Shown here: piece after piece, positions 1-58,336 of the stretch
How the letters are laid out: each line of letters begins with the position of its first letter
Position numbering within the stretch: position 1 is the first letter of the stretch
Source: a virus
IMG/VR virus record: IMGVR_UViG_3300021599_001920
Coordinates: 1-58,336 of that record
Direction: 5' to 3' (one strand)
Length of the DNA: 58,336 nucleotides
Notes under the pieces: model-generated
What the model was told of the DNA's origin: nothing
Database searches by the model: none
Seen by the model: only the letters and a program-made list of their open reading frames with translations
Position numbers and translations under genes: made by a program

Positions 1-37
1 AAAATATTGTGTATAAAAAAAATAAAATTATATTTTT

Positions 38-601
38 ATGGGTTTTATTTGTAAAATAGGTTATTATTCTGTAAGTTCAAAAAAAACAAAAAATGGGGTG
101 GTTTATGAGGTAGATAGTGGTAAAACCATATATATTAAAAATTTGAAAAAATATATAATAAACCCTTACAGGGATAAAAAGGATTTTGATTCATTTGAAA
201 GTGCAAAAAAGTACATAAACTTGAAATTATCAAAACAAACAAAAGAAAAACAAAAAAAAATAGATAATTTACCTAAATCATTATATCTCGTATTAATCAA
301 AGAAGAAACCACAAATAAAACATTTGTTAAAGTGGGGATCACCTCAAAAAGATTTCTTATAAGAAGATTCAGTAAAAATTACGGATATGAGGGGTATCAA
401 ATAGAAAGTATATTAAGAAGAATTGATACACCAATTGCGGAAAAATTAGAGGACGAAATAAAAGAAAAATTGAATAAAAAAAAGTCGGTAAAAAAATACC
501 GACCAATTTTAGAATCTTTCTCTGGATATTCAGAATGTTATGATCTATTGTCCTTAAATGATATATTAAAAATTTTTGATTCCTTAACAAAAAAATCTTA
601 A
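38..601 (+). CDS. GIY-YIG / T5orf172-like domain protein
   Basis: 187 aa. The first 75 residues are lysine-rich and unrecognised. Residues from about 80 onward read LYLVLIKEE, then VKVGITSKRFLIRRF with a nearby YEGY, the usual layout of the compact GIY-YIG-related T5orf172/MUG113 fold (a beta strand ending in Lys-Val-Gly, then an Arg-rich helix). The family includes nucleases and domains attached to phage DNA-binding proteins. I cannot align the catalytic Glu with certainty, so nuclease activity is an inference. The stop abuts the stop of the convergent gene at 598-984 (4-base overlap). The ATG at 38 is the first in frame, but the window edge leaves little upstream sequence to judge it. Confidence 0.6.
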   Translation: MGFICKIGYYSVSSKKTKNGVVYEVDSGKTIYIKNLKKYIINPYRDKKDFDSFESAKKYINLKLSKQTKEKQKKIDNLPKSLYLVLIKEETTNKTFVKVGITSKRFLIRRFSKNYGYEGYQIESILRRIDTPIAEKLEDEIKEKLNKKKSVKKYRPILESFSGYSECYDLLSLNDILKIFDSLTKKS

Positions 602-984
602 GGACGCTGTGAACCAAACATAGGTTTGGTATCACCCCAAGACATAAACGCTTCAGGATACCCCATTCCACTTATCATAAGATATGAACTCATGTTACAC
701 ATCTCAACTGTGGTATTTGGAACAATAATCATTCCTTCTTGTGCTGGTTTTCCGTTTAATTTAACACCACCATCATTTCGAATAACTTTAAATTTACAAT
801 TTGGTGAAGTTAATATTGATCTAAATTCTTTTTGATTATCATACTCTGATATTTCAGAATCTTTAAACAATGCCCTTTGTGACGGCATACCTGGGCGACC
901 ACAACCCTCAACTTCAGATTCTTCTTTAATCAAATGGTTGACAATTTTTTTTATTTGACTTTCAGTAAAAACGTATTTTTTCAT
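598..984 (-). CDS. Small phage protein with N-terminal helix shared with other genes here
   Basis: 128 aa, function not recognised. The N-terminus MKKYVFTESQIKKIVNHLI followed by KEE resembles the starts of the proteins at 8716 and 15255: a basic start, a short amphipathic helix and an LxE or IxE-like acidic end. The rest contains a GMP/GYP-rich beta region (residues 70-128) with no known motif. It is the downstream member of a minus-strand pair with the membrane protein at 986-1285 (1-base gap), so the two are probably co-transcribed. The shared N-terminus may mark proteins packaged in the capsid (inference). Confidence 0.7.
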   Translation of the reverse strand: MKKYVFTESQIKKIVNHLIKEESEVEGCGRPGMPSQRALFKDSEISEYDNQKEFRSILTSPNCKFKVIRNDGGVKLNGKPAQEGMIIVPNTTVEMCNMSSYLMISGMGYPEAFMSWGDTKPMFGSQRP

Positions 985-985
985 A

Positions 986-1285
986 TTATTTGATTATTCT
1001 TCTCTTTTTATGTAATTCTTCATTTTCTTTTGTTAAGTATTCTACTTTAACACTTAGAGCTGCAACTTCTCTTGTTAATTCTAACACCATTTTTCTTAAA
1101 TCATCCTTTTCTCTGGCCGATTCCACTAATAATGCCTCAAGTTTTGAGATTCTGTCTTTACAATCGTGCCTAATAAAATCATCATCTCTTTCTTTATTTA
1201 TTGCTCTTTTTTCATAAAATCTAAAAGCAGCTGCGGACCCTAATAATGAGACGACCGCAATTAAAACTGAGTAGATATTTTCCAT
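986..1285 (-). CDS. Membrane-anchored coiled-coil protein
   Basis: 99 aa. One hydrophobic segment at residues 4-21 (YSVLIAVVSLLGSAAAF) is followed by a basic stretch and a long charged heptad-like helix (residues 40-95) rich in Leu, Glu and Lys. This is the architecture of small phage membrane proteins such as spanin-like or Rz-like subunits, but no lysis neighbour supports that reading. The start is supported by a TATTTATT octamer just upstream at 1291-1298. It is followed with a 1-base gap by the gene at 598-984. Confidence 0.7.
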   Translation of the reverse strand: MENIYSVLIAVVSLLGSAAAFRFYEKRAINKERDDDFIRHDCKDRISKLEALLVESAREKDDLRKMVLELTREVAALSVKVEYLTKENEELHKKRRIIK

Positions 1286-1290
1286 ATTTT

Positions 1291-1298
1291 AATAAATA
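1291..1298 (-). promoter_or_regulatory. TATTTATT octamer upstream of 986-1285
   Basis: Coding-strand TATTTATT ends 5 nt before the ATG at 1285. It is one member of the repeated upstream octamer family described in the findings. Confidence 0.45.
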
Positions 1299-1470
1299 GT
1301 TCTTAACATTAAAATAATTTTCAAATTTTTTTGGCTTGGTAGTCATTTAAACTAAAATTTATTTTAACATGACAAATAGACATATTAGAAATGTACCTTT
1401 TATCATAAAAATTTCTTATTTATTGTGGTATGTGAAAATCACATACAATAAACATAATAAACAAAAAAAA

Positions 1471-4400
1471 ATGAAAAAAACGATTCAATTTTTATTGCTA
1501 TTTTTAGCAATGAGTATCACGGGGTTCTCACAAATTACAACCTCAACGATATCTGGTATTGTAAAAAATGGGAAAGGTGAGGTTCTTTCAGACGTAACAA
1601 TCCACGCGTTACATGAACCCACTGGTACCAATTACTACTCTAAAACTAATAAGAGTGGTGCTTTTGTTATTCCTTCTGTAAGAGTTGGTGGTCCTTACAC
1701 GGTTCACGCCTCATCAGTTGGATTTAGAAAAGGTGAACTTAAAGATGTGAATACATCGTTAGGTTTAACTGAGAATGTAGAATTTATATTAGTTGAGGAA
1801 TCCACTCAATTAAAAGAAGTGGTTGTAATTGCAAACAAAGGAGGTATTTTTTCAAAAGAAAAAACAGGTGCAGCACAACAATTTTCACGTAGAGAATTGA
1901 CTTCAATACCTATTACGGGTGCAAGAACTATCGATGGGATCACTAAGTACAACCCATTTGGTAATGGAAACTCGTTCGGAGCACAAGACTCTCGTTTGAA
2001 TAACTTTACGATCGATGGTTCTCAATTTAACAATAACTTTGGTTTAGGTTCATCTGCACAAGCTGGCGGTAGAACAGGGGCTTCCGCAATATCGTTAGAT
2101 GCGATTGATCAGTTGCAAGTGAACGTTGCACCATTTGATATTAGACAGTCTGGTTTTACAGGTGCAGGTATTAATGCGGTAACTCGTTCAGGTACAAATG
2201 AAATCGAGGGTAGTGTTTATCAAACACAAAGAGACAATAGTTCTCGTTATGTAGGTGATAATGCAAGGGGAACGAATGTAACCGCGGCAAAATTCGACGA
2301 AAAAGTTCAAGGGTTTAGATTAGGTTTACCTATAATCAAAAACAAATTATTTTTGTTTGGTAACTACAAGTATCTCGTGTGAGATATTCTGACATGCAAA
2401 CTCTTTCCAACTTTATGAAAGAAAAATTTAATTATGTTACCGGTCCATGGGAAGGTTATTCTAACGAAAATTCGTCAAAGAAATTCTTGATTAGGGCAGA
2501 TTGGAATATTAACGATAAAAATAAATTAACAGCTCGTTATGTTCATCACAATTCATCTGCTGAGATTAATGTATCTAACTCTCAATCAGCAGGTGCGGGT
2601 AATAGAACAACTCAATTCAATGCAATGAGTTTCCAAAATAGTGGTTATATTATTATGGACAACACTCGTTCAGCGGTATTAGAATTGAACTCGAAATTAT
2701 CTAACACACTTCATAATAACTTAATCGTTTCTTATGATAAACAAATTGAAGACAGAGCATATTTGAGTAATGTATTCCCAACTATTGATATCAGAGATGG
2801 TTCGGCAACTTACACTTCAGTAGGTTTTGATCCATTCACACCAGATAACAAATTGAATTATTGGACATTTAATGTTACCAACAACTTAACAAAGTATTTT
2901 GAAAAACATACTGTAGTTGCCGGTTTCAATTTTCAACAATATCAGTCCAATAACTTATTCTTTCCCGCATCTAATGGTGTTTACATCTTTAATAGTTTAT
3001 CAGATTTTTACACTGCAGCAAATCAATCTTTAGCAAACGGTGGTAGACCATCTACATTTGCACCAGCTCGCTTTCAATTACGTTACTCAGCGTTACCTGA
3101 TGGAATTGCACCAATGCAGACTTTGGAATCAACAAGAACTGATTTATATTTACAAGACGAATACAATGTAAACAAAACTTTAAAATTAACCGCAGGTATT
3201 AGAGCGAATATTATCTCAATTAATAATACTGCATTAGAAAACAAGGCGGTTACTGCAATGACATTTGCTAATGGTGAAAAGTGGAATACAGGTGTTATGC
3301 CTGAAATGCAATTATTATTTGAACCTCGTTTTGGATTTAATTGGGATGTAAAAGGTAAAAAGAAAACACAAGTACGTGGTGGTACAGGTATCTTTACTGG
3401 TAGACCTCCTTATGTGTTCTTATCTAATCAAATTGGTAACACAGGTGTATTATCAGGATTTATTGATGTATCAGGATCAGCTGCGGCGGCTTATGGTTTT
3501 ACAGCAAATCCAAACCAATACTTTATTCCTTCAACTCCAACATTACCTTCAACATTTGATTTAGCATTAACTGACCCTAACTACAAATTTCCACAAGTTT
3601 GGAAAAACAACTTAGCTATTGATCAAAAGTTACCTTGGTTGGGTTTGGTTGCAAGTGTTGAATTACTTTACAACAGAACTTTAAATGCTGTTCATTACTA
3701 TAACGCTAATTTAAAAGATGCGGTTGGTAAATTAGATGGTGTTGACCAAAGACCTCTTTATGGTGGTACTGACGCAACTGTAAGAGTAAACAATAACGTT
3801 TCAATGGCAGCTGTTCTTACAAATAGAAATGGTGCATTTAATCGTTCTGCAACTTTTAAATTAGAAAAGCCAGTATCTAAAGGTCTTTGGGGTTATGTTG
3901 CCTACACTATGGCAAATGCTCAAGATTTCATGGATGCGGGTTCAATCGCAAGTGGTAGTTGGCAATCGGCATTATCAGTTAATGGTAATAACGATTTAGG
4001 TTTAACTACTTCATCTTTCTTAGTAAGAAATCGTATTGTAGGTTTATTAGGTTACAGATTAGATTATGGTAAGAAATATGGTGGAGCAACCACATTTACT
4101 TTAGGTTATGTAGGATCTCAAAACAATCCGTTCTCTTATATTGTGGCGGGTGACTTAAATGGAGATAGAGTATCAAATAACGATTTGTTATTCGTTCCAT
4201 TGAAAGGTTCAGATATTCGTTTTGCACCTTTAACTGTTGGTACAACTGTTTATAGTGAGGCACAACAACAAGAAGCTTTCGAATCATTCATCGCACAAGA
4301 TCCATACCTTTCAACACGTAGAGGTCAATATGCCGAAAGAAATGCATTAGCACTTCCTTTCTTACACAGATTCGACTTTTCAGTTGCACAAGATGTATTT

Positions 4401-4679
4401 GTAAAAATTAAAGGAAAGAGAAATGCATTTCAAATCAGAGCAGATATTCTTAACTTCGGAAACATGTTGAACAATAAATGGGGAGTTTCTCAAAGAGCGG
4501 GTGCACCACAATTGTTAAACTTTGTCAGTAGAGATGCTAACAATGTTCCGACATATAGACTATCAACTCAAAGAGATGGTGTGAATACTTTCTTAGCAAA
4601 AGATACATATCAATACAATTCATCCGTATTTGATGTGTGGACAGCACAATTAGGTATTCGTTACACATTCGGAAGATAA
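1471..4679 (+). pseudogene. TonB-dependent receptor, disrupted by deletion and frameshift
   Basis: A Bacteroidota-type TonB-dependent outer-membrane receptor in two frames. Part one (ATG 1471, stop 2380-2382) has a signal peptide (MKKTIQFLLLFLAMSITGFS), a carboxypeptidase-regulatory-like beta domain (ISGIVKNGKGEVLSDVTI), and a plug domain with LKEVVVIANKGG, FTIDGSQFNNNFG and INAVTRSGTNEIEGSVY. Part two (readable frame from about 2367 to 4679) holds the rest of the beta barrel and ends with AQLGIRYTFGR, a proper C-terminal barrel strand. At the junction FLFGNYK is followed, in the other frame, by VSRVRYSDMQTLSNFM. In intact homologues about 25-35 residues normally lie between these two blocks, so the gene appears to have lost a short segment that is not a multiple of three. 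An in-frame GTG at 2379 could start the second piece, but it would lack an export signal. The upstream ATG at 1369 is less likely because it precedes the signal peptide by 34 residues. Confidence 0.85.
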
Positions 4680-4700
4680 AAATTCTATAAATAATTTTTA

Positions 4701-4731
4701 AGAGGGAGGTTTTAAATCTCCCTCTTTTTTT
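4701..4731 (+). terminator. Rho-independent terminator after the receptor gene
   Basis: An inverted repeat (GAGGGAG ... CTCCCTC) with a short AT loop is followed by seven T residues, 22 nt after the barrel stop codon. Confidence 0.85.
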
Positions 4732-4746
4732 GTATATTAATGAAAC

Positions 4747-5304
4747 ATGGAAAGTGTTATCATAAATTTTTTTGGTGGTCCAGGCATTGGCAAGTCAACA
4801 CAATCTGCAGGACTTTATACCATTATGAAAAAACATCACTATGATGTTGAGTTGACATATGAGTTTCCAAAAATAGTTGCTTGGGAAGAAAACTTTTCAG
4901 CGGTAAAAGATCAATTTTATATAACCGCAAATCAACATAGAAACATTAGTCGTTTGTATGGTAAAGTAAAATACATTATTGTTGATTCACCTATTATTTT
5001 GGGTATGGTTTACAAAAACAGATACAATAATCAACCTGAATATCCATCAATGTTCTATGATGAAACCTTTGATGACTTTATTCTTACACTATTTAAGAAG
5101 TATAACAGTTTAAATATTTTATTGAAAAGAGATGATACGACTTATGACGAAAACGGAAGATTTCAAAATTTACAGGAATCTAAAGAAATTGATGAAGATG
5201 TTAGGAAACGATTATTGGTTAATAGTATACCTTTTGTTGAATTTGGCGTTCACAGTAACACTTCTTTGGATATATTTAATTATATAATCAAAGAACAAAT
5301 ATGA
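4747..5304 (+). CDS. P-loop NTPase, nucleotide kinase-like
   Basis: 185 aa. The Walker A motif GGPGIGKST lies at residues 10-18. It is followed by a hydrophobic strand ending in Asp (YIIVDSPIILG, about 77-87), as in AAA_28/deoxynucleoside-kinase-like P-loop proteins. A lid-like basic segment (LLKRDDTTYDENGRFQ) lies around 125-140. A (deoxy)nucleotide or nucleoside kinase role is probable, but the substrate cannot be read from sequence. The stop overlaps the start of the next gene (ATGA at 5301), suggesting translational coupling. The gene starts right after the receptor terminator, so it begins a new transcription unit. Confidence 0.75.
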   Translation: MESVIINFFGGPGIGKSTQSAGLYTIMKKHHYDVELTYEFPKIVAWEENFSAVKDQFYITANQHRNISRLYGKVKYIIVDSPIILGMVYKNRYNNQPEYPSMFYDETFDDFILTLFKKYNSLNILLKRDDTTYDENGRFQNLQESKEIDEDVRKRLLVNSIPFVEFGVHSNTSLDIFNYIIKEQI

Positions 5305-5903
5305 AAAAATTACTATTAATTACAGGTTTATTATTTTTTAGTTTAACATTACTATCTCAGGATACGATTAGAGTTAAAAATAACGTGTTTGAGGTCCTTT
5401 ATTCACAGAACTTAGAACAACCCTTATGGATTAAATATAGGTCTTCAAATAGACCCACAAACGTTAATAGAGGATCTATGGACTTTTATACTGAAAAAGG
5501 TATAAAAACATCTGATGCTGAGGACTACGTAAAAAATATATACGATAAAGGTCATGGGGCACCTGCCGCCACTTTTTCGGATAATATGGAAAATTTAAAA
5601 CAAACGTTCTCCTATCTAAATTGTATTTTACAAGATCAATATCTTAATAGGGGTGAATGGAGACTTTTAGAAGAACAAGAGAGAAAATGGGATGATAATG
5701 AAAATTTAACAATATTAATTACATTACATTTTGATAATCCTGTTAAAAGAATCCCAACAAATGCTGCAATCCCATCGTATTTGGAGAAACATATTTATTT
5801 TGAAAAACAGAATAAATGGAAGTGTTTTGTTTTTTTAAATGAAAAACCAAAATATAAATGGGATATGTTAGAAAAAATTTGCAATAGTAAAGAACATAAA
5901 TAA
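5301..5903 (+). CDS. Exported protein of unknown function
   Basis: 200 aa with a clear Bacteroidota signal peptide (MKKLLLITGLLFFSLTLLSQ, cleavage expected near residue 20). The mature part is soluble, mixed alpha/beta, rich in Trp, Tyr and Lys, with no recognised motif. It overlaps the preceding kinase gene by 4 bases. An exported product directly after a cytoplasmic kinase is unusual for a phage operon and adds to the group of envelope-directed genes in this genome. Confidence 0.75.
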   Translation: MKKLLLITGLLFFSLTLLSQDTIRVKNNVFEVLYSQNLEQPLWIKYRSSNRPTNVNRGSMDFYTEKGIKTSDAEDYVKNIYDKGHGAPAATFSDNMENLKQTFSYLNCILQDQYLNRGEWRLLEEQERKWDDNENLTILITLHFDNPVKRIPTNAAIPSYLEKHIYFEKQNKWKCFVFLNEKPKYKWDMLEKICNSKEHK

Positions 5904-5906
5904 TTT

Positions 5907-6107
5907 ATGACGTTAACAAAGGAATTGGTAAATTTCAATAATAAATTGTACTGGGTGTACAGAAAATTTAAATCGTCTGGTATTAAAGATGGTAAAGTAA
6001 ACGATGTAAAAGAGTTATGGAATTGTGATCTTGTGGTAAAATCAAGAAGTGATTCAGATGAATTGCTCTTTTTAAGAGAAATACCTGATTTAGAATTGGT
6101 AAATTAA
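5907..6107 (+). CDS. Small hypothetical protein
   Basis: 66 aa, no recognised domain. It contains YWVYRKFKSSG and a C-terminal acidic LLFLREIPDLELVN. It follows the exported protein by 3 bases in the same direction and overlaps the convergent gene at 6090 by 18 bases at the 3' ends. It is accepted because of the tight operon spacing. Confidence 0.55.
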   Translation: MTLTKELVNFNNKLYWVYRKFKSSGIKDGKVNDVKELWNCDLVVKSRSDSDELLFLREIPDLELVN

Positions 6108-6494
6108 TTTTCTAATATCTCGAATGCATAATTTGGTATATCTATCTTCGTTTCTTTTAGCCTCTCTTTCGTAAGGATTTGTAGAATAATAGTAGTTGTT
6201 CTGATAATTCAAGTACTTTGTTCTCGACTGTAAATAATGAGTATATTCATGTATCACTGTTGAGACTATGTCATAAACAGTTTTACATGAATTTTCATAT
6301 AGAGTTATTTTATTTCTGTAAAAACAGTAATGACCATAAAAAATGTCATTTTTGTGTTTTTTAGTTTTTTTACTGAGATTTATAACTAATTTAGTTCTTT
6401 TTCTGTCGTTTTCACCAAGATAATCTTTACACCACTTCAGGGCGAAATTCATATATTTTTTTTTAAGAGTATAATCTACATAATTTCTACCCAT
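6090..6494 (-). CDS. Putative zinc metallopeptidase (HExxH)
   Basis: 134 aa. The motif VIHEYTHYLQ (about residues 84-93) is a zinc-binding HExxH helix; the downstream segment NPYEREAKRNED could supply the third acidic ligand, as in small SprT- or gluzincin-like proteases. The N-terminus is basic and lacks a signal peptide, so the protein is cytoplasmic. Its start overlaps the stop of the upstream gene (6487-6846) by 8 bases. The substrate is unknown. The same HExxH layout occurs in the unrelated protein at 14819. Confidence 0.65.
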   Translation of the reverse strand: MGRNYVDYTLKKKYMNFALKWCKDYLGENDRKRTKLVINLSKKTKKHKNDIFYGHYCFYRNKITLYENSCKTVYDIVSTVIHEYTHYLQSRTKYLNYQNNYYYSTNPYEREAKRNEDRYTKLCIRDIRKLIYQF

Positions 6495-6846
6495 TTTTTG
6501 AAGTGTCTGTTTTAATTTTCCTTGTTATTCTTTTTTTGGTATTTGTGACTTCATTTACCTTATCAAAGTTTTTAGAAATATCATTCAGTATTGCTGCGAA
6601 TTCATAATTTTCAGACTCTTCGTTTTTCTTCCATAAAATATTAACAAAACTTATTAATTCGGTATCAGTAAGTTTGGCTCTAACTTTTACAGAACTTTTA
6701 ATAAGTTTCAGAACCATGTATTGTACCCCTAACTTTTTTTCTTGGTTTAGAGAAAAATAACTGTCGACACTAACATTTGTAAGAATATTAGATGTTACAG
6801 TTTCTAAAAAAGAAATAAAAGATGGGTGATTAGTGTTAACTCTCAT
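6487..6846 (-). CDS. Hypothetical protein, all-helical
   Basis: 119 aa, not recognised. It is predicted helical and soluble, with a basic C-terminal tail (TKKRITRKIKTDTSKNG). It is the first gene of a minus-strand pair with the metallopeptidase. A TATTTATT octamer lies 11 nt upstream of its ATG at 6858-6865. Confidence 0.65.
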   Translation of the reverse strand: MRVNTNHPSFISFLETVTSNILTNVSVDSYFSLNQEKKLGVQYMVLKLIKSSVKVRAKLTDTELISFVNILWKKNEESENYEFAAILNDISKNFDKVNEVTNTKKRITRKIKTDTSKNG

Positions 6847-6857
6847 GACCTTTTTTT

Positions 6858-6865
6858 AATAAATA
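6858..6865 (-). promoter_or_regulatory. TATTTATT octamer upstream of 6487-6846
   Basis: Reads TATTTATT on the coding strand, 11 nt before the start at 6846. Confidence 0.45.
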
Positions 6866-6907
6866 CCACCCTAAAAAATTGCGGATTGAATTCCGCCAGA
6901 ATTATTT

Positions 6908-7264
6908 TTACTTACCCCACTTACCGTTTTTAACCAATTGTGCAATGATTGAATATACAGATAAATCCTTATATGTATCCTCAACTGCCTCCCCAACGTT
7001 ATCCTCTTTACCTAAAACAACCAACTGTTTAATTCTTTGAATTTTGTCGTTCATACGGAAAAAAAGACCCATTTGTGATAATTTTCTATCCTCTTCTTTT
7101 GAAAGATCTCTCCCTAAAGAAATGTTATCGGGACCGTAATTTGACTGTTTTCTACAAAAAGTCTCATATTGTTCCCTCATAATGCGTTTAAATTCTTTAG
7201 TCATTTCGGGATATTGATCTTCAATTTGTTTAATTACGGGGTTCATTTGTTTTTCTTCTGACAT
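6908..7264 (-). CDS. Nucleotide modification associated domain 1 (DUF1599) protein
   Basis: 118 aa. The sequence matches the DUF1599/Nmad1 pattern: a YETFCRKQSNYGPDNISLGRDL block (read as K-x-x-x-YG), then GLFFRMNDKIQRIKQLV and a C-terminal VEDTYKDLSVYSIIAQLV. The helix arrangement and conserved acidic residues (DK, EDT, KDL) resemble MazG/dUTPase-type all-alpha NTP pyrophosphatases. Members are typical of phages, often with hypermodified DNA. The likely role is hydrolysis or handling of nucleotides, with no substrate assignable here. It lies between the small genes and the GMP-reductase-like gene, which also acts on purine nucleotides. Confidence 0.75.
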   Translation of the reverse strand: MSEEKQMNPVIKQIEDQYPEMTKEFKRIMREQYETFCRKQSNYGPDNISLGRDLSKEEDRKLSQMGLFFRMNDKIQRIKQLVVLGKEDNVGEAVEDTYKDLSVYSIIAQLVKNGKWGK

Positions 7265-7312
7265 ATATATTCGTTTTAGTATAAAATAAGAAAATTAATT
7301 AACATTCCCAAA

Positions 7313-7320
7313 TATTTATA
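7313..7320 (+). promoter_or_regulatory. TATTTATA octamer upstream of 7336
   Basis: Perfect TATTTATA, 15 nt before the ATG at 7336. Confidence 0.5.
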
Positions 7321-7335
7321 TAAAAATATCTAATA

Positions 7336-7587
7336 ATGGCGTCGAAAAAATATAAAGAAATGGAAGATAACAAATCTGATAATGTTGGATCAGAAAGTCC
7401 TAAACACAAACAATTAATACAAATGTTATCTTTTAGAGTTGTACCTGCATATTACAAGGAAATTGAAAAAGTGGCAAACCATAAAAAAATAACAGTTTCT
7501 AAATTAATTAGAGGTTACATTAAAGAGGGTATGAAAAGAGACGGAGAAATTAGTGGTAAAGAAGACAAAGAATTTAGAATCGATTAA
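7336..7587 (+). CDS. Ribbon-helix-helix-like DNA-binding protein
   Basis: 83 aa. After a charged N-terminal tail, residues 31-65 read LSFRVVPAYYKEIEKVANHKK then ITVSKLIRGYIKEGM. This is a beta strand with alternating polar residues followed by two helices, as in Arc/CopG-type repressors. It is probably a dimeric transcription regulator of phage or host genes. It converges with the GMP-reductase-like gene, with the stops adjacent. Confidence 0.6.
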   Translation: MASKKYKEMEDNKSDNVGSESPKHKQLIQMLSFRVVPAYYKEIEKVANHKKITVSKLIRGYIKEGMKRDGEISGKEDKEFRID

Positions 7588-8643
7588 TTATTTATCAAAT
7601 CTTTTGAAGGAGTTTGTGCTAATTAAATTATAATTTACTCCACCAATAAAACGGTGGAGTTCTTTTTGCCCCGTATAACTCATTGCAGATTTTAAATAAT
7701 CCTCAAAATTTTTGGTCCAACCCTCAAGAGTATATTCTACTTTATTTTTCCTAACAACTCCCTCAGATGTTGTTAAATTTTCTTTACCCCAAGACTTTTG
7801 AACTTCTTTTGTACTCATACCTCTAAATGTCTTAAATAAAGAAAGTTCCGCGTGAAACATTTTTTTAGCATCATCATGATATTGGTTAATTTTTTCACCT
7901 TCATCATCTATTGTTTCACCTGCACTTTCTAAACACTTATTCAAAACTGATCCTAACATAACATAATCAGCACCTAAAGCCAATGCCTTAATAATATCGG
8001 AAAATTTTTTAAAACCCCCATCGGCGATTATTTCCGTTCTACATTCATTATAAATCCTCAACTGGTTACACTCTTCGATAAGTGACGCCATGGGATACCC
8101 AACACCTGTTTGTACAGTTGTTAAACAACCATTTCCGTTTCCGATTCCAATCCTCACCACATCCACACCAATTTTACAGTACTCTTGAAAGGTTTTTGGG
8201 TTCGCAACATTTCCAACCATTAAGCACATTGAATATCCATATCTTTTTTTAGCTTCTTTGGCCATATCGTATAGACTTTCCATATGACCATTTGCAACAT
8301 CGATAAGAGCCATGATTCTACTTCCGTCTTGGACATAGACTTTTTCTTTTAAGAAAATTTGTTCAAAGTCCTGTAGACTATACGAAAGGAAAATATTAGT
8401 GTCAACCCAATCTTTTTTTGGATTAGGGATTCTTGGTAAAACCGGCATGATACCCTTTTCTTTGAAAAGGTGAAAATTATTCTGATCTACCACTGTATCC
8501 ATAGGTGCTGTCATTAATGGTAAATTTCCCCACATATTTCTTGGATTTACCTCACTTCTGGAGTTTATTTTTGACAGAATTGCCGGTTCAATAAGAATAT
8601 CATCAAAATCAAATAACATATCATAAACTTCTCCCATGTACAT
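7588..8643 (-). CDS. GMP reductase / IMP dehydrogenase family protein
   Basis: 351 aa TIM-barrel enzyme. Visible are the N-terminal FDFDDILIEP strand, the LMTAPMDTVVD substrate loop, VGNVANPKTF, and the catalytic loop RIGIGNGNGCLTTVQTGVGYP with Cys near 173, then IIADGGFKKFSDIIKALALGADYVMLGS and the flap region FRGMSTKEVQKSWG followed by TSEGVV. No CBS pair interrupts the barrel. The TGVGYP segment and the short flap are closer to GMP reductase (GMP to IMP plus ammonia, NADPH) than to IMP dehydrogenase, but the Gly-Asn-Gly in place of Pro-Gly-Ser before the Cys is unusual. The start could also be the ATG nine residues in (MLFDFDD). It is transcribed alone; the role would be to shift the purine pool during infection. 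Confidence 0.85.
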   Translation of the reverse strand: MYMGEVYDMLFDFDDILIEPAILSKINSRSEVNPRNMWGNLPLMTAPMDTVVDQNNFHLFKEKGIMPVLPRIPNPKKDWVDTNIFLSYSLQDFEQIFLKEKVYVQDGSRIMALIDVANGHMESLYDMAKEAKKRYGYSMCLMVGNVANPKTFQEYCKIGVDVVRIGIGNGNGCLTTVQTGVGYPMASLIEECNQLRIYNECRTEIIADGGFKKFSDIIKALALGADYVMLGSVLNKCLESAGETIDDEGEKINQYHDDAKKMFHAELSLFKTFRGMSTKEVQKSWGKENLTTSEGVVRKNKVEYTLEGWTKNFEDYLKSAMSYTGQKELHRFIGGVNYNLISTNSFKRFDK

Positions 8644-8702
8644 TAGTTTTGTACTAAAATATAATAAAAAGAGAGGATAAAAAAAAATTAAAAAACAAAA
8701 AG

Positions 8703-8710
8703 TATTTATA
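8703..8710 (+). promoter_or_regulatory. TATTTATA octamer upstream of 8716
   Basis: Perfect TATTTATA ending 5 nt before the ATG at 8716. Confidence 0.5.
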
Positions 8711-8715
8711 TTAAT

Positions 8716-9045
8716 ATGGAAAAGAGGATTATTTCTGAAAATACAATAAAAAACGTTTTATCACAAATTTTAAGTGAGGAAACATCAAAAGTTAAAAGAG
8801 AGGAATTTAATAGAGTTCAGTTTAAATTAGAAGAATTACAAAATTCTCTTAATGAAACTATGAAGGAACTACGAAAACTTGATGATTCTGTACCAAATGG
8901 GTTAAAACCACTTTGTAATGGTAGAATTACAGGTATTTCAAATAATTTATCGAACGCAAACAAACTTATATCACAATTGAAAGAGAAGGTAAGAACCTAT
9001 AAAAAAAGTTTGCAGTCACAACAAATTGAAGAAAAGAAAAAATAA
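8716..9045 (+). CDS. Coiled-coil protein with capsid-type N-terminal helix
   Basis: 109 aa. The N-terminus MEKRIISENTIKNVLSQILSEE has the same plan as the proteins at 598 and 15255 and ends in LSE, a possible T4 gp21-type LxE cleavage site. Residues 30-105 are a nearly uninterrupted coiled coil, broken around VPNGLKPLCNG (residues 60-70), so a helical hairpin is likely. The last base is shared with the ATG of the next gene. Confidence 0.65.
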   Translation: MEKRIISENTIKNVLSQILSEETSKVKREEFNRVQFKLEELQNSLNETMKELRKLDDSVPNGLKPLCNGRITGISNNLSNANKLISQLKEKVRTYKKSLQSQQIEEKKK

Positions 9046-9803
9046 TGGAATTATTAAAACTCTTAGAAGAAATCGATCCAAACCTAAAAAAAGATGATTC
9101 GAGTTATAAAAAACTTGTTAAAACTGTTAAATTTCTTGAGGGTAAAAAAAGGGTGTTGTTTATAACAACCTCTAATCGAGGTGAGTGGGCAATGAAAGAA
9201 CTAAAAGAAGAGCCTAAATCCACTAAATTAGCTAAAGCAATACAATCATATCTTGGAAAATCAAAATGTGTCCTATTTGAAACAATAAAACTACAAATTC
9301 ATCATTGTGAAGGTAATGTTTCACACTTTGAAGGTAACTCATGCGGCGTTAAAAAGTCGAAATTAAAAGATAAGGATAAAAACCCAACTGGAAATCATAG
9401 ATGTTGGAGAAGTATTAACAATCCAGACGATGAGTTATGGAAAATAACAAAAGAACTATTTGAATCTGATGCGGTTATATTTTTTGGTTCAATAAGATGG
9501 GGTCAAATGAATGCTCAGTACCAAAATCTTATAGAAAGATTAACGTGGTTGGAAAATAGACACACAACTCTTGGGGAATCAAATATTTTGAAGGATATAT
9601 CTTGTGGTATCGTTGCTACAGGTCAAAATTGGAGAGGTAAAGAGGTAATTGACACCCAAAAACAGGTATTATCTTTTTTTGGGTTTGATGTTAAAGACGA
9701 ATTATCTTGGAATTGGCAATATACAGACAATCCAAAAGATGAAACTAATGAAAGTTATAAAAAATCAGGTAAAAAATTCAATCAAACGTTTGAATTAGAT
9801 TGA
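9045..9803 (+). CDS. Flavodoxin-fold NAD(P)H-dependent FMN reductase-like protein
   Basis: 252 aa. KKRVLFITTSNRGEWA begins a Rossmann-like flavodoxin fold (phosphate loop TTSNRGEW around residues 41-48). The segment DAVIFFGSIRWGQMNAQYQNLIERL (read around 147-171) matches the family signature in which a strand ends with Gly-Ser and is followed by the loop and helix carrying the flavin contacts. A unique insertion at about 85-125 has two His-Cys or Cys-rich pieces (HHCEGN, NSCGVK, HRCW), which could bind metal. A redox enzyme of the WrbA/FMN_red group is the best reading; its part in infection is unknown. Confidence 0.7.
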   Translation: MELLKLLEEIDPNLKKDDSSYKKLVKTVKFLEGKKRVLFITTSNRGEWAMKELKEEPKSTKLAKAIQSYLGKSKCVLFETIKLQIHHCEGNVSHFEGNSCGVKKSKLKDKDKNPTGNHRCWRSINNPDDELWKITKELFESDAVIFFGSIRWGQMNAQYQNLIERLTWLENRHTTLGESNILKDISCGIVATGQNWRGKEVIDTQKQVLSFFGFDVKDELSWNWQYTDNPKDETNESYKKSGKKFNQTFELD

Positions 9804-10213
9804 TTATCATCTCCAAACAACAAATGGAACATATTTTTCAATTCTTTATCGGAATTTGACGGATTTTCTTTCAATTCTTGCAAATATACCTTACCCTTTT
9901 CAGATAAAAAGAAAATTTCCTCGGTATTGTCATCTTCATAAGAATCGATAAACCCCTTTTTTTTCAATTCAAACAAAACTGATCCGGCTGCAAGTTCTCT
10001 GAGTAATTTTTCAAATTCATCTTCAGTGAATATTGAAATATCATCTTCATTTAGTAACCCATCTATATATTTTTGTGTTAAAATATCACATAAATGTTTT
10101 CTAACAAATGTTAGATCCACAATCTCATAATCTTTAAAAAAATCCATTTCAGTTAATGTAATTATTATGGTTTCACACTCATCTAAAACAATTTGTTGAT
10201 ATATTTTTGACAT
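9782..10213 (-). CDS. Hypothetical acidic protein
   Basis: 143 aa, acidic (many Asp/Glu), helical, with a possible winged-helix-like stretch in the middle (LRELAAGSVLFELKKKGFIDSY, then EIFFLSEKGKVYLQEL). That strand-turn-strand after a helix is typical of winged-helix wings, so a transcription-related role is conceivable but unproven. It converges with the FMN-reductase-like gene and overlaps its end by 22 bases. Confidence 0.6.
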   Translation of the reverse strand: MSKIYQQIVLDECETIIITLTEMDFFKDYEIVDLTFVRKHLCDILTQKYIDGLLNEDDISIFTEDEFEKLLRELAAGSVLFELKKKGFIDSYEDDNTEEIFFLSEKGKVYLQELKENPSNSDKELKNMFHLLFGDDNQSNSNV

Positions 10214-10301
10214 ATTAGTATTTTATAAAAAATAAACTTAAAATTTTGAAAAACAAAATGTATGTGTTTATTTTTTTGTAAAAAAAATGTATAATTTTAA
10301 T

Positions 10302-11504
10302 ATGAGTGAAAAAATATTTGTACAAATTGCATCGTATAGGGATCCTGAATTATTACCCACAATCAGAGATTGTATACAAAAAGCAAAAAACCCTGAAAAC
10401 CTAACTTTTGGTGTGTGTTGGCAAAGAGATGAGACAGAAACAATGAGTGAATTTCACGAGGATCCGAGATTCACAATTTTAGATTATCCTTGGAACGAAA
10501 GTAAAGGTCTTTGTTGGGCTCGTAGTGAAATACAAAAATTATGGAAAGGGGAAAAGTATACCTTACAATTAGATTCACATCATAGGTTTCTACAAAATTG
10601 GGATGAAGAATTAATTGAAATGATGAGGTTAACAGGATCTGAAAAGCCAATAATAACAACATATGCCGGCATGTACAGACCATCAGATAATACCTTGTTA
10701 AATGTGGAACCGTATAAAATGGTTGCATCCAATTTTACACCAAGTGGTACAATTCTTTTCAGACCTCATTCGATACCAAATTGGGAATCTTTAACAAAAC
10801 CCATACCCGCAAGATTCGTCAGTGGTCACTTCTTTTTTACATATGGGATTCATTGTGAAGAATACAAATATGATCCAAACATTTACTTTGCCGGAGATGA
10901 AATAAGTTTATCAATAAGATCATATACACTTGGATATGATTTATTTCACCCTCATAAAACTATTGTTTGGCACGAATATACAAGAGAAGGTAGAACAAAA
11001 CATTGGACTGATTTTAATCCTGAAAATGTAAATAAGGGTACAGTTGAAAAAGTTTGGTGGGAAATGGACAATGATAGTAAAAGAAGACTTCGTCACATGT
11101 TACAAGAAGAAGATAATAATATTGATTTAACTATCTACGGATTAGGGAATGTTAGAACACATAGAGATTATGAATTGTATGCGGGTATAAATTTTAAAAA
11201 TAGAAGATTACATCCTGATACATTAAAAGGTATTAATCCACCAATAAATGACGAAAGTGATTGGTATAAATTAGTGGAGGAAGAATTTAACTTAACATAT
11301 AAAATACCCGAAACAAAAGATTTTAAATTTATTTATATTGGTGTAGAGGATATTAAAGGTAACGTTATTTATAGAGAAGACCTTAAAGAATATAAAGAAG
11401 AAATAAACATCACATTTAAATCATTTGATAAACCATATAAAATAGTTTATTGGCCAGTTGATTTAAATGGGGAGTGGTTTAATAGAAAAGATACAATGTT
11501 ATGA
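10302..11504 (+). CDS. GlcNAc-type glycosyltransferase (PF11397-like)
   Basis: 400 aa counted from MSEKIF; an in-frame ATG five codons upstream (10287) is possible. IFVQIASYRDPELLPTIRDC, then FGVCWQRDE, LQLDSHHRF (the DxH metal-binding motif) and FVSGHFFFTYG followed by ITFAGDE-like IYFAGDEISLSIRSY are the hallmarks of the family that transfers GlcNAc to Skp1-type or surface acceptors. The last 100 residues form a separate beta domain. It heads a three-gene operon with a second glycosyltransferase (4-base overlap) and UDP-galactopyranose mutase, so a role in making or modifying surface glycan, host or virion, is likely. Confidence 0.85.
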   Translation: MSEKIFVQIASYRDPELLPTIRDCIQKAKNPENLTFGVCWQRDETETMSEFHEDPRFTILDYPWNESKGLCWARSEIQKLWKGEKYTLQLDSHHRFLQNWDEELIEMMRLTGSEKPIITTYAGMYRPSDNTLLNVEPYKMVASNFTPSGTILFRPHSIPNWESLTKPIPARFVSGHFFFTYGIHCEEYKYDPNIYFAGDEISLSIRSYTLGYDLFHPHKTIVWHEYTREGRTKHWTDFNPENVNKGTVEKVWWEMDNDSKRRLRHMLQEEDNNIDLTIYGLGNVRTHRDYELYAGINFKNRRLHPDTLKGINPPINDESDWYKLVEEEFNLTYKIPETKDFKFIYIGVEDIKGNVIYREDLKEYKEEINITFKSFDKPYKIVYWPVDLNGEWFNRKDTML

Positions 11505-12313
11505 TTAAAATAGGTGCATTTTACCAATCGGGTTATAAATTAGTTGCTTGTTACATGGCGTTACAACAATTAAGAAAAATTTATCCAAATATACCAGTTG
11601 CATTATATGAAGATGGTAGTGATATATTGGAAATTGTTGCAAAAGAATTTAATTGTGACTATAAAAAAACAACAGTACAGGGTATAAACTCAACTCATTC
11701 AGGTAGACCTGTTAAAGACTTAAAATCAAATTTGGCATGGTTAGATAGAATATATGAATCATGTGTCACAACGTTAAAAGATGTCGATTGGGTATTACAT
11801 TATGAAGATGATGTATGGTGTAAAAAAGAAATCACAAAATTTCCTGAATTTGATTTATCGGGTGCAAATGGTCCATTGTACACAAAAGAATTAAGGGAAC
11901 ATCTTTTAAATCGTTTTGGTGAAACATCACAAACAAGAGGTCATTGGAGTCCAGAAGGTACATTAGAAAGTTATCAGGCTTGCGGTGGAACAATTTTCAA
12001 TAGAGAAAAATTTATAATTGCCTATAATAAATTAAATGAAATAGATTGGGATTTAATTTATAAAATGGATACGAGACCTTGTGAATGGTCTGATGCAAGT
12101 TTATCATTTGTTATGCAGTACGCAGGATTTAGTTGTGGAAGGTGGAGTGATTGGAGTCAGTATAATACAAAAAATCTTGGTAATTTTTTTGATAAGACTG
12201 GGTGGTCTGTTCCTATGAATGAACAGGAAGATGTTGCATTCATACATTTATATAAACATTTTTACAACTATAAAGATGATGAGTTGGGGATTGCAAAAAA
12301 TAAAATAGTGTGA
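11501..12313 (+). CDS. Glycosyltransferase, GT-A-like
   Basis: 270 aa. It starts within the end of the previous gene (ATGA overlap). The N-terminal IGAFYQSGYKLVACYMALQQLR, the strand PVALYEDGSD and the motif WVLHYEDDVWC (residues about 96-106, a DxD-like acidic triad) mark a GT-A fold. GGTIFNREKF and W-rich segments toward the C-terminus suit acceptor binding. The sugar is not predictable, but the downstream UDP-galactopyranose mutase suggests galactofuranose could be a donor (inference). Its stop overlaps the GTG start of the next gene. Confidence 0.7.
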   Translation: MIKIGAFYQSGYKLVACYMALQQLRKIYPNIPVALYEDGSDILEIVAKEFNCDYKKTTVQGINSTHSGRPVKDLKSNLAWLDRIYESCVTTLKDVDWVLHYEDDVWCKKEITKFPEFDLSGANGPLYTKELREHLLNRFGETSQTRGHWSPEGTLESYQACGGTIFNREKFIIAYNKLNEIDWDLIYKMDTRPCEWSDASLSFVMQYAGFSCGRWSDWSQYNTKNLGNFFDKTGWSVPMNEQEDVAFIHLYKHFYNYKDDELGIAKNKIV

Positions 12314-13413
12314 TTCTTTATGATTATTTAATTGTTGGTTCAGGAATATATGGATCAATATTTGCAAATGAACTAAACAAAATAGGAAAAAAAGTTTTAG
12401 TAATTGATAAAAGAAACCACATAGGTGGTAACTGTTACACAGAAAATATAGATGATATTAATGTTCACAAATATGGTCCACATATTTTCCATACATCGGA
12501 TAAACGTATTTGGGATTATGTGAATAATATTGTTCCATTTAATCATTTTAGTTATAGACCTAAAATCAAATATAAAGACAAGATTTACTCATTGCCCATT
12601 AACATGATGTCTTTATATCAAGTATATGGAGTCAAAACACCAAAAGACGCAAATAAAAAACTTAATGAGGTTAGAATTAAAAATGAAAACCCAAGAAATT
12701 TAGAAGAATGGGTATTATCTCAAGTTGGACCCGAACTTTATGAAATATTTGTAAAAGGTTATACAACAAAACAATGGGGTAGAGAACCTAAAGAATTACC
12801 ATCAAGTATAATAAAAAGATTACCAATAAGATTAACATATGATGACAATTATTATTTTGATACTCATCAAGGGATTCCTATTGGTGGGTATACCAAAATA
12901 TTTGAAAATTTATTAAAAGGGGTTGAGGTTAAATTAGGTGTAAATTATTTTGAAAATAAAGAATACTTTGATAGTATATCACATAAAGTTTTATATACAG
13001 GACCAATAGATCAATTTTACAATTACACATTCGGCAAATTAGAATATCGTAGTTTACATTTTGAAACAGAAAGATTGGATATGTCAGATTACCAAGGTAT
13101 TGCTGGTATGAATTATGGTGATGTTGATATTGAATATACAAGAATCATAGAACATAAACATTTTGAATTTGGTAATCAACCAACAACCATAATAACAAAA
13201 GAATATCCTAAGAATAGTGGAGAACAGTATTATCCGGTAAACGATACAATTAATAATAATCGATATAACGATTATAAAAAATTAATGTCGAATGAAACTA
13301 AATATATTTTTGGTGGTAGATTAGCTGATTACAAATATTATGATATGCATCAAGTTATTGGGTCTGCATTAAAAAGAGTTAAAGAAGAAATTAAGAACTT
13401 TGGGTATTTATAA
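12310..13413 (+). CDS. glf: UDP-galactopyranose mutase
   Basis: 367 aa, the usual length. It converts UDP-galactopyranose to UDP-galactofuranose using reduced FAD. Visible are the dinucleotide-binding YLIVGSGIYGSIFANEL (residues 6-22), VIDKRNHIGGNCY, KYGPHIFHT, the WGREPKELP loop, YTGPIDQFY and the C-terminal IFGGRLADYKYYDMHQVIG. All are conserved family blocks and none is missing. The start is GTG, overlapping the previous stop (GTGA), and fits the family start exactly. It is the last gene of the glycosyltransferase operon. Phage copies of this gene are rare; a galactofuranose-containing glycan on the host surface or virion is the expected product of the cluster. Confidence 0.95.
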   Translation: MILYDYLIVGSGIYGSIFANELNKIGKKVLVIDKRNHIGGNCYTENIDDINVHKYGPHIFHTSDKRIWDYVNNIVPFNHFSYRPKIKYKDKIYSLPINMMSLYQVYGVKTPKDANKKLNEVRIKNENPRNLEEWVLSQVGPELYEIFVKGYTTKQWGREPKELPSSIIKRLPIRLTYDDNYYFDTHQGIPIGGYTKIFENLLKGVEVKLGVNYFENKEYFDSISHKVLYTGPIDQFYNYTFGKLEYRSLHFETERLDMSDYQGIAGMNYGDVDIEYTRIIEHKHFEFGNQPTTIITKEYPKNSGEQYYPVNDTINNNRYNDYKKLMSNETKYIFGGRLADYKYYDMHQVIGSALKRVKEEIKNFGYL

Positions 13414-13459
13414 TTTAAACGCCACATAACAGATAAAACTACAAACAACATGGACGGTG

Positions 13460-13705
13460 ATGGTGATGAACAAACTAAAAAAACTAAAAAACAAAAAAAA
13501 GAGATTAACATTTTACAAAGATACCTCTCTTTTATTAGCAATGTTCTTTCTCCCATTTGGATACGACGCACTTTTCAAATTAATAATGGATTTGAGTGGT
13601 TCATATTGGGTTGCAGATATGATTTTCTACTCAATTTCAGGTTGTTTTTGGTTATCGTATATATTTCTTACGAAATACTTAAATAAAGAAGAAACCTCCG
13701 ATTAG
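13460..13705 (+). CDS. Small membrane protein
   Basis: About 81 aa from the first ATG; ATG 13466 is equally possible, and the codons GTG/ATG repeat in this stretch. Two membrane segments are visible, TSLLLAMFFLPFGYDALF and YWVADMIFYSISGCFWLSYIFL, after a very basic N-terminus (NKLKKLKNKKKRL). The basic N-terminus with two hairpin segments recalls holin-like or superinfection-related phage membrane proteins, with no firmer evidence. A competing frame (13450-13686) lacks any sensible composition. A terminator overlaps the stop. Confidence 0.55.
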   Translation: MVMNKLKKLKNKKKRLTFYKDTSLLLAMFFLPFGYDALFKLIMDLSGSYWVADMIFYSISGCFWLSYIFLTKYLNKEETSD

Positions 13706-13717
13706 GAGGTTTTTTTA
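13692..13717 (+). terminator. Rho-independent terminator
   Basis: AAACCTCC, a 6-nt loop and GGAGGTTT are followed by T residues. It overlaps the 3' ends of both the plus gene (stop 13705) and the minus gene at 13702-13848, so it lies exactly between convergent genes. Confidence 0.8.
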
Positions 13718-13848
13718 TTTTCTTGTTTTTTAGGTTGTTGTAATCCTTTTTTTAATTCTTCTTTTTTATCACTCTGAGCTTTAGTTGCTTTTTTGTGTTT
13801 TTCAAGAATTTTCTTCTTTTCTTCTTCTGATAATTTTAAAAGTGACAT
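13702..13848 (-). CDS. 48-aa charged helical protein
   Basis: A short open frame, MSLLKLSEEEKKKILEKHKK and so on, ending QENKKTS. It is almost entirely Lys/Glu-rich amphipathic helix, the same flavour as the N-terminal helices of the larger virion candidates in this window (17586, 8716). The stop codon lies inside the terminator hairpin shared with the convergent gene. It directly follows the minus-strand gene at 13850, so it would be the last gene of that operon. Composition and compact placement support it; function is unknown. Confidence 0.5.
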   Translation of the reverse strand: MSLLKLSEEEKKKILEKHKKATKAQSDKKEELKKGLQQPKKQENKKTS

Positions 13849-13849
13849 A

Positions 13850-14164
13850 TTATATATTTTTAATTTTCATTATATCTAAAGATAAATCTTTTTTTTGTTT
13901 TAATAAATTGCATTTTTCATATTCTTCCCTTTCCTCAAATATTTCAATCAATTTGTTCAAAATTTCAATGTATAGTTCTAAATCGTTTTCATATGAAATT
14001 ATTGTACACGTATTGTTATATTCTTTTAAGATTTCTTCATCTACCGAAATAAAATAGTTATAAACCATTTTCAATTCCTCTTCATCAAAATTTCCAATAT
14101 GTAGAACTCTTATCGATTGAATTAAAAAATTTACAGACATGCTCATAAAATAAATACTGCTCAT
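13850..14164 (-). CDS. Hypothetical protein with UVR-like helical hairpin
   Basis: 104 aa from the ATG at 14164, which overlaps the upstream stop as ATGA; an alternative start at 14146 (MSMSVNF) is preceded by TATTTATT. The C-terminal part ELYIEILNKLIEIFEEREEY then EKCNLLKQKKDL resembles the UVR/McsA helical hairpin (E-x-E-x-YE-x-A/C-x-x-L). The protein at 39985-40308 ends with a very similar segment (YFEQTEDYETCSEIISLHKDL), so the two are probably distant paralogues. The UVR motif mediates protein contacts in UvrB, McsA and ClpC; the phage also encodes a ClpC-like ATPase, but a link is speculative. Confidence 0.6.
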   Translation of the reverse strand: MSSIYFMSMSVNFLIQSIRVLHIGNFDEEELKMVYNYFISVDEEILKEYNNTCTIISYENDLELYIEILNKLIEIFEEREEYEKCNLLKQKKDLSLDIMKIKNI

Positions 14165-14487
14165 ATTTTATCAAGTATAATTTTTTCCATCAGTTTAAAA
14201 CATTCAGAAAATCCGTCACATTCCGCATCTTCTCTTGTTTTTTTTGAATTTTGTGTTGGTCCAAAAACAACCCCGTTATTTAATGATATTGTAAACACCC
14301 ATTGATCTTTACTATACATTTCTACATAGAGATATACACCATTCTTATCAAAAAAATTATATAACCTTTTAATGTCATAAAATTCTAATGTTGAAATACT
14401 TGGCATACCTATGTTTGGAAACATAGTATCTATGAATTTTTTTAATGCATTAGGATACAAATAATCTATAACATACCAATCCATCAT
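14161..14487 (-). CDS. Hypothetical phage protein
   Basis: 108 aa beginning MMDWYVIDYLYPNALKKFID. Aromatic-rich, with a central LYVEMYSKDQWVFTISLNNG beta region and a C-terminal helix FSECFKLMEKIILDKI. The initial Trp-Tyr-x-Ile-Asp-x-Leu-Tyr-Pro pattern recurs in small phage proteins of unknown role. It overlaps the downstream gene by 4 bases (ATGA), which supports it being real. Confidence 0.6.
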   Translation of the reverse strand: MMDWYVIDYLYPNALKKFIDTMFPNIGMPSISTLEFYDIKRLYNFFDKNGVYLYVEMYSKDQWVFTISLNNGVVFGPTQNSKKTREDAECDGFSECFKLMEKIILDKI

Positions 14488-14573
14488 ATCATTAATTATA
14501 TAAAAAATATAACAAATTTTACATATAAATCATAGATTTTGTCAATTTTTAACATAATTATGAGTGTTTATAA

Positions 14574-14813
14574 ATGAATATACTAAGGCAAGAATACGAC
14601 GGTATTAATGGGTTTTTATATGTAGAATTTTCTATAAATGAAGATGAAGACATTTTTTATAGGACTGTGGAATTAGACTATAATGATGTGATTCTATATT
14701 CACCAAATATTATAACAAAAAATGATATCGAATTTTTGGAGGAATCTGATGTTGTTGAAATTTTAATTGAATTCTTTAAAGATAACGACTTACCTGGTCA
14801 GATATATTTATAG
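14574..14813 (+). CDS. Small acidic hypothetical protein
   Basis: 79 aa, acidic, beta strands followed by a helix (ITKNDIEFLEESDVVEILIEFF). Not recognised. A TGTTTATA sequence, one base from the octamer family, lies a few bases upstream. Its end holds the TATTTATA element of the next gene. Confidence 0.55.
   Translation: MNILRQEYDGINGFLYVEFSINEDEDIFYRTVELDYNDVILYSPNIITKNDIEFLEESDVVEILIEFFKDNDLPGQIYL
14805..14812 (+). promoter_or_regulatory. TATTTATA octamer upstream of 14819
   Basis: Lies inside the last codons of the preceding gene and ends 6 nt before the ATG at 14819. Confidence 0.45.
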
Positions 14814-14818
14814 TTTAT

Positions 14819-15187
14819 ATGGGATTCTTAGATAAAGATAAAAAACAGAAATTAGAGGATTTTGTAAAATTTGTAAAAAAGGAGCTTGATCTCAAAGACT
14901 GCCCAACAGTTTCAATACAAAATAATAGGAATGGTCTCAAAACCACCGCTAATTATGATTACACTAAAGAAAATAAAATTATCAAAGTTTGTGCTAAAAA
15001 CCGTGCATTAGTTGATGTTATGAGAAGTATTGCACATGAAATGGTACACCATAAACAATTTGAACAGGGTAGATTAAAAGTACAACCACCTGACATTGGT
15101 GGTGAGATTGAAGATGAAGCAAACGCCAAAGCGGGACAATTCATCAAGATGTTTGCAAAGGTTGATTCCACAATTTACGATGAATAA
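14819..15187 (+). CDS. Putative zinc metallopeptidase (gluzincin-like)
   Basis: 122 aa. The motif SIAHEMVHHKQFEQG gives the HExxH pair near residues 75-79, and IEDEANAKAGQF, about 22 residues later, offers the third glutamate ligand. There is no signal peptide and no obvious regulatory domain, so this is a minimal cytoplasmic or virion-associated protease. It precedes the three large presumed virion proteins and is driven by its own TATTTATA element, which suggests late expression. Confidence 0.7.
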   Translation: MGFLDKDKKQKLEDFVKFVKKELDLKDCPTVSIQNNRNGLKTTANYDYTKENKIIKVCAKNRALVDVMRSIAHEMVHHKQFEQGRLKVQPPDIGGEIEDEANAKAGQFIKMFAKVDSTIYDE

Positions 15188-15242
15188 GTTATAAATGACA
15201 ATTTTTTTCCCGTACTATACCAAAAAATAAGGAAAAAATTTA

Positions 15243-15250
15243 TATTTATT
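15243..15250 (+). promoter_or_regulatory. TATTTATT octamer upstream of 15255
   Basis: Ends 4 nt before the ATG at 15255. Confidence 0.45.
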
Positions 15251-15254
15251 ATTT

Positions 15255-17567
15255 ATGAAGATAGGTCTTAATAAGAGACAGTATGAGTTAATTACCGAAC
15301 TTGTAAAAAAGGAAATAGATGAACAAGGTGGAGATACGAACTCAGAACCTAATCCTGGTACATCACAAACTCAATCTGGAGGTACTGGTTACCCTGAAGT
15401 TGGGAAATGGGAGAGTGGTGTCACAAGAGGACCTGCGAACCAAATAAAGGTCACAAAATGGTCGGATGTTGTTGGTTCAACTTTAAAACGTAGTAAAGCA
15501 AACCAGTTAAAAGAATCCATATTATCGGAACAAATAGCACCATTTTATTCACCAAAATTTGAAAACGGTAAAATAGTTGGTTACGAATATGACCAAGGAG
15601 GACCGCTTTCCAATGGAAAACCTAAAGGTTCGGTTGATGTTAGTTCATTATCAAATTCGTTGATAAAAGATCCTAAAAATCCACCAAAAACAATTTCATA
15701 TCAGGATATGGATCGTTACTATTGGAGTCAACCAAGATTAGGTCCTAAGATTTTCAATGCAAACAAAAAAGAAACTTATTTAGGAAAAAAAAGACCTACC
15801 CCTCCAACACCATCATACGAATATTTGAAAAAGAATAATCCGAGTGGAACTATAATGACTCCCGAAAGAAGTAAAAAAATACAATCAAAAAATAGATTTG
15901 GAGATTTTATAATTTGGAGTTATGATAGTTTAGTTGATGGATACATGGAAGGATATCAAAGAGATTTAAATCAAAAATTTGAATTTGAGGATGATATGTG
16001 GTTACAATCAAATAGAGGGATTACAAAAGATGAGGAAACAAGATATTTTGAAAGAAAAACAAGTACGGGTGAATCTGTTCCGAAAGGATTTGATCCGAAA
16101 AAATATCCTGAATATCTTTCTAAAAAAAGTCCATTAGAAAATCGTTTAAAAGTTCTTACAAAAAAAGTACTTTCTCATGGAAAATTGACCGATACTGAAA
16201 TTAAAGAAGTCGATTTTATTAAAGAAAAATTAATAGATTTAAAAAATGAATATTGGTCACCATTATTCAGTTACGGTATCACACCAGAAGAGAAAAAATT
16301 ATATGATGAAAGAATAAAAGAAGCTGAGAATCAATATAGGGAAGAATATAAAAATATTTTTGGTAATTATCCTGAAAATAAAGTTGTAGAACCAAATCCA
16401 AACGCACCAAAAATAGATAATACAAAAATAATAAAATCAACATATGTTTTAGAAGACCCAAAACAACTTGAATTACTAAAAAATAAAAATGAAACAATAA
16501 AAAACATAAATTTTATTTTTGGAAAAGATGACTGGTATAAAGATGTTGGAATGTTTGGTCAAGCTTTCGATGAGTGGTGGGACAAATACGGCACAATTGC
16601 ACAAATCATCGGTAACGTTGCAATAGTTGTTGCCAGTGGTGGTATTGCAGGATTCATAGAGGGTGCAGCAATTGGGGCAGCAAGAATTGTCGGTATACAA
16701 CTTTTAAGAAGTGGTACCGTTAGAGCTATGACACCATATGTTGCAGACGCACTTTTCAACTCTACAGTAGGAACATACCAAATGAGTAGAAATGATAAAA
16801 TCGGTGCACTTATTTCATTAATGTGTACTGTAATACCATTTGTTTCATACGCAAAAAATGTTGGGAAAATTTCAGTTAAAGAATCCGAAGGACTATTAAA
16901 ATTATTAAATACTGTAGATTTTGGGGATGCTGAAAGTATGAGAAAAGCCGTTGCATCAATGTCTGACACACAAAGATATGTTTTTAGAAATGCAATGTCA
17001 TTATCTAAAGAAGGTATCAAAGCCAATCATGATATTTTATTAAAAATTGCCGCAGAAGGGTTTAAAAAATCAGGTGTTGAAGTTGCAAAGGCACCATTTA
17101 GAATATGGGCAAAACCAATATTTAAGGTTTTTGCATTTGAAGGGGGTCCTCCAACATTGGTTAACTTTATAGATGCGTTTGCCAATTTGTTTCCAAATAT
17201 GGGTATCACCTTTACACCTATTGAAATGACCGAAATAAAAAATTTCTTAAAGGAAGAGTTAAAAAATTTAACGGTACCGCAAGTTATACATATTACAAAT
17301 GAACTATCAAAACCAGAAAAGGTTAAAAATATTAAAAATGTTGAAGATTTAAAGTCTGAAACAGTAAAACAAATATTAATAGCAAAAGAAATGAATAATC
17401 AAGACTTGATAGAACACGCAAAAACACTTGGTTTACCAGAGGATTTCTATATTAATTTGAAAAAATATGAAAACGTGAGTATAGTTGATATTATGAGAAA
17501 AAAAAGAGAACAAGAATCCATAAAAAATAATACCGAACCGGTTAAATCTCCAAACGAGAAGAATTAA
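15255..17567 (+). CDS. Large presumed virion protein with central hydrophobic region
   Basis: 770 aa, no known family recognised. The N-terminal helix MKIGLNKRQYELITELVKKE then IDEQ is of the shared type and ends in an IxE-like site. Residues 20-60 are a low-complexity Gly/Ser/Thr/Pro linker. The middle is charged. At about residues 445-485 there is a Gly/Ala-rich hydrophobic stretch (IAQIIGNVAIVVASGGIAGF, then EGAAIGAARIVGI), followed by more hydrophobic helices. The C-terminal 100 residues are charged helices. An internal protein ejected to form a channel in the cell envelope would fit the plan. It is the first of three similar genes in a row. Confidence 0.65.
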   Translation: MKIGLNKRQYELITELVKKEIDEQGGDTNSEPNPGTSQTQSGGTGYPEVGKWESGVTRGPANQIKVTKWSDVVGSTLKRSKANQLKESILSEQIAPFYSPKFENGKIVGYEYDQGGPLSNGKPKGSVDVSSLSNSLIKDPKNPPKTISYQDMDRYYWSQPRLGPKIFNANKKETYLGKKRPTPPTPSYEYLKKNNPSGTIMTPERSKKIQSKNRFGDFIIWSYDSLVDGYMEGYQRDLNQKFEFEDDMWLQSNRGITKDEETRYFERKTSTGESVPKGFDPKKYPEYLSKKSPLENRLKVLTKKVLSHGKLTDTEIKEVDFIKEKLIDLKNEYWSPLFSYGITPEEKKLYDERIKEAENQYREEYKNIFGNYPENKVVEPNPNAPKIDNTKIIKSTYVLEDPKQLELLKNKNETIKNINFIFGKDDWYKDVGMFGQAFDEWWDKYGTIAQIIGNVAIVVASGGIAGFIEGAAIGAARIVGIQLLRSGTVRAMTPYVADALFNSTVGTYQMSRNDKIGALISLMCTVIPFVSYAKNVGKISVKESEGLLKLLNTVDFGDAESMRKAVASMSDTQRYVFRNAMSLSKEGIKANHDILLKIAAEGFKKSGVEVAKAPFRIWAKPIFKVFAFEGGPPTLVNFIDAFANLFPNMGITFTPIEMTEIKNFLKEELKNLTVPQVIHITNELSKPEKVKNIKNVEDLKSETVKQILIAKEMNNQDLIEHAKTLGLPEDFYINLKKYENVSIVDIMRKKREQESIKNNTEPVKSPNEKN

Positions 17568-17568
17568 A

Positions 17569-17576
17569 TATTTATA
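17569..17576 (+). promoter_or_regulatory. TATTTATA octamer upstream of 17586
   Basis: Perfect match overlapping the stop region of the previous gene, 9 nt before the ATG at 17586. Confidence 0.5.
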
Positions 17577-17585
17577 TGTAGTATT

Positions 17586-19508
17586 ATGAAAAATAAATTA
17601 TTATTAGAAATAGAAAGACAAAAAAAATTGATGGGTATTAATGAACGCACATCAATTTTAAAAGAATCAGGACCAGGTAACCCTTATGGGTGGGGTGGAG
17701 TCTTATTAAAAAAACTATTAAGTTCTTCTGAACCCGCACTTACTCGTATTAAATCAAGATTTGAAGATGCGTATAATGGTTTAAGAACAAAATCAAGTTT
17801 TGATAAATTAGAACAAAAGGGTGTTAGAACGTTTAATGAATTAGTGGATGACACAAAAAAAGTTAATACGGGTGCCGCAGTAAAAGGATCTGATGATGAA
17901 TACATTGCATTTGCAAAAGACTTTATTTTAAAAATATTTAAGGAATCAAAATATCAAGACATAAGAGAAACAGTTTTAGAACAATATAAAAATATTTTTG
18001 CACCAAATACTCGAAAAGCGTTAGATGATTTAGAGGCTTTAGCTGAGGCAGGAGAAAAAGAGGCGTTTGAAACTGCAAGATTACAAGCCGAAAGAGGTGG
18101 ATTTTTTGATCCTGTAATATTAAATTATTTAGAAACAAAGCTTCCAAAAACAAAAAGAGATATTTTTATAGATCCTAAAAATAGTCAAATTCAAGATGAT
18201 GCCTTCAGAAATTATTTACAAAGGTTAGATCCAGAAGATCAAAAACATGTAAATATGATGATACAACATGCAAAAAACGGTGATTATGAAGCGTTTTTTG
18301 CTCAAAAAAATTCATTGAGTCAGCCTTTGGATCCTGAAATGTTGAGATTTATTGAGAGAAATTTCAAAATTGATGTTTCTAATGACAATTTTTTTAGTCT
18401 TCTGATGACATATTTCTTTAAAAATGATTTATTACTAAGTAGTACGGTTGGAGCTTTGTATAAAAAAATTGCTGGAAATTCAAAAACTAAATTAGATGAA
18501 ATTAAAATTCAATTCAGAAATATAATAGATGAGATATCTGATGATATTGAAAAGGGTAATAATATAGATTTAGAAAAATTAAATAAACTAAATAAATTAT
18601 CAAGAGAAATATCTGAATTTAATAGATCTCAAATAAAAGAATTTTGGGATGGAACTAAAAATGTGATGCCGACACCATTCTTAAAAAAATTAGAAAATCC
18701 TGATGGAAATTTTGATGAAAATATATTCATGGAATGGATAAAATTTTATGAAAGTGCCTCTGGTGCAGGTAAACAAATGTTATTACCCCCAAAAGTGGTT
18801 TCAAAAATAGATGCATTCATAAGATTTTGGAGAGGAAGAGGATCAGAAAATATCAAGGAGGTGGAAAGTTCTGTACGAATTAAAAATAGATTCATGAGAC
18901 TCGGTATGTGGGCAAGAAGTGGTACTTTTAGACTTAGTAAAGAAATTGATGCAAATGATAAATTTTATGGTGGACAACCTGGATGGTTACTATCATCTAC
19001 AAAATACAGAGGATATCAACTTGGTGAATTAGTTATGTCAACATTGATATATGCACCTTTAGCAATTGGTTTTTTAGAATCAATGCTTGGTTTACTTGAC
19101 AGGAAATTGACAAGTATTGACATACCATTTGTAGACGATGAGGCTTGGTTTGGCGGAGAAGAGGTTGAGTTTCTTGACAACCCGTGGCCATTTATAAGAA
19201 CAATATGGAACGATTATATGTTTAAAAATTTTAAATTTAATCGTAAAGATATTATGACAAGTTTATCAAAAGGTTTATCACCCGGATTATATGCCATTCT
19301 TACAAATTTAGAAAAGGGTGGGACACCTGAAATGACAAAAGAAAATTTAATGATCGCAATTAAGGAAGCTAAAGTTGACACAACCGAAGCTAATAGAATT
19401 TTAATGGAAAAGGTACCAAATTATCAACAACTTGCCGATGACACAACAACATTTAAAGGATACGACGGAAACATCGATAGTCTATTGAATCATGTATTAA
19501 CCAGATAA
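17586..19508 (+). CDS. Large presumed virion protein
   Basis: 640 aa, mostly helical. The N-terminus MKNKLLLEIERQKKLMGINE is followed by a second LKE, again like a capsid-targeting helix. A single strong hydrophobic region is seen at about residues 478-503 (LVMSTLIYAPLAIGFLESML). The body is rich in Lys, Glu, Phe and Asn with no catalytic motif. Size, position and N-terminus match the neighbour at 15255, suggesting both are packaged or tail-associated. No homologue can be named from sequence alone. Confidence 0.65.
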   Translation: MKNKLLLEIERQKKLMGINERTSILKESGPGNPYGWGGVLLKKLLSSSEPALTRIKSRFEDAYNGLRTKSSFDKLEQKGVRTFNELVDDTKKVNTGAAVKGSDDEYIAFAKDFILKIFKESKYQDIRETVLEQYKNIFAPNTRKALDDLEALAEAGEKEAFETARLQAERGGFFDPVILNYLETKLPKTKRDIFIDPKNSQIQDDAFRNYLQRLDPEDQKHVNMMIQHAKNGDYEAFFAQKNSLSQPLDPEMLRFIERNFKIDVSNDNFFSLLMTYFFKNDLLLSSTVGALYKKIAGNSKTKLDEIKIQFRNIIDEISDDIEKGNNIDLEKLNKLNKLSREISEFNRSQIKEFWDGTKNVMPTPFLKKLENPDGNFDENIFMEWIKFYESASGAGKQMLLPPKVVSKIDAFIRFWRGRGSENIKEVESSVRIKNRFMRLGMWARSGTFRLSKEIDANDKFYGGQPGWLLSSTKYRGYQLGELVMSTLIYAPLAIGFLESMLGLLDRKLTSIDIPFVDDEAWFGGEEVEFLDNPWPFIRTIWNDYMFKNFKFNRKDIMTSLSKGLSPGLYAILTNLEKGGTPEMTKENLMIAIKEAKVDTTEANRILMEKVPNYQQLADDTTTFKGYDGNIDSLLNHVLTR

Positions 19509-19530
19509 AACAAAAAAAGTTACAAATTTT

Positions 19531-20685
19531 ATGATAAAAGAACAATCAACAGAAGAAAAAAAATACACCACTGAAGAGTTTAGAAAAATTCTATATGATT
19601 CAACTAAACATGCTGTTTCTATTCCTGTTGGTAAGGAAAAAAAATATTACTCATTTAAAAAATTAGAAGATGGTAAGAATGAATCACAAAAAGAAGCGTT
19701 ATATCAAGCTTGGGGTAAATTGTTTTTTTCATCAATTGAAAAATTACCGGATTATCCAAAAATGAGTGGTATTAAAGACATATACAAAATTGCCAAAGGA
19801 AGTGTTAAAAATGATGAAATGAGAAACATGTCTGAACAAGACTTTTTCTTAACATACGCATGTGATCTTTCTTTTGTTAAAAACACAAACTATTGTGTAC
19901 AACCACAAAGAGATATTGAAGAATATTATGGTGATTATGAAAATGATCAAATCGGGATGGTAAGTATTTTAGAAAAATCTATAAGTTTAGAAGATCCCAC
20001 TGATGTTGTAAAATTGGAAATAGAAAAAGATAAAGACACAATTCTTGTATTAGAATTAACAAAAAGAACAGACGTACTAAATGTTTTTACATATTTGCAA
20101 GGAGTAAAGGTACCCACATCTATAGGTACCGTAAAATTCAAATGTCCTGAACCTGATGAAAATGGTACAGTTTATTGTGATTTTACTTTAAAAATAACAC
20201 ATCCAAAATATACCGGAACATACGAATTTAAGTCCTTAATACCTGATGGTGAATACGATGATGAAAGTGATTCTGAAGAAGATCAAGTTATACAAGTAGA
20301 CAATAAACCGAACCCAAAACCTACAGAAGTTCCAAAACCCAAAGAAGAACCAACTCCACCAAAACCGCAAAAAACACAAAATTATTGCTCTCTTGCATCT
20401 TTAGAAAAATCCAAATGGAAAATAGGATGTGAAAACGATATAATTGGGTTATTAAATAAAAAGTTTCTTAGTGGAAGACATGGTAATTCATTAACTCAGG
20501 AATTAATTGACGAATTAAAAAATTTAGATTGGATTTCAAGTGGTGACGGAATTACTAAAGATGAATATAATGTAATAAGATCCAAAGTTCCTGATTTGAA
20601 AAAATTGGAAGAAAATAAAAAAATAAAAAAAATAATTAAGGAATCTGTAAGAAGAAATTTAAAAGATATTTATTATAGATCTTAA
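19531..20685 (+). CDS. Presumed virion protein with Pro-rich hinge and C-terminal domain
   Basis: 384 aa. Residues 1-250 are a mixed domain with a Cys pair (YACDLSFVKNTNYCVQP). A Pro/Lys-rich linker (about 265-290, with PKPKEEPTPPKPQ) leads to a C-terminal domain NYCSLASLEKSKWKIGC, then GLLNKKFLSGRHGNSLTQELIDEL. Its helix-turn pattern resembles a peptidoglycan-binding-like module, but this is weak. The tail ends with a basic helix KKIIKESVRRNLKDIYYRS. It is third in the row after 15255 and 17586, with 22 bases between genes. Confidence 0.6.
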   Translation: MIKEQSTEEKKYTTEEFRKILYDSTKHAVSIPVGKEKKYYSFKKLEDGKNESQKEALYQAWGKLFFSSIEKLPDYPKMSGIKDIYKIAKGSVKNDEMRNMSEQDFFLTYACDLSFVKNTNYCVQPQRDIEEYYGDYENDQIGMVSILEKSISLEDPTDVVKLEIEKDKDTILVLELTKRTDVLNVFTYLQGVKVPTSIGTVKFKCPEPDENGTVYCDFTLKITHPKYTGTYEFKSLIPDGEYDDESDSEEDQVIQVDNKPNPKPTEVPKPKEEPTPPKPQKTQNYCSLASLEKSKWKIGCENDIIGLLNKKFLSGRHGNSLTQELIDELKNLDWISSGDGITKDEYNVIRSKVPDLKKLEENKKIKKIIKESVRRNLKDIYYRS

Positions 20686-20712
20686 TTGGTTTGGTCGCCG
20701 TTAAGTGATAAT

Positions 20713-20739
20713 ATGAAAAAACGAAAGGAGGTATTCTAA
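20713..20739 (+). other. Mini-ORF containing a perfect Shine-Dalgarno sequence
   Basis: ATG AAA AAA CGA AAG GAG GTA TTC TAA would encode an 8-residue peptide. Bases 20724-20732 (AAAGGAGGT) are perfectly complementary to the conserved 3' end of 16S rRNA, which is otherwise almost unused in this genome. No ATG, GTG or TTG lies at a proper distance downstream. A 9-bp hairpin follows at 20747-20769. The element could be a leader peptide, a small RNA or a relic. Confidence 0.4.
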
Positions 20740-20746
20740 TCTCGGC

Positions 20747-20769
20747 AAAGGGGTCCTAAAGACCTCTTT
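20747..20769 (+). other. 9-bp RNA hairpin in intergenic region
   Basis: AAAGGGGTC, loop CTAAA, GACCTCTTT: nine pairs with one G-U. No T tract follows on either strand, so it is not a standard terminator. Confidence 0.5.
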
Positions 20770-20816
20770 GTTCGTTATATAGTTTATTATTTTATATTTT
20801 ATTATTATATTCAATT

Positions 20817-21020
20817 ATGTCGTTTCCTTGTCCCACATGTAAAAATCCTTTAGGATTAACTTTAGAATTTATAATGAAAAACCCAATATGTGTATGTCCT
20901 CACTGTCAAACAAGTTTTAATTTCACCGTTAATGAAGATATTTTTAAAACCTACAAAGAAACAATGTCTGAGATAGAAAAGATAAAAGGGCAATATAAGG
21001 GTATGGTTAAGTTTTCCTAA
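20817..21020 (+). CDS. Zinc-ribbon small protein
   Basis: 67 aa. CPTCKNPLGLTLEFIMKNPI then CVCPHCQTSF gives two CxxC knuckles (residues 5-8 and 30-33), a rubredoxin-like zinc ribbon. A charged C-terminal helix follows. Such phage zinc ribbons are often transcription or replication accessory proteins; none is identified here. It lies between the Shine-Dalgarno element and the DUF2589 pair. Confidence 0.65.
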   Translation: MSFPCPTCKNPLGLTLEFIMKNPICVCPHCQTSFNFTVNEDIFKTYKETMSEIEKIKGQYKGMVKFS

Positions 21021-21034
21021 TAGATTTATTGAAG

Positions 21035-21042
21035 TATTTATA
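21035..21042 (+). promoter_or_regulatory. TATTTATA octamer upstream of 21072
   Basis: Perfect match, 29 nt before the ATG at 21072, which is the longest spacing in the set. Confidence 0.45.
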
Positions 21043-21071
21043 GTTAATAAAACAAACTAAATTCAAATTTT

Positions 21072-21668
21072 ATGCCAGGAATTGCAGATCAATTTGCGGG
21101 TCTTCCAATTGAAGATCTAATTGTTTCACCTATTGTCGGTATGGCTAAAGGTCAAGCAAAATTAAACGAAGTTACTTGGAGATATATCTCAGAGGTTGCT
21201 TTCGAAAAAGATAAGGATGGTAAAACAAGTGCTCGTTCATTGGACGTAGAAATGAACAGGGTAGTAACTGACGGTGCAACAGGTGAACAAACTATACAGA
21301 AATTGTATAATAAAGTTCCTATGTTACCATTAGTTCCATTACCTTCTTTAGCCATTACATCCGCCGATATTGGTTTCACAATGGAGGTTAAAACATCTGA
21401 AACCGCAAAGGAAAGTTCAGATAGTGAGACTTCATATTCAGCATCAGCATCAGCAAGTTGGTGGGGAATGAAATTTTCTGCAACCGTTGCTGGAAAGGTT
21501 GCCACACACAAAGAGAATACAAGAAGTACAGATAACTCAGCAAAATATGAGGTAAAAGTACATGCTGAACAATTACCCGCAACTGAAGGTATGTTGAAAT
21601 TATCAGATTATTTAACTCAAATGTTAGAACCATCTTTAATTCCACTTACGGCAGACCCAAGTAAATAA
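21072..21668 (+). CDS. DUF2589 family protein
   Basis: 198 aa. The start MPGIADQFAGLPIEDLIVSP, then VGMAKGQAKLNEVTWRYI, and the following TSADIGFTMEVKTSETAKES with the Ser/Ala-rich SYSASASASWWGMKFSATVAG are the recognisable DUF2589 blocks: an amphipathic helix, then a beta barrel-like domain. Family function is not established; genes usually come as small tandem sets in bacteria. The adjacent gene 21719 is a likely partner, since its VPLYILADHSSIGLDELDIEFEA block (read in parts) resembles the beta domain of the same group. A phage copy is notable. Confidence 0.8.
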   Translation: MPGIADQFAGLPIEDLIVSPIVGMAKGQAKLNEVTWRYISEVAFEKDKDGKTSARSLDVEMNRVVTDGATGEQTIQKLYNKVPMLPLVPLPSLAITSADIGFTMEVKTSETAKESSDSETSYSASASASWWGMKFSATVAGKVATHKENTRSTDNSAKYEVKVHAEQLPATEGMLKLSDYLTQMLEPSLIPLTADPSK

Positions 21669-21718
21669 TGTTTGATTTTGTGAATGATTTATGTTATATT
21701 TTAATATAAATCATAATT

Positions 21719-22207
21719 ATGGCAAGATTAAATATAGAAGAACTTGTTGGTGGACTTTTGGAGGCTGCCATGGTCGCTCAGGGTATAAGTGAAAGACAGC
21801 ATATAAATGCCATTAGAAACTATTTCAATCAAGATGGTACACCTAAATTTCATACCTTCATTATTGGAGATAAGAGTTTAGATGTACCTCTTTATATTTT
21901 GGCGGATCACTCTTCCATAGGATTAGACGAGTTAGATATTGAATTTGAGGCCAGATTAATATTTGGTGAGGATGAGACAAATGTTTCAGACCTAAAAAGG
22001 TCGTTATTGGGTTTATTCAAAAAACAAGGGTACGAACACAACATCAAAGGTATAGAAGTTGATTCTGGTAAAAATACTGATAGGTCTGGTATGTCCAGAA
22101 TTAAAGTAAAATTCAAAGCAGATGAAAAACCTGAAGCAGTGAGTAGGTTAGTTGATGCGTATATTCAGAATATGTCAGACCCAAACATAAACAAATCAAG
22201 TGATTAA
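21719..22207 (+). CDS. DUF2589-associated beta protein
   Basis: 162 aa. The N-terminal helix ARLNIEELVGGLLEAAMVA, then a segment KSLDVPLYILADHSSIGLDE and LDIEFEARLIFGEDE, followed by SRIKVKFKADEKPEAVSRLV. The alternating beta pattern with a prolyl-leucine entry (VPLYIL) matches proteins that sit beside DUF2589 genes and share its beta domain. It is separated from 21072 by 50 bases on the same strand. Function is unknown; an oligomeric partner is the simplest guess. Confidence 0.6.
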   Translation: MARLNIEELVGGLLEAAMVAQGISERQHINAIRNYFNQDGTPKFHTFIIGDKSLDVPLYILADHSSIGLDELDIEFEARLIFGEDETNVSDLKRSLLGLFKKQGYEHNIKGIEVDSGKNTDRSGMSRIKVKFKADEKPEAVSRLVDAYIQNMSDPNINKSSD

Positions 22208-22210
22208 AAT

Positions 22211-22241
22211 AAAAAAACCCATCAATTGATGGGTTTAATTT
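22211..22241. terminator. Bidirectional terminator between 21719 and the tmRNA
   Basis: AAACCCATC and GATGGGTTT enclose AATT. T runs follow on both strands (TTTAATTTTT on plus, seven T residues on minus). It ends two bases before the tmRNA 3' terminus, so it stops both convergent units. Confidence 0.85.
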
Positions 22242-22242
22242 T

Positions 22243-22648
22243 TGGTGGAGGTGAAGGGAGTCGAACCCTTGTCCGAACCGCCATATCATAAATGGACTAC
22301 ACGTTTATTCAGTTAGTTCTCAACTGACAAATAGAGGGTTCTTATTTTTCCATCAGAACTCACAACTGTGGTCGGTTCCTATTAAATAGGATTGAACCGA
22401 AAACAACTCCCTGACACTCTTTTGGTGGTATCACACCGTAGGGACTTCTGTTCCAAGGTTATGTGTCCATCGACCCGTTAGTGGGGACCTAATTAGGCAG
22501 CCACTTTAGAAGTTGCAAGAAGACCTGATACTTCCATGTTGTTGTAAACGTTGCCGTTTAATTTTTATCACCATAGATTTAAGTCGTAGATGACATCCGA
22601 CTACGTGCCCATTTACCATATCAACGCCCGTCAAATCCAAGCACCCCC
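22243..22648 (-). ncRNA. ssrA: Transfer-messenger RNA (tmRNA)
   Basis: 406 nt. The 5' end GGGGGTG pairs over 7 bp with the 3' CACCTCC (one G-U), followed by A and an encoded CCA. The 5' block GCTTGGATTTGACGGGCG and the 3' T arm GGGTTCGACTCCC are canonical. The tag reading frame lies at 22555-22493 (minus), GGC resume codon to TAA, giving GNVYNNMEVSGLLATSKVAA: 20 residues with the hydrophobic -VAA end recognised by ClpXP-type proteases. It rescues stalled ribosomes and tags their products. A TATATTTG -7 box sits 9 nt upstream. The 3' terminator is immediate. It is unlikely to be a host remnant because it lies among phage genes with intact structure. Confidence 0.95.
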
Positions 22649-22657
22649 AATATAGTA

Positions 22658-22665
22658 CAAATATA
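22658..22665 (-). promoter_or_regulatory. Bacteroidota -7 box (TATATTTG) for tmRNA
   Basis: Matches the TAnnTTTG consensus of the Bacteroidota primary sigma factor; 9 nt separate it from the mature 5' G at 22648. The -33 element is weak (T-rich stretch). Confidence 0.6.
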
Positions 22666-22720
22666 GAAAAAAAAGGGTTAAAAACCTAATTTTAACCCAC
22701 AATACTATAAATTTAAATGA

Positions 22721-22915
22721 TTATTTAGATTTTTTCGCTGATTTTTTTGCAGTTGCTTTTTTAGCGGTTTTTTTAACTTTTGCAACTACTTCCACAATAG
22801 GTTTTTCAACCACATCAGGAATATTGTTACCATTTTTATCGCTAAGTTTACCACTCTTAATTAAAAGAAATGCCACACCTGCTAATACTGCTAAAATTAA
22901 TAAAACTGTACCCAT
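22721..22915 (-). CDS. Small membrane protein with basic Ala/Lys tail
   Basis: 64 aa. One membrane helix (TVLLILAVLAGVAFLLI, residues 3-19), then a DKNGNNIPD segment that looks like a single calcium-binding loop, then a histone-like tail KKTAKKATAKKSAKKSK. The basic tail would lie in the cytoplasm or contact nucleic acid. A TATTTATT octamer is found 19 nt upstream. Confidence 0.6.
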   Translation of the reverse strand: MGTVLLILAVLAGVAFLLIKSGKLSDKNGNNIPDVVEKPIVEVVAKVKKTAKKATAKKSAKKSK

Positions 22916-22934
22916 AGTTTGAAGTTTTTATATA

Positions 22935-22942
22935 AATAAATA
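22935..22942 (-). promoter_or_regulatory. TATTTATT octamer upstream of 22721-22915
   Basis: Reads TATTTATT on the minus strand, 19 nt before the start. Confidence 0.4.
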
Positions 22943-22964
22943 CTTCTTTAATTTAGAAAATCAT

Positions 22965-23639
22965 CTACGAGGTCAGTGGAAGAAGATTACCATATTTTGC
23001 CTCAAAAAATAGTTTATTCTTTTCCCATTGTTTATTTACCATCCCGATTGACTTATGAACAACCATAATTTTGGTGGTTACTCCGATTTTAACTTGTTTT
23101 ATAAAATTAGAAACACAAAACGGTATGTCATAAAAATGAAAACCAACAAATTCTTCATCAAATTTTTCTTTTATTCTTTTTTTGTGAACTGCGAAAAATA
23201 GTCCGTCTATACAAACCACATTTTTTAAAAATTCGTTGTATGGTCCTGAATAATTATTCCTATGAATTTTACCTTCATGTTCATGTTTTACTTGTCCATA
23301 CATAGATTTTCTATCTGTCCACCACATACCATTAATTAAATTATTGGTACCCGCTATTCCTATTATCCCATGATCGGGATTGGTCTCAAATAATCTAACA
23401 ATTTTTTTTGTGACATTTGTAGTTTCAATAATTAGATCATCATGCATGAAAACAACAATATCATTCGTTGATTCATCTAACCCTTTATTATACAAGTATG
23501 GTAATGAAAATTCATTTTGATTTTCATATACTATTATTTCAGTTTTTGGATGTGAAAACATTTTAGAAACATGTTCTAAATATTTGTCATCTATTTGCCT
23601 TGTTGATATAACAACACTAACAGGATTAATAATCGACAT
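22965..23639 (-). CDS. Glycosyltransferase family 2-like protein
   Basis: 224 aa. VSVVISTRQIDDKYLEHV starts a GT-A fold; YLYNKGLDESTNDIVVFMHD followed by DL carries the HDD metal motif at about residues 65-68. GIIGIAGTNNLINGMWW, VVCIDGLFFAVHKKRI and FHFYDIPFCVS are the characteristic blocks of the family with a DxD replaced by HDD (PF13712-like). The start overlaps the end of the phosphoesterase gene by 14 bases, so both come from one transcript. Acceptor and sugar are unknown; surface polysaccharide is likely. Confidence 0.8.
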   Translation of the reverse strand: MSIINPVSVVISTRQIDDKYLEHVSKMFSHPKTEIIVYENQNEFSLPYLYNKGLDESTNDIVVFMHDDLIIETTNVTKKIVRLFETNPDHGIIGIAGTNNLINGMWWTDRKSMYGQVKHEHEGKIHRNNYSGPYNEFLKNVVCIDGLFFAVHKKRIKEKFDEEFVGFHFYDIPFCVSNFIKQVKIGVTTKIMVVHKSIGMVNKQWEKNKLFFEAKYGNLLPLTS

Positions 23640-24363
23640 AAGAAGAAATTATATTACCATCATATTCATTTAATTCAATGATGATTGGTTTATTGGTTGG
23701 TTTGTATCTTTCAGTGCATGTAGAAGCATTCACATATAATGTTTCACCTATTTGTGCTGCACCATATGCCCCATGTATATGTCCAAAAATATGAACAGGT
23801 GGATTTAAATGTTCCACGCGAAACCTTAGTAATTCACAACCAACTTGTAGATTGTTTGGTGTAAAGTCTCTAACTCCATGAGGTGGTCCGTGTGTAATTA
23901 AAACATCAGTATCTTCAGGAATGTCCTTCCATTTAACTTCTAACTCCCAACCATTTCTTGGAAGATTAAAAGCCCAATTATAAAATTCAGGTTGCCATGG
24001 TGATCCATAAAATTTTATTGGTCTGGAAAATTCAGGTGACTCAATGATAAATTCGGAATCATGTAAATAAACAACATCCGATTGTGATAAGTTTTCTTCA
24101 TTCAATAAATGATGTAGCCACGGTGCCTCATTATTATGTCTAACACCATTATAATGTTCAAAACCAAAATCGTGATTACCTGCAATAAAAATTTTCGTAT
24201 CGAAACCTTTTAAATTTTGAAACCAATATATAAACTCCTCAATTTCTTTTTCTTTACCAACATTTGTGCAATCACCAGCATGAATTAAAATATCACCTTC
24301 AGGTAATAAGTGTTCCATGGATTTATGAAGACCATGTGTGTCGGATATGCAAACAATTTTCAT
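23626..24363 (-). CDS. Calcineurin-like metallophosphoesterase
   Basis: 245 aa. All dinuclear metal motifs are present: ISDTHG (6-11), HAGDCTN, AGNHDFGF, THGPPHG and FGHIHGAYG. This predicts phosphomonoesterase, phosphodiesterase or nuclease activity with Mn or Fe. Length and motif spacing fit the cytosolic single-domain branch similar to bacterial and brain MPPED-type proteins. The N-terminus has no signal peptide. Cotranscribed with the glycosyltransferase at 22965. Confidence 0.88.
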   Translation of the reverse strand: MKIVCISDTHGLHKSMEHLLPEGDILIHAGDCTNVGKEKEIEEFIYWFQNLKGFDTKIFIAGNHDFGFEHYNGVRHNNEAPWLHHLLNEENLSQSDVVYLHDSEFIIESPEFSRPIKFYGSPWQPEFYNWAFNLPRNGWELEVKWKDIPEDTDVLITHGPPHGVRDFTPNNLQVGCELLRFRVEHLNPPVHIFGHIHGAYGAAQIGETLYVNASTCTERYKPTNKPIIIELNEYDGNIISSYVDY

Positions 24364-24393
24364 TATGGAAATATAACAAAATAAATTGAATAT

Positions 24394-24996
24394 TTAAAAT
24401 ATTTCAAAAACTAAATTAAATCTATATTTTGTATCTGAACCATTAAAAAAAGAATGACCACAATCACCAAAACTGTAAATTTTATTTTTTTTCGAATTAA
24501 TTATTTTATTGTTAGGGTCATCTTTCAAAAAGAAATCATTAAATTTTAATGGATCATTAATCATTTTTTCTAAATTTTCGGTATATGATAAATTTCTTTT
24601 ATGAAGATCACCACCATTACACTCATAATTAAAAAACATATCATCTTCATTAAAGCAGATTAAATGACGTTTTAATTCACTATCAACATGAAAACTGATG
24701 TTTGATTTTGGTGAATATGACATTAACCAAATTCTTCTTATTGAGAATAAAGATCTTAAATATTCAAGAGATAAATTTAATATATTTCGTATTTCATTAT
24801 TTTTAAAAATGTATAATTTTTCTATTTTTTCAACATATTCTTCATTATTCATCAAATAATTTTCGTCAGCATAAATTAAAAAATTTCTTATTCCATTATC
24901 AATGTAATTAGAATCATTTAATGAATCGAAATACTTGTTTAAAATGTCAAAATTTTCATTCTGTATATCCGCAATTATCGTAATATGATCATACAT
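24394..24996 (-). CDS. Possible 2-oxoglutarate/Fe(II) oxygenase of the Asp/Asn hydroxylase type
   Basis: 200 aa. The C-terminal half has SYSPKSNISFHVDSELKRHL (HxD pair near residues 122-124) and, later, YSFGDCGHSFFNGSDTKYRF then NLVFEIF, giving the second His and a downstream Arg for 2-oxoglutarate. This is the cupin layout of aspartyl/asparaginyl beta-hydroxylase-like enzymes. The N-terminal 100 residues are unassigned. Transcribed from its own TATTTATA element just after the large RNA terminator. Substrate unknown. Confidence 0.55.
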   Translation of the reverse strand: MYDHITIIADIQNENFDILNKYFDSLNDSNYIDNGIRNFLIYADENYLMNNEEYVEKIEKLYIFKNNEIRNILNLSLEYLRSLFSIRRIWLMSYSPKSNISFHVDSELKRHLICFNEDDMFFNYECNGGDLHKRNLSYTENLEKMINDPLKFNDFFLKDDPNNKIINSKKNKIYSFGDCGHSFFNGSDTKYRFNLVFEIF

Positions 24997-24999
24997 ATC

Positions 25000-25007
25000 T
25001 ATAAATA
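25000..25007 (-). promoter_or_regulatory. TATTTATA octamer upstream of 24394-24996
   Basis: Perfect on the minus strand, 3 nt before the ATG at 24996 and directly after the T run of the RNA terminator. Confidence 0.5.
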
Positions 25008-25033
25008 GAAAAAGTCAGAAAAAAATTTCTGAC
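25008..25033 (-). terminator. Terminator of the large structured RNA
   Basis: On the minus strand GTCAGAAA, loop TTTT, TTTCTGAC, then five T residues. Confidence 0.75.
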
Positions 25034-25948
25034 TTAACTTAGGGGCCTGCACGGTTAATATCTTTGTGAGGTCTCATCCACCATTTAGTTTTTTTAAACT
25101 AAAAAAAACAAAACTCTGAGATTACAAGTTTTAATAGTTGACTTTAGAAAGATTATTGTTTCCTTTCTTATCCACAGTCTTTTGAACTGTACCAACCAGT
25201 GACGGTCAATTAGATTAACCAATCCTTAAGTCATTAGATACTCTCACAATACTGATTACTCTTTGAGGTTGCCACCCCAACTCATCCTTGCGGGATTAGA
25301 GAACTTTCTTGTAATTCACATTGGGTTTGGGACCCTTTGTGGCCGTGAACCCCTCACGACTATGTAGTCACCTGTCTCTAACGACTGACGGACACTTTTC
25401 CTTGTTTAATTTTGAGTTTGTTAAACCTTAATTAACAAAGTTAGTTACCGATTTGGAAGGTAGTGGTCCGTCAACCAGCCATGCCATCTTTTGGATGACA
25501 CGATACTAAACTACCCTCTGAGACATCCCTGCCTCCATACTTTTGGATTCCTTCAAGATAAGAACCTTGGTAGATTCAAATCAAGGATCATAACAGCACC
25601 ACCTGTACATGAACATACCTTTCGGTTTTAAGATCCCCATTGTATTGAATTTCGCAATTGTGTAGTTGGATAACTACACTTCTTACAATAATTCTATCGA
25701 GTTATTCTTATTGGTGTTCCCACCTCAACCAAACGACCGGTATCGCTCGGTCATCTAACCACGTTCCCTACAGTGTTACCCTCAGTACTTAAGGTCAGAC
25801 GATATCCCGCTTGCCTACTCGAGTTCCCTTTCGGAAACCGCAAACCTAAATAACCAATTCAGATTCACTTTATACCACTTTCATGGTTTATTTTAATCGA
25901 CCATAGGCGGCCAATATTTTAGATTCAAAGAACTTATCGTTTCCGATT
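25014..25948 (-). ncRNA. Large structured noncoding RNA (about 930 nt), GOLLD/ROOL-like candidate
   Basis: No credible reading frame exists on either strand across more than 900 bases, and the base composition is clearly less AT-rich than the neighbours. The minus strand has a promoter (25955-25986) and a terminator. Many local helices can be read: an 8-bp stem with a 4-nt loop at 25660-25679; GNRA-tetraloop hairpins at 25936-25947, around 25829 (TTTCC-GAAA-GGGAA) and around 25714 (GGTG-GGAA-CACC); a 5-bp hairpin at 25735-25752; CGTGA/TCACG near 25345; and an 8-bp long-range pairing of 25386-25393 with 25466-25473. It lies beside a phage tRNA cluster. This setting is typical of the giant phage RNAs GOLLD and ROOL; I cannot confirm class membership without a covariance search. 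RNase P, rRNA and intron cores were not seen. Confidence 0.75.
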
Positions 25949-25954
25949 GTTTTA

Positions 25955-25986
25955 CAAATATACAATAACTTTTTACAAAAACAAAA
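25955..25986 (-). promoter_or_regulatory. Bacteroidota-type promoter of the large RNA
   Basis: Minus strand TTTTG at 25986-25982, 19 nt, then TATATTTG at 25962-25955, a good match to the -33/-7 consensus (TTTG, N19, TAnnTTTG). Start of transcription is expected near 25948. Confidence 0.7.
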
Positions 25987-25989
25987 TTT

Positions 25990-26199
25990 TTACTTAACTT
26001 TTTTTAAATTTTTTTTGTTTTCTTTTTTTACTTCATATGATCCACCCATATCATGTTGAGTTTCAACAACTTGCGGTGTTTTATATTTTCTCCACTCATC
26101 CTTAGAAACATATTTCCAAGTATTACCGACTATTTGAAATGCCTGTTTATCTTCAACGCGAATTATGTTTCCTGTAGTACTATTTTTTATACACTTCAT
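25990..26199 (-). CDS. Small hypothetical protein
   Basis: 69 aa. Beta-rich N-terminus MKCIKNSTTGNIIRVEDKQA then WKYVSKDEWRKYK, followed by a basic tail. The layout resembles small SH3-like phage proteins, but no family is recognised. It ends 28 bases before the expected -33 region of the large RNA. Confidence 0.55.
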   Translation of the reverse strand: MKCIKNSTTGNIIRVEDKQAFQIVGNTWKYVSKDEWRKYKTPQVVETQHDMGGSYEVKKENKKNLKKVK

Positions 26200-26243
26200 A
26201 ATTTTAAATTATAGTAATAATATATGATTTTTATTTTAATAAA

Positions 26244-26714
26244 TCAAATTCTAACTAAATGATTTGCAGCATATGTTGACATTGCACCTAATTGTTTATA
26301 TCTTACTTTATATCCCATACCTTCTACCAAACCTACCGCCTGTCTCAGGACAGAGTTGGATTTGTATTTTGGATCTGGATTCAAATCAATATCAATCCAA
26401 GTTGGTTTAGGTAACCCATTATTTTTTAAGAATTCGGCGGTTTCAACAGATTTCCAAACTTCAGTTAAAAGTCTTTTTTGTGTATTATATTCCATTGGAC
26501 CATTTTCTCTTTTACATAAAACATGAGCACCCTTTCCTGCTGTGTATAATGCAATCACAACACCATAAACAGTTTTATTATTTCTAAAACATTGTGAATC
26601 TGATCCTATCAAAATTTCAATATTATTTCTATCTTTTATGTAGTCCTTAATATAATCAATTAAATTATCAATTTTTATTCCATATAATGTTTTAAAGTTT
26701 TTCATCGTCTTCAT
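26244..26714 (-). CDS. RNase H-like protein of the DUF458 (YkuK) family
   Basis: 156 aa; the start at MKNF (26705) is also possible. ILIGSDSQCFRNNKTVYGVV carries the first Asp of an RNase H-like active site, followed by KGAHVLCKRENGP, RLLTEVWKS (Glu) and PTWIDIDLNPDPKYKSNSVL (Asp) and a final GYKVRYKQLGAMSTYAANHL. These are the conserved DUF458 blocks. The family is related to RNase H folds, with unknown substrate. It overlaps the upstream gene by 23 bases. Confidence 0.8.
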   Translation of the reverse strand: MKTMKNFKTLYGIKIDNLIDYIKDYIKDRNNIEILIGSDSQCFRNNKTVYGVVIALYTAGKGAHVLCKRENGPMEYNTQKRLLTEVWKSVETAEFLKNNGLPKPTWIDIDLNPDPKYKSNSVLRQAVGLVEGMGYKVRYKQLGAMSTYAANHLVRI

Positions 26715-26943
26715 TTAAAATCTGTTTATTTCCTCTCCTTCTTGCCTCTTCAGCTTCTTTATATAATCTAACCCATGTTAGAAAAAAGTCAATAGGAGCC
26801 AACACCCAACCTAAAATAATAACCATAATTGCGTCCATCGCAGGTGTGACACCCAAACCTCCCGGCATCATATCTTTTCTATAACGATTACTCAATTGAT
26901 AAAAACAATAAATTACACAAATAACATAATAAGTAGATAACAT
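26692..26943 (-). CDS. Two-segment membrane protein
   Basis: 83 aa. Hydrophobic segments at residues 3-17 (STYYVICVIYCFYQL) and about 35-58 (PAMDAIMVIILGWVLAPIDFF), then a charged tail KEAEEARRRGNK. No family recognised. It lies between the other membrane gene (26957) and the RNase H-like gene on one minus-strand transcript. Confidence 0.6.
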   Translation of the reverse strand: MLSTYYVICVIYCFYQLSNRYRKDMMPGGLGVTPAMDAIMVIILGWVLAPIDFFLTWVRLYKEAEEARRRGNKQILNEDDEKL

Positions 26944-26956
26944 AAACTTGATTTTT

Positions 26957-27310
26957 TTATTTCCAAAATAATGATACGATTATTATAAGTAAAGCCAAAA
27001 TTAATTGTGTTAAAGTTTTGACTGTAAAGTGTTGGTTAAAATGATACGGATATAATATAGATGCAACAAGAATTCCTGTAACAAAAAATAAAAATCTGTT
27101 ACTCCACATTTCACCATTAAAAGATTTGACACCATAGTGAGAAGCTGCGATCCACAAAAATGTGCAAACAACAGACAGTAAATATGGAATCGGACTTTTT
27201 ATCCAATTAGGTGTTTTAAATTGCCAATACATAATATACCAATGACCAAATGATCCAATTGTAAACAATATAAATGATATTATTAAATTATACATTTGAT
27301 CTTTACTCAT
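26957..27310 (-). CDS. Four-helix membrane protein
   Basis: 117 aa from MSKDQMYNL; the longer open frame upstream runs through the tRNA-Glu gene and is not credible. Four hydrophobic segments are visible: LIISFILFTIGSFGHWYIMY, IPYLLSVVCTFLWIAAS, FLFFVTGILVASILY and LTQLILALLIIIVSLFW. Not recognised; small polytopic phage membrane proteins of this kind are often inhibitors of host functions or exclusion factors, which is a guess. It starts 15 bases after the tRNA. Confidence 0.6.
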   Translation of the reverse strand: MSKDQMYNLIISFILFTIGSFGHWYIMYWQFKTPNWIKSPIPYLLSVVCTFLWIAASHYGVKSFNGEMWSNRFLFFVTGILVASILYPYHFNQHFTVKTLTQLILALLIIIVSLFWK

Positions 27311-27324
27311 AAAAATTTTTATAG

Positions 27325-27396
27325 TACTCGGTACGGGAGTCGAACCCGTATTTTGTCCGTGAAAGGGACACGTCCTAACCATTAGACGAACTGAGC
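27325..27396 (-). tRNA. tRNA-Glu (anticodon UUC)
   Basis: 72 nt cloverleaf. Acceptor GCTCAGT/ACCGAGT has one A-C mismatch and one G-U; the anticodon loop CTTTCAC gives UUC; the T arm is ACGGG-TTCGACT-CCCGT. No encoded CCA. Confidence 0.9.
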
Positions 27397-27453
27397 GATT
27401 GTAGGTGGGACTAACCTACTCCAAACTTGTACTTCGTTCATTAAAGTCCTTTG

Positions 27454-27527
27454 TGGACCCTCACGGGCTCGAACCGTGGACCTAATGATTATGAGTCATT
27501 TGCTCTAACCAACTGAGCTAAGGGTCC
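27454..27527 (-). tRNA. tRNA-Met-like (anticodon CAU)
   Basis: 74 nt. Acceptor GGACCCT/AGGGTCC is perfect, discriminator A. The anticodon loop is CTCATAA. CAU could mean elongator Met or a lysidine-modified Ile tRNA; the G1-C72 pair excludes a standard initiator. Confidence 0.92.
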
Positions 27528-27531
27528 TATG

Positions 27532-27603
27532 CGTCCCCTCGAGGTTTCGAACCTCGGACCCTCTCGTTAACAGCGAGATGCTCTACCGCTGAGCTAAGGA
27601 GAC
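27532..27603 (-). tRNA. tRNA-Asn (anticodon GUU)
   Basis: 72 nt. Acceptor GTCTCCT/AGGGGAC (one G-U), anticodon stem-loop TCTCG-CTGTTAA-CGAGA, T arm CGAGG-TTCGAAA-CCTCG. Confidence 0.93.
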
Positions 27604-27612
27604 ATCATAAGA

Positions 27613-27640
27613 TTAAACGATAATTTGAATTATCGTTTAA
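27613..27640. other. Long AT-rich hairpin between tRNA-Asn and tRNA-Arg
   Basis: TTAAACGATAATT is followed after two bases by its exact complement. It may be a processing or termination signal within the tRNA transcript. Confidence 0.6.
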
Positions 27641-27651
27641 ATTAACGATTG

Positions 27652-27723
27652 TAGTCCCACGTGGAATCGAACCACGAATAACAGATTAGAAATCTGTAGT
27701 TATATCCGTTTAACTATGGGACC
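27652..27723 (-). tRNA. tRNA-Arg (anticodon UCU)
   Basis: 72 nt. Acceptor GGTCCCA/TGGGACT (terminal G-U), anticodon loop TTTCTAA in the stem ACAGA/TCTGT, T arm CGTGG-TTCGATT-CCACG. UCU reads AGA, the main Arg codon in these AT-rich genes. Confidence 0.93.
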
Positions 27724-27761
27724 ATTTAACACTATCGTCTTTGAAAGTTTTTATTTAATTG

Positions 27762-28007
27762 TTATACCTTACGGCTTATTATTCTACTTTCAAGTTTATC
27801 AAGTCGTGAATCTAATGTTCTGTATATGTCTTGAACAATATTATCACGCTCTCTATTTTGATATTCATAATCTCTTGACATACATTGACGTATATCTTCA
27901 ATATCTTTGTTATGTTTTTTTACCCTAACAAAGGCCATTACAGCGACTACCGCAACTGCGATAACCACCACAACGGACATTCCTAAAATAAATGATAGTA
28001 TATCCAT
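27762..28007 (-). CDS. Membrane-anchored coiled-coil protein in the tRNA cluster
   Basis: 81 aa. Membrane helix at residues 4-27 (FILGMSVVVVIAVAVVAVMAF), then a charged helix with heptads to the C-terminus (YEYQNRERDNIVQDIYRTLD). The upstream sequence AAAGGAG, 11 nt before the ATG, is one of the few Shine-Dalgarno-like sites in this window. Sits between tRNA-Arg and tRNA-Leu. Confidence 0.6.
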   Translation of the reverse strand: MDILSFILGMSVVVVIAVAVVAVMAFVRVKKHNKDIEDIRQCMSRDYEYQNRERDNIVQDIYRTLDSRLDKLESRIISRKV

Positions 28008-28045
28008 AGTTTATTTCTCCTTTATTTCAAAGAACGATAGTGTTG

Positions 28046-28132
28046 TGCCTCAGGCGGGAATCGAACCCGCACGAACTTTTTCGGTTCACAGGATTTTAAG
28101 TCCTGCGTGTCTACCAGTTCCACCACCAAGGC
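28046..28132 (-). tRNA. tRNA-Leu (anticodon UAA)
   Basis: 87 nt with a long variable arm (GAACCGAAAAAGTTC). Acceptor GCCTTGG/CTGAGGC region, anticodon stem-loop CAGGA-CTTAAAA-TCCTG, T arm GCGGG-TTCGATT-CCCGC. UAA reads TTA, the most used Leu codon here. It is the 5'-most gene of the tRNA transcript. Confidence 0.94.
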
Positions 28133-28156
28133 AATTCATTATTTCAAAGAACAATA

Positions 28157-28164
28157 CAAAAATA
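28157..28164 (-). promoter_or_regulatory. Possible -7 box (TATTTTTG) of the tRNA cluster
   Basis: Matches TAnnTTTG on the minus strand, 24 nt upstream of tRNA-Leu. The -33 region is only T-rich, so this is moderate evidence. Confidence 0.4.
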
Positions 28165-28192
28165 TAAAAATTTTCTTAAAATAAAAAATGTA

Positions 28193-28942
28193 TTAGATAT
28201 AATTTTTATCTATAATATCTTGATAAAATAAATCCGCCAAAACTTGATGAGCCGATTCTCCAAAATGATCATCAGGAATTTCACCGTTTGTTTCGTGTTT
28301 TATACTTTTACCCCCAAGTTTATTTAAAACATTATAAATGTCTGTAGTATTAATATCATTATAGATTATATTATTTAAAAGCCACGATGATTCACTTCTA
28401 ACATAATCTTTCAGGTATTTGTAAATTTGATTTTCACAGGACCAAAAAAATATTAAAACATTTTTTGATTTACAAAATTCTCTTAATAATATTTCTTTAT
28501 TAACATATTCCTTCATCCATGCTGGTTGATCTTTATTAACCATAATTTGCTCAATTGCAAATTTTTCATCTTTAGAAATACTTTCAGGTATTTGATTGGG
28601 AAGAACTGAAGTTAGTTTATTATGATGAGCCCATTTCATTCTTTGTAATCCTGTGTAACCATAAAATACAATATCACCACTATTCATTTCACGAGACGAT
28701 AAACAAAAATTATTGAAAAGTGATTCATTGCAATTTCCTTCATTCTCCAATCCATAGATTGCAGCCCTATTAATATATTCATAATTAATTTTTTCAGAAA
28801 TTATTTTACCAAATGATTTTGGAATTCTTCCGTTCAAAAAATCATGAATATATTTGTATCTAAATGTATTTTTTAATTCAGGTTTAGAAAAGAATTCAAA
28901 ATCTTCACTAAAACTATCGCCGAAAACAAAAATTTTTGGCAT
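28193..28942 (-). CDS. SGNH-hydrolase-like protein
   Basis: 249 aa from MPKIFVFGD, whose ATG comes 2 bases after the previous stop; a start five codons upstream is possible. FVFGDSFSEDFEF carries the block-I GDS nucleophile, GDIVFYGYTGLQRMKW may be the block with Gly, and DDHFGESAHQVLADLFY has the Asp-x-His of block V (DDHFGESAH). This is the SGNH/GDSL-like fold seen in phage and polysaccharide-biosynthesis proteins, often O-acetyl esterases or transferases. Cotranscribed with the oxygenase at 28945; glycan modification would fit both. Confidence 0.65.
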   Translation of the reverse strand: MPKIFVFGDSFSEDFEFFSKPELKNTFRYKYIHDFLNGRIPKSFGKIISEKINYEYINRAAIYGLENEGNCNESLFNNFCLSSREMNSGDIVFYGYTGLQRMKWAHHNKLTSVLPNQIPESISKDEKFAIEQIMVNKDQPAWMKEYVNKEILLREFCKSKNVLIFFWSCENQIYKYLKDYVRSESSWLLNNIIYNDINTTDIYNVLNKLGGKSIKHETNGEIPDDHFGESAHQVLADLFYQDIIDKNYI

Positions 28943-28944
28943 TA

Positions 28945-29724
28945 TTATTCTCCCCAATGTTTTTTTCTCAATTCATACATATCAATTGGTTCTCTTTTCA
29001 TGTGTGAACCTTGATTATAGTACGCACCCTTTTTCAAGAATCCACCCAAGAAGTTTCTTCTCATTCTATTTGAATTGTTGGGTTCAGAACCATGTACACA
29101 GTGTGAATGTAACAACACACATTGACCTTTTTTCAAAACACCTTCAACTTTTCTAAAATCATGTCCTTCTGGCATCACACAAGGTTTACCTCTTTCATTT
29201 CTCCAAAATGTTGGGTTTGTTTTTGTTCTTTCTTCATCTACTTCAATTGGTAATGTTGGTAATCTGTGGGAACCTTCGTAATTCCAAACGGCACCATTTG
29301 CGGCGTCGTGATTATCTAATGCTAATGCGGTGTTGATAATCTCATTATGTTTACAACCTGTGTAAAACGCGTTTTGATGCTGATCTCTACCTAATTGACC
29401 AGGGGGTTTGAAATATGCCCAGCTTTGCATTCCCATTAATTCACCTTCCATTAAAAACTCACACGCTTCAATTAATTTAGGGTGAGCAAAAAGTTTTTCA
29501 AGTTTATCTGATAACTTATGTGGATAAGCAAATGGATCCCACTCTCCCCATGGTTTACCGTCTTCAGTGATTGTACCCATACGTTTTTCTCTAAGACGTT
29601 CGAGTTCATCATTTATTTCGTCACATTCTTCTTCTGTTAGTAACTCAAGAATTGTGAAACCTCTATATCTCCAATCAAATGTCATTTGTTGGATTTCTAA
29701 GTCAGTAAGGTGTTTAAAAGTCAT
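28945..29724 (-). CDS. Phytanoyl-CoA dioxygenase (PhyH) family oxygenase
   Basis: 259 aa from MTFKHLTDLEIQ; a start three codons upstream lacks ATG. Non-heme Fe(II)/2-oxoglutarate enzyme: FTILELLTEEECDEINDELE is the typical N-terminus, DQHQNAFYTG holds the first metal His, DNHDAANGAVWNYEGSH the central block, and LLHSHCVHGSEPNNSNRMRR the distal His and 2-oxoglutarate-binding Arg. The usual HxD is changed here (HQN), as in some family members, which could affect chemistry. Many relatives hydroxylate small molecules, sugars or lipids. Confidence 0.85.
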   Translation of the reverse strand: MTFKHLTDLEIQQMTFDWRYRGFTILELLTEEECDEINDELERLREKRMGTITEDGKPWGEWDPFAYPHKLSDKLEKLFAHPKLIEACEFLMEGELMGMQSWAYFKPPGQLGRDQHQNAFYTGCKHNEIINTALALDNHDAANGAVWNYEGSHRLPTLPIEVDEERTKTNPTFWRNERGKPCVMPEGHDFRKVEGVLKKGQCVLLHSHCVHGSEPNNSNRMRRNFLGGFLKKGAYYNQGSHMKREPIDMYELRKKHWGE

Positions 29725-29755
29725 AAAAATCAATTTATATTGAAAATATAAGAAA

Positions 29756-29763
29756 TATTTATA
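29756..29763 (+). promoter_or_regulatory. TATTTATA octamer upstream of 29779
   Basis: Perfect match, 15 nt before the ATG at 29779. Confidence 0.5.
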
Positions 29764-29778
29764 TAAAAAGGAAATTTT

Positions 29779-30150
29779 ATGGAAGATTTAATTACGTTGC
29801 AATGGTACATAGAATCTCCGATAGATTTTGAACATAAACAATATGTTTTATTATCATATCTAAAAAAAGTTGATGATTCCTTTATTCAAAAAAAATTATC
29901 TCCTCATTTATTGCACATGGAATGTATGATAAAAGAGTTAAATTCATTTAAAGAGGATTATAATAATATAAAAAAAATATTTGACAAACATAGATATGTA
30001 TATATTTCAGAAAATCCTAAATTGTATGGTGAGGATAACATATATATAGATGAAATACGTGAAATAGTTGAATTTTCTATACCTCAGGTTGAAACACGAA
30101 TCTCGCTCGGCAAAATAATTTTGGCAAAATACCGGCAACTACTTTACTGA
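29779..30150 (+). CDS. Hypothetical helical protein
   Basis: 123 aa, all-helical, beginning MEDLITLQWYIESPIDFEHK. Contains YVLLSYLKKVDDSFIQKKLS and a C-terminal VETRISLGKIILAKYRQLLY. No family recognised. The stop at 30148-30150 (TGA) overlaps the start of the leader region (GAGAGAT) of the next cassette. Confidence 0.6.
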   Translation: MEDLITLQWYIESPIDFEHKQYVLLSYLKKVDDSFIQKKLSPHLLHMECMIKELNSFKEDYNNIKKIFDKHRYVYISENPKLYGEDNIYIDEIREIVEFSIPQVETRISLGKIILAKYRQLLY

Positions 30151-30239
30151 GAGATATTTATTGAAGACAAAAAACAATAAATGAATCTCTCGATTTTTTG
30201 ATGCCCAAAAAATCCTGAGACACTTAAAACAGGATTTTT
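30149..30239 (+). promoter_or_regulatory. Attenuator-like leader of the export cassette
   Basis: Contains a TATTTATT octamer (30155-30162), a 6-codon leader frame MNLSIF (30181-30201), an antiterminator-type hairpin GATTTTTTG/CAAAAAATC (30192-30200 with 30206-30214), and a second hairpin AAAAATCCTG/CAGGATTTTT (30207-30216 with 30230-30239). The two hairpins share bases 30207-30214 and so exclude each other. The second one ends in five T residues directly against the ATG of the first cassette gene. A further possible pairing is GAGAGAT with ATCTCTC around 30185. Function as attenuator or start-site mask is inferred. Confidence 0.5.
30166..30194 (+). repeat. 29-bp repeat, left copy
   Basis: 27 of 29 bases identical to 39931-39959, in the same orientation. 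Lies between gene 29779 and the first gene of the export cassette. Confidence 0.75.
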
Positions 30240-30899
30240 ATGCAAAAAATTAAATCAATCACTAATTTAATGTTAGACAAAATGGTATTCATGGTGATAT
30301 ACCTTTTTGTGGCGTTCGTGTCATTAGCACTACTTACTCAAATTTATTTTGTTTATTTAGAAGCAACAGGACAAGACGATGTTATTAGGAATTTAGTAAA
30401 TTCTTTTACGGTAAAGTTTGATGGAAGATTCAAAAATGACCCATCAAATATATATTACGAAGAAGACCAACACGTATGGGTTGAAAGTGTTGAAAACAAA
30501 GTTAAAATAGGAAAATTAGCGGGTAATAGAAATTTAGAATTTGGTGTCAAGAATATATTAGAAGAGTACCTTCAAGATAAAGAATATGAACTGTCACCTA
30601 ACGCACCAAATAAACTAAAAGTAGAAATTGTTTATTTTGACGTTTTAACAACAAAGAAAAACGTATCAGTATTTCACAAAAATGAAGAAGAGGTCGTTAT
30701 TAGAATGAAGGGTATTCTTTATAAAGATGGTAAAAAAGAAAAAGAAGTCTTAGTAGAAGAATCTTCTTCTGAAATTTCTATGTCAACGTTAATTGTTGAT
30801 CAAGGAGGTAAGTTTAATCAAACTTCACTTTCTAACGCTTTGAAAAAAACGGCCGATAAACTTGTAACTAAACTATTAACAGATGAAAAAACTAATTAA
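30240..30899 (+). CDS. Membrane-anchored protein with CsgG/YajG-like domain (tentative)
   Basis: 219 aa. A strong membrane helix at residues 14-37 (KMVFMVIYLFVAFVSLALLTQ), then a soluble domain. The region NLEFGVKNILEEYLQDKEYE, then LKVEIVYFDVLTTKK and VVIRMKGILYKDGKKEKEVL has the strand-helix order of YajG/CsgG-type lipoprotein domains and ends with a conserved-looking helix LKKTADKLVTKLL. No lipobox. It is the first gene of a dense plus-strand block and overlaps the next gene by 17 bases. Confidence 0.55.
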   Translation: MQKIKSITNLMLDKMVFMVIYLFVAFVSLALLTQIYFVYLEATGQDDVIRNLVNSFTVKFDGRFKNDPSNIYYEEDQHVWVESVENKVKIGKLAGNRNLEFGVKNILEEYLQDKEYELSPNAPNKLKVEIVYFDVLTTKKNVSVFHKNEEEVVIRMKGILYKDGKKEKEVLVEESSSEISMSTLIVDQGGKFNQTSLSNALKKTADKLVTKLLTDEKTN

Positions 30900-32529
30900 T
30901 TTATTTTTATTTTTGTCAATTACTACGACTACTTTTTCTCAATTAAGAGTAAACCAAACTGTAACACCAACTTCTGGATATAGGGTAGGTGACACAATTA
31001 CTGTAAAATATACAGTTGAAAGAGGGACGACAACACCTCGTTATTTTTGGATGAGATATCAGTATAATAACAAGGCTTTGACTATGGTACCTAATAGTAC
31101 TTTTTTCAGTCAAGGTTCTTCAACCCAAACATATTTTACTGAATGGGCGAACTACAAATTTACTCCTTCATCAAATGTTCCCGACACTTCATTATATGCA
31201 CAATATTTGGCAACACCTTGGTCTTACACAATTAATAATGATTGGAATGTGGGTCAATTAACTGTTCAAAGAACAGATGCATCAATAAACGGTGATATTG
31301 CAACTCAAAAATTTGTGGTAAAAGATTTGGGTGAATATACTGACATTCATAAAATTGATATGTCGTACGCAATTAACGATGCCTCAGTAAATATATCACC
31401 AGTGTATACAGATGTTACCGATTTATCTTTAACAGGCGTTATTGGTAATACTTCTCAGTTTAAAGTTAAAGTTTTATTTCCACAAGGATATACAATTACA
31501 GATCACTCAGTTCAATTAATGAGATTAAAGAACGATGGTAGTGGTGATATTGATTGGTCACAACAACCATTACAAACAAGACCACTTGATGCCAGTGGAG
31601 AAGCAATTTTTACTTCAGGTGTAAGAGTTGGTGATAGTTTAGGTGTATTCGTTGGTGCCGCTTTTCAAAAATCGTGGATGAATAATGTTATAACAGTAAC
31701 CGATGCGTATAAAGCATTTTTAGGACATACACAAACAGATATAAGTGGTAATGCTACATATTTTCAATATCCTGTTTTAGAAAAAAGAATTGGAAATATT
31801 ACACTTAATGATAATAACTTTAATGAAAGTGATGCATATTTTCTTTTTGCTCATGTTATGGGTATAAATGTTTCAACAAGTGCTTTAATACCAACTTCAA
31901 CTTCAACAAGTGTAAGATGGTATAGTGGTTTATTAAATCAAAGTTGGTTAGATGGAACAACGAGAAATAGAGTATACATCACAACACCAATTCAAACAGT
32001 AAATGCTGTATTTGCTTGGGGTGGTGACTTAGATTGGTCACATTCATCGTCAACTTCGGCAATTGCTTCAAGTATATCAAGTGGTGTGTTTACAAATTCT
32101 AAAAATGGTTCAACCGAAAGTGGTATACAAACTATGTCAGTTGGTTATCAAGATAAAACTTTGGAGACAGCTAAATTAACAGTTGTATCTAAATTAGAAA
32201 ATGGTAAAGTTATATTAACAGGTGGATTAACTAAAGAAGGTTTAGCAGGTTTAGAAGTTATTATGAATTATGACTCAACTAAACTTACTTTAGAAAATGT
32301 AATATTTGATGCGGGATCAACAATAACAAATTTCTCAACACATGATAATGGTAGATTAACATTTGGTTCTATTGACCAATTGAAGACTGCCAGAATTAAA
32401 ACAGGAACACCATATAAACTAATCTTTACACCAAAAGTATCATTAGCGAATACTGCGGGATTATTCTATTTCGTTTTAGCCGATGCTGTTGATGCTTTAG
32501 GTAACAAAATAGAACTCGTAGTTGAATAA
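30883..32529 (+). CDS. Secreted protein with dockerin-like and cohesin-like modules
   Basis: 548 aa. Signal peptide MKKLINLFLFLSITTTTFSQ. Mature part begins with a beta-sandwich domain (TPTSGYRVGDTITVKYTVER). Residues 305-327 (TLNDNNFNESDAYFLFAHVMG) look like one dockerin-type loop-helix, and the later GGDLDWSHSSSTSA (about 383) resembles its second half. The C-terminal 125 residues (GLEVIMNYDSTKLTLENVIF, FSTHDNGRLTFGSID, YKLIFTPKVS) follow the cohesin pattern of a strand with Asp-Ser-x-Lys-Leu. The next protein has the same order of modules. It overlaps its neighbours by a few bases. Function is probably adhesion or self-assembly on the cell surface. Confidence 0.65.
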   Translation: MKKLINLFLFLSITTTTFSQLRVNQTVTPTSGYRVGDTITVKYTVERGTTTPRYFWMRYQYNNKALTMVPNSTFFSQGSSTQTYFTEWANYKFTPSSNVPDTSLYAQYLATPWSYTINNDWNVGQLTVQRTDASINGDIATQKFVVKDLGEYTDIHKIDMSYAINDASVNISPVYTDVTDLSLTGVIGNTSQFKVKVLFPQGYTITDHSVQLMRLKNDGSGDIDWSQQPLQTRPLDASGEAIFTSGVRVGDSLGVFVGAAFQKSWMNNVITVTDAYKAFLGHTQTDISGNATYFQYPVLEKRIGNITLNDNNFNESDAYFLFAHVMGINVSTSALIPTSTSTSVRWYSGLLNQSWLDGTTRNRVYITTPIQTVNAVFAWGGDLDWSHSSSTSAIASSISSGVFTNSKNGSTESGIQTMSVGYQDKTLETAKLTVVSKLENGKVILTGGLTKEGLAGLEVIMNYDSTKLTLENVIFDAGSTITNFSTHDNGRLTFGSIDQLKTARIKTGTPYKLIFTPKVSLANTAGLFYFVLADAVDALGNKIELVVE

Positions 32530-34841
32530 TGAGATTATTATTTGTAATTCTATTATCTATAATCACAACTTTTGGGTTTGGGCAGTCGGTAACGGCACCT
32601 GAACCCAAATCGTTTGCCATAAACACCATTGGACAGGATGCCAGTGGATTTGTATTAAGTGGATTTAACGCAACTGAAACATTACTTGCTTCAATTAGTT
32701 TAATCAATCCACCATCTGGTACTACATTTTATCTTAACACAACAACAGGTTTAACAGCAGCAAGTGGATTTACTTTAAATGGTAATAAAACTCGTTTAGT
32801 TGTAACGGGAACAATCGCCAATGTTAATACAGCATTAGCATCTTTGAAAGTAAACACAGGTTCAGTAGTTGGTAATGTTCAATTATCAGTTGCGGCAACT
32901 ATCAATCCAATTGGATTTTTTTACAACGGAGTTAATGGACACTTTTATAAACCACTAACCGCAACCGCTGATAGAACTACATATACAAACGCAAGAGCAA
33001 GGTCTTTATTAAGTACATTCAAAGGACAGTCGGGATATTTGGTAACAATAACCTCCACATCTGAAGAAGAATTTATTAGAGTAAATGTTCCTGCAACGAA
33101 TGTATGGTTTGCAGCAACGGATGAAGTTGTGGATGGAAGATGGGTAATTGATGCTGGGCCTGAAAAGGGGACAGTAATGAAAACCGCAAATGGACAACTA
33201 AACGGAAACATAGTAGGTGTATATAACAACTGGTGTGGTGGTGAACCAAATGGTAGTAATGGTAGTGAAAACTATGCAGTAGCAAAATGGAATGGTGCAG
33301 CTTGTTGGAACGATTTATCAAACAATTGGAATAATCCTTATGTAATTGAGTATGGAACATGGACAAATCCTGATGACCAAACATTTACTGAATTTTATTC
33401 TAATAGTGTAATACATTCAAATGGAGATGTGTTTAGAGTTCAATATACTTTTAATTTTAACAATCTTACGGCAAGTAGATTCGCATTAAGAACACATTCA
33501 CAATCTAATAATGTTTGGACACCATTCTCACAAAATTATACATCATTAAATAATATTGGTAGAGTGGATATGAGTTCTTTTTCAGATACAATTAAAGTTG
33601 TTGGTGGAATATCCGCAAACATAAATTCTGGTCAAGTCGAATATTCGTATACCAATCCAAATGCAAGTTGGTTAAATGGTGATAGTCGGCTTTTAATTGA
33701 TATGAGAACATTTGGCAATACAGTTCCATCAACAATATCGCGTGCAAAAATATTAGATACATATGATGGGCCTGTGACATATTTAAGTAGCGATGCTGCG
33801 TGGGCACAATATAGAGTTCCATCACCACTTACAAAAGTAACTGATGGAACATCAATATACAATTCGAATATCCGAAATGTAAATGGTTGGAATACTGATT
33901 ATGCTTTCACATCAACAATAAGTTTTTCAAATCAAATGGTGTATAAACCGCAAATGGTACAATTCCAAAATCCAATAGCAGATACTATAACTTCAATGTT
34001 AGATAGAATAGTGACGGTATCGGATGTATATCTTGCTTTTAAAGAATTTGCAGACGGTGGAATATTCGGAAATACAAGTAACTATTTCACTTCAGGTATA
34101 CAATTTATGAACGCAGATGTAGATGAAAATGGCCAATTTAATGAAGCAGATTGTTTTAAATTATTAAGACATTTATTAGGTCAAGAATCATTATTAACAA
34201 CAAATAATTTACAATCTTTTATTAAATTGTTACCAAAATCTGATTACGATGCGGTAACAAAAAGTAATTGGATGTCATATCCAAATGCAACTTCAGACAG
34301 TTATAGTAACTTGACACTGAGCTCAACTCAGTTGTTAAACGCCTTCACATTGAACGCCTTTTGGAAAGGAGATGTGAATATGTCTCATTCACCATCTCAA
34401 ACTGTTACGAATGGTGTTGCCAATCAGATAAATTCAATTACTTCTATGTCAAACAGTATATCAAAAAATTCTTCCGAACCAAGTGCTTATGTAATATCTG
34501 AAATTATCGGTGATAGTTTGGTTGTCATAGTAAAGTTTAATCCAAATACAAATGATATTGTTGGAACACAATTTAGAATCAATTACGATAACTCAATTTT
34601 AAAATATAGTGGAACACAATTTAAAACAGCCGGATCACCGATAAACTTTGGTAATGATAGAGGTGATAATATAAATTTAGGGTCGTTGAATATGAGTGGG
34701 GGGATTTTAGATAATACCACAGAATACAAATTATCTTTTAAGTTGAATAAAAAAATAACAAATTCGCTCGGGTTGGTGTCAATCGCAACAAATGAGGCGG
34801 TTACCAAAATGGGCGGTAGCATTAAAATTAGAATAGAATGA
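32529..34841 (+). CDS. Secreted C-type lectin-domain protein with dockerin/cohesin-like modules
   Basis: 770 aa. Signal peptide MRLLFVILLSIITTFGFGQ. Residues 20-125 form an immunoglobulin-like beta region. Residues 132-277 form a C-type lectin domain: FYKPLTATADRTTYTNARA, GYLVTITSTSEEEFI, VWFAATDEVVDGRWVID, the calcium/sugar motif EPN at 239-241 (NWCGGEPNGSNGSENYAV) and CWNDLSNNW with WND. At 527-552 ADVDENGQFNEADCFKLLRH is a dockerin-type calcium loop and helix, completed by WKGDVNMSHSPSQ at about 611. The last 115 residues resemble a cohesin (VVIVKFNPNTNDIVGTQFRI, NYDNSILKYSG). Calcium-dependent glycan binding outside the cell is predicted. Confidence 0.8.
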   Translation: MRLLFVILLSIITTFGFGQSVTAPEPKSFAINTIGQDASGFVLSGFNATETLLASISLINPPSGTTFYLNTTTGLTAASGFTLNGNKTRLVVTGTIANVNTALASLKVNTGSVVGNVQLSVAATINPIGFFYNGVNGHFYKPLTATADRTTYTNARARSLLSTFKGQSGYLVTITSTSEEEFIRVNVPATNVWFAATDEVVDGRWVIDAGPEKGTVMKTANGQLNGNIVGVYNNWCGGEPNGSNGSENYAVAKWNGAACWNDLSNNWNNPYVIEYGTWTNPDDQTFTEFYSNSVIHSNGDVFRVQYTFNFNNLTASRFALRTHSQSNNVWTPFSQNYTSLNNIGRVDMSSFSDTIKVVGGISANINSGQVEYSYTNPNASWLNGDSRLLIDMRTFGNTVPSTISRAKILDTYDGPVTYLSSDAAWAQYRVPSPLTKVTDGTSIYNSNIRNVNGWNTDYAFTSTISFSNQMVYKPQMVQFQNPIADTITSMLDRIVTVSDVYLAFKEFADGGIFGNTSNYFTSGIQFMNADVDENGQFNEADCFKLLRHLLGQESLLTTNNLQSFIKLLPKSDYDAVTKSNWMSYPNATSDSYSNLTLSSTQLLNAFTLNAFWKGDVNMSHSPSQTVTNGVANQINSITSMSNSISKNSSEPSAYVISEIIGDSLVVIVKFNPNTNDIVGTQFRINYDNSILKYSGTQFKTAGSPINFGNDRGDNINLGSLNMSGGILDNTTEYKLSFKLNKKITNSLGLVSIATNEAVTKMGGSIKIRIE

Positions 34842-35185
34842 GAATTGTATTATTATGTTTTTTGATTTTTATATCAGGATGTAGAAAAACAAATTTACCC
34901 GAGCCAATTTCTTCTATTGGAAAAGTGGACGTGTTTTCTGTAAAAGAACTCAAGGTATCTAATGGAGATGAATTAAATTTTGATTTAAAGACAGAAGGAA
35001 TACACACGATGACTCTTTTTGATTCTGTCGGACAACAGGTAATTACAAGAGAAAGAATTGCCGGAAAAATCGGACAAAATACTTTGAATATATATACAAA
35101 ATCGTTGCCTATTAGATATTTATATTTATCCTTAGAGGATGTTAATAATGTCCAAATAGGTAGAACGTTATTAATATTAAACTAA
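34838..35185 (+). CDS. Lipoprotein with T9SS-tail-like beta domain
   Basis: 115 aa. Lipobox at the end of the signal peptide (FLIFISGC, lipid on Cys17). The mature part LNFDLKTEGIHTMTLFDSVG, then QQVITRERIAGKIGQN and LNIYTKSLP has the order of the Bacteroidota C-terminal sorting domain (strand, FDxxG, turn, NxLxIxT, Leu-Pro). Here it stands alone on a lipid anchor. Next to it is a paralogue at 35196. The start overlaps the stop of the lectin gene by 4 bases. Confidence 0.65.
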   Translation: MRIVLLCFLIFISGCRKTNLPEPISSIGKVDVFSVKELKVSNGDELNFDLKTEGIHTMTLFDSVGQQVITRERIAGKIGQNTLNIYTKSLPIRYLYLSLEDVNNVQIGRTLLILN

Positions 35186-35195
35186 ACAAAAAACA

Positions 35196-35567
35196 ATGAA
35201 AAAATTAATTATTACATTAATCGCGGCCGTATTTATTCTCGGATGTAGAAAAACTCCATTCGTTGAACCTCCTCTACCACCAACACCAAACGCTTTAGAA
35301 ATAACCTCCAAGGTTGGTATAAAATTAGAGACTCCTTTTGTTACATCAGAAGTGGCAATGAACGTAAAAAGTGACGTCGCCCAAACAGTAACTATAAAGA
35401 TTTTTAATATTGGTAACAAAGTGATTTCTAAAGAAACTGTGAACGTAAAGGTTGGAGACAATATACTTAAAGTATATACCAATGCTTTACCGTCCTCCGC
35501 ATATAGAATAGGATTATATGATCAAAACGATAAAGAATTAGGAATAACCGATTTTAATAAACTATAA
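35196..35567 (+). CDS. Lipoprotein, paralogue of the previous gene
   Basis: 123 aa. Lipobox AVFILGC (Cys17) followed by RKTPFVEPPLPPTPN, as in the neighbour's RKTNLPEP. The domain VTIKIFNIGNKVISKETVNV, then GDNILKVYTNALPSSAYRIG is the same strand pattern, closer to the canonical sorting-domain form (SSAYRIGLYD). The two genes are a tandem duplication with strong divergence. Outer-membrane anchoring is expected. Confidence 0.65.
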   Translation: MKKLIITLIAAVFILGCRKTPFVEPPLPPTPNALEITSKVGIKLETPFVTSEVAMNVKSDVAQTVTIKIFNIGNKVISKETVNVKVGDNILKVYTNALPSSAYRIGLYDQNDKELGITDFNKL

Positions 35568-35584
35568 ACACAAAAACACAAATT

Positions 35585-35905
35585 ATGTCAGAAGAAGTAG
35601 AAAGCACAAATGATGGTACATGGTCAGGATTAAAGAAGACCATTGTCGGAGTAGCCGGTACCGTAGTAACCGCAGGTGGTGTATGGGTCACCACATTATT
35701 TGGAGGTGGAGACAAAGAAGCTACTCCAGTACAGCAAGCGGCACCAGTAATTAATATTACAAACTCAAATCAACAGCAACAAGCGGCTGGAGGTGCCGGC
35801 GGTAAAACGGTTGTAATCAAAGAAAAAGAAACAATAAAAGAAAAACCCGCACCTGTTAAGAAAAAAGACGGTGATGAGTTTAAAGAAAAACCAGCTGAGT
35901 GGTAA
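35585..35905 (+). CDS. Small membrane protein with Gln-rich and charged tail
   Basis: 106 aa. One weak membrane segment at residues 17-42 (LKKTIVGVAGTVVTAGGVWV, then TTLFGGG). This is followed by a low-complexity ITNSNQQQQAAGGAGGKTVV and a Lys/Glu-rich end. Its leader ACACAAATT-ATG is shared with 36622. Its place beside the holin-like gene makes a lysis-accessory role possible, but there is no motif to prove it. Confidence 0.5.
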   Translation: MSEEVESTNDGTWSGLKKTIVGVAGTVVTAGGVWVTTLFGGGDKEATPVQQAAPVINITNSNQQQQAAGGAGGKTVVIKEKETIKEKPAPVKKKDGDEFKEKPAEW

Positions 35906-35917
35906 AATTTTTATATA

Positions 35918-36586
35918 ATGATGGAAAACAATCAACAACCAACAGGTTTTAAAGAATTATTAAACTCTATGATGAAAAGAAGATGGTTTATCACAGCTAT
36001 CGTTCTTGGGGGGTTTATGTTAATAATGGGGGGTATTTTCGCAGCTATTATAGGTAAGAATGAGATTGGTGGTGAGTGGAAAGAATTATTACTTCTTTTA
36101 TTAGGTGCTTTCATCGGTTCCTATGGTAAAATCATTGACTATTGGTTTAGTGATACTGATAAGGATAAGATGTTAGTTCAAAAAATGGACGAAGAGGATG
36201 GGGTTTCTCTTTCAAACACAAATGATATGAAAGAAAGTGATAAACCTGTTACACCATTAATACCCGATGCATTTGTTCAAGCTGCAAATCATGCACATGA
36301 AATTAATATGATTGAAGTTAATAAACCAAAAGAAACTGTAGTTGAAACACAAATTACCGATGCCGTAACAACTCCAAAGACAGGTAGAACAGGCGTTGAA
36401 GTGGATGAAGATGGTGATGGACAAATGGATGGTATTGACTTTGATGGTGATGGTAAAATTGATATGTATTTCGCGCATAGACAATGTGAACATATTTGGG
36501 GTGACTCAGATGGTGACGGTGATTTAGAATGTCTGAAGTGTGGAAAAATTAAGGATCCTGACCCTGATGACCATATAGAGGGTTAA
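35918..36586 (+). CDS. Membrane protein with calcium-loop repeats and zinc ribbon
   Basis: 222 aa. Two membrane segments: FITAIVLGGFMLIMGGIFAA (about 25-45) and WKELLLLLLGAFIGSYGKII (about 50-70). The cytoplasmic or periplasmic part is acidic. Residues 163-200 contain three EF-hand/thrombospondin-3-like loops (DEDGDGQMDG, DFDGDGKIDM, DSDGDGDLEC), with CEHIW and CLKCGK making a possible zinc knuckle that overlaps the last loop. A holin-like N-terminus with a calcium-binding tail is unusual. Sits 13 bases after the preceding gene. Confidence 0.6.
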   Translation: MMENNQQPTGFKELLNSMMKRRWFITAIVLGGFMLIMGGIFAAIIGKNEIGGEWKELLLLLLGAFIGSYGKIIDYWFSDTDKDKMLVQKMDEEDGVSLSNTNDMKESDKPVTPLIPDAFVQAANHAHEINMIEVNKPKETVVETQITDAVTTPKTGRTGVEVDEDGDGQMDGIDFDGDGKIDMYFAHRQCEHIWGDSDGDGDLECLKCGKIKDPDPDDHIEG

Positions 36587-36593
36587 ATCATAA

Positions 36594-36621
36594 ACAAAAC
36601 ACAAAACACAAAACACAAATT
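36594..36621 (+). repeat. Tandem AAAACAC leader repeat
   Basis: Three or four copies of AAAACAC run into the ATG at 36622; a shorter version precedes 35585. Probably an A-rich ribosome-loading leader of the type used without a Shine-Dalgarno sequence. Confidence 0.5.
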
Positions 36622-36879
36622 ATGGGATTTTTTAAAGAATTATTTAACGACAACAACACAATCAACGAAAAATCGGTAGTCGGTTTTGCATCATTCGTTT
36701 GTATGGTATTAGCTTTAGTAGTTGACCTCGTAACAGGTTGGTTAGGTAAAGAATTACTTATTAACGAATTTATCTTTGATGGTTTCTTGGTTATTACACT
36801 TGGTGCCTTCGGTATTGCCTCGGTGGACAAGTATATAAACAACAAACACAATAAAAAAGATGAAGAAGTCGAAGGTTAA
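36622..36879 (+). CDS. Holin-like two-helix membrane protein
   Basis: 85 aa. Two hydrophobic helices, VGFASFVCMVLALVVDLVTG and FDGFLVITLGAFGIASVDKY, with a short charged loop between and a charged C-terminus (NNKHNKKDEEVEG). Size, topology and acidic/basic ends match class II phage holins, and a proline-free second helix is typical of this group. No endolysin gene is present nearby, so the assignment is tentative. Confidence 0.5.
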   Translation: MGFFKELFNDNNTINEKSVVGFASFVCMVLALVVDLVTGWLGKELLINEFIFDGFLVITLGAFGIASVDKYINNKHNKKDEEVEG

Positions 36880-36881
36880 TT

Positions 36882-36909
36882 AAAAGAGGGAGTTTGACTC
36901 CCTCTTTTA
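36882..36909 (+). terminator. Rho-independent terminator
   Basis: AAAAGAGGGAG, 4-nt loop, CTCCCTCTTTT, then AT-rich sequence; lies 2-3 bases after the 36622 stop. Confidence 0.8.
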
Positions 36910-36912
36910 TTA

Positions 36913-36920
36913 TATTTATA
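36913..36920 (+). promoter_or_regulatory. TATTTATA octamer upstream of 36932
   Basis: Perfect match, 11 nt before the ATG at 36932 and 4 nt after the terminator. Confidence 0.5.
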
Positions 36921-36931
36921 AAATAAAGAAT

Positions 36932-37660
36932 ATGAAAAAATTAGTTTTAGTTTTAAGTTTGTTATTAATTTTTGTTTTAAGCAACTCACTTAATGCACAA
37001 ACGATAGGTGTTACAAAAACAGAAGAATATAAAGCAGAATTTGAAAAGAAAAAAGATATTTCAGCATTTTTAGACTACGAAGGTCCCAAAAAGAATATTC
37101 AAATATTGAAATGTGGTATTGGTGAAGAGGTATATGATATGTACCCTGAATTAAAAGAGAAAAGAGTTGGTTTGGGTGTTGCAAATATTGTATTAGAATA
37201 TTTGGATAACCTTAATCGTTTTGAATTTACCGAAGATAAAACGGAAATAAAAAACAGAATGGTTCAACAGTTCAAAGCATCAAATGCCGGTATATCTGAA
37301 AATAAAATAGAAGGTAGAGGAAAAATTAAATTGGCAAATTATTTTGTTGAGATTGAAGTTTATGATTACTCAGTATCCGAAGATGAAACCATCAATTTAA
37401 AAAATGGTATTAAAGATAATATGGTGACTCGTTTGGGTCTTCAAGTTAGATTTACGAATGCCGAAACGGGTGCTATAATTGCCGCTTCAGGGTTAGGTGA
37501 ATCGAAAACTACAAGAGAATTAACTTTGGTTTCAGACGCATCTGTTGATCCAATTAAGTTCAATCAATCAACAATATCAATTGCAACAAAAAAAGCATTA
37601 GATGTTGCATGTGCAAACATATTAGATAAATTAGTAAAAAAGGGTGTTTTCCCAAAATAA
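36932..37660 (+). CDS. CsgG-like outer-membrane protein
   Basis: 242 aa. Signal peptide MKKLVLVLSLLLIFVLSNSLNAQ. The mature part KKNIQILKCGIGEEVYDMYP, then VGLGVANIVLEYLDNLNRFE, NRMVQQFKASNAGISENKI, GRGKIKLANYFVEIEVYDYS, MVTRLGLQVRFTNAETGAII and a C-terminal KKALDVACANILDKLVKK follow the CsgG/HfaB family: the N-terminal ABD-like strand, the membrane hairpin and the terminal helix. No lipobox Cys is present, unlike E. coli CsgG, so it would not be a lipoprotein. Predicted to form an outer-membrane pore or lean on one. Flanked by terminators, so it is an independent unit. Confidence 0.7.
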   Translation: MKKLVLVLSLLLIFVLSNSLNAQTIGVTKTEEYKAEFEKKKDISAFLDYEGPKKNIQILKCGIGEEVYDMYPELKEKRVGLGVANIVLEYLDNLNRFEFTEDKTEIKNRMVQQFKASNAGISENKIEGRGKIKLANYFVEIEVYDYSVSEDETINLKNGIKDNMVTRLGLQVRFTNAETGAIIAASGLGESKTTRELTLVSDASVDPIKFNQSTISIATKKALDVACANILDKLVKKGVFPK

Positions 37661-37690
37661 CAAAAACAACATATTAATTAAAATATAATA

Positions 37691-37715
37691 AGGGGGGGTT
37701 TATAACCCCCTTTTT
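37691..37715 (+). terminator. Rho-independent terminator after the CsgG-like gene
   Basis: GGGGGGGTT, loop TATA, ACCCCC and five T residues. Confidence 0.85.
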
Positions 37716-37717
37716 AA

Positions 37718-37725
37718 TATTTATA
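37718..37725 (+). promoter_or_regulatory. TATTTATA octamer upstream of 37746
   Basis: Perfect match, 20 nt before the ATG at 37746, directly after the terminator. Confidence 0.5.
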
Positions 37726-37745
37726 TGTTATAAAACACTTTAATT

Positions 37746-38588
37746 ATGAAGAAGTCATTAATATTATTATTGTTAATTCCTGTGATAACATTTTCACAAG
37801 TTTCATCTTGGAGAAGTAACCCACCTCAACAACAATCATCACCACAAAGAAGTACTCCATCCGTACAACAATCAATTCCACAAAGAAATGATGTTAGTGA
37901 TTGGAGAAGTCAACCACCATCAAGAGGGTATGATAGACCTGTAAGAACAAGACCAGGTTCTAATATCATTGTAAGAGACCCGTGGGTTGGTGGATTTGGA
38001 TGGGGGTGGAATAGATGGGATATGTGGGGAGCACCTGGATTTGGTTGGAACTTTTGGCAACCGTCTTGGTATTGGAATGATTGGGGGTATCGTCAACCAC
38101 AAAGAATTTATGTTTACGAAAATGGTAAGAGAGATACTATTAGAGGTAAAAAACCAATAATAAATTTTGGTTTACATAAAACAACTAATAACCAAATTGG
38201 TGCATCATTTGCCGTTGGCGGAAAAAACTATTTTATGGTAGATTTTGTTTCGACATATCAACCAGACCGATCAACTTTTTTTCCATATGGTAGAATTACA
38301 CAAGTTGACTTTCCATTAATTAATGATTTAATTAAAGAAAAAACAATCTACCTTGGTGGTGGTAAAAGATTCAAAAGAACTGGATTTCATGCAATGATTG
38401 GATTTGGAAATGAAATTGTTAGATGGAGAGGGAAAGATGCGATTGGTGAAATCACTTTTCCAAAATATAATTCAAACTTTGTTACCGCAAAGGTTGGTAT
38501 TATGAGAGATGTAAAAAATTTGACACTTAAAATAGATACTGATCCTATTAGAAATTATACTCAATTTGGATTTGGTTTGAATTTTTAA
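37746..38588 (+). CDS. Exported Trp/Gly-rich outer-membrane barrel candidate
   Basis: 280 aa. Signal peptide MKKSLILLLLIPVITFS. Residues 20-75 are a Pro/Gln/Ser-rich low-complexity region with a repeated SSWRSNPPQQ / SDWRSQPPSR pair. Then comes a Trp-Gly-rich segment (WVGGFGWGWNRWDMWGAPGF) and a beta-rich C-terminal half ending FGFGLNF, the usual aromatic end of an outer-membrane barrel strand. The barrel is short, perhaps eight strands. It is cotranscribed with the next gene (3-base gap). Confidence 0.6.
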   Translation: MKKSLILLLLIPVITFSQVSSWRSNPPQQQSSPQRSTPSVQQSIPQRNDVSDWRSQPPSRGYDRPVRTRPGSNIIVRDPWVGGFGWGWNRWDMWGAPGFGWNFWQPSWYWNDWGYRQPQRIYVYENGKRDTIRGKKPIINFGLHKTTNNQIGASFAVGGKNYFMVDFVSTYQPDRSTFFPYGRITQVDFPLINDLIKEKTIYLGGGKRFKRTGFHAMIGFGNEIVRWRGKDAIGEITFPKYNSNFVTAKVGIMRDVKNLTLKIDTDPIRNYTQFGFGLNF

Positions 38589-38591
38589 TAA

Positions 38592-39899
38592 ATGAAAAAA
38601 TGTTTAATAAGTATATTAATATTATTGTTCGTTTATAAAGTAAATGGACAAACTTATACACAAACATATGTAGATAAGTGTACAGGAGAAGTTAAAACGG
38701 TGACAACGACGTATGTAAATGGTAATGCGGTAGTTTCTTTTTATAATCAAGTCAGAACTTTTACTCCGATTGAGGTTGCGAATGGTACAGTTCAAACATG
38801 GTTGAATACAGTTTTTGCACAATATTCCTCAATGGCCTGCCCAACAAGTCAAGTAGTACAACAAACCGTTCAAAATACAGTATCTCAAGCGGCGTCTCAA
38901 GCTGCATCAACAGCAGCAAGTACCGCAGCGAGTTCATCGGCAAGCTCTGCTGCAAGTAGTTCTGCATCATCAGCGGCATCATCATCCGTATCTACATCTT
39001 CTTCAACACCACCATCAACAAGTAACAACACATCATCTTCCTCACAAAGTAGCAATTCGTCATCATCTTCTTCGGAAAGTAAAACCGAAACCAAAACAGA
39101 AACTAAATCTGAGTCAAAATCAGAAACTAAATCTGAATCAAAAGAGGAATCTAAAAAAGAAGAATCTAAAGAAGAAAAAAAAGAAGAAAAAAAAGAAGAA
39201 AAAAAAGAAGAAAAAAAGGAGGAGAAAAAGAAAAATGGAAATTTAAATCCAATGATGTTTGCCTCCGATTTGACCGCAGCACAAAATCCTGACAAAAGAT
39301 TAAACATGATTGTTGGATTGGGTTGGAGTAGAGCGAGTATGGCTGGAGATGAAACATTTTCAGCAAATGCCATGATATGGAGTAATTTAAAACAATTCGC
39401 ACTAAGTGGAGGATACACAAAAATGGAATTTGAAGAAGGAACACTAAAGGCTATACATTCATATGGAACTACATTTGCCTATTTGGATGGTAATTTTATG
39501 AACTTATTATCTTATACTTACGTAAGACCAAATCCTAAGTATGGAACATATGGTTATAATTTAGGTGCAATAAATTTAGTTTTGAGAAATACAACAAACA
39601 CAGGATTCGATTATAATGTTGTAACATCTGCGGTTGGATTTTGGACAAAACCATATTCTTACAGTAAAAAAATTACATTGTCACCTCAGGTTTTTATTAT
39701 GACATCACCAATTAGTTACAATACTCAAACAAAAAAGTCTTCGGTTAATAGAAATCTTGGTTTTTTATTGGGATCATCCATAGATTATAAACTAAGTAAA
39801 AGATTTGGTTTAAGTTTAAATTATAAATTAAGTGTAAACACTATGCCGAATTCACCAATCTTACATAATGTTTTAATTGGAAGTAGAATGATACTATAA
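38592..39899 (+). CDS. Exported outer-membrane protein with Ser/Ala and Lys/Glu low-complexity regions
   Basis: 435 aa. Signal peptide MKKCLISILILLFVYKVNGQ. Residues 95-165 are Ala/Ser-rich and residues 157-215 are nearly only Ser, Glu, Lys and Thr, encoded by 12-bp tandem repeats at 39167-39230. The C-terminal 220 residues have alternating strand patterns (LNMIVGLGWSRASMAGDETF, NLLSYTYVRPNPKYGTYGY, LGFLLGSSIDYKLSKRF) and end LIGSRMIL, as in outer-membrane barrels. The spacer could reach through the periplasm or bind peptidoglycan. Repeat number is likely variable. Confidence 0.65.
   Translation: MKKCLISILILLFVYKVNGQTYTQTYVDKCTGEVKTVTTTYVNGNAVVSFYNQVRTFTPIEVANGTVQTWLNTVFAQYSSMACPTSQVVQQTVQNTVSQAASQAASTAASTAASSSASSAASSSASSAASSSVSTSSSTPPSTSNNTSSSSQSSNSSSSSSESKTETKTETKSESKSETKSESKEESKKEESKEEKKEEKKEEKKEEKKEEKKKNGNLNPMMFASDLTAAQNPDKRLNMIVGLGWSRASMAGDETFSANAMIWSNLKQFALSGGYTKMEFEEGTLKAIHSYGTTFAYLDGNFMNLLSYTYVRPNPKYGTYGYNLGAINLVLRNTTNTGFDYNVVTSAVGFWTKPYSYSKKITLSPQVFIMTSPISYNTQTKKSSVNRNLGFLLGSSIDYKLSKRFGLSLNYKLSVNTMPNSPILHNVLIGSRMIL
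39167..39230 (+). repeat. 12-bp tandem repeats coding EEKK units
   Basis: About four copies of GAAGAAAAAAAA with small changes, inside 38592-39899. Confidence 0.7.
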
Positions 39900-39900
39900 A

Positions 39901-39928
39901 AAAACCCCGATGTAAAAACATCGGGGGG
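39901..39928 (-). terminator. Hairpin terminator (minus-strand T run)
   Basis: CCCCGATG, loop TAAAAA, CATCGGGG. A run of T residues follows only on the minus strand, so it ends transcription of the gene at 39985; it may also stop the cassette from the plus side. Confidence 0.75.
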
Positions 39929-39930
39929 TT

Positions 39931-39959
39931 GACAAAAAACAATAAATGTACCTCTCGAT
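39931..39959 (+). repeat. 29-bp repeat, right copy
   Basis: Same sequence as 30166-30194 with two substitutions, in direct orientation. No plus-strand gene follows it, so a shared promoter function is unlikely at this copy. Confidence 0.75.
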
Positions 39960-39984
39960 ACAATTAAATTATAGACAAAATATT

Positions 39985-40308
39985 TTAATTTGTCAAGTCT
40001 TTATGTAAAGAAATTATTTCAGAACAAGTTTCATAATCTTCCGTTTGTTCAAAATATGGCATTAGATCTCTTTTTAAAATAATACATTCATCTTTTTTAA
40101 AGTTGAATTCAGTATCCCATTCCAATCCTTTAATTTTAGCCGATATATACAACGATAAACTTTTTTTTCTTGTATTTTTAAACCCTTGAAAAACTTCAAT
40201 TATGGATTTATAAATCATTTCTTTGTTCTCATCATAAAAGTCTTTGAACTCGTTGTATTTTCCTTTAAAGACTAATCTTTTGTAAAATTCGTTTTGTTTA
40301 GATGGCAT
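39985..40308 (-). CDS. Hypothetical protein, paralogue of 13850
   Basis: 107 aa. Basic N-terminus, then FKDFYDENKEMIYKSIIEVF, and a C-terminal hairpin-like ILKRDLMPYFEQTEDYETCS that resembles the end of the protein at 13850 (ILNKLIEIFEEREEYEKC). Both fit the UVR-type pattern. Function unknown. It follows the RNA-repair genes on the same strand, 56 bases downstream. Confidence 0.6.
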   Translation of the reverse strand: MPSKQNEFYKRLVFKGKYNEFKDFYDENKEMIYKSIIEVFQGFKNTRKKSLSLYISAKIKGLEWDTEFNFKKDECIILKRDLMPYFEQTEDYETCSEIISLHKDLTN

Positions 40309-40364
40309 GTTTTTTAGTTTAATAAGTGTAAAACAAAAATATAAAAATTTATAAAATAAAAAAA

Positions 40365-40841
40365 TTATTTTTTACTTCTATCCCATTTTGCCTTTCTGGC
40401 CTCAGGTGGAATTTGGTGACTTTCATCAATTGTATGTGGAATTTGTACTCTAACACATGTTTGGGGAAGTCGACAATTCATTAAATAATTATTAATATAA
40501 CCCATCATATTTGCACTACCGATCGGGTTTGCGGAATGAACATAGACTTGAGGCAGTAGGATATTTTTATTCATACTTAAATCAATCAAAAATTTACAAC
40601 AATCGTATCCAGTTTTTTCTTGTATATTATTATAATCTAAGGTAAAATTATTTTTTACATTTGTATAATATTCAATCATTGCCCCTTCACCCAAGTCATG
40701 ATCTAAGGATATCGTTTCGATATTTTCTAACCCACGTAAATTTATTATTGAAACAAATTCATCATAATTTCTAACAACTTCCCAATCACCTTCAGTTGGT
40801 GTTCTTACATCATCTAAGTAAACGTTAATTTTCTTTATCAT
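40365..40841 (-). CDS. Cyclic-phosphate processing receiver-domain protein (cREC)
   Basis: 158 aa. YLDDVRTPTEGDWEVVRNYD opens a receiver-like fold with the acidic pair (residues 9-11). ISLDHDLGEG holds the phosphate-site Asp, and VYVHSANPIGSANMMGYIN the conserved Ser/Asn block of the family described as handling cyclic phosphate ends. Overlaps the RNA ligase start region by 17 bases. In this family the domain usually sits with RNA ligases and kinases in RNA repair operons, exactly as here. Direct enzymatic activity on 2',3'-cyclic phosphate is inferred. Confidence 0.8.
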   Translation of the reverse strand: MIKKINVYLDDVRTPTEGDWEVVRNYDEFVSIINLRGLENIETISLDHDLGEGAMIEYYTNVKNNFTLDYNNIQEKTGYDCCKFLIDLSMNKNILLPQVYVHSANPIGSANMMGYINNYLMNCRLPQTCVRVQIPHTIDESHQIPPEARKAKWDRSKK

Positions 40842-41889
40842 TTTTAAATGGTTTTGTGTAACTTGGATATAATAGTTTCCAAATTATTTTTTTATAATCT
40901 TTTTTATTATACATTGAAAATAATATAGATGAATGTTTATATTTCAATGCATATTCTGCAAAAACTTTTCTTTCTGTTGAATTTGATGATCTTGTAATAA
41001 TCTTGTAAATCCATTTATATTCATTTTCAATTTTTGTGAATTCATCATTTAAGTTATTTTTAGTTTCTTTAACCCAATTATAAAATTCATCGGGAACCTT
41101 ATCAAGAATTTCATCTAAGGATTTTCCATCTTTAAGGTGTTCCCAAATATCTCTACTGGATATATTTGTTAATATTCTATGTAAACGAATATATTCTTCA
41201 CCTTTTATTTTTATTCTAAATCCGTTTTTAAAACGAATAACATAACCTTCTCGATCATCGGCAATCGTTTCTTTTAATTTTTTGAAATCATTAATACCAT
41301 TATATTTTCTAACTATTCTAACATCATTAAAAAGACCTACTTTATGTTTTAATATATCAAAATCAATTTCATTACCTGATTCTGTTTCATATGCACCAAG
41401 TAAAACCAAACCTTCAAAATCGTAATCACAAACGATTCTGTTTTCTTTATATATTATTTCAAATAGATAAGTCCAATTACGATTTAAACCCGTTGATGGA
41501 TAATTTTTTAAAATCGAAAGTTCTTTTAACATTTTGAGACCAACAAGAGATTGATTGGAGATAAATGATCCTCTTGTTGCCATGTGCCATTCTCCGTGAT
41601 AATAAAAAACAACTCCTAATGAACCGTCCATTTTTTCGAAAACTTCAAATGATTCATTTGGAATTTCATTCACAGAATGTTCTTCGTAATTAAAAAATTT
41701 TTTAAATGGTCTTGCGATTATTTTTCCTTCGGAGTTTGTAACTAAACCTCTACAAATTTTAGTGACATCATCCCATAATTTTTCGTACTGAACTTTTGGG
41801 GAATAGTTCCATATAGATAGATCAAGAGTCGGATGAGTTTGTTTTAAAACCAAACCATTTTGATAATATTTTTCTAATATTGATAACAC
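40825..41889 (-). CDS. RNA ligase, T4 Rnl1-like
   Basis: 354 aa. ATP-dependent nucleotidyltransferase: motif I FEKMDGSLGVVF with adenylated Lys86, motif III YLFEIIYKEN, motif IV EGYVIRF and motif V RIKIKGEEYIRL, in the right order. ICRGLVTNSEGKIIARPFKK is the upstream substrate-binding block. Length matches the T4 Rnl1 group, which joins broken tRNA anticodon loops. It follows the kinase (41950) by 60 bases. Confidence 0.92.
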   Translation of the reverse strand: MLSILEKYYQNGLVLKQTHPTLDLSIWNYSPKVQYEKLWDDVTKICRGLVTNSEGKIIARPFKKFFNYEEHSVNEIPNESFEVFEKMDGSLGVVFYYHGEWHMATRGSFISNQSLVGLKMLKELSILKNYPSTGLNRNWTYLFEIIYKENRIVCDYDFEGLVLLGAYETESGNEIDFDILKHKVGLFNDVRIVRKYNGINDFKKLKETIADDREGYVIRFKNGFRIKIKGEEYIRLHRILTNISSRDIWEHLKDGKSLDEILDKVPDEFYNWVKETKNNLNDEFTKIENEYKWIYKIITRSSNSTERKVFAEYALKYKHSSILFSMYNKKDYKKIIWKLLYPSYTKPFKNDKEN

Positions 41890-41949
41890 TAAATAATCTT
41901 TTCTTTTTTTCTTTTTTCGGATATGCGTAGGAAACGAAAAACTTACTCA

Positions 41950-42369
41950 TTAGAGTTTGATTTGAAATCTCTCCTTCATTTGTTGAAGTTTATCTTTTGG
42001 TACACTATGTATATTTTCACTACCATGTCTATTTTCAACAATTAAACTATGAACTCTATATTTGTATCTTTCTGCAATTTCAAAATACTTTTCCATTTCC
42101 CATTCTTGTGTAAATGTGTTAGCCACAACAATTTTAACGATTTGATTTTTCATTCTTTCAACACATCTTAATACACAATCATTGTGAGCCTCTTTTAATT
42201 TTGTGTAATCAAAATTATAATTACCATTAACGTCAATAAAATAATCATCAGCAGACAATACCGCATTTGTGTTATCCGATCCACGTGTATATAATATAAT
42301 TTCACCAAGAGTACTTTTGCCGCTACCCGGTAGTCCTCTTAATAAAATTAATTCTCCGATGTATTCCAT
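41950..42369 (-). CDS. Polynucleotide kinase-like P-loop protein
   Basis: 139 aa from MEYIGELIL, chosen because a TATTTATA octamer lies just upstream; a longer open frame to 42420 adds an unlikely extension. Walker A GLPGSGKST (residues 12-20), then AVLSADDYFIDVNGNYNFDY with the DD phosphate-acceptor site, and IVKIVVANTFTQEWEMEKYF. It lacks the 3'-phosphatase half of T4 Pnk. This is the branch of AAA_33/N4BP2-like 5'-kinases. It heads the RNA-repair operon, so 5' phosphorylation of RNA breaks before ligation is likely. Confidence 0.85.
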   Translation of the reverse strand: MEYIGELILLRGLPGSGKSTLGEIILYTRGSDNTNAVLSADDYFIDVNGNYNFDYTKLKEAHNDCVLRCVERMKNQIVKIVVANTFTQEWEMEKYFEIAERYKYRVHSLIVENRHGSENIHSVPKDKLQQMKERFQIKL

Positions 42370-42383
42370 ATTCACTAATTTAA

Positions 42384-42391
42384 TATAAATA
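42384..42391 (-). promoter_or_regulatory. TATTTATA octamer upstream of the RNA-repair operon
   Basis: Perfect on the minus strand, 14 nt before the ATG at 42369. It supports the internal start for the kinase. Confidence 0.5.
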
Positions 42392-42425
42392 GAAAAATGA
42401 ACCGGAAAAATCCGGTTCATTAGTT

Positions 42426-42623
42426 TTACTTCGCCGATTCAGTCTCAGATTTCTCAACTTTTTCAGTTGGGATTTGTGAAACAGTTGAATCATTTGCACT
42501 AACCGCCAATGAATCAACTTGAACCGCAGTAGAGTCAGTTGTTTCTGTTGTGGTTGACCCGCTACCACAGGACACCATTGCAATTGTTGCAATGATTGTC
42601 ATAATAAAAGCATATTTTCTCAT
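42426..42623 (-). CDS. Small lipoprotein, Ser/Thr-rich
   Basis: 65 aa from MRKYAFIMT. Signal peptide with lipobox ATIAMVSC (Cys18), then a Ser/Thr-rich tail GSGSTTTETTDSTAVQVD and acidic end. No domain. The extra residues of the longer open frame precede the signal peptide and are rejected. Probably anchored in the outer membrane; recalls phage superinfection-exclusion lipoproteins in size only. Confidence 0.55.
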   Translation of the reverse strand: MRKYAFIMTIIATIAMVSCGSGSTTTETTDSTAVQVDSLAVSANDSTVSQIPTEKVEKSETESAK

Positions 42624-42654
42624 AGGACTAATATACATAAAATTATTGAAAATA

Positions 42655-42684
42655 AAAAACCCCAACAAGTTGTCGGGGTTTCAA
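42655..42684 (-). terminator. Terminator downstream of clp gene
   Basis: On the minus strand AACCCC, an 11-nt loop, GGGGTT and a run of six T residues. It ends the Clp ATPase transcript. Confidence 0.7.
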
Positions 42685-42795
42685 GGTCTTTCGGTGGATT
42701 CAACTCCACTTACTTTTAGAAAAAAACGAAGAGGTTATCGACAAAGAGAACCTACAAGAATATAAATATATATAATTTTTAAAAAAAACAAATAT
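42685..42795. other. Intergenic region with a GTGGA/TCCAC hairpin
   Basis: A hairpin GTGGATT...AATCCAC-like pair lies near 42694-42710, and flanking bases partly pair like a degenerate tRNA acceptor. No complete tRNA can be folded. Otherwise no gene is seen. Confidence 0.35.
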
Positions 42796-44814
42796 TTATA
42801 AACTTTTTTTGTGAATTACTAATTTATCCGTTTTATATTTCAAGGTTATTGGATCATTTTCTACTATGTTTCCCCTTAAAATTTCCTCACTTAAAAAATC
42901 TTCACATAAATTTTGAATCAATCTTTTCAAGGGTCTTGCACCATACTCTTCTTGTGAGTTTAGTTCGTATATTTTATTGATCACAGATTTATCAAAATTT
43001 ACAGTATAGTTTTTTTCTTTTAGTCTTTTTGATAATTTTTCAATCTCGATCTCAATAATTTTTTTAAGTGATTCTTCATTTAATGAATTGAATAAAATAA
43101 TATCATCAATTCGATTTAAAAATTCAGGATTGAATTGTTGTTTTAAAGCCTTTTGTATAATTGATTTTTTTACCTCATATTTTTGTTGTTCAGACGACGA
43201 TGTTGCGAATCCAACACCTCCACCAAAATCCGAAACTTTTTTTGCACCAACATTTGATGTCATGATAATAATTGTGTTAGTAAAGTTTACCTTTCTTCCG
43301 AATGAATCAGTTAAATGTCCTTCATCTAAAATTTGAAGTAGGATATTAAAAACGTCTTTATGTGCCTTTTCAATTTCATCAAACAATACAACAGAGAATG
43401 GATTATTCTTAATTTTTTCTGTTAATTGACCACCCTCATCATAACCAACATATCCTGGAGGAGAACCAATTAATTTAGACACATTATGTTTTTCCATGAA
43501 TTCACTCATGTCAACACGAATAATTTTTTCAGGATCACCAAAAAGTAATTCCGCAATTGATTTGGCTAAGAATGTTTTACCAACACCCGTGGATCCTAAG
43601 AAAATGAATGATCCAATTGGTTTATTTGCGTCCTTAATACCAACACGATTCCTTCTAACCGCTTTAGATATTGTTAAAATTGCTTCCGTTTGACCAATTA
43701 CTTTAGATGAGAGAATATCTTCCATTTTAAGTAACTTATCAGTCTCTTTTTTATCTAATTTAGAAATGGGTACACCTGTTATGTTTGAAATAATTTCATA
43801 AACATCATCAATGGTTATTGGTGTTTTATTATCTTTTAATTTATCTAACCATTTTTGTTTTTCTTCATCAAGTCTTAGTAATATTTTTCTTTCTTCATCT
43901 CGTAATTTTGCCGCTTGTTCGTAATTTTGAGATTTAACAACTTGAAATTTTTTTTCTTTTAATTCCTCCGAATCTTTTTTTAATTTTTCAATAATATCAG
44001 GTACTTTAGACGAGACTCTTTTTTCTGAACCGAGTTCATCTAAGACATCGATTGCCTTATCAGGAAATTGTCGATCAGTAATATATCGAGCACATAACTT
44101 AACAATAGTTTCAATGACACCGTCTTCGTATTTTACTTTATGAAAATCTTGATACGAACCGATTAAATTATTTAAAATGTTGATTGTTTCTAATTGATTG
44201 GGTTCTTTTAAAATAATTTTCTGAAATCTTCTAACAAGTGCCGAATCCTTTTCTAAATGTTTTTTATATTCATCAAACGTTGTCGCACCAATACATTGTA
44301 ATTCGCCCCTTGCAAGTGCGGGTTTCAAAATATTGGCCGCATCCATTGATCCACTTGCGTTTCCTGCACCTACCATAGTATGTAGTTCATCGATGAAAAC
44401 TACAACGTTTGTAACTTCTTGTAATTCATTTAAAATTGCTTTTATTCTTTCTTCAAATTGACCTCTATATTTTGTACCGGCAACTAAAGAGGTTAAATCT
44501 AATGATACGATCCTTTTATCAATTAAATTACTCGGACAATCTCCTTTATTAATCATCAATGCAAGTTTTTCTACAAGTGCAGATTTACCAACACCCGCAT
44601 CTCCAACTATCACTGCATTATTTTTTTTCTTGCGTGAAAGAATTTGAGCAATTCTTTTTACTTCTTTATCTCTCCCGACAACAGGATCGATTTTACCTTC
44701 CTCTGCAAGTCGAGTTAAATCTCTTGAAAAATTATCAAGAATAGGTGTATTTGACCCTTTTCTAATTTTTTTAGGGTTGGTTGTTTGTCCTTCTTCAAAA
44801 AAATCTACCGCCAT
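42796..44814 (-). CDS. ClpC/ClpA-like AAA+ unfoldase without N-domain
   Basis: 672 aa from MAVDFFEEG. Two AAA+ modules: Walker [10 protein letters not shown] (71-79) and [14 protein letters not shown]; second [11 protein letters not shown] (about 405) and [20 protein letters not shown]-like middle helix ([20 protein letters not shown]) marks the ClpC branch. The VGF segment after SDFGGG (GVGFATS) corresponds to the loop that docks on ClpP. The N-terminal Clp_N repeats are missing, so adaptor binding is likely altered. It is divergent from Hsp20 with a 156-base intergenic region; both products handle unfolded protein. Confidence 0.9.
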
Positions 44815-44970
44815 GTTTATAATTTTATAGTTATTAAACAAATATAATAAAAATCATTCTTAAAAACAAATGATAGACATTATGTCATATTATTTTAAAA
44901 TTTAATGTCATAATGTCAATCTAATCTTTTTGGTACATAGTTTGTATTTTTTATAAAAAAATTAATAACT

Positions 44971-45339
44971 ATGATTACATTATTTAAAGACCCGTTTTTT
45001 GAAACCTTTGACAAGGTTTTTGAAACCTCGAGGTTTTTGTCTGCACCTCAAACAAATTTAAAAAAGTCAGACAATGACTATAAACTTTTTATAAGTGTAC
45101 CAGGTTTAACCAAAGAAGACCTTAAAATTACAACAAAAGATGGTATTTTAAAAATTTCATTTGAAAAAAATGAAAAGACTGATGACCATTATTTTGTTAA
45201 TAATTTTATCAAGTCTTACTACATTCCCGAAGATGTTAAAGAAAAGGACATAGAAGGAAAAGTTGAAAATGGTGTGTTAATTCTAACATTACCCATTGAT
45301 AAAAAGAAGTCATTAGAAAGGTTAGTTTCCTTAAATTAG
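44971..45339 (+). CDS. Small heat-shock protein (Hsp20/alpha-crystallin)
   Basis: 122 aa. Alpha-crystallin domain YKLFISVPGLTKEDLKITTK, GILKISFEKNE, FIKSYYIPEDVKEKDIEGKV, then the signature ENGVLILTLPIDKK. The N-terminal arm is short (about 28 residues) and the C-terminal extension lacks the IxI motif. ATP-independent holdase. Divergently placed to the Clp ATPase. Phage Hsp20 genes are known from T4-like cyanophages, usually near the head genes. Confidence 0.93.
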   Translation: MITLFKDPFFETFDKVFETSRFLSAPQTNLKKSDNDYKLFISVPGLTKEDLKITTKDGILKISFEKNEKTDDHYFVNNFIKSYYIPEDVKEKDIEGKVENGVLILTLPIDKKKSLERLVSLN

Positions 45340-45340
45340 A

Positions 45341-45371
45341 AAAATCCCCCATAAGTTGGGGGATTTTTTTT
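45341..45371 (+). terminator. Rho-independent terminator after Hsp20
   Basis: AAAATCCCCC, loop ATAAGTT, GGGGGATT, then seven T residues. Confidence 0.88.
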
Positions 45372-45407
45372 ATCGTGTTTTTTTATTATATTTTTAAAAA
45401 AAAGATC

Positions 45408-45650
45408 ATGGGAATATTAACTGAAAAAATTGAAGGAAAAGTAATTTTTATCGAAATTAAGTCAAGCAACCTCAAATCTGCGTCATATGATACGGAATCA
45501 GAAACATTACAGGTGACATTCAATAATGGAAGTATTTATGAGTATAATAAAGTTCCTTGGACTATGTTTACTAAATTTAGAATGGCGGAGTCTCAGGGAA
45601 AGTTCTTTAACGAGAACATTAAAAAATATAGTTACACAAAAATACAATGA
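45408..45650 (+). CDS. KTSC-domain protein
   Basis: 80 aa from MGILTEK; an upstream start at 45375 is less likely. IEIKSSNLKSASYDTESETL, then QVTFNNGSIYEYNKVPWTMF and a Ser-Gln-Gly-Lys-Phe-Phe-Asn end follow the KTSC pattern (a small beta domain found in phages and next to lysyl-tRNA synthetase or RNA proteins). Function unknown. It overlaps the nucleotidyltransferase start by 4 bases. Confidence 0.8.
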   Translation: MGILTEKIEGKVIFIEIKSSNLKSASYDTESETLQVTFNNGSIYEYNKVPWTMFTKFRMAESQGKFFNENIKKYSYTKIQ

Positions 45651-46429
45651 GTTTATTTGAAGAATTAATAGAAGACAAAGAGTTTAACAAAAAGATTTTA
45701 AAATCTTTTAAGGGAAAAGATACCCTCTGTAATAAAATATTCGATAGAATCGGAGAGGATTATAAACTTAAAGAAGATATTAGAAAAGGTATACTGAAAA
45801 TTGTAGAACAATATCTTGATTTTATTGACATTGATTTCTTTGTTCACGATGTATTATTTACAGGGTCTTTAGCTAATTACAATTGGTCAGAATTTTCTGA
45901 CGTTGATATCCATATATTAATTGATAAAGATGAATTTGATGAATCTGAAACAAAAGATTCGGTAGTTTTTCACAAAATAATCGACGATTTTTTTGATTCA
46001 AAAGAAAAAGTTTGGAAATCAAAACAAGACATAAAAATAAAAGGGTTTGAAGTTGAGATGTATGTTCAGGACATACATCAAGAACACATATCTTCGGGTG
46101 TGTACTCTGTTTTAAATAATAAATGGGTTGTTGTTCCCGAAAAAATGGACCCTAAGATTGACGATAGTAAAATTCTACAAAAAGGTGACGAATACGAGAA
46201 ACAAATAGACGACTTAGTCTCAAAATTCAATTCAAATAAAGACGTTTCAAAAGAAACAAAAAATCTTTATAAAAAAATTAAATCATTTAGACAAAGTGGT
46301 TTAGAAAAAGGTGGTGAATATTCATATGAAAATTTAACATTTAAATTACTTAGAAGAAACGGATATATTGGTAAAATATTGGATTTAAAATCCGACATAA
46401 TAAATAAAAAATTGTCCTTAACACAATAA
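45647..46429 (+). CDS. Nucleotidyltransferase-fold protein
   Basis: 260 aa. FTGSLANYNWSEFSDVDIHI then LID carries the GS...SDxD active-site pattern of pol-beta-like nucleotidyltransferases (about residues 67-86), with a later Glu in KIKGFEVEMYVQD as the third carboxylate. The N-terminal helix bundle and the C-terminal Lys-rich helices have no match. Possible activities are nucleotide transfer to RNA or protein. Translationally coupled with KTSC, a pairing often seen in phages. Confidence 0.75.
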   Translation: MSLFEELIEDKEFNKKILKSFKGKDTLCNKIFDRIGEDYKLKEDIRKGILKIVEQYLDFIDIDFFVHDVLFTGSLANYNWSEFSDVDIHILIDKDEFDESETKDSVVFHKIIDDFFDSKEKVWKSKQDIKIKGFEVEMYVQDIHQEHISSGVYSVLNNKWVVVPEKMDPKIDDSKILQKGDEYEKQIDDLVSKFNSNKDVSKETKNLYKKIKSFRQSGLEKGGEYSYENLTFKLLRRNGYIGKILDLKSDIINKKLSLTQ

Positions 46430-46458
46430 ATACCCATATTTTTTTTAACATATCTATG

Positions 46459-46466
46459 TATTTATA
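46459..46466 (+). promoter_or_regulatory. TATTTATA octamer upstream of the 46500 operon
   Basis: Perfect match, 33 nt before the ATG at 46500, first gene of a four-gene unit. Confidence 0.5.
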
Positions 46467-46499
46467 GGATAAGAATAACAAAATCTTAATATTACAAAA

Positions 46500-47516
46500 A
46501 TGGCAGATTTAAAACCTTTAGGTAGTGAAAAGTTAAACAGTGATGATAAATTGAAAAGAATCCTCGAATTAACTTACTACAAAGAAAATAAGAATAATCA
46601 AAATACAAAGAAAGCTGAGTTAGTTAAAGAATCAACTACCGGTGGTATTTTTGGTATTGTTAAAGAAAAAGATGGATATTACGTTAAAAGAGGATTGAAT
46701 GAATCATCGCTTGATTATATAGGCGGAATCTTTATGAAGAACAAAAATAGATTTTCTTCATATTCTGAAGCACTAAAAAGATTAGAACTATTAAAAGGTC
46801 AGGAAGAATTACAAGAGGCGACAAAATATGTTTTAAAACAAAACAAACCTCAAGAAGAGTCTCCAATGTCTGAACCATCTTTAGATGCACCTCCACCTCC
46901 TCCACCTCCTGCACCATTAGGAGATGAAAGTGGTGACGTTCCTCCTCCATCTGGTGATATGGGTAGTGACGTTCCCCCTCCATCTGGCGATGAGAGTGGT
47001 GAACCAAAAGATATGGGTGCAGGCGAAGAAGGTGGTAAAAGATCATCATACATGGCTGAAGTTCAAAAATTTGCGGGTAAACTTGGTCAAGAACTTAGAG
47101 ATCAACAAGATAGAATGGAAAGTGATGATATTAAATATGTACTTAACATGATCATATCTGCAGTTGATTTGGATAAATTAGATTTTGAAGATTTAGAGGA
47201 AATCGCAAAAAAATTCGAACGTGAAGAAGAAGGTATGGAAGGTGGTGAAGAAACTTCAGATGAAGAACCACCAAGTGAAGAAATACCAGCTGAAGAACCA
47301 TCAAGTGAAGAAGAATTAGGTGAATATGATTCTATGAAAGCGTTAGAAGAGTTTATAGACACACCTGTTGAAACTGATGAAATAAATCTTTCTACATATG
47401 CCGATTTATCTAAAGTAAAAGAAGAAGAGGATGAAATTAGAGAATTGGATTTAGATGAAATTAAAAATGATATAAATCAAGCAATTAGCGAAAGATTGAG
47501 CAAATATTTCAATTAA
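46500..47516 (+). CDS. Presumed virion assembly protein with Pro-rich acidic linker
   Basis: 338 aa. Helical N-terminus (LGSEKLNSDDKLKRILELTY), then residues 115-175 form a Pro/Gly/Asp linker with a repeated DVPPPSGD unit, and the rest is acidic helices with an Asp/Glu-rich run (EEEGMEGGEETSDEEPPSEE). Such composition is typical of phage core or scaffold proteins, but no family is recognised. It heads an operon with 47518, 47916 and 48662, immediately before the terminase. Confidence 0.6.
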   Translation: MADLKPLGSEKLNSDDKLKRILELTYYKENKNNQNTKKAELVKESTTGGIFGIVKEKDGYYVKRGLNESSLDYIGGIFMKNKNRFSSYSEALKRLELLKGQEELQEATKYVLKQNKPQEESPMSEPSLDAPPPPPPPAPLGDESGDVPPPSGDMGSDVPPPSGDESGEPKDMGAGEEGGKRSSYMAEVQKFAGKLGQELRDQQDRMESDDIKYVLNMIISAVDLDKLDFEDLEEIAKKFEREEEGMEGGEETSDEEPPSEEIPAEEPSSEEELGEYDSMKALEEFIDTPVETDEINLSTYADLSKVKEEEDEIRELDLDEIKNDINQAISERLSKYFN

Positions 47517-47517
47517 A

Positions 47518-47919
47518 ATGAATCTTATCTATGTCAATGAAATCGGTTCAGATTACAAAGGTCAAAAACAGTACGAATTTATTTTTAGTGAATCGACTGA
47601 GCTTGACATAGAAGAGTGGTACACAATTCCCGCATCAGCAACATTATCATCTAAATCCCCAAGTATCGAATTTATCGATATGGTTGGACTACTGAAAGAT
47701 AGTGATTTACAACTTGAATTAATACAAAATTCGGATTATTTTGGTGTTATAGACGCCGCTGATGGTGTCATATCTCTCGCATGGGAGAAATTTGATTTTG
47801 ATTCTGATAACGACAGAATCTTTTTCAGGTTTGGTGAAACTGTTGAATCAGTTACAAAAAAACTGAAATTAAGAAATTATCATTTACTAAAGGAAGAAAT
47901 AAAATTTAAAAATATATGA
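47518..47919 (+). CDS. Hypothetical protein
   Basis: 133 aa, acidic, mixed alpha/beta: MNLIYVNEIGSDYKGQKQYE, FIFSESTELDIEEWYTIPAS and FDFDSDNDRIFFRFGETVES. Not recognised. Starts one base after the previous stop and overlaps the next gene by 4 bases, so it belongs to the pre-terminase operon. Confidence 0.65.
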   Translation: MNLIYVNEIGSDYKGQKQYEFIFSESTELDIEEWYTIPASATLSSKSPSIEFIDMVGLLKDSDLQLELIQNSDYFGVIDAADGVISLAWEKFDFDSDNDRIFFRFGETVESVTKKLKLRNYHLLKEEIKFKNI

Positions 47920-48662
47920 AAAGAGAACAAATAGTTAATAGTCTTTTGAAAGAAGGATTTTCAGACAAGACTTTAGTTAAATTTAATGATAAACAATTAG
48001 TTCATTTATATGAAAGGATTATTGGTGAAGCAACCACAAAACAAGTTAGAGTTTTGAGTATGAATAATGCAGATGACGCCGCTGAAGTAAATAATCTTAT
48101 AAATAACCCAAAGGCAGTTGCAGATATGAAAGCAAAAGGTCATGTTGAAGTAACTAAAGAAGAAAAAAACAAAATTTCTAAAGATTCTTCAAAAAAGAAA
48201 AGTAAATTAAAAAAAGAAGATACTAAAGAAGAAAAATCTTCAATTGGATTATCAAAAGAAAAGAAAAAAGAAGTAATTAAAAGTGATAAAAAAGGTAAAG
48301 ACGTTAGTAAGAAAGAAATTAAAAAAGAAAATTTTGAAATAAAAAATTGGGTTAAAACTTTAGCGGAAAACAATTTCCATAGTTTTACATCAAAAGGTGA
48401 AATTATGGAATTAATACAATCTAAAACTTCAGATGTTGAAGTTGGGTCTAACGTAAAAAAAGGTCACAATGGTATTCCTGAATTTATGACATATGATTCT
48501 ATTGTGTCGGCAGCAGAACCTAAAGAAAAACCATCACCAACAAAAACGCCAACTAAAGATCCGGGTACAAAACAACCACCAAAAAAAGATCCAAGAAAAA
48601 CACCATTTCAACCAGGTCCTGGACAAAACCCTAAACCAAAAGCATTAAAAGAAAATAAGTAA
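47916..48662 (+). CDS. Lysine-rich presumed virion protein
   Basis: 248 aa. N-terminal helix MKREQIVNSLLKEGFSDKTL, then a long Lys/Ser/Glu low-complexity block (residues 80-145) and a Pro/Lys-rich end (KPSPTKTPTKDPGTKQPPKK). The middle helix IKNWVKTLAENNFHSFTSKG is the only likely folded part. A very basic protein beside head genes could be an internal DNA-associated protein. Overlaps 48662 by one base. Confidence 0.6.
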   Translation: MKREQIVNSLLKEGFSDKTLVKFNDKQLVHLYERIIGEATTKQVRVLSMNNADDAAEVNNLINNPKAVADMKAKGHVEVTKEEKNKISKDSSKKKSKLKKEDTKEEKSSIGLSKEKKKEVIKSDKKGKDVSKKEIKKENFEIKNWVKTLAENNFHSFTSKGEIMELIQSKTSDVEVGSNVKKGHNGIPEFMTYDSIVSAAEPKEKPSPTKTPTKDPGTKQPPKKDPRKTPFQPGPGQNPKPKALKENK

Positions 48663-49978
48663 TGAAATTGACTAAGAAAAAATTTTTGTCTATCATTAAT
48701 GAAATGGCGATGGATTATGAAACGGGGGATAGACCTCACAGTGATATAGAAAGAAAACTTTCTACAGGTGATACACCTTTAAAAAAAATACCTTTACCAA
48801 AAACAGGCGAAGAACCTAATAAAAATTTCCAAGAAATATTAGCATCGACAAGGTATAAAGAAGTTGTAAATAAAGTAAGACAATACACCAGATTGGGTAA
48901 CCAATCAACAGTACAAGGTAGTATGAATCCTCTCACTATGATGATGATGGATTCCCATAATAGAATTGTTAACATTGAAGGTAGGTATAGACAACAGTTA
49001 CAAAATTTAGCAGTCGAATTAGTAAAAAAAGAAATGGGTTTAAGTGATGAAGATTTTATTTTCGACGCGAAAATAGTTGGGATGGGAGAAATTAGTACTG
49101 ATGATTTTAATAGAGAAATGGGTGATGATCAAAATATTGATGAGGTTGAAATTGAAAAAGATTTATTTGATGACTTAGAAACTTTGGATTTGGAAAAGGC
49201 TAAAAGAAGACTAATAAATTCTATGATACAAGGTGCATCAAAAAAAGGACACTACATGTATCATATGGTTTCAGAAAAGATTAGAGAAATTACAGGAACG
49301 GAAGATTTGGTGAATTTATATGGTATATTAATGTCAGTAAATGATACATTATATTGGCAATTAAGTGACGATCAAATGAAAATGATGATGGGAGGTGGCG
49401 GAGGTCCCGCAAGTGTTGGGGGAAAGGAATCTGTCGATAGAAATACTGAACCTCCTACAATTATTGCAAGAGCGGTAAATTTTCCAATATTAGTTCATGA
49501 ATTGATAAAAGGTATAATGGAAGTTATATCAATAAAAGGAAGACCACAAGATGAAGAAGGTAATGAAATGGATTTCAGTGATGTTGAACAATCCGAGGAT
49601 ACGTTAGAAAAAGAAATGTGGGACTTACGTTTAGGTCCCGCTATTTGGGAAAAAGTTAGAAATCGTTTTCCTGAAGAAATTTTAGTTGATGAGGATAAAT
49701 ACAGAATGCAATTAATACTTTTTTCACATATAATTCAAAAACCCGCTAAAGAGTTTTTAGTTTTTATGAAAGAAGTGTTATCGGAATCAGAAAGAGGTGG
49801 ACAACTAATGAATTTACTATATAGAGCAATTGAACAAGAAATAAATGATTATGATTATAGTGAAACTATGGATCAATTTGATCAAACATTAAATGATATA
49901 TCGGACGAGACAGAAGATGATGATCTCGATGATTTCTTAGGAAGTCTTGGAATACGAAGACCCGATGATGAAGAATAA
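48662..49978 (+). CDS. Presumed virion assembly protein
   Basis: 438 aa. Starts MKLTKKKFLSIINEMAMDYE, a helix like the capsid-targeting type, then mainly helical with a Met/Gly-rich turn (MMMGGGGGPASVGG at about 245). The C-terminal third is acidic (DDEETEDD-like). Conserved in appearance with large-phage proteins encoded before the terminase, role unknown. A terminator follows at once. Confidence 0.6.
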   Translation: MKLTKKKFLSIINEMAMDYETGDRPHSDIERKLSTGDTPLKKIPLPKTGEEPNKNFQEILASTRYKEVVNKVRQYTRLGNQSTVQGSMNPLTMMMMDSHNRIVNIEGRYRQQLQNLAVELVKKEMGLSDEDFIFDAKIVGMGEISTDDFNREMGDDQNIDEVEIEKDLFDDLETLDLEKAKRRLINSMIQGASKKGHYMYHMVSEKIREITGTEDLVNLYGILMSVNDTLYWQLSDDQMKMMMGGGGGPASVGGKESVDRNTEPPTIIARAVNFPILVHELIKGIMEVISIKGRPQDEEGNEMDFSDVEQSEDTLEKEMWDLRLGPAIWEKVRNRFPEEILVDEDKYRMQLILFSHIIQKPAKEFLVFMKEVLSESERGGQLMNLLYRAIEQEINDYDYSETMDQFDQTLNDISDETEDDDLDDFLGSLGIRRPDDEE

Positions 49979-49980
49979 TA

Positions 49981-50006
49981 AAAAGGTGGTTTTTACCACC
50001 TTTTTT
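49981..50006 (+). terminator. Rho-independent terminator before terminase
   Basis: AAAAGGTGG, loop of T residues and A, CCACCTTTTTT. Confidence 0.85.
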
Positions 50007-50007
50007 C

Positions 50008-50015
50008 TATTTATT
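50008..50015 (+). promoter_or_regulatory. TATTTATT octamer upstream of terminase
   Basis: Ends 4 nt before the ATG at 50020, next to the terminator. Confidence 0.45.
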
Positions 50016-50019
50016 ATAT

Positions 50020-51795
50020 ATGAATACAAGAATAGAACAAATAAAAGAGTACGCAAAAATAATTAAAGATGCTCCTTATGCTCTTAGAACTTATTTACAA
50101 ACTTACGATAATACACAAAAAAAATTCGTACCATTAGAATTGTTTCCTGATCAAATTCAATTGATTCAGGACTATGAAAAGTATAACGAAAATATTACAA
50201 GAAAATATAGACAGGCTGGTGTCTCAACAGTAACAGCTGCATGGATTTCAAAAATTTTACAAACAGCTAAACCTGAAAATCCTGAAAGAGTGTTGATTAT
50301 TGCGAACAAAAGAGATACCGCAATTGAAATGGCTAACAAAGTTAGAGCGTTTTTAGATCAATGGCCCGAATGGATTAATGTGGGATTTCATCCTGACAAA
50401 AACTCTGAGAGTAGATTTAGATTAAACAATGGTTGTGAAGTTAAAGCAGTTGCAACATCTGCGGATGCTCTTCGTGGTTATACTCCGACTATACTTGTAT
50501 TTGATGAGGCTGCGTATATTGAAGCCGGAGAAGACTTTTGGGCGGCATCTATGGCGTCATTGTCTACAGGTGGTAAAATTATATTAATCTCAACACCAAA
50601 TGGTTTTGATCCGATTTACTATGGTGTATATGATCAAGCGATTAGAGGTTTAAACGATTTCCATATTACTGATTTACGTTGGTTTAAGGATCCTCGATAT
50701 ACCAAAGATTTAAGATGGGTCAAATGTAGTGATATTGTTCATTATATGTTAAATAGAGAACAATATAATGATGACGAAGTTGTTATGTATGATTTCGATA
50801 TTGAAAAATATAACGAGTACATGGATCAGGGGTATAAACCTTTTTCATCATGGTTCGAATCAATGTCAAAAAAGTTTAAATACGATAGAAGAAAGATTGC
50901 ACAAGAATTGGAGTGTGACTTTTTAGGTTCGGGTGATGGTGTGATTCCAAGTGAGGTTCAAGACAATATTGCGAAGAATATGATAAGAGTTCCAATAGAA
51001 AAATATATGCAAGGAACTTTATGGCAATGGAAAGAGCCAATTCAAGAACACAGATATATAATGGGTGTCGATGTAAGTAGAGGAGATAGTGAAGATTTCT
51101 CATCAATTAATATAATTGATTTTGATGATAGAGAACAAGTTTTAGAATATATCGGTAAAATACCTCCGGATGATCTTGCATCAGTTGCATACAAATGGGG
51201 TGTATTGTACAATGCATTTATTGTAATTGATATCACAGGAGGGATGGGAGTTGCAACATCAAGAAAATTACAGGAAATGAATTATCGTAATTTATTCATT
51301 GATGGTATCAACACACAAAATATGTGGGAATACAACAAAAAAATGATGGAAAAAATTCCCGGTATTAATTTCAATAATAAAAGAACACAAATTGTTGCGT
51401 CTTTTGAAGAACAGGTAAGAAAAGGATTTGCAATCAGATCAAATAGGTTATTAAATGAATTAAACACTTTTGTTTATATAAATGGTAGACCTGATCACAT
51501 GAAAGGTGCCCATGATGATTCTATTATGAGTTTATCTATGGCTCTTTATGCTGGTGATATTTCCTTTAATCAGTTAGAAAAAAATACAGCCAAAAATATC
51601 GCAATGATGGAATCTTGGACTATGTCCGAAAGAACATATGAACCTCAAAAATCATTTTATTCATACGGAACATCATTAGATCATGTGGGTTCAATGCAAA
51701 TGAATAATAAAGAAATTTATTACCCTGATCAAAATACAAAATTATCAAAAGATATGTATAGAGATTATAATTGGTTATTTGGAAAACCAAGATAA
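50020..51795 (+). CDS. Terminase large subunit (T4 gp17-like)
   Basis: 591 aa. Packaging motor: Walker A-like RQAGVST (64-70), Walker B TILVFDEAAYI with catalytic Glu162, coupling motif ISTPNG, then an RNase H-like nuclease domain with MGVDVSRGDSEDFSSINI (about 347-365), VIDITGGMG and a final HMKGAHDDSIMSLSMAL with the third Asp pair. It cuts and pumps DNA into the prohead through the portal. Length is normal for the gp17 group. The portal gene follows 58 bases later. Confidence 0.96.
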   Translation: MNTRIEQIKEYAKIIKDAPYALRTYLQTYDNTQKKFVPLELFPDQIQLIQDYEKYNENITRKYRQAGVSTVTAAWISKILQTAKPENPERVLIIANKRDTAIEMANKVRAFLDQWPEWINVGFHPDKNSESRFRLNNGCEVKAVATSADALRGYTPTILVFDEAAYIEAGEDFWAASMASLSTGGKIILISTPNGFDPIYYGVYDQAIRGLNDFHITDLRWFKDPRYTKDLRWVKCSDIVHYMLNREQYNDDEVVMYDFDIEKYNEYMDQGYKPFSSWFESMSKKFKYDRRKIAQELECDFLGSGDGVIPSEVQDNIAKNMIRVPIEKYMQGTLWQWKEPIQEHRYIMGVDVSRGDSEDFSSINIIDFDDREQVLEYIGKIPPDDLASVAYKWGVLYNAFIVIDITGGMGVATSRKLQEMNYRNLFIDGINTQNMWEYNKKMMEKIPGINFNNKRTQIVASFEEQVRKGFAIRSNRLLNELNTFVYINGRPDHMKGAHDDSIMSLSMALYAGDISFNQLEKNTAKNIAMMESWTMSERTYEPQKSFYSYGTSLDHVGSMQMNNKEIYYPDQNTKLSKDMYRDYNWLFGKPR

Positions 51796-51842
51796 TTTCA
51801 CTTTGAAAAGATAAAGATTAAGTTTATATTATTAAAGAAAAC

Positions 51843-51850
51843 TATTTATA
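51843..51850 (+). promoter_or_regulatory. TATTTATA octamer upstream of portal
   Basis: Perfect match, only 3 nt before the ATG at 51854. Confidence 0.5.
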
Positions 51851-51853
51851 TAC

Positions 51854-53671
51854 ATGGCGAATCAAAATGTAACCGTTTTTCAAAAATTAACAAGGATGTT
51901 TGGTTTTCCTGGTCAAGTAAAACCAGAAAATACTCCTTCATTTAATTTTAATAAAGACGAATTATTAAAAACTGATAGTAAAGAAGAGTATCAACAAAAA
52001 CTCTTACAAGCTCAACAATCTCAATATATTGCAGATAAATGGACTAAGTTAGATCAATCGTTGTATAATCAATCGGTGTATTATGAACCTAATAGATTAT
52101 CGGCATATTATGATTATGAATCAATGGAGTTCACACCTGAAATATCTGCAGCCTTAGATATCTACGCAGAGGAATCGACAACGATGTCTGAGAAGGGTCA
52201 AATTTTGACTATATATTCAGATTCAGATAGAGTTAAAACAATTTTAGAAGATTTATTTTATAATAAATTAGATGTGAATACTAACTTACAAATGTGGACA
52301 CGTGGATTGTGTAAGTACGGTGACAACTTTGTTTATTTAAAAGTTGACCAAGAAAAAGGTATTATCGGTTGTCAACAACTTCCAAATATTGAAATAGAAA
52401 GAATGGAAGGTGCCGCATCGAAAGTACCAGGTCAAGAAAAAGATTATAAAATACCAAGTAGAGAATTAAGATTTGCATGGAAAAATAAAGACATTGAATT
52501 TCAAGCATGGGAAATTGCACACTTTAGATTATTAGGTGATGATAGAAAATTACCATATGGCACCTCAATGTTAGACAAGATTAGAAGAATTTGGAAACAA
52601 CTTTTACTTGCGGAAGATGCAATGTTAATCTATAGAACATCAAGAGCACCTGAAAGACGTGTATTCAAAGTATTCGTAGGAAATATGGACGATAAAGATA
52701 TTGAACCGTATGTACAACGTGTTGCAAATAAATTTAAAAGAGACGTTATACCCGATCCAAGAAATGGTCAAGTTGATATGAGGTATAATCAAATGGCGGT
52801 AGATCAAGATTATTTTATACCTGTAAGAGATTATAGTGTAACTAACCCTATCGAAACATTACAAGGTGCACAAAACTTAGGTGAAATTGCCGATATTGAA
52901 TATATCCAAAAGAAATTATTGGCCGCGTTACGTATTCCTAAAGCGTTTTTAGGTTTTGAAGAAGTTGTTGGGGAAGGTAAGACTCTTGCATTAATGGATA
53001 TACGTTTTGCAAGAACCATAAACAGAATACAAAAATCTTTAATACAAGAATTAAATAAAATTGCTCTTGTACATTTGTATTTGATGGGATTGGAAGATGA
53101 ATTAAATAATTTTAATCTCGGTTTAACAAACCCATCGGCACAATCCGACCTATTAAGAATTGAGCAGTGGAAAGAAAAGATAACATTGTATAAAGATGCG
53201 ACTTCAGATCAATCTCAAATTGGTATATTACCTGTTTCTCATACATGGGCTAAAAAGAATATTTTAGGTATGAGTGAATCGGAAGTTATTTTAGATCTTC
53301 AACAACAAAGATTAGAACGTGCCATGGGATTTGAGTTAACAAACACTCAAAACATTATTAAACGTTCAGGAGTATTTGATGAGGTTGATAAAAAATATGG
53401 AATTTCTGAAGAAGAAAGAGAAAAATTAGAGGCGCAGGGGGCAACAGGAGAGGCCGCACCAAGTGGGGACATGGGTGGTATGGCACCATCACCAGCACCC
53501 GCAGCAGGTGGTTCAGAACCAAGTGAACCTCTTTCAGAGTCAAACAAATCAAAAATATTAAGTATGTTAGGAGATGAAAAATTATCTTTTGACGATTTAT
53601 TTGATGTAAAGAAGGCTCAACAGAATATTTATGAAATAGAAAATAAATTAAACGATATTTTAAACGATTAA
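51854..53671 (+). CDS. Portal protein (T4 gp20-like)
   Basis: 605 aa. Blocks typical for the gp20 family: SVYYEPNRLSAYYDYESMEF, PEISAALDIYAEESTT, LCKYGDNFVYLKVD, FRLLGDDRKLPYGTSMLDKI, AEDAMLIYRTSRAPERRVFK, DYFIPVRDYSVTNPIETLQG, YIQKKLLAALRIPKAFLGFE. Forms the dodecameric ring at the packaging vertex. The C-terminal 80 residues carry a Gly/Ala/Pro-rich linker. Comes right after terminase; T4 has the tail sheath and tube genes between these two, absent here. Confidence 0.96.
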   Translation: MANQNVTVFQKLTRMFGFPGQVKPENTPSFNFNKDELLKTDSKEEYQQKLLQAQQSQYIADKWTKLDQSLYNQSVYYEPNRLSAYYDYESMEFTPEISAALDIYAEESTTMSEKGQILTIYSDSDRVKTILEDLFYNKLDVNTNLQMWTRGLCKYGDNFVYLKVDQEKGIIGCQQLPNIEIERMEGAASKVPGQEKDYKIPSRELRFAWKNKDIEFQAWEIAHFRLLGDDRKLPYGTSMLDKIRRIWKQLLLAEDAMLIYRTSRAPERRVFKVFVGNMDDKDIEPYVQRVANKFKRDVIPDPRNGQVDMRYNQMAVDQDYFIPVRDYSVTNPIETLQGAQNLGEIADIEYIQKKLLAALRIPKAFLGFEEVVGEGKTLALMDIRFARTINRIQKSLIQELNKIALVHLYLMGLEDELNNFNLGLTNPSAQSDLLRIEQWKEKITLYKDATSDQSQIGILPVSHTWAKKNILGMSESEVILDLQQQRLERAMGFELTNTQNIIKRSGVFDEVDKKYGISEEEREKLEAQGATGEAAPSGDMGGMAPSPAPAAGGSEPSEPLSESNKSKILSMLGDEKLSFDDLFDVKKAQQNIYEIENKLNDILND

Positions 53672-53674
53672 AAA

Positions 53675-54412
53675 ATGAACAATTTCGGAAAAATAAAAAC
53701 CAAATTCTTGAAAAAAATAACTGAATCATATCATCAGGGGGGTTTAGGTAATACAAAAAATTTAATTAAAGTAGTTAAAAAAAATAAAGATTTCAAAGAA
53801 ATGTATTTGTTTTACGAAGAAATTGAAAACAAATATTTTGACGATAAAGAAACCGCAAAATTATATGTTGAAGAGATTGAAACCATTTTGAAGAAAAAAG
53901 CAAAAAAAATTAAACAGTTTTGTGAAGTAATAAACATGTCAGTACACGACACACAAATTGAAGAAAATGAATTATATAATTCAATAGATCAACTTTTAGA
54001 AGATGATAATTTAAAAAATATCGATAAAAAGGTGTTAGCAAAAAAGAAATTAGTTGAACACTTAACAACCAAAAAAGAAGTAAAGGACACTGATAAAACT
54101 AATCATACCGTTAATGAAAATCTTTTACATGCTGTTTTAGCAAATAATTTTAATATTTTATATAACAATACACTTTCAGAAAACCAAAAAGAAGAATTAA
54201 AAAATATACTATCATTAACAAATGAAGATTTGGAATCTAAAACTAAAGAATTGAAAGAAGATATTTTAAATAAAGTAGAATCGATGCTTTTAGAATCTAA
54301 AGAAGATGAATTAACAAACAAATTAACTAATGTGAAAACACATGTTAATTCTATCAAACCCTCTAAATTAAATTATTTCAGATTATCTGAATTGAAAAAC
54401 GGTCTTAATTAA
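53675..54412 (+). CDS. Hypothetical helical protein in the head operon
   Basis: 245 aa, Lys/Glu/Asn-rich, helical throughout, beginning MNNFGKIKTKFLKKITESYH. Position between portal and protease corresponds to the T4 prohead core genes 67/68, but sequence identity is not visible. The last codons KNGLN-stop lie within a perfect palindrome used as terminator and shared with the convergent bS21 gene. Confidence 0.65.
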   Translation: MNNFGKIKTKFLKKITESYHQGGLGNTKNLIKVVKKNKDFKEMYLFYEEIENKYFDDKETAKLYVEEIETILKKKAKKIKQFCEVINMSVHDTQIEENELYNSIDQLLEDDNLKNIDKKVLAKKKLVEHLTTKKEVKDTDKTNHTVNENLLHAVLANNFNILYNNTLSENQKEELKNILSLTNEDLESKTKELKEDILNKVESMLLESKEDELTNKLTNVKTHVNSIKPSKLNYFRLSELKNGLN

Positions 54413-54424
54413 GACCGTTTTTTA
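54395..54424. terminator. Palindromic bidirectional terminator inside two coding ends
   Basis: AAAAACGGTCTTAA and its complement form a perfect palindrome followed by T residues on both strands. It encodes KNGLN-stop in both directions, closing genes 53675 and 54405, which overlap by 8 bases. Confidence 0.85.
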
Positions 54425-54596
54425 CTTTTTGTACATAGATAGCTTTTAAAACCTGTTCTCTCTTTTTTATTGAGGGTTTTTTGTATGTCTGTCTATCTCT
54501 AAGTTCTTGTATTTGTCTCGACTTTTGAACTTTGTTTTTATAAGTCCTGAGTGCGGACTCAATGTTTTTTTCTTTGTTTACTTCGATGATGATCAT
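54405..54596 (-). CDS. rpsU: Ribosomal protein bS21, phage-encoded
   Basis: 63 aa. IIIEVNKEKNIESALRTYKN, then KVQKSRQIQELRDRQTYKKP and IKKREQVLKAIYVQ align along their length with Bacteroidota bS21 (strand, two long basic helices, R-x-R-Q-x-Y/F-x-K-P, then K-A-x-Y-x-Q). bS21 binds the 30S platform next to the 16S 3' end, where in Bacteroidota it helps hide the anti-Shine-Dalgarno sequence. Tyr54 in the C-terminal tail is kept. No Shine-Dalgarno is present before the ATG. It lies alone on the minus strand within the head genes. Confidence 0.88.
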   Translation of the reverse strand: MIIIEVNKEKNIESALRTYKNKVQKSRQIQELRDRQTYKKPSIKKREQVLKAIYVQKVKNGLN

Positions 54597-54701
54597 ATTT
54601 TAATAATTATATCACAAATATAATAAAAATATTTTTTTGTTTTATCAATTATTTTCTTTATTTTTTATTACACCATAAAATTATAATAATATGATAAAAT
54701 A

Positions 54702-55124
54702 ATGAAAACTGGTAAATATATTCCTTTGGGAGTATACAAAGATGTTAAAATTGGTTACGGCACTGTTGATTACAAGAATTTAAAAACAATTTATTTAAAA
54801 CTTAATTCTTGGATTCAACCTGAAATTGATAGTGATTATGAAATGACAATATCAAGATCAAGAAGAAAAGTTAAAGAAATTATCTACAATTATAGTTCTA
54901 AGTTATTTAAGAAACAATCTATTGTAGATTTAGATATTAGAACTAAAGGTATAAAGTTAGAAAAAAGATCGTTTATGAACTTGGAAGTTACTTTATACGT
55001 TGAGAATCAATTTGACGTTAAATCAAAAGACGTTAAATTCACAATAAAAGATATACATGAAAAAATAATTGATCAGGGTTTGGAAGATAAAAAACTATTT
55101 AATTTTAACAAATCAAAAAAATAA
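54702..55124 (+). CDS. Hypothetical protein in the head operon
   Basis: 140 aa, basic. YIPLGVYKDVKIGYGTVDYK, LKTIYLKLNSWIQP and a C-terminal beta section NLEVTLYVENQFDVKSKDVK. Not recognised; similar genes sit before prohead protease in related large phages. Possibly a head decoration or tail-completion factor. Confidence 0.6.
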   Translation: MKTGKYIPLGVYKDVKIGYGTVDYKNLKTIYLKLNSWIQPEIDSDYEMTISRSRRKVKEIIYNYSSKLFKKQSIVDLDIRTKGIKLEKRSFMNLEVTLYVENQFDVKSKDVKFTIKDIHEKIIDQGLEDKKLFNFNKSKK

Positions 55125-55138
55125 TATAGATATCGATG

Positions 55139-55146
55139 TATTTATA
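55139..55146 (+). promoter_or_regulatory. TATTTATA octamer upstream of protease
   Basis: Perfect match, 15 nt before the ATG at 55162. Confidence 0.5.
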
Positions 55147-55161
55147 TGAATAAAAGTATAA

Positions 55162-55845
55162 ATGAAGATATTAGGTCCAAACGAAGTTGGAAAGGGGATT
55201 TTAATTGAATATGATGCTGGTCATGTTTCCCCTAAAGATAATCAACAAATTATATCGGAAATGAAGAATGTTGACTTCTCTGAAGACATCATTCTTTATG
55301 CCGTTTTACAAAAGTTCGATACACCAAATAAAAACGGAAGAATATACCCCGAATCATTACTCAAAAGAGAGAATGAAAAATATCAATCAATTATAAAAAA
55401 GGGTAGTGCGTTAAATGAATTAAATCATCCGTCATCTTCTTTAATAGATTTAGATAGAGTTTCACATTCAATTCTTGAAACATGGTGGGATGGTAAAATC
55501 TTAATGGGTAAAATTAAATTATTTACTTCACCAGGTTGGAAAAAGATGGGAATAGTATCCACTAAGGGTGATCAAGCTGCAATGTTATTAATGAATGGCG
55601 CAACCTTAGGTATCTCATCTCGTGGTGTAGGATCACTTAAACAAATCAAAGGTCAAAATATAGTTCAAGATGATTTTGAATTAGTATGTTTTGACTTAGT
55701 ATCATCTCCCTCAACACCAGGTGCATATATTTTTAAAGATCAATCTGAAAGAGAACAATATCAAGAAGATATCAATTCAAAACCGTTAGTTGATGATCGA
55801 ATGAAAAAACTAATGGGTAATCTCGATTCTTTTTTATCAAAATAA
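55162..55845 (+). CDS. Prohead core protease (T4 gp21-like)
   Basis: 227 aa. Herpesvirus-assemblin-like serine protease: LYAVLQKFDTPNKNGRIYPE, catalytic His89 in LNELNHPSSS, and the nucleophile Ser in GATLGISSRGVGSL (152-153), followed by DFELVCFDLVSSPSTPGAYI. It cleaves scaffold and head proteins, usually after LxE or IxE, before DNA packaging. Length is typical. Its targets probably include 55926 and 57204. Confidence 0.94.
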   Translation: MKILGPNEVGKGILIEYDAGHVSPKDNQQIISEMKNVDFSEDIILYAVLQKFDTPNKNGRIYPESLLKRENEKYQSIIKKGSALNELNHPSSSLIDLDRVSHSILETWWDGKILMGKIKLFTSPGWKKMGIVSTKGDQAAMLLMNGATLGISSRGVGSLKQIKGQNIVQDDFELVCFDLVSSPSTPGAYIFKDQSEREQYQEDINSKPLVDDRMKKLMGNLDSFLSK

Positions 55846-55898
55846 GTGATTTTCTTTAGTTTATGATATTAAAATCAAAATTTTTATCAAATCCATAA

Positions 55899-55906
55899 TA
55901 TTTATA
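55899..55906 (+). promoter_or_regulatory. TATTTATA octamer upstream of scaffold
   Basis: Perfect match, 19 nt before the ATG at 55926. Confidence 0.5.
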
Positions 55907-55925
55907 TAAAAATAAATTTACACAA

Positions 55926-57173
55926 ATGAGTGAAAAATCAATTTTAGAACAAGCACTTCTTCAAGTACAAACTCTTGAAGAAGCTGTAAAAGCAAATGCA
56001 AAAGGTATACTTGCTTCTACAATGAAACAAGAACTAAACGAATTGCTTAAAGAAGAAGAAGAGGAAGAAGTTGAATCTGAAGAAGAAACAACAAATCCTG
56101 AAGAAGAAGAAAAAGATGTGGCAGAACAGCCTGATGATGAAGATTCTGAAGAAGGTGATGAACCTGAAGTAGGAGACGATGAGTCAGACGAATTATCTGC
56201 AGATGACGAAGATTCAAGTAAAGGAATCGATTCTATGGATTCCGGTGACGATTTGTCTATGGACGATGACTCTGATGATGACACAATGGATGACGCATTA
56301 CCTATGGGTAACGAACCGTCTATTGATTCTGATGATGATGTCATGGACATGACATCTGCGTCCGATGAAGAGGTTCTCAAAATTTTCAAAGCTATGAAAC
56401 CCGAAGATGGCGTAGTAGTTAAGAAAGATGGTGATGACATCGAACTTGAATTAGATGGTGACGAATACATAATTAAACTTGACGGAGAAGAAAGTGAAAT
56501 GGATGAAGAATCATTACCAATGGAAGATGAGGAATTATCTTCTATGGGTGACGAAGGATCATCTATGGAAGACGAAGAATCTTCTTTAGAAAACGAAGAA
56601 ACTCTTTATGAAATCGAATTAGATGAAGAAGAGGAAGAAGAAACTAAAGAGGAAGAAGAAAAAGATTCAAAAGAAATCGAAGCTCACGAGTCATCTCGTA
56701 CTTTCGCAGCTCAAAAAAAGGGTAACGGTGGTACAAAGTTCATGGCTGGTAGTAAAGGTATGAATAAAAATCCTGGAGGTGCAATCAATGAAGAAGTTTC
56801 TAAATTGAAAAAACAAAATGACGAATATAAAAAGGCATTAGTTTTATTCAAAGAGAAATTAAATGAAGTTGCAGTCTTCAATGCAAATCTTGCTTATGCA
56901 ACTCGTCTTTTCACGGAACATTCCACAACTAAACAGGAGAAATTGAACATATTAAAGAGATTTGATTCAGTTTCTACTATGAATGAGTCTAAGGGCTTAT
57001 TTAAAACAATAAAGGCTGAATTGGAAACTAAAAAACCGGTAACCGAAACAGTTGTAGAAAAAATCTCTAACACTCCTCAAACATCAACTTCTAAAGAAGT
57101 ATTGGCGGAATCAAAAGCATACGAAAATCCACAATTCAGAAGAATGAAAGATTTGATGAGTAAAATAAAATAA
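55926..57173 (+). CDS. Prohead scaffold/core protein (T4 gp22-like position)
   Basis: 415 aa. Helical N-terminus SEKSILEQALLQVQTLEEAV, then a very acidic Asp/Glu/Ser/Met region (residues 40-250; DDDSDDDTMDD, MEDEELSSMGDEG) and a C-terminal helical part with LNEVAVFNANLAYATRLFTE, the block also seen in T4-like scaffold proteins. It guides capsid assembly and is degraded by the protease. Position between protease and major capsid protein is diagnostic. Confidence 0.85.
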   Translation: MSEKSILEQALLQVQTLEEAVKANAKGILASTMKQELNELLKEEEEEEVESEEETTNPEEEEKDVAEQPDDEDSEEGDEPEVGDDESDELSADDEDSSKGIDSMDSGDDLSMDDDSDDDTMDDALPMGNEPSIDSDDDVMDMTSASDEEVLKIFKAMKPEDGVVVKKDGDDIELELDGDEYIIKLDGEESEMDEESLPMEDEELSSMGDEGSSMEDEESSLENEETLYEIELDEEEEEETKEEEEKDSKEIEAHESSRTFAAQKKGNGGTKFMAGSKGMNKNPGGAINEEVSKLKKQNDEYKKALVLFKEKLNEVAVFNANLAYATRLFTEHSTTKQEKLNILKRFDSVSTMNESKGLFKTIKAELETKKPVTETVVEKISNTPQTSTSKEVLAESKAYENPQFRRMKDLMSKIK

Positions 57174-57203
57174 TAAACCAAAAAAAAATAAAAAAACAAA
57201 AAA

Positions 57204-58336
57204 ATGGGAGCATTATTAGAATCAGGTATGGTTGGTAACATCGGTCTTAAGCACTTACGTGTTATCAAAGAAGATACCATTAAAAAATGGGATGATCTCG
57301 GATTCCTTGAGGGTCTTGAAGGTCACCAAAAAGATAACATCGCGCAATTGTATGAAAACCAAGCGTCTTATTTAATCAACGAAGCAGCAGTATCTGACGC
57401 TTCAGGTTCTTTTGAGACCGTGGTATTCCCAATTATCCGTCGTGTATTCTCTAAATTATTAGCTAACGACATCGTGTCTGTACAAGCTATGAACTTACCA
57501 ATTGGTAAATTGTTCTATTTCTTACCAAAGATTCAGGACACTAAAAAGGCACCTTTCGGTTATCCTAATACAACCGACACAGATGCTCAAGCAGGTTATA
57601 CAGATCCAAGAAGTCTTTATGATCGTTTTTATGAAAATAGTGACGCTGCGGATCAAGGTCTATTTGACTATTCAAAAGGTGATGCTACTGTAACTACAGC
57701 TGCACCTGGTGCATGGGTTACTTTCTCTAACGGAGCAGCATCTGAGACAACCGCTAACTTAAGTGGTGCGTCATTATCAAGTGTAATTGTTGTTCTTACT
57801 GGTTTCAGTAAAGATGGTCAAGGTAAAATGATCGGTGCTAACGGTAACGTTATGGACACTGAAGAATTTTTAGCTTCTCTTGCTGTTGAAGTTACTGGTA
57901 ACACAACTGCAAACAACGGTGTTAAAAATTTCAACGTTGTTACACAAAAATACGGTAAAGGTATCGTAGAATATGGTCAAAAAGGTGGTACAAACCTTAA
58001 TAAATTCTCTGACATCTGTGATGAAGAAGGTAAAATCTATTTGAGTGTAGACCTTCAGTCTTACAGTGCAACATCTGGTTTCACTGATTCAGATTTCAGT
58101 AGTAATGATTTGTCTCTTGCTAACTTAAAGATTACATACAAAACATATGCAACTTTAGAATTCGAAGAGACAATCGGTGAAGTTTCTTTTGATCTTCAAT
58201 CAGTAACAGTTTCTGTAACTGAAAGAAAATTAAGAGCAAGCTGGTCTCCTGAATTGGCTCAAGACGTAAGTGCATTCCACAACATCGACGCTGAAGCTGA
58301 GTTAACAGCATTGTTATCTGAGCAAATCGCAGCTGA
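57204..58336 (+). CDS. Major capsid protein (T4 gp23-like), 3' truncated by window
   Basis: At least 377 aa; the gene runs off the end. From ATG 57204: MGALLESGMVGNIGLKHLRV, then FETVVFPIIRRVFSKLLAND, IVSVQAMNLPIGKLFYFLPK, and near the end RKLRASWSPELAQDVSAFHN followed by AEAELTALLSEQIAA. These are the strongest signature blocks of the gp23 family. The HK97-fold coat protein forms the hexamers of the head. Codon use (GGT, AAC, TCT, GTA) differs from neighbours, as expected for the most highly expressed late gene. Upstream sequence is A-rich without a TATTTATA element, so it may be read from the scaffold promoter. Confidence 0.96.
   Translation, partial: MGALLESGMVGNIGLKHLRVIKEDTIKKWDDLGFLEGLEGHQKDNIAQLYENQASYLINEAAVSDASGSFETVVFPIIRRVFSKLLANDIVSVQAMNLPIGKLFYFLPKIQDTKKAPFGYPNTTDTDAQAGYTDPRSLYDRFYENSDAADQGLFDYSKGDATVTTAAPGAWVTFSNGAASETTANLSGASLSSVIVVLTGFSKDGQGKMIGANGNVMDTEEFLASLAVEVTGNTTANNGVKNFNVVTQKYGKGIVEYGQKGGTNLNKFSDICDEEGKIYLSVDLQSYSATSGFTDSDFSSNDLSLANLKITYKTYATLEFEETIGEVSFDLQSVTVSVTERKLRASWSPELAQDVSAFHNIDAEAELTALLSEQIAA

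Follow-up and report, generated by a model that had tools for sequence, protein, structure and literature searches.

The window analyzed here, a whole linear virus record of 58,336 bases that is probably a phage genome fragment, contains a long stretch in which no gene is apparent, and the question raised by this locus is whether the stretch encodes a structured RNA and, if so, whether that RNA belongs to a known class. A preliminary description, made from the letters of the sequence, had suggested a giant minus-strand RNA resembling GOLLD or ROOL, had left open membership in such a family, a Bacteroidota-specific branch, or a new class, and had proposed an Rfam comparison and a covariation test among homologues as checks. 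From the comparisons that follow, the minus-strand RNA is very probably (about 0.95) a full-length, complete GOLLD of ~940 nt. As a complete copy of a known RNA, the locus is thus a new carrier of GOLLD and extends a known family, which is among the largest structured phage RNAs, by one full-length member found in a phage of Bacteroidota type.

Identity of the RNA

The stretch proves free of genes over 24997-25989, with no open reading frame above 46 amino acids inside; one flanking frame ends at 24996 and the next starts at 25990. The other candidate gap in the window, 13414-14818, contains open reading frames of 78-108 amino acids. The lower AT content described for the stretch is borne out (GC of 0.40 for 25113-25948, compared with 0.31 for the whole window and 0.21 and 0.29 for the two flanks), the GNRA hairpins are represented by GAAA hairpin loops, and the fold of the single sequence beats 20 of 20 shuffles (z -5.1).

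In an Infernal search, the Rfam GOLLD model, RF02032, is matched over its entire length (model positions 1-416 of 416) by 25113-25518 on the minus strand (321.5 bits, E 2.5e-91), which exceeds the gathering score, 150 bits, more than twofold. ROOL, OLE, and HEARO gave no match up to E = 10 when 24900-26100 was compared with all 4227 Rfam families, so that the Rfam check decides the earlier guess of a GOLLD- or ROOL-like RNA in favor of GOLLD. In the same interval, matches to MicC, TUSC7, and RT-17 (E 4.7-6.7) are attributed to chance.

As RF02032 spans only the conserved 3′ domain, the upstream 420 nt were tested separately. IMG/VR was scanned with two exact patterns, a 3′ motif and a 5′ motif, yielding at least 234 loci; with a profile made from 27 initial sequences, at least 111 near-complete copies were obtained, which, reduced below 93% identity, gave 79 sequences including that of the window among the matches listed. 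The 78 nonredundant full-length relatives among these matches come from viral metagenomes, measure 795-899 nt, and are 55-91% identical to the window. Both domains are present in 130 loci among the matches listed, and all cases with the 5′ domain only stop at the end of a contig. The 5′ domain outside the Rfam model is in this way seen to be conserved and modellable. Its lack of an Rfam match might be taken as the mark of a new giant-RNA class separate from GOLLD, but the 3′ half matches the whole GOLLD model, the 5′ half is always accompanied by the 3′ half, and size and landmarks are as in the published GOLLD env-38 (domain border 420/421, L21a at 656-657 of 833), all of which makes a separate class extremely improbable.

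Relatives of the GOLLD found here were also sought beyond the viral metagenomes. By blastn, no annotated isolates carrying the full RNA were found; the best GenBank phages with the full RNA are the uncultured huge phages LR745206 (634 kb) and LR756502 (642 kb), and a more distant GOLLD occurs in Acinetobacter phages. The two huge phages resemble the window in that their copies are full-length, with 67-68% identity to the family consensus and RF02032 scores of 287 and 275 bits, whereas LR745206 differs in having an initiator-like tRNA-CAU ~100 nt upstream, which the window lacks. A 5′-domain pattern matched none of the 84,980 species genomes scanned, and at that stringency this GOLLD type therefore looks confined to free phages.

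Expression signals of its own had also been ascribed to the RNA. A promoter of the form TTTG-19-TATATTTG is indeed present at 25985-25955 on the minus strand, but the bare pattern is not rare in so AT-rich a window, with 4 occurrences and 5.1 expected by chance. Just upstream of GOLLD, TAnnTTTG is found in 45 of the 79 loci versus 9% of shuffled controls, usually with TAAAACAA next. The terminator hairpin on the minus strand (25035-25012) was likewise recovered, and the GOLLD locus has its own predicted promoter and terminator signals (Table 1).

Table 1. Predicted features of the GOLLD locus and its RNA gene neighbors in the window
Feature	Positions	Strand	Basis
Predicted GOLLD transcript, ~940 nt	25008..25948	-	Rfam, full-length homology, promoter, terminator; start inferred from promoter
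Bacteroidota-type promoter, TTTG-N19-TATATTTG	25955..25985	-	Motif; -7 element conserved in relatives
Intrinsic terminator of GOLLD transcript	25012..25035	-	Hairpin, fold z-score -4.4
5′ domain (cap domain in env-38), outside Rfam model	25519..25935	-	Full-length profile matches, covariation
3′ domain, RF02032 model 1-416	25113..25518	-	321.5 bits, E 2.5e-91
Long-range pairing of the preliminary description, 5′ arm GACGGAC	25466..25472	-	Covarying, 78-79/79 canonical
Same pairing, 3′ arm GUCCGUC	25387..25393	-	Partner of GACGGAC
3′-domain pseudoknot, 5′ arm GUGAC	25367..25371	-	79/79 canonical, covarying
3′-domain pseudoknot, 3′ arm GUCAC	25199..25203	-	Partner of GUGAC
GGAU, J24/26 contact with last hairpin loop L27	25170..25173	-	79/79 canonical
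AUCU in loop L27, pairs with J24/26	25119..25122	-	Partner of GGAU
5′ domain hairpin loop UACCGGU, pairs with linker start	25736..25742	-	Covariation
Linker start AUCGGUA, partner of 5′ domain loop	25446..25452	-	Covariation
Variable linker (inside cage in env-38), no tRNA within	25402..25445	-	Alignment A1, ARAGORN
GG, J13/15 side of bridge B7	25400..25401	-	Named by position (inferred)
CC, loop L20 side of bridge B7	25329..25330	-	Partner of GG
Hairpin L21a, self-complementary GC dinucleotide (bridge B8)	25285..25295	-	Relatives' variants
Hairpin L21b (bridge B9 in env-38)	25263..25279	-	Alignment
Phage tmRNA, 2.4 kb downstream of GOLLD	22243..22648	-	ARAGORN, Rfam RF00023 110.7 bits
tRNA cluster Leu-Arg-Asn-Met(elongator)-Glu, 1.4 kb upstream of GOLLD	27324..28132	-	ARAGORN, Rfam

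Secondary Structure and Long-range Pairing

Applied to the 79-sequence alignment, RNAalifold gives one extended consensus fold. Covariation was evaluated with an own implementation of a test modelled on R-scape, using a G-test, average product correction, and 20 tree-aware nulls made by spreading substitutions over the tree. With an alignment that is not structure-aware and from which the fold was itself derived, 51 pairs across the 79 sequences lie above every null, 44 of them in one fold and 7 of them long-range and 100% canonical. A separate count on alignment A1 agrees with this result: 93.6% of 19,745 pair cells are canonical versus 75.0% in shuffled controls, double changes number 3833 versus 1112 in shuffles, and sliding the partners reduces the canonical fraction to 39-43%. 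The covariation anticipated among homologues is thus found with the 78 relatives, and the pattern of substitutions demonstrates, at the level of sequence comparison, selection on the secondary structure and on the long-range pairings.

The 7 additional pairs belong to the pairing noted in the preliminary description, the pseudoknot formed by GUGAC and GUCAC, the contact of L27, the pair at B7, and the pairing of a 5′-domain loop with the linker start. The first of these, described as an exact 8-bp pairing of 25386-25393 with 25466-25473, is present as claimed; 7 of its 8 pairs (464-470 with 543-549 in alignment numbering) are conserved, covarying, and canonical in 78-79 of the 79 sequences. 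Collected separately, the 79 sequences reproduce the published GOLLD contacts. A decayed copy or pseudogene that has lost its function is very unlikely: the window sequence preserves every long-range pairing, both promoter and terminator are present, and the covariance model score is as high as those of the relatives.

The pairing of the 5′ domain loop with the linker comprises 6-7 bp (alignment positions 195-200 with 484-489), of which 6 pairs are canonical in 73-79 of the 79 sequences and show compensatory changes, the top pair lying above all nulls. It is absent from the Rfam model and was not found in the available portion of the main text of Kretsch et al. (PMC12286853), where the 5′ and 3′ regions are described as separate domains joined between chains by an A-minor contact only. 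As judged by sequence, this pairing is well supported and links the two halves of the RNA; in a cage, it would couple the cap to the strand inside. It is not claimed as new.

Probable Cage Assembly

In that study, env-38, the one GOLLD whose structure has been solved (by cryo-EM), is an RNA of 833 nt with a domain border at 420/421 and a linker, 497-538, inside the cage, and forms a hollow protein-free 14-mer that is stable at low concentration (PMC12286853). In the same source, bridge B7 joins L20 with J13/15, and bridge B8 involves a dinucleotide of L21a (656-657) that switches between GC and CG. In the window RNA, the domain border falls near 417/418 in alignment numbering, and the linker spans 491-534. 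It further resembles env-38 (PDB 9MEE) in having both domains, ~830 nt of structured RNA, the same order of landmarks, the pseudoknots, a variable linker, the bases for bridges B7 and B8, a phage origin, and a tRNA neighborhood. Unlike env-38, it has a different sequence, its own Bacteroidota-type promoter, and a tmRNA nearby, and its clade is without an adjacent Met-tRNA.

The evidence for the bridges lies in particular positions. The B7 position, 535-536 with 606-607, covaries, with the pair 536-606 occurring as CG, GC, or AU and canonical in 79 of 79 sequences, and the L21a dinucleotide is GC in the window and CG in several relatives, as published for B8. Since the bases of both B7 and B8 are present, assembly of the window RNA into a cage is likely; bridge and contact names are assigned by position rather than by superposition, and the cage is predicted on that basis. 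By homology, each chain would fold into a flat monomer, its 5′ domain forming a cap and its 3′ domain a ring, and many such monomers would assemble into a hollow cage made of RNA only, enclosing the variable linker. The number of chains may differ from 14; ROOL RNAs form multimers of 6 or 8 chains. ROOL, likewise a giant RNA of phages encoded near tRNAs, assembles into an RNA-only cage that encloses a linker, but it has no sequence or structure match at this locus.

The tRNA and tmRNA Neighborhood

The statement that the RNA lies next to phage tRNAs holds with one qualification: five tRNAs and a tmRNA are encoded on the same strand, the nearest tRNA being 1.4 kb upstream rather than adjacent. 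The tmRNA at 22243-22648 (minus strand) carries the tag GNVYNNMEVSGLLATSKVAA; a tmRNA is also found at 13 of the 79 GOLLD loci, and several relatives of the window likewise have one downstream. Across the 79 loci, 226 of the 227 tRNAs and tmRNAs within 3 kb of GOLLD lie on its strand, and a tRNA or tmRNA is found within 1 kb at 42 of 78 loci versus 24 (largest 32) at random placement.

One type of tRNA predominates close to GOLLD. Of the 32 loci with an upstream tRNA within 1 kb, 26 have tRNA-CAU as the nearest one. An initiator-type tRNA-CAU lies within 600 nt in 29 of 79 loci (for example, at L082, L191, L052, and L468:7829-7902); at 18 of these 29, no other tRNA is present in the stretch covered. 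Among CAU tRNAs within 600 nt, 29 of 36 have the initiator-type 1:72 mismatch, 18 of those being the classical C1:A72, and 23 have the GGCTCATAACC arm. The mismatch is found in only 2 of 11 CAU tRNAs beyond 600 nt (Fisher p 3e-4) and in only 4 of 236 non-CAU tRNAs. At 22 loci the initiator-type tRNA precedes GOLLD (upstream) and at 7 it follows (downstream); the tree shows 13 changes, indicating that the arrangement arose or changed several times, although the loci are not independent. In the reverse direction, GOLLD occurs within 3 kb of 6 of 118 initiator-pattern loci versus 1 of 120 elongator-pattern loci, a result that points the same way but is weak alone because most initiator matches may be host-derived.

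The association is not universal. No initiator tRNA is nearby in 37 of 66 judgeable loci, including the closest judged relatives of the window, L076 and L187, and relaxed tRNA and anticodon searches detected no initiator tRNA in the window. Among protein neighbors, no family occurs at more than 21 of the 79 loci, and none of those checked is translational. An RNase H-like protein (PF04308) is encoded at 26244-26714 (minus strand); relatives occur close to GOLLD at 10 of the 79 loci, in every case on its strand. One close relative carries a group I intron ~2 kb from GOLLD (L076:4337-4553, minus strand).

Functional Implications

As quoted in PMC12286853, GOLLD expression rises in phage lysis and ribosomes are pulled down with GOLLD; a mycobacterial copy lies in a cluster of 32 tRNAs and is expressed there (PMC6582537). 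Induction at lysis, the ribosome pull-down, and the link to initiator tRNA make a role in the takeover of translation the most economical reading, although its odds are less than even. GOLLD would then belong to an island of RNA genes, together with the tRNAs and the tmRNA on its strand, and in infected cells the cage would act on the translation machinery, for instance by holding ribosomal particles or phage tRNAs. The initiator-tRNA support for this reading comes from other clades, the window being without that tRNA. Many phages place GOLLD beside an initiator-type tRNA, upstream or downstream depending on lineage, and on this ground the cage could more specifically work in translation initiation by holding, protecting, or delivering initiator tRNA or initiating ribosomal subunits, a proposal that is rather unlikely as it stands.

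Alternatively, the cage might serve as a simple scaffold or store with no role in translation, sequestering, for example, a host defense protein or a metabolite; this reading has close to an even chance of being correct. Here the tRNA neighborhood would merely reflect the clustering of phage RNA genes, in keeping with the many small RNAs that phage tRNA islands gather and with the majority of judgeable loci, which lack a nearby initiator tRNA; the discussion in PMC12286853 names tRNAs, ribosomes, metabolites, and stress proteins as possible contents. Strand concordance of 226 to 1 and the enrichment of one special type of tRNA nevertheless exceed what loose clustering would give. The association of GOLLD with initiator-type tRNA provides a concrete, testable hint at function.

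Phage and Host

Portal and terminase are T4-like, and the portal protein is nearest those of Microcystis phage Mel-JY01 and Flavobacterium phages (37-41% identity). The T4-like phage carrying GOLLD probably infects Bacteroidota. Genomes of the size of LR745206 and LR756502 are assigned to the Mahaphage clade, whose hosts are Bacteroidetes (Al-Shayeb 2020, PMC7162821). Of the options originally raised, then, membership in GOLLD stands and a new class does not, and a Bacteroidota-phage lineage is supported within that same family by the promoter type and by the two huge phages, whose genome sizes are those of Mahaphages.

The window also encodes, at 1369-4679 (plus strand), a Bacteroidota-type outer-membrane protein (CarboxypepD_reg and OMP barrel) split between two overlapping frames, which is unusual in a phage and has a relative in one phage record only (29% identity); it may be a phage gene, a frameshift, or an assembly join. 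Phage-carried genes at 7588-8643, 12310-13413, and 42796-44841 encode an IMPDH/GMP reductase-like protein, a UDP-galactopyranose mutase, and a ClpA/B-type AAA ATPase.
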